Assembly: GCA_005789055.1 (NCBI GenBank) | Contig: SYAA01000071.1 | Span: forward strand, 1 to 11,786 | Length of the DNA: 11,786 nt | Origin: Actinomycetota bacterium | GTDB taxonomy: Bacteria > Actinomycetota > Actinomycetes > Mycobacteriales > Mycobacteriaceae | Reading direction: 5' to 3' | Shown here: positions 1 through 11,786 of the stretch, one piece after another | Layout of the letters: every line of letters starts with the position of its first letter | Position numbering within the stretch: position 1 is the first letter of the stretch | Program-made: the position numbers and the translations under genes | The notes under the pieces: model-generated | What the model saw: only the letters and a program-made list of their open reading frames with translations | Told to the model about the DNA's origin: nothing | Databases searched by the model: none

Positions 1-1
1 C

Positions 2-3000
2 GGCGACCCGATCGAAGCCCGCGCCCTCGGGGCGGTGTACGGCCGGGGACGGCAGCCCGACATGCCGCTGCTGGCCGGCGCGGTCAAGACCAATCTCGGC
101 CACCTGGAAGCAGCGGCGGGCATCGCCGGGCTGATCAAGGCCACCCTGGCGTTACAGCGGGGCACGATCCCGGCGAATCTGCACTTCGAGAAACCCAATG
201 CGCATATTCCGTTCGACGAACTCAGATTGAAGGTGGTCGACGAGGTGACCGCCTGGCCGGACACCGGACAACCGCGTCGGGCGGGCGTGTCGTCATTCGG
301 TTTCGGCGGAACGAATGCCCATATCATTCTTGAACAGGCACCTGAGTTGGCCGCGCTCGAAGAACCGGCCGTCCCGCCGGTCACCACACTGGTGGTCAGC
401 GGCAAGAGCGTTGAGCGATTGGCCGAGATGGCCACCACGTTGGCCGACTGGATGACCGGTGCCGGATCACAGATTCGGTTGGCCGACGTCGCGCACACGC
501 TCAATCACCACCGGACCCACCACGGAACCTTCGCCACGGTATGCGCGGCCAACCGGGATGAGGCGGTCGCCGGGTTGCGGGCGCTGGCAGCCGGGCAACC
601 TGCCACCGGTGTGGTCGGTCCCCATGCCGGACCGTGCGGTCCGGGAACGGTGTTTGTCTATTCCGGTCAGGGATCCCAGTGGGCGGGAATGGGCCGACAA
701 CTCCTTGCCGATGAACCCGTCTTCGCAGCCGCGGTCGCCGAGTTAGATCCGTCGTTTGTAGCAGAGGTCGGGTTTTCGCTGCACGACGTACTTGCTGGTG
801 GCCAAGAACTGACCGGCATTGATCAGATCCAGCCGGTGTTGGTCGGTATCCAGTTGGCGCTGACGGAGCTGTGGCGCTCGTACGGGGTGCAACCCGATGC
901 GGTGATCGGGCATTCGATGGGCGAAATCACCGCGGCGGTCGTAGCCGGGGCGCTGAAACCGGCCGAGGGATTCCGGGTGATCGCTAAGCGGTCGCAGCTG
1001 ATGGCTCGCCGCGCCGAAACGGGAGCGATAGCCCTGCTCGAGCTCGACGCGCCCGCCACTGAGGCATTGATCGCCGATTTTCCGGAGGTGACGGTCGCGG
1101 TGTTTGCATCACCGCGGCAGACAGTCGTTGCCGGACCGACCGAGGCCGTCGATGCCGTCGTGGCCCGGGCTGGCGCGCAGAACATCTTCGCCCGCAGGGT
1201 TAACGTGGATGTGGCGTCCCACCACGCGATGATGGACCCGATTCTGCCGGAACTGAAAGAAGCGCTGGCGGACCTGGTACCCGGCTTCCCAGTCATCCCG
1301 ATCATCTCCACCGTCGAGAATTCAGGTGCCACACCGGAATTCGACGCGGACCATTGGGTGGCTAACCTTCGCAACCCGGTCCGGTTCAGCGAAGCGATCG
1401 CCACGGCCGGTGCCACAAACGCCACGTTCATCGAAATCAGTCCGCACCCGCTGCTCACCAAGGCTATCTCGGACACCCTCGATGACCCGAAAACCGGCAA
1501 CAAGCATCACCACAGCCTTGGCACGCTGCAGCGTGACATCCACGACACCGTCGCGTTCCACGCTTCCCTCAATGCGACGCACACCGTGGGGGCGCCACTC
1601 GGTGAGCATCCGCCGGGGCCGCACCCCGCGATCCCGACCACCCCGTGGCGTCACACGCGGCACTGGATCGACATCACACCGGCGGTGCCGACCGCCGGCT
1701 TCGGTGTGGCCGGCAGGTCGCACGGCAGAAGGCCGGCCACCGAGGCCAGCCCCATCCCGCCGGATTGGCTCTACGAGCCGACCTGGCCGGTGCGCCCGTT
1801 GGCGGCCGCCGTCGGTGATGTCGGTTCCTGGCTCGTCATCGGCGACCCCGAATTGGGTTCCGAACTTGGTCGGGGCCTGGCGCACGGTACTGATCGGGAC
1901 ACGCTGCGTGCCGCCCTGGCCGACGTGGACAACGTGCTGTTCGCGCCGGAATCAGCGGGCTCCCTCATCGATGTCGCGTCCGCCTACGGCCTCTTCAACG
2001 AGGCGAGAGCACTGGTTGAAGACCTGGTTTCGATGCCGTCGGCGCCGCGGTTGCACATCCTCACGCGCAACGCCCAGCCTGTCGCAGAAGGGGATCGCGC
2101 TAACGCGACACATGCCGTGCTGTGGGGACTGGGCCGCACGCTTGCACTGGAGTATCCAGAGATCTGGGCCGGCGTCGTTGATGTCGACGATTCGATGCCG
2201 GCCGCGTTGACCGCTCGACTGGTGTTGGCAGAGGCGCAGGCAGGCGACGGCGAGGATCAGGTGGTGTACCGGGCGGGCGCTCGGCACGTGCCGCGGTTGG
2301 AACACTGTGCCGCGTGGTCGACGCCGACGGATGTGATCGGCCGCGATACCAGTCATCTGGTCATCGGAGCCACCGGCCACATCGGTCCGTATCTGATCCA
2401 GCAACTGGCCGATATGGGAGCCGGAACGGTCGTTGCGGTCTCACGGAATCCCGGCGACCGCCTCGACGAATTGGCCCGACGGTTGTCATCGACGGGGACG
2501 ACGCTGATCGCGGTGGCCGCCGACGCGACTGACCACGTCGCCATGGCGGCGTTGTTCGACCGGTTCGGTGCTGATCTCCCGGCACTCGAGGGCGTTTATC
2601 TTGCGGCCTTCGCCGGCGGACCGGTGGCGTTGTCCGGTATGACCGACGACGACGTCGCCACCATGTTCGGGCCCAAACTGGACGCACTCGGGGTCCTGCA
2701 CGCACTGTCGCTGAAGGCCGACCTTCGCCAGTTCGTCCTGTTCTCGTCGATCTCGGGTCTGCTCGGGTCACGCTGGCTCGCCCACTACACCGCGACAAGT
2801 GCCTTTCTCGACACCTTCGCCTATACTCGCCGCAACCTCGGGCTTCCGGCCACCACTGTGAACTGGGGGCTGTGGAAGTCCTTGGACGATCCGCAATCGG
2901 ATGCCAGCCAGGTGATCTCCGACTCGGGACTGGTGCCAATGGCCGATGAGGTGGCCATTCGTGCGCTGCCGATGCTGATTGGTTCTGACGCGCCTGTGCG

Positions 3001-3508
3001 GACCACCGTGGTGGATGCCGACTGGCCGCTGTTGTCCGCGGCGTATCGCACCCGCGGGGCGCTACGGATAATTGACGACGTGCTGGCCCTTGACGAAGCG
3101 TCGCTCTCGGCCCTGCCGGAGACCGAGTTGGCCGCAGCACTGCGCGAGTGTGCACCCGAACGGCGGCGCGAGCTGCTGGCCGACCAAATCATGACGTTGG
3201 CCTCAGACGTGATGGGACTGGCGCCCACGCAGGCTCTGGATCCGGCGGCGGGGTTCTTTCAGCTCGGAATGGACTCGCTGATGAGCGTCACACTGCAGCG
3301 CGGGCTAAGCGCAAGTCTTGGCATTCCGTTGCCCGCGGCGGTGATCTACGAGTATCCGACCATTTCATCACTGACCGAGGCACTCTGCGAGCGGATGGGT
3401 TACGCAGAAGCTGGAGAAGCCGCAACGACAGCTCGATCCGGTCTCGGTGCGCGAGCCCAGCTCCGCGCCCGGACCCGTGCGCAGTCGGGTAGACGGAAGG
3501 GACACTAG
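2..3508 (+). CDS. Type I polyketide synthase, PpsB/PpsD-like extension module, 5'-truncated by window edge (KS end-AT-KR-ACP)
   Basis: This is the last 1168 residues of a modular PKS; the frame is open to the left edge, so the start and the KS active-site Cys lie outside. Visible domains, numbered from the fragment start: KS C-terminus (1-115, GDPIE, then NLGH with His34); AT (about 215-510, FVYSGQGSQW, GHSMGE with Ser305, VASH ending at His407); KR (about 590-970, NADPH motif GATGHIG, FSSISG, Tyr929); ACP (about 1055-1130, LGMDSL with Ser1092). VASH is the methylmalonyl-type AT signature. AT runs into the KR structural subdomain with no room for a dehydratase or enoyl reductase. Full length should be near 1500 residues, close to M. 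tuberculosis PpsB (about 1540) and shorter than PpsD (about 1830, with DH). Its place directly before a PpsE-like gene corresponds to PpsD. The expected product is an alpha-methyl-beta-hydroxyacyl-ACP. The C-terminus is a basic tail. Family assignment is firm; the exact orthologue is not. Confidence 0.93.
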   Translation, partial: GDPIEARALGAVYGRGRQPDMPLLAGAVKTNLGHLEAAAGIAGLIKATLALQRGTIPANLHFEKPNAHIPFDELRLKVVDEVTAWPDTGQPRRAGVSSFGFGGTNAHIILEQAPELAALEEPAVPPVTTLVVSGKSVERLAEMATTLADWMTGAGSQIRLADVAHTLNHHRTHHGTFATVCAANRDEAVAGLRALAAGQPATGVVGPHAGPCGPGTVFVYSGQGSQWAGMGRQLLADEPVFAAAVAELDPSFVAEVGFSLHDVLAGGQELTGIDQIQPVLVGIQLALTELWRSYGVQPDAVIGHSMGEITAAVVAGALKPAEGFRVIAKRSQLMARRAETGAIALLELDAPATEALIADFPEVTVAVFASPRQTVVAGPTEAVDAVVARAGAQNIFARRVNVDVASHHAMMDPILPELKEALADLVPGFPVIPIISTVENSGATPEFDADHWVANLRNPVRFSEAIATAGATNATFIEISPHPLLTKAISDTLDDPKTGNKHHHSLGTLQRDIHDTVAFHASLNATHTVGAPLGEHPPGPHPAIPTTPWRHTRHWIDITPAVPTAGFGVAGRSHGRRPATEASPIPPDWLYEPTWPVRPLAAAVGDVGSWLVIGDPELGSELGRGLAHGTDRDTLRAALADVDNVLFAPESAGSLIDVASAYGLFNEARALVEDLVSMPSAPRLHILTRNAQPVAEGDRANATHAVLWGLGRTLALEYPEIWAGVVDVDDSMPAALTARLVLAEAQAGDGEDQVVYRAGARHVPRLEHCAAWSTPTDVIGRDTSHLVIGATGHIGPYLIQQLADMGAGTVVAVSRNPGDRLDELARRLSSTGTTLIAVAADATDHVAMAALFDRFGADLPALEGVYLAAFAGGPVALSGMTDDDVATMFGPKLDALGVLHALSLKADLRQFVLFSSISGLLGSRWLAHYTATSAFLDTFAYTRRNLGLPATTVNWGLWKSLDDPQSDASQVISDSGLVPMADEVAIRALPMLIGSDAPVRTTVVDADWPLLSAAYRTRGALRIIDDVLALDEASLSALPETELAAALRECAPERRRELLADQIMTLASDVMGLAPTQALDPAAGFFQLGMDSLMSVTLQRGLSASLGIPLPAAVIYEYPTISSLTEALCERMGYAEAGEAATTARSGLGARAQLRARTRAQSGRRKGH
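3495..3500 (+). promoter_or_regulatory. Ribosome binding site for the PpsE-like gene
   Basis: GGAAGG lies inside the last codons of the upstream PKS, 10 bases before a TTG start. It supports the rare TTG start, which places the KS motif NAIAVIGMAGRFPG about 16 residues from the N-terminus, as is usual for this family. The stop of the upstream gene is 2 bases before the start, so translational coupling is likely. Confidence 0.6.
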
Positions 3509-3510
3509 AG

Positions 3511-6500
3511 TTGACCATCGCCAACGATTACCCGAACACAAATGAGTTGCCTCCCAACGCGATAGCCGTCATCGGCATGGCCGGACGATTCCCCGGCGCG
3601 GAGTCAGTGACGAAATTCTGGGACAACCTGCGTGCGGGCGAGGAATCCGTTACGAGTCTGTCTGAGGAGATGCTGACCGCCGCCGGAGTCAGTACTACGA
3701 CGCTCGCCAATCCCGCATATGTCCGGCGTGCAGCCATGCTCAATGGGATCGACGAGTTCGACGCCGAGTACTTCGGAATTACCCCCTACACCGCCCGGAT
3801 GATGGATCCCCAGCAGCGCTTGTTCCTGCAGACCGCCTGGCATGCCCTGGAGGATTCTGGCTACGACCCCGCGACCTACGACGGTTCTATCGGAGTCTTC
3901 GCCAGTAGTACCGCCAGCGGCTACCTGATGGACAACCTGATGTCGCACCGCGACACCAAAAAGCTTGTCGGCGAGGGCATCACCGTCGAGATGTTCAACC
4001 TCGTCCTGCTCAACGACAAGGACTACTTGGCAACACGAGTGTCCCATGAGCTGAACCTGCGCGGGCCCAGTCTGTCGGTCCAGACGGCGTGCTCGTCGTC
4101 ACTGGTCGCAGTGCACCTCGCATGCCAGAGCCTGCTGTCCGGCGAATGCGACATGGCGCTCACCGGTGCTTCGGCAATAAGGATTCCGCACAAGGTCGGA
4201 TATACCTTTGAGCCGGGCGCGATGGTATCCCCGACCGGTCACTGCCGGCCATTTGACGTCAAGTCTGACGGCACTATTTTCGGCAGCGGAGTGGCTGCGC
4301 TGATCCTCAAGCCGATGCAGGCCGCACTCGACGATGGTGACCGCATTCATGCCGTCATCCGTGGCTCAGCGATCAACAACGACGGCGCGATGAAGATGAC
4401 CTACGCGGCCCCTGCAGTGGCCGGCCAGGCGGAAGTCATCGCCGAAGCGCAGGCCGTCGCCGCTGTCGACGCTTCGACCATCGGCTACGTCGAGACGCAT
4501 GGCACGGGCACGCCGTTGGGCGACCCGATCGAAATCGAAGCGCTGCGGCAGGCTTTTGACGCGGGCGAGGGTGAGCGGAACAGCCCGTGCGTGATCGGAT
4601 CGGTTAAGTCGAACATCGGTCACCTTGATGCCGCGTCCGGAGTCGTGGGTCTGGTCAAGACCATCCTCTGTCTGAAGAACAAGGCGATCCCGCCGACGGT
4701 GCACTACACGGCGCCGAACCCGGAGTTGCATCTGCAAAACACGCCGTTTGTGGTCGCCGACTATTATGTCGGATGGGAGTCGGACGCACCGCGACGGGCC
4801 GGGGTCAGCTCATTCGGTGTCGGCGGCACCAATGCACACGTCGTAGTCGAGGAGGCTCCGGCGACGTCCCCTGCGGGCAATACACCGAGCGGCCCTCAGG
4901 TGCTGCTGTTGTCCGCCCGCACCGCCGATTCGCTGCCGGAAGCCAAGGCGGCCCTTGCGGCCGCACTCGACACCGACGTCGACGTCGAGATTGCCGACGT
5001 GGCGTTCACGCTGGCGAACCGACGACTGCACGAGGTTCGCCTTGCCGCCGTCGTCGCAGATCGCGCCGACGCAGTCGCCGTGTTGGCCGCCGCCGAGCAC
5101 GACAACGTATCTATCGGCACCTGCCCGCCTGGCATTGCCCCTGGCGCACAGCGGATCGCCTTCATGTTCCCCGGCCAGGGTTCTCAGCACGTCGGCATGG
5201 CCCGCGGCCTCTACGACTCCGAACCGGTGTTCCGGGAGATCTTCGACCGATGCGCCGAAGGCTTCGCTGAGGAACTGGGCATAGACCTCAAGGTAGAGGT
5301 GTTCGAGGGGTCCTCGTTGGAGCCCACCGATCTGGCCCAGCCCGCCCTGTTCTCCGTGGAATATGCTCTGGCACAACTGATCATCTCCTACGGGGTATCC
5401 CCGACGGCACTGGCCGGACACAGCATCGGCGAACTCGTGGCGGCAACCGTGGCCGGAGTTTTCGACCTGGATTCGGCGATCAAGGCAGTTGCGACGCGGG
5501 CACGTCTGATGCACACCGCCCCGGCGGGTGCCATGGTGGCCGTCGCCTCGAGTCCCGACGACATCGCGGCCCTCCTGACCGCGGACATCGACCTCGCCGC
5601 CGTAAACGAATTCGGCAGCTGCGTGGTCGCCGGGCCCGACGAGGCGATTCGCGAATTCACCAACCGTTGCGCCGCCGAGGGAATCGTGGCCCGACGTGTC
5701 CGGACTTCCCACGGGTTCCATTCGCAGTCAATGGATTCGGTGCTCGCCCCGTTCGCGGAGTTCCTGTCCACTCTGACGTTGCGTGCGCCGCTAATCCCGA
5801 TGCTATCCAACGTCACCGGCACCTGGATGACCGACGAAGAGGCGACCGATCCGAATCGTTGGGCTCGGCACATTCGGTCCACCGTGCGGTTCGCCGACGA
5901 AGTCGCCACACTGCTCGGCGATGCCCACCGGGTGCTTGTCGAGGTGGGACCGGGCGGGAGCCTGACTGGAGCGGCCCTGCGGATGCCCGGGTGGTCGGAC
6001 ACCCACCGTGCGGTTCGCCTGATGCGCCACCCCGTACAGACTCGCGACGACCGGGACGCTTTCCTGCTCGCACTTGGGCAGCTGTGGTCCGCCGGAGTGG
6101 ACGTCGATTGGGAGAAGCTGTACGGCGACGACCCGCGCCGTGTCACCCTGCCCGGCTACGCCTTTGCCCGGCAACGCTATTGGATCGACCCGGATACGAC
6201 CGCCGTGCGCAAACCCGTCGAGTCGGGCTCCGACTCAACCGCCGATAATCAACCGGTAAACGGCCAGGATGGCGCGCAGGATGACGCCCGCGCGCAGATG
6301 CAGAGCACACTGGCGCGGATCTGGTCGCAATGCCTGGGTGTGGAATCGGTCGCGCCGGGCGACAACTTTTTCGAACTCGGTGGCGATTCGCTGGTTGCGA
6401 TCGGCGTCGCGATGACCGCGTCGCACGAAGGTGTTGAGCTCACTCCTCAGGATCTCTACGACAACGCAACTCTCGGTGCCCTGGCCGACACCCTGGTCGC

Positions 6501-7947
6501 CCGCTATGCCTTCGGCGGGTTGTCCAGCCAGGACGCCGGTAACCTCAATCCTCCTGTCCCGCCGAACATCCTGCGGTTCCTCGACAACGGCCTGTCGCAG
6601 CCCGGGCGTTGGCGGGTGCCGCTGGTGCTGCGCCTAGATTCTCGGGTGAGTGCGCAGGACGCCACCGCAGTCTTGACGGCGATCATCAATCACCATGATG
6701 CGTTGCGGATGCGGGTAGTCGATCGAGCAGGAATGTGGGAGCAGCAGATCGCCGATCCTTCGGAGTTCACCGATCTGACCGAGGTGGCCTTGCCCGCAGA
6801 AGCCGTACCCGGTGCACCGCAGGAGCGAGAAGCCCTGCACGCCATCGTCTCTGCGGCCGTAGCGCAGGACCTTAGCAGCGCGCCACTGACGGCCACCTAT
6901 GTCGCCGGTGCCGGGGCAGGACCGTGTTTCCTGGTGCTCACTGTGCACGGCATTGTCGACGACCCCATATCCCGAGAGGTGTTGGTGACCGATCTGCTCA
7001 CCGCTTTCGGGCAGCGGACGGCGGGCAATGACATCGCCCTAGAGCCGGCGACTACGAGCTGGCGGGACTGGTCGCAGCGCTGCGCGGCGCTCGCCGCCCA
7101 CCCCGCAGTGCTCGACCAGCGGGGCTACTGGATCGACAACGAGGCGACCGCTTCGGTGCGGCTGGCCGACGCGGGGGATTCGAGCCCGCCAGGCGCTGGC
7201 GATCTGGTCAGAGTGGCCACCGCCCTGACACCTGAGCAGACCTCGCAGGTCGACAATGCCCGCCGAATATTGCAAGCCTCGACCGAGGAGATCCTGCTGG
7301 CAGCACTGGCGCGCAGCCTGGCAGTCACTGTGGGTGACGGCGTGGCCAGCGTCGACCTCGTCGGCACCGGGCGGTCCGTGCTGCGGCCGGATGTCGACTT
7401 CCGCAGGACGATTGGCTGGTTCTCCACGATCTACCCGGTCAAGCTGCCGTGCATAGGCGACCAAGGCGCCAGCGCGACGCAACTCCTCGCGGAGGTGAGC
7501 CACGCCCTCAAGGCGGTGCCGCATCATGGGATCGGTTACGGACTGTTGCGGTACCTGCATGCACCGACGGCGGGGCTGCTGGGCGCCGCCGGCGCTGCGC
7601 AGATCTACCTCTCCTACCTCGGGATGATCCCCGAATGGCAGGAGAGCGACGCGCTCGTCCAGTTTGACACCGACAGCGAACTCACCGTCCGCGAAACGGT
7701 ACCGGGCTTGGGCCATCCGCTGGAGTTGCGGACCTACCGGTACGGCGGTGTCCTGCATGTGGATTGGTGGTATGACAAACGACGGGTGTCCGGCGACACC
7801 ATTGATGTTTTGGCGCAACAGCTTCCAGCAACGCTTGCCGCACTGATCGATGAAGCATTTTCCGGGGACGGAGCTGAAGCCGAGGCCGAGGACGAGGCTA
7901 TGGCCCTGGTGGATCTGTCCGCGGCCGTTTTCGACGATGATGAGTAG
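3511..7947 (+). CDS. ppsE: PpsE-like type I polyketide synthase, KS-AT-ACP with C-terminal condensation-like domain
   Basis: This 1478-residue protein matches PpsE of the phthiocerol pathway (about 1490 residues) in length, domain order and many stretches recalled from that family. Domains: KS (about 16-445, TACSSS with Cys194, HGTGT with His330, NIGH with His371); AT (about 550-850, FPGQGSQ, GHSIGE with Ser638, HGFHS with His737); ACP (about 930-1000, LGGDSL with Ser960); condensation-like domain (about 1015-1440, INHHDALR near the start and HGIVD with His1146 and Asp1150). No KR, DH or ER is present, so this terminal module should leave a beta-keto chain. In the known pathway that chain is released with help from the thioesterase TesA and decarboxylated to a ketone. 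The AT motif is malonyl-type, though PpsE is thought to accept methylmalonyl too. The last 32 residues are strongly acidic and include ALVDLS, also seen near the end of M. tuberculosis PpsE as I recall it. The start is TTG, 2 bases after the previous stop. Confidence 0.92.
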   Translation: MTIANDYPNTNELPPNAIAVIGMAGRFPGAESVTKFWDNLRAGEESVTSLSEEMLTAAGVSTTTLANPAYVRRAAMLNGIDEFDAEYFGITPYTARMMDPQQRLFLQTAWHALEDSGYDPATYDGSIGVFASSTASGYLMDNLMSHRDTKKLVGEGITVEMFNLVLLNDKDYLATRVSHELNLRGPSLSVQTACSSSLVAVHLACQSLLSGECDMALTGASAIRIPHKVGYTFEPGAMVSPTGHCRPFDVKSDGTIFGSGVAALILKPMQAALDDGDRIHAVIRGSAINNDGAMKMTYAAPAVAGQAEVIAEAQAVAAVDASTIGYVETHGTGTPLGDPIEIEALRQAFDAGEGERNSPCVIGSVKSNIGHLDAASGVVGLVKTILCLKNKAIPPTVHYTAPNPELHLQNTPFVVADYYVGWESDAPRRAGVSSFGVGGTNAHVVVEEAPATSPAGNTPSGPQVLLLSARTADSLPEAKAALAAALDTDVDVEIADVAFTLANRRLHEVRLAAVVADRADAVAVLAAAEHDNVSIGTCPPGIAPGAQRIAFMFPGQGSQHVGMARGLYDSEPVFREIFDRCAEGFAEELGIDLKVEVFEGSSLEPTDLAQPALFSVEYALAQLIISYGVSPTALAGHSIGELVAATVAGVFDLDSAIKAVATRARLMHTAPAGAMVAVASSPDDIAALLTADIDLAAVNEFGSCVVAGPDEAIREFTNRCAAEGIVARRVRTSHGFHSQSMDSVLAPFAEFLSTLTLRAPLIPMLSNVTGTWMTDEEATDPNRWARHIRSTVRFADEVATLLGDAHRVLVEVGPGGSLTGAALRMPGWSDTHRAVRLMRHPVQTRDDRDAFLLALGQLWSAGVDVDWEKLYGDDPRRVTLPGYAFARQRYWIDPDTTAVRKPVESGSDSTADNQPVNGQDGAQDDARAQMQSTLARIWSQCLGVESVAPGDNFFELGGDSLVAIGVAMTASHEGVELTPQDLYDNATLGALADTLVARYAFGGLSSQDAGNLNPPVPPNILRFLDNGLSQPGRWRVPLVLRLDSRVSAQDATAVLTAIINHHDALRMRVVDRAGMWEQQIADPSEFTDLTEVALPAEAVPGAPQEREALHAIVSAAVAQDLSSAPLTATYVAGAGAGPCFLVLTVHGIVDDPISREVLVTDLLTAFGQRTAGNDIALEPATTSWRDWSQRCAALAAHPAVLDQRGYWIDNEATASVRLADAGDSSPPGAGDLVRVATALTPEQTSQVDNARRILQASTEEILLAALARSLAVTVGDGVASVDLVGTGRSVLRPDVDFRRTIGWFSTIYPVKLPCIGDQGASATQLLAEVSHALKAVPHHGIGYGLLRYLHAPTAGLLGAAGAAQIYLSYLGMIPEWQESDALVQFDTDSELTVRETVPGLGHPLELRTYRYGGVLHVDWWYDKRRVSGDTIDVLAQQLPATLAALIDEAFSGDGAEAEAEDEAMALVDLSAAVFDDDE

Positions 7948-8004
7948 CTGTATTTCTCTGTCGAGGTGTGGTTCAGTGCGATCGCCGATCAAGGGATATC
8001 GAGA

Positions 8005-8011
8005 GGGAAGG
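8005..8011 (+). promoter_or_regulatory. Ribosome binding site for the PapA5-like gene
   Basis: GGGAAGG lies 7 bases before the GTG at 8019. It is a good Shine-Dalgarno match and supports this start, which gives an N-terminus (MFGSTQIRYLSPSEEF) in register with the PapA5 family. The 71-base gap from 7948 to 8018 otherwise holds only short palindromes (GCGATCGC, GATATC, GTTAAC) and no convincing promoter or terminator. Confidence 0.65.
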
Positions 8012-8018
8012 TTAACGG

Positions 8019-9266
8019 GTGTTCGGCTCAACGCAGATCCGCTATCTGTCGCCAAGCGAGGAGTTCTACGCTAGAGCGGAGAACTTCATCGGTCTCACCC
8101 TGACTTTGCGTGGTCCGGTGGACGTGGCCGCGATGACGGAGGCATTCGACACACTGCTGCGGGTCCACCCCGCCCATGCCGGTCATCTCGAGCGCGGCGC
8201 CGACGGCAGGCACCAGATCATGGTCGACGATTACGAGCATGAAGGAATCTGGCTGGAGAAGTTTGGCGACACCCCGGGTGCGCGGCTGCCCGACCAGTCC
8301 CAGGCACTCCTCAATGTGAAAATCGGGCTCGGCGACACCCGGTCTACCGTGACCCTCTACACGCACCATGCACTGGGCGATGGCCACCACCAGTTCGCCT
8401 TGCTGGAGCAGTTGTTCGGTTGGTACACCAACATCGCAACCGGTACCGCGCTCGGACCGGTCAAGCCCGAGCCGATTCCGGAATCGCTGGAGGCGGTGCT
8501 TTCCTCTCGTGGTATCGGCAAGCTCCAGCGCTTTGGTCTGGAGCGGTTCCTTCCGGCGATCTTCGCTTACGATCTACCACCGTCTAAACGCAACGCGGGA
8601 CGCGTTGGCCCCCAATCGGTTCGCGTACCGTCCGCGGCGTGTCGACTTTCCCGGCAGGAGACCCAGCATCTGGTCGGCATCTGTGCGGCTCAACGGATCA
8701 GCGTCAACTCTCTCGTTGCCGCTGCAATTCTGATGGCCGAGTGGACCATTCGGGAGACTCCGCACCTTCCAATCCCCTACATCTACCCGGTCGATTTGCG
8801 CTTCTTCCTGACTCCGCCGGTAGGCGCCACCGAGGCGACCAACCCGGTGGGAATGGCGATGTATCTGGCCGAGATCCGCTCCAACACCGACCTTCTGGAC
8901 CTAGCCCGCAACATCGTCGAGGTGTTCCGCGCCGACCTCGCCGACGGCGTAATCCAGCAGTCATTCCTACACTTCAGTGCCGAGTACCAGGGCAACCCGC
9001 CCGGCCTGCCCGATGTCGTGATGGCAACTGACGTCGGCGATCTACCGCCCTTACCGACCCCGCCCGGCCTGGTCGTCGAGCAGTACGAACTGGAAGTGCT
9101 TTTCGCCTCGACGTCGGCGGGTGTCGACATGTATTCAACCGGGATGTACGACGGCCAGCTGTTGGTGAGCTACCACAGCCACGGCCCACAACTCGAGCGC
9201 TACGTCGCCGAGATCCACAAACTCCTTGCAGCGGTGCAGGCAAAGGACGACTGGGCGACGGACTAG
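8019..9266 (+). CDS. papA5: PapA5-like acyltransferase (phthiocerol dimycocerosyl transferase family)
   Basis: The protein has 415 residues; M. tuberculosis PapA5 has 422. PapA5 moves mycocerosic acid from the Mas synthase onto the two hydroxyls of phthiocerol, at the cytoplasmic side of the membrane. The catalytic motif HHALGDG (His117, Asp121) is the HHxxxDG motif of the condensation/acyltransferase superfamily. Long stretches resemble PapA5: AAAILMAEW, the IPYIYPVDLRF region and ADLADGVIQQS. Arg304 in FRADLADG lines up, in my by-eye alignment, with the PapA5 arginine (Arg312) reported to be needed for contact with Mas. There is no signal peptide or membrane segment. It follows the PpsE-like gene by 71 bases in the same direction and faces a Mas-like gene, as in the DIM locus, which supports the same acceptor/donor roles. 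The substrates may differ from classical phthiocerol because the PKS upstream differs. The start is GTG. Confidence 0.92.
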   Translation: MFGSTQIRYLSPSEEFYARAENFIGLTLTLRGPVDVAAMTEAFDTLLRVHPAHAGHLERGADGRHQIMVDDYEHEGIWLEKFGDTPGARLPDQSQALLNVKIGLGDTRSTVTLYTHHALGDGHHQFALLEQLFGWYTNIATGTALGPVKPEPIPESLEAVLSSRGIGKLQRFGLERFLPAIFAYDLPPSKRNAGRVGPQSVRVPSAACRLSRQETQHLVGICAAQRISVNSLVAAAILMAEWTIRETPHLPIPYIYPVDLRFFLTPPVGATEATNPVGMAMYLAEIRSNTDLLDLARNIVEVFRADLADGVIQQSFLHFSAEYQGNPPGLPDVVMATDVGDLPPLPTPPGLVVEQYELEVLFASTSAGVDMYSTGMYDGQLLVSYHSHGPQLERYVAEIHKLLAAVQAKDDWATD

Positions 9267-9321
9267 CGGTCTGGTGGGCGACTACGATTGTGTTCCTGTC
9301 TGATCGACGTGGGGGTGGCGA

Positions 9322-10107
9322 ATGGTGACCCTGATCACCGGGGCCTCGACCGGGATCGGCGCTGAATTCGCTCGGCAGTTCGCCGCGCGGGGTCACGACC
9401 TAGTCGTAGTCGCCCGCAGTGCGGATCGGCTCGAGGAACTTGCCGCGCAGCTGCAGGCGGCACACGGGGTAGACGTCAGCGTGATTGTGATGGACCTTTC
9501 GAAGCCCACCGCGGCGGCGGAACTGTGGCAGCGAACCACTGAGTTGGGGCTTGAGGTCGACATGCTGATCAACAATGCCGGCTTTGGAACCCACGGCGAC
9601 GTCGCTGATGCCGAGCCGCAGCGCCTAGAGGACGCAATCGAGCTCAACTGCAGGATGCTGGTCGGCGCAACCGCCCGCTACCTACCGCAGATGCGGGCCA
9701 GGGGCCGAGGAACGATCATCAACGTCGCATCGACCGCAGCGTTCCAACCATTGCCGCAGATGGCGGTCTACGGTGCGTCGAAGGCTTTCGTGTTGTCCTT
9801 CACCGAGGCGCTCTGGGCAGAGGAACGCAAGCATGGCATTCGTATCGTGGCGGTGTGCCCCGGACTCACCGATACCCCGTTCTTCGAACTGGCCGGGGAA
9901 GCGGCAGCCAACGCCGTCTCGGGCACCGCGGTACGCACATTCATCCGGACCCCCCAGCAGGTCGTCGCCCACACCATCCGTGCGCTTTCTGGACACAAAC
10001 CCAGCTTCGTCGACGGTTTCGTTAATGCAGTGGTCTTTCGTGGACTCAACCGGGTGTTTCCAAGGCGCCTAGTGATCGCCGTGTCGGGGCGGTTGATGGG
10101 GAGGTGA
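9322..10107 (+). CDS. Short-chain dehydrogenase/reductase, DltE-like
   Basis: This 261-residue classical SDR is a cytoplasmic NAD(P)(H)-dependent oxidoreductase. The cofactor motif GASTGIG (residues 7-13) begins almost at the N-terminus, so the ATG start is sound. NNAG is at 84-87, the catalytic Ser is Ser137 (NVASTAA), and the YGASK motif gives Tyr150 and Lys154. CPGLTDTPFF follows, as in DltE-type SDRs. All catalytic residues are present, so it should be active. It starts 55 bases after the PapA5-like gene on the same strand and is probably co-transcribed; the GGGGGTGG stretch before the ATG is a mediocre ribosome site. As I know it, the DIM locus of M. tuberculosis has no SDR here; its phthiodiolone ketoreductase (Rv2951c) belongs to the unrelated F420-dependent family. 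A role in reducing the ketone left by the PpsE-like module is attractive but inferred. The substrate cannot be read from sequence. Confidence 0.9.
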   Translation: MVTLITGASTGIGAEFARQFAARGHDLVVVARSADRLEELAAQLQAAHGVDVSVIVMDLSKPTAAAELWQRTTELGLEVDMLINNAGFGTHGDVADAEPQRLEDAIELNCRMLVGATARYLPQMRARGRGTIINVASTAAFQPLPQMAVYGASKAFVLSFTEALWAEERKHGIRIVAVCPGLTDTPFFELAGEAAANAVSGTAVRTFIRTPQQVVAHTIRALSGHKPSFVDGFVNAVVFRGLNRVFPRRLVIAVSGRLMGR

Positions 10108-10109
10108 GG

Positions 10110-11786
10110 TCAGGACTCCGACGAGAGAGCCTCGCTGAGGTGTGCCGCAAGGGTCCGCGCGGTGTTGAAGGTGGCAATCATCTTGGGCGTCAGACGAATG
10201 CCGGTTTGGGTTTCGATTTGCGTGCGTAACTCCAGGATGCCCAGGGAATCCAGACCATGATCGGCGAATGAGCGATCGGGATCGATTGCGCGGCGCAGGA
10301 TCAGACCGGCTTGCTCGGTGACAACGCGGCGTAACCGGTTGGGCCATTCTTCCGGATCCAGACCGGCGAGTTCGGCTAGCACGGCCGGGACATCGGCACC
10401 ATGGGCGCCGCCCCCGTCGCGGAATGCCTCAGCAAATGGGCTTCGTACCGCGAGCGCGGTCAACGGCGGCATCCCCGTCAGCGGGAGGTACCCGGTGTAG
10501 CTGCGGTGGTGACGGAGAAGTTCCCGGAATGCGTAGGCGCCGTCCTTGGGGTTGATCATCGTCACGTTTCCGCGTTGCGCCACACCTGCGCCAGCACCGA
10601 TATCCGCCCACGCACCCCAGGCGATCGCGCTGGCCAGCACGCCCTGGCTGCACTGCCAGGACGTGAAGGCGTCCAGCCAACTGTTCGCAGCCGCATATGC
10701 GCCCTGTCCCGGCGATCCCAGCAGGACCGCAGCTGAGGAGAAGCTGCAGAACCAGTCCAGCACAGCGTCTGTCGTCGCTTCGTGCAGGTACCACGCACCG
10801 TAAACCTTTGGCGCCCAGTCCCGTTCGATCAAATCCGACGTGATGTTCTCCAGCGTGGCATCGTCGACAACAGCGGCCGCATGCAGAACTCCGCGCAGCG
10901 GAAGCCCAGTCGCGGTAGCGACCCTGACCAGGCGCGCTGCGGTTTCCGGATCGGCGATGTTTCCACACTCGACCTGGATGTCGGCCCCGCCAGCCTTCAG
11001 TCTGTCGATCGTCTTCTGCGCTTGGGGATTGGGCTGCGACCGCGAGGTCAACACAATCCGTCCGCACCCCCCGTTGGCCATCACCGCGGCGAGGAAAAGG
11101 CCGAGTCCGCCAACACCCCCGGTGACGATGTACGAGCCATCGCTGCGGAAGACCTTCGCCTGCTGAGGCGGCACCACCACCGACGTCTCACCGGCTCGCG
11201 GCACCGACAGCACGAGCTTCCCGGTGTGTTCGGCGGCGCTGATGGTCCGAACCGCAGTGGCGGCCTGGGCCAACGGATACACCGTGTGTTCGGGTACCGG
11301 CAGCACGCCGTCGCCAACCAGTTCGTAGATCTTGCGCAGCAGCACTCCGATCCGTTTCGGGTCGCTGATGGTCATCAACGCCAGATCTGCGTAGAAGAAC
11401 GACAGGTTGCGGCGGAACGGGTAAAGGTCGACGCGGGTGTGCTCGTAGACATCGCGCTTGCCGATCTCAACGAAGCGTCCGCCGAAGGCCAGTAACTCAA
11501 GTCCTGCGCGCTGGGCGGGACCGATCAACGAGTTGAGCACAATGTCGACGCCGTACCCGTCGGTGTCTCGACGGATCTCTTCGGCGAAATCCGTTGAGCG
11601 GGAATCGTAGACGTAACCGATACCCATCTCCCGGAGCAATTGCCGCCGGGCCGGGCTGCCGGCTGTGGCGAAGACTTCCGCTCCGGCTTGGCGTGCGATC
11701 GCTATCGCTGCCTGACCGACACCTCCGGTGGCCGAGTGAATCAGGACGCGGTCGCCGGCCTGAATCCGGGCCAGTTCATGCAGTCC
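10110..11786 (-). CDS. Mas-family iterative type I polyketide synthase, C-terminal part (ER-KR-ACP), truncated by window edge
   Basis: The last 558 residues of a reducing PKS are visible; the frame stays open to the right edge, so KS, AT, DH and the start of ER lie outside. Fragment numbering starts at 11786. ER: NADPH motif HSATGGVGQ (17-25), then DIVLNS and [18 protein letters not shown] (coded near 11100-11127), FCSFSSA, then Tyr364 and Asn368 in [11 protein letters not shown], a complete catalytic set. ACP: HGLDSL with Ser514. The segment resembles Mas and Pks5, which use methylmalonyl-CoA and full reduction to make multimethyl-branched fatty acids; family members are about 2100 residues long. 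Mas charges PapA5, and M. tuberculosis mas lies in the same convergent position after papA5, so this PKS probably supplies the acyl donor. By eye some stretches look at least as close to Pks5 as to Mas, so I give no symbol. Its stop lies 2 bases from the SDR stop. Confidence 0.93.

What the first reader, a model, noticed from the sequence alone, without database searches (positions are those of the whole stretch)
2..11786. Rearranged DIM-like locus: PpsE - PapA5 - SDR - convergent Mas, with no drrABC
The order PpsE-like, PapA5-like, convergent Mas-like copies the core of the mycobacterial phthiocerol dimycocerosate locus. In M. tuberculosis, and in other DIM producers as I know them, drrABC (ABC exporter) lies between ppsE and papA5. 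Here that gap is 71 bases, and an SDR has been added before the Mas-like gene. This points to a related but distinct two-component ester lipid, with export encoded elsewhere or done by a different transporter such as an MmpL protein.
Basis: partly seen in the sequence, partly recalled or inferred. Interest (0 to 1): 0.72.

Follow-up and report, generated by a model that had tools for sequence, protein, structure and literature searches.

The report
Two-module DIM-like locus without exporter genes
A freshwater mycobacterium carries a cut-down relative of the gene set that builds the waxy lipid DIM of the tubercle bacillus, with only two chain-building modules for the diol, a patched-together fatty-acid synthase, and none of the ABC exporter genes that its relatives keep at this place.

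Summary
The gene order is real. The window is a whole contig of a 55%-complete mycobacterial MAG; an exact 121-base overlap joins it to contig C299, giving pks13 - accD4 - thioesterase - FAAL - PpsA-like (ACP-KS-AT-KR-ACP) - PpsE-like (KS-AT-ACP-C) - papA5 - SDR - convergent Mas-like. Relative G127 (97% complete) has FAAL to Mas on one contig. The diol synthase thus has two modules.

It is not a rearranged M. tuberculosis locus. It belongs to a family shared with Mycolicibacterium tusciae, M. xanthum and other MAGs, in which drrABC lies between ppsE and papA5 and a WS/DGAT gene after papA5. Trees nest the window clade inside it, so drrABC and WS/DGAT were lost; DrrC is not found in G127. The genes compared are under purifying selection.

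Beyond the finding: the clade's convergent Mas is a hybrid (FAAL plus ACP-KS-AT of Pps type on Mas-type DH-ER-KR-ACP), a build also seen beside papA5 in an M. triplex-like genome.

Best reading: a short beta-diol diester, exported without DrrABC or not exported; the chemistry is inferred. New variant of a known kind.

The parts
2..3508 (+). PpsA-like PKS, 3' part: KS(C-part)-AT-KR-ACP; the 5' part (ACP-KS) is on contig C299
   Evidence: Pfam; exact 121-base overlap with C299; whole gene on one contig in G127
3511..7947 (+). PpsE-like PKS: KS-AT-ACP-Condensation
   Evidence: Pfam; 97% to G127, 74-82% to ten drr-bearing relatives' genomes (G354, three-module, 72%)
7948..8018 (.). 71-base ppsE-papA5 gap where relatives carry drrABC; the stretch just before papA5 resembles that between drrC and papA5 in G267
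8019..9266 (+). PapA5-like acyltransferase with HHALGDG motif
9322..10107 (+). SDR, candidate reductase of the PpsE ketone
   Evidence: synteny in relatives; role inferred
10110..11786 (-). 3' part (ER part-KR-ACP) of a convergent hybrid Mas; the front (KS-AT-DH) is on contig C322
   Evidence: 95% to G127 hybrid and to P0002; link to C322 inferred from G127 and P0002

Best explanation
A reduced DIM-type lipid locus. A FAAL loads a long fatty acid on the N-terminal ACP of the PpsA-like enzyme; PpsA adds one unit and its KR leaves a beta-hydroxyl; PpsE adds a last unit and leaves a ketone; a TesA-like thioesterase helps release (with decarboxylation, by analogy with DIM); the SDR reduces the ketone, giving a short beta-diol. 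The convergent hybrid Mas, loaded through its own FAAL and N-terminal ACP, makes reduced, probably methyl-branched fatty acids, and PapA5 puts them on the diol. The ancestor had drrABC and a WS/DGAT gene at this place; this freshwater clade lost both while the synthetic genes stayed under selection, so the ester is exported without DrrABC (for example by an MmpL) or stays inside. Shown: gene content, domain order, trees, losses, hybrid structure, purifying selection. Inferred: every chemical step, the SDR's role, export.
For: Two modules: window plus C299; FAAL-PpsA-PpsE-PapA5-SDR-hybrid on one contig of G127, and the drr-bearing version in G146 and G313 (1-2 contigs each) and M. xanthum. drr matches in 14 of 16 named PapA5 loci, none in L006 (G127's own contig) and L021; relatives' DrrA and DrrB over NCBIfam cut-offs. 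DrrC absent in G127 and G000, present in 10 of 10 others. Window clade 100/100 and nested in PapA5 (26 rows) and PpsE (21 rows) trees. dN/dS G000-G127 0.06-0.18 over seven gene pieces. Hybrid: KS-AT 68% to own PpsA, 42-47% to Mas; ER-KR-ACP windows 74-88% to M. tusciae Mas; full-length form P0002; FAAL directly upstream in G127 C295. Thioesterase match at the locus in 6 of 6 genomes searched. drrA, drrB and drrC are each needed for PDIM export in BCG (PMC11539658, abstract and passages).
Against: No lipid has been seen. The PpsA-like AT reads VASH, as MAS AT 7agp does, where solved M. tuberculosis PpsA and PpsC ATs read VAPH, so its extender unit is uncertain. The PpsA KR has S where many KRs have N (recalled), as in the other PpsA rows printed. 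PpsE's condensation domain has a degenerate motif, VHGIVDD. The convergent Mas is missing after the SDR in 3 of 11 testable relatives, so the acid partner may not always come from it; I lowered confidence from 0.6 to 0.55 for this. G127 has other Mas-type genes that could supply the acid. The SDR may have another substrate. The window-C322 link is inferred.
Confidence: 0.55

Rival explanations
1. The lipid is made but no longer exported: after the loss of drrABC the diester stays in the cytoplasm or inner membrane as a store or membrane lipid.
For: Each drr gene is needed for PDIM export in BCG (PMC11539658); drrABC missing from the locus and DrrC from G127; genes still selected.
Against: MmpL genes remain; M. 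abscessus GDND is reported as an MmpL substrate (PMC6463170 passage); G069-type papA5 loci also lack drr.
Confidence: 0.2
2. The pathway was repurposed: with the Pps-type front the convergent enzyme makes another acid, or works as a further diol module, and PapA5 makes a different ester.
For: Hybrid front of Pps type; loss of WS/DGAT on the same branch; a separate true Mas in G127.
Against: PapA5 is the slowest-changing gene compared (dN/dS 0.06); the same hybrid stands beside papA5 with drrABC in G164; VASH motif kept.
Confidence: 0.17
3. Artefact: drrABC dropped and the hybrid created by metagenome assembly or binning.
For: G000, G127 and L021 are MAGs; G000 is 55% complete in 450 contigs.
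Against: Short ppsE-papA5 gap in three records (71, 45 and 45 bases); hybrid in G000 and G127 at 95% and in an isolate-like genome, G164.
Confidence: 0.04

Closest known systems
M. tuberculosis DIM (PDIM) locus, fadD26-ppsA-E-drrABC-papA5-mas
   Same: FAAL, PpsA with loading ACP, PpsE with C-terminal condensation domain, PapA5, convergent Mas, thioesterase gene nearby (M. tuberculosis order partly recalled)
   Different: Two Pps modules, not five; SDR between papA5 and mas; no drrABC; hybrid Mas front
Two-module pps-drrABC-papA5 loci of Mycolicibacterium tusciae (L018), M. xanthum (L016) and MAGs
   Same: Same orthologues in the same order; PpsA, PpsE, PapA5 and SDR 68-83% identical in the drr-bearing named loci
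   Different: They keep drrABC and WS/DGAT; where mas is present it has a Mas-type KS-AT; 3 of 11 testable loci have no mas after the SDR
   Same: FAAL plus hybrid Mas convergent with papA5
   Different: More Pps modules, drrABC present, PapA5 50% identical
G069-type papA5 locus
   Same: ppsE directly before papA5, no drr match
   Different: More modules; PapA5 47-48% identical; separate branch in both trees
Glycosyl diacylated nonadecyl diol (GDND) of M. abscessus
   Same: A diacylated long-chain diol tied to an MmpL (PMC10194924, PMC6463170 passages)
   Different: Its genes were not compared here; a lead only

Membership tests
DIM (PDIM) biosynthetic locus | FAAL next to PpsA with N-terminal ACP | tested here: met
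DIM (PDIM) biosynthetic locus | Five Pps modules, PpsA to PpsE | tested here: not met
   Two modules; one contig in G127
DIM (PDIM) biosynthetic locus | PapA5 with HHxxxDG | tested here: met
   under the NCBIfam equivalog cut-off
DIM (PDIM) biosynthetic locus | drrABC exporter | tested here: not met
DIM (PDIM) biosynthetic locus | Linked MmpL7 | tested here: inconclusive
   No MmpL match on the locus contigs; others in the genome not typed
DIM (PDIM) biosynthetic locus | Phthiocerol diester as product | not testable with these tools
   Needs mass spectrometry
Mas (mycocerosic acid synthase) | Mas-type DH-ER-KR-ACP | tested here: met
Mas (mycocerosic acid synthase) | Mas-type KS-AT without N-terminal ACP | tested here: not met
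   Pps-type ACP-KS-AT
Mas (mycocerosic acid synthase) | Iterative use of methylmalonyl-CoA | tested here: inconclusive
   VASH motif as in MAS AT 7agp; activity not testable
Two-module pps-papA5 family (as defined here from relatives) | ACP-KS-AT-KR-ACP directly before KS-AT-ACP-C, then papA5 and SDR | tested here: met

The most novel reading that the evidence does not exclude
A natural mycobacterial lineage makes and surface-exports a two-module beta-diol diester of DIM type without DrrABC, with a self-loading hybrid Mas; this would show that DrrABC is not intrinsic to moving such esters and that Mas front ends move as a FAAL-ACP-KS-AT cassette in evolution.
Probability: 0.3. Interest if true: 0.68.

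Novelty: new variant of a known kind. Interest (0 to 1): 0.5.

Why it matters
In BCG, loss of drrA, drrB or drrC ends PDIM export (PMC11539658), and PDIM is described as unusual among MmpL substrates in needing DrrABC as well (PMC6463170). A clade that dropped these genes but keeps the synthetic genes under selection, beside sister species that kept them, is a natural comparison for that question. The two-module family offers a minimal diol synthase with a predicted short product. The hybrid Mas points to an exchange site between AT and DH that nature has used more than once, of use to PKS engineering.

Tried and rejected
Rejected: a rearranged five-module DIM locus; drrABC moved elsewhere (no DrrC match in G127; the 3% missing from that genome is not excluded); misassembly of the ppsE-papA5 join (three records); the hybrid as an assembly error. 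My first idea that hybrid Mas is peculiar to this clade was wrong: of 134 sequences sorted by script, 32 fell under 'Pps front, Mas back'. Four of them (P0021, P0027, P0041, P0086, 1830-1840 residues) lack a back long enough for the tree; 28 stayed in the back tree, and I left those four out of the hybrid label in the front tree. That the SDR goes with two-module loci is open: three-module loci L063 and L064 have no match to it there, but other SDR matches lie near papA5 in L069 and L066.

Led nowhere: paper searches on GDND, pps/papA5/drr clusters, rapid growers, M. tusciae polyketides, PpsC/MAS AT selectivity, module extenders, hybrid or N-terminal-ACP Mas, and drrABC lack listed no report of this variant that I recognised from titles and abstracts; they cover open-licence PMC papers only. 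A search of 347 relatives at E<=1e-190 found no member of the clade beyond G000 and G127. PF03176 counts single out no MmpL.

Papers seen: PMC11539658 outline with abstract and passages; PMC1238737, PMC3089613, PMC6463170, PMC10194924, PMC7261415 passages only; all others as listings.
Full report
What is in the window. Five reading frames fill it: a PKS module cut at its 5' end (2-3508+), a second PKS (3511-7947+), a PapA5-like acyltransferase (8019-9266+), an SDR (9322-10107+) and the 3' part of a convergent PKS (10110-11786-). Their domains are KS-AT-KR-ACP, KS-AT-ACP-Condensation, PapA_C, SDR, and ER-KR-ACP. NCBIfam puts gene 3 nearest 'phthiocerol/phthiodiolone dimycocerosyl transferase' (506 bits, cut-off 716) and gene 5 nearest the Pks2 family. 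In the PDB, gene 3 matches only PapA5, 1q9j.

The missing upstream half. The window is all of contig C440 of a MAG of 2.2 Mb in 450 contigs, 55% complete. The last 121 bases of contig C299 equal the first 121 of the window. C299 carries the end of pks13, accD4, a thioesterase gene (6249-6980), a FAAL (7388-9154) and the ACP-KS-AT start of the PpsA-like gene. The diol side is therefore FAAL, ACP-KS-AT-KR-ACP and KS-AT-ACP-C, with no PpsB, PpsC or PpsD between. G127 (97% complete, 3.1 Mb) shows FAAL, both modules, papA5, SDR and the convergent gene on one 19-kb contig.

The family. A PapA5 scan of genome contigs gave 16 loci. With M. tusciae genes added to the queries, 14 of the 16 have drr matches between ppsE and papA5 and a WS/DGAT match after papA5; the SDR follows in 12 of the 14, the other two contigs ending first. 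A convergent Mas follows in 8 of the 11 that have 5 kb or more beyond the SDR; L008, L010 and L017 have none there. The two loci without drr are L006, which is G127's own contig, and L021, a fragment that ends inside papA5. NCBIfam has DrrA and DrrB of M. tusciae over their cut-offs; DrrC is just under the drrC cut-off (162.5 against 165.65) and over that of the DrrB family. G111 and G354 have a further fully reducing module between ppsA and ppsE.

Loss, not rearrangement. PapA5 (26 rows) and PpsE (21 rows) trees put the window clade (G000, G127 and, for PpsE, L021) at 100/100 inside the drr-bearing family, sister to drr-bearing G267 (100/97 and 99/97). DrrC of M. tusciae has no match at E<=1e-3 in G000 or G127 but has one in 10 of 10 other genomes searched. 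The bases just before papA5 resemble those between drrC and papA5 in G267, so the deletion looks clean (by eye). dN/dS between G000 and G127 is 0.16 (PpsA part), 0.11 (PpsE), 0.06 (PapA5), 0.10 (SDR), 0.15 (Mas C-part), 0.13 (hybrid KS-AT) and 0.18 (hybrid DH). The genes look used.

Drr-less papA5 loci elsewhere. Of 396 genus genomes, 153 have a PapA5 match at E<=1e-80. I parsed 150 matches from that listing and the DrrC listing; both lists were cut. Of the 150, 117 have a DrrC match within 400 bases upstream and 33 do not; one of the 33, G015, lies near a contig start. I read one of them, G069: its ppsE match ends 29 bases from its papA5 match, with no drr match, in a locus with more modules. 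It is on another branch of both trees, so that is a separate state.

The hybrid Mas. In G127 the front of the convergent enzyme (its first 600 residues on the contig) is 42-80% identical to PpsA in 100-residue windows against 31-57% to M. tusciae Mas, while its ER-KR-ACP part is 74-88% to Mas. Contig C322 of the window's genome (KS-AT-DH) is 95% identical to it; its KS-AT is 68% to the genome's own PpsA and 42-47% to Mas rows. In a KS-AT tree of 29 rows the two hybrid fronts sit with the Pps enzymes, next to the PpsA group, at 100/99. A protein search (7,990 best candidates scored, 120 listed) gave the full-length form P0002, 2176 residues: an N-terminal ACP (by eye, from likeness to PpsA), KS-AT of Pps type, then DH-ER-KR-ACP of Mas type. 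Contig C295 of G127 carries its first 458 residues (97.6%) with a FAAL directly upstream. I saw no FAAL match near mas in the drr-bearing relatives read; G146 was read for 7 kb, the others for about 1.5 kb.

Spread of the hybrid. The same build occurs in many proteins, among them some that sources name MAS, as in M. lentiflavum (P0063). In G164, whose contig matches P0104 (named M. triplex) at 99.95%, FAAL and hybrid stand convergent to papA5 with drrABC present. In a tree of backs (44 rows) hybrids are mixed with true Mas, and starred branches force at least three changes. Fronts lie in nearly one group, with three non-hybrid Pps rows among or beside them (quick method, 67 rows, no bootstrap). 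I read this as a FAAL-ACP-KS-AT front moved onto resident Mas backs more than once. Metagenome chimeras could inflate the count. G127 also has other Mas-type genes: C162, after two methylmalonyl-CoA mutase-type genes, and C160.

How it probably works. With one KR-only module and PpsE the released chain would carry one hydroxyl and one ketone, so a reductase is needed for a diol that can be acylated twice; the SDR is the candidate. In M. tuberculosis two KR modules supply both hydroxyls (recalled). Extenders are open: the PpsA-like AT and the hybrid AT read VASH, as solved MAS AT 7agp does; solved PpsA and PpsC ATs (7akc, 7ahb) read VAPH; PpsE reads HGFH. A methyl-branched acid is the first guess. 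Export is the open point. In BCG drrA, drrB and drrC are each required for PDIM export, and the authors think it likely that MmpL7, which lacks the usual proton-relay residues, is a scaffold with DrrABC (PMC11539658). PpsE binds MmpL7 in M. tuberculosis (PMC1238737 passages). MmpL-domain matches exist in the clade (19 in G127, 17 in G000; 18-28 in six relatives) but none is tied to this locus.

Verdict. 'Distinct ester lipid without drrABC' stands as the best reading; 'rearranged' and 'added SDR' do not. New here are a two-module family of DIM-like loci, a clade in it without the exporter genes, and that clade's hybrid Mas. The paper searches listed no description of these that I recognised; they do not show that none is in print.

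Noticed in passing
L012: A record titled Bifidobacterium breve (MAG MiH-14oct19-164) carries a mycobacterial pps-drr-papA5-mas locus; the label or bin looks wrong.
   Followed up: no
L005 (G000:C391) 264-14442: A gene that looks like argS (by eye), a FAAL, a full Mas-type PKS and an NRPS-like gene side by side in the window's genome; perhaps a separate lipid or lipopeptide locus.
   Followed up: partly
L105 (G127:C162): Two methylmalonyl-CoA mutase-type genes and a MeaB-type gene (by eye) a few genes before a further Mas-type gene, a possible source of its extender.
   Followed up: no
L098-L099 (G069): ppsE followed at once by papA5, no drr match, in a longer multi-module locus; 31 of 150 parsed PapA5 matches outside the window clade lack an adjacent DrrC match.
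   Followed up: partly
L008, L010, L017: Two-module loci of the family with no Mas match after the SDR, though 5 kb or more of contig follows.
   Followed up: partly
L060 (G194) about 2306-2444: The ppsA gene is split between two reading frames: a frameshift or an assembly error.
   Followed up: no
P0009: A hybrid-type KS-AT front joined to a PpsC-type back, a further sign of exchange at the AT-DH border.
   Followed up: no
L068 (G146) 9346-13021: Three luciferase-like monooxygenase genes in a row upstream of mas in a drr-bearing relative.
   Followed up: no
L004, L053, L055, L056, L058, L117: In the window's genome and in MAGs G317, G391 and G025 (and by accD4 alone in G267) the locus stands after pks13-accD4; G127 has pks13-accD4-thioesterase on contig C498. 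In G146, G123, G313 and G067 the 3.5-4.3 kb read before the FAAL shows neither.
   Followed up: no
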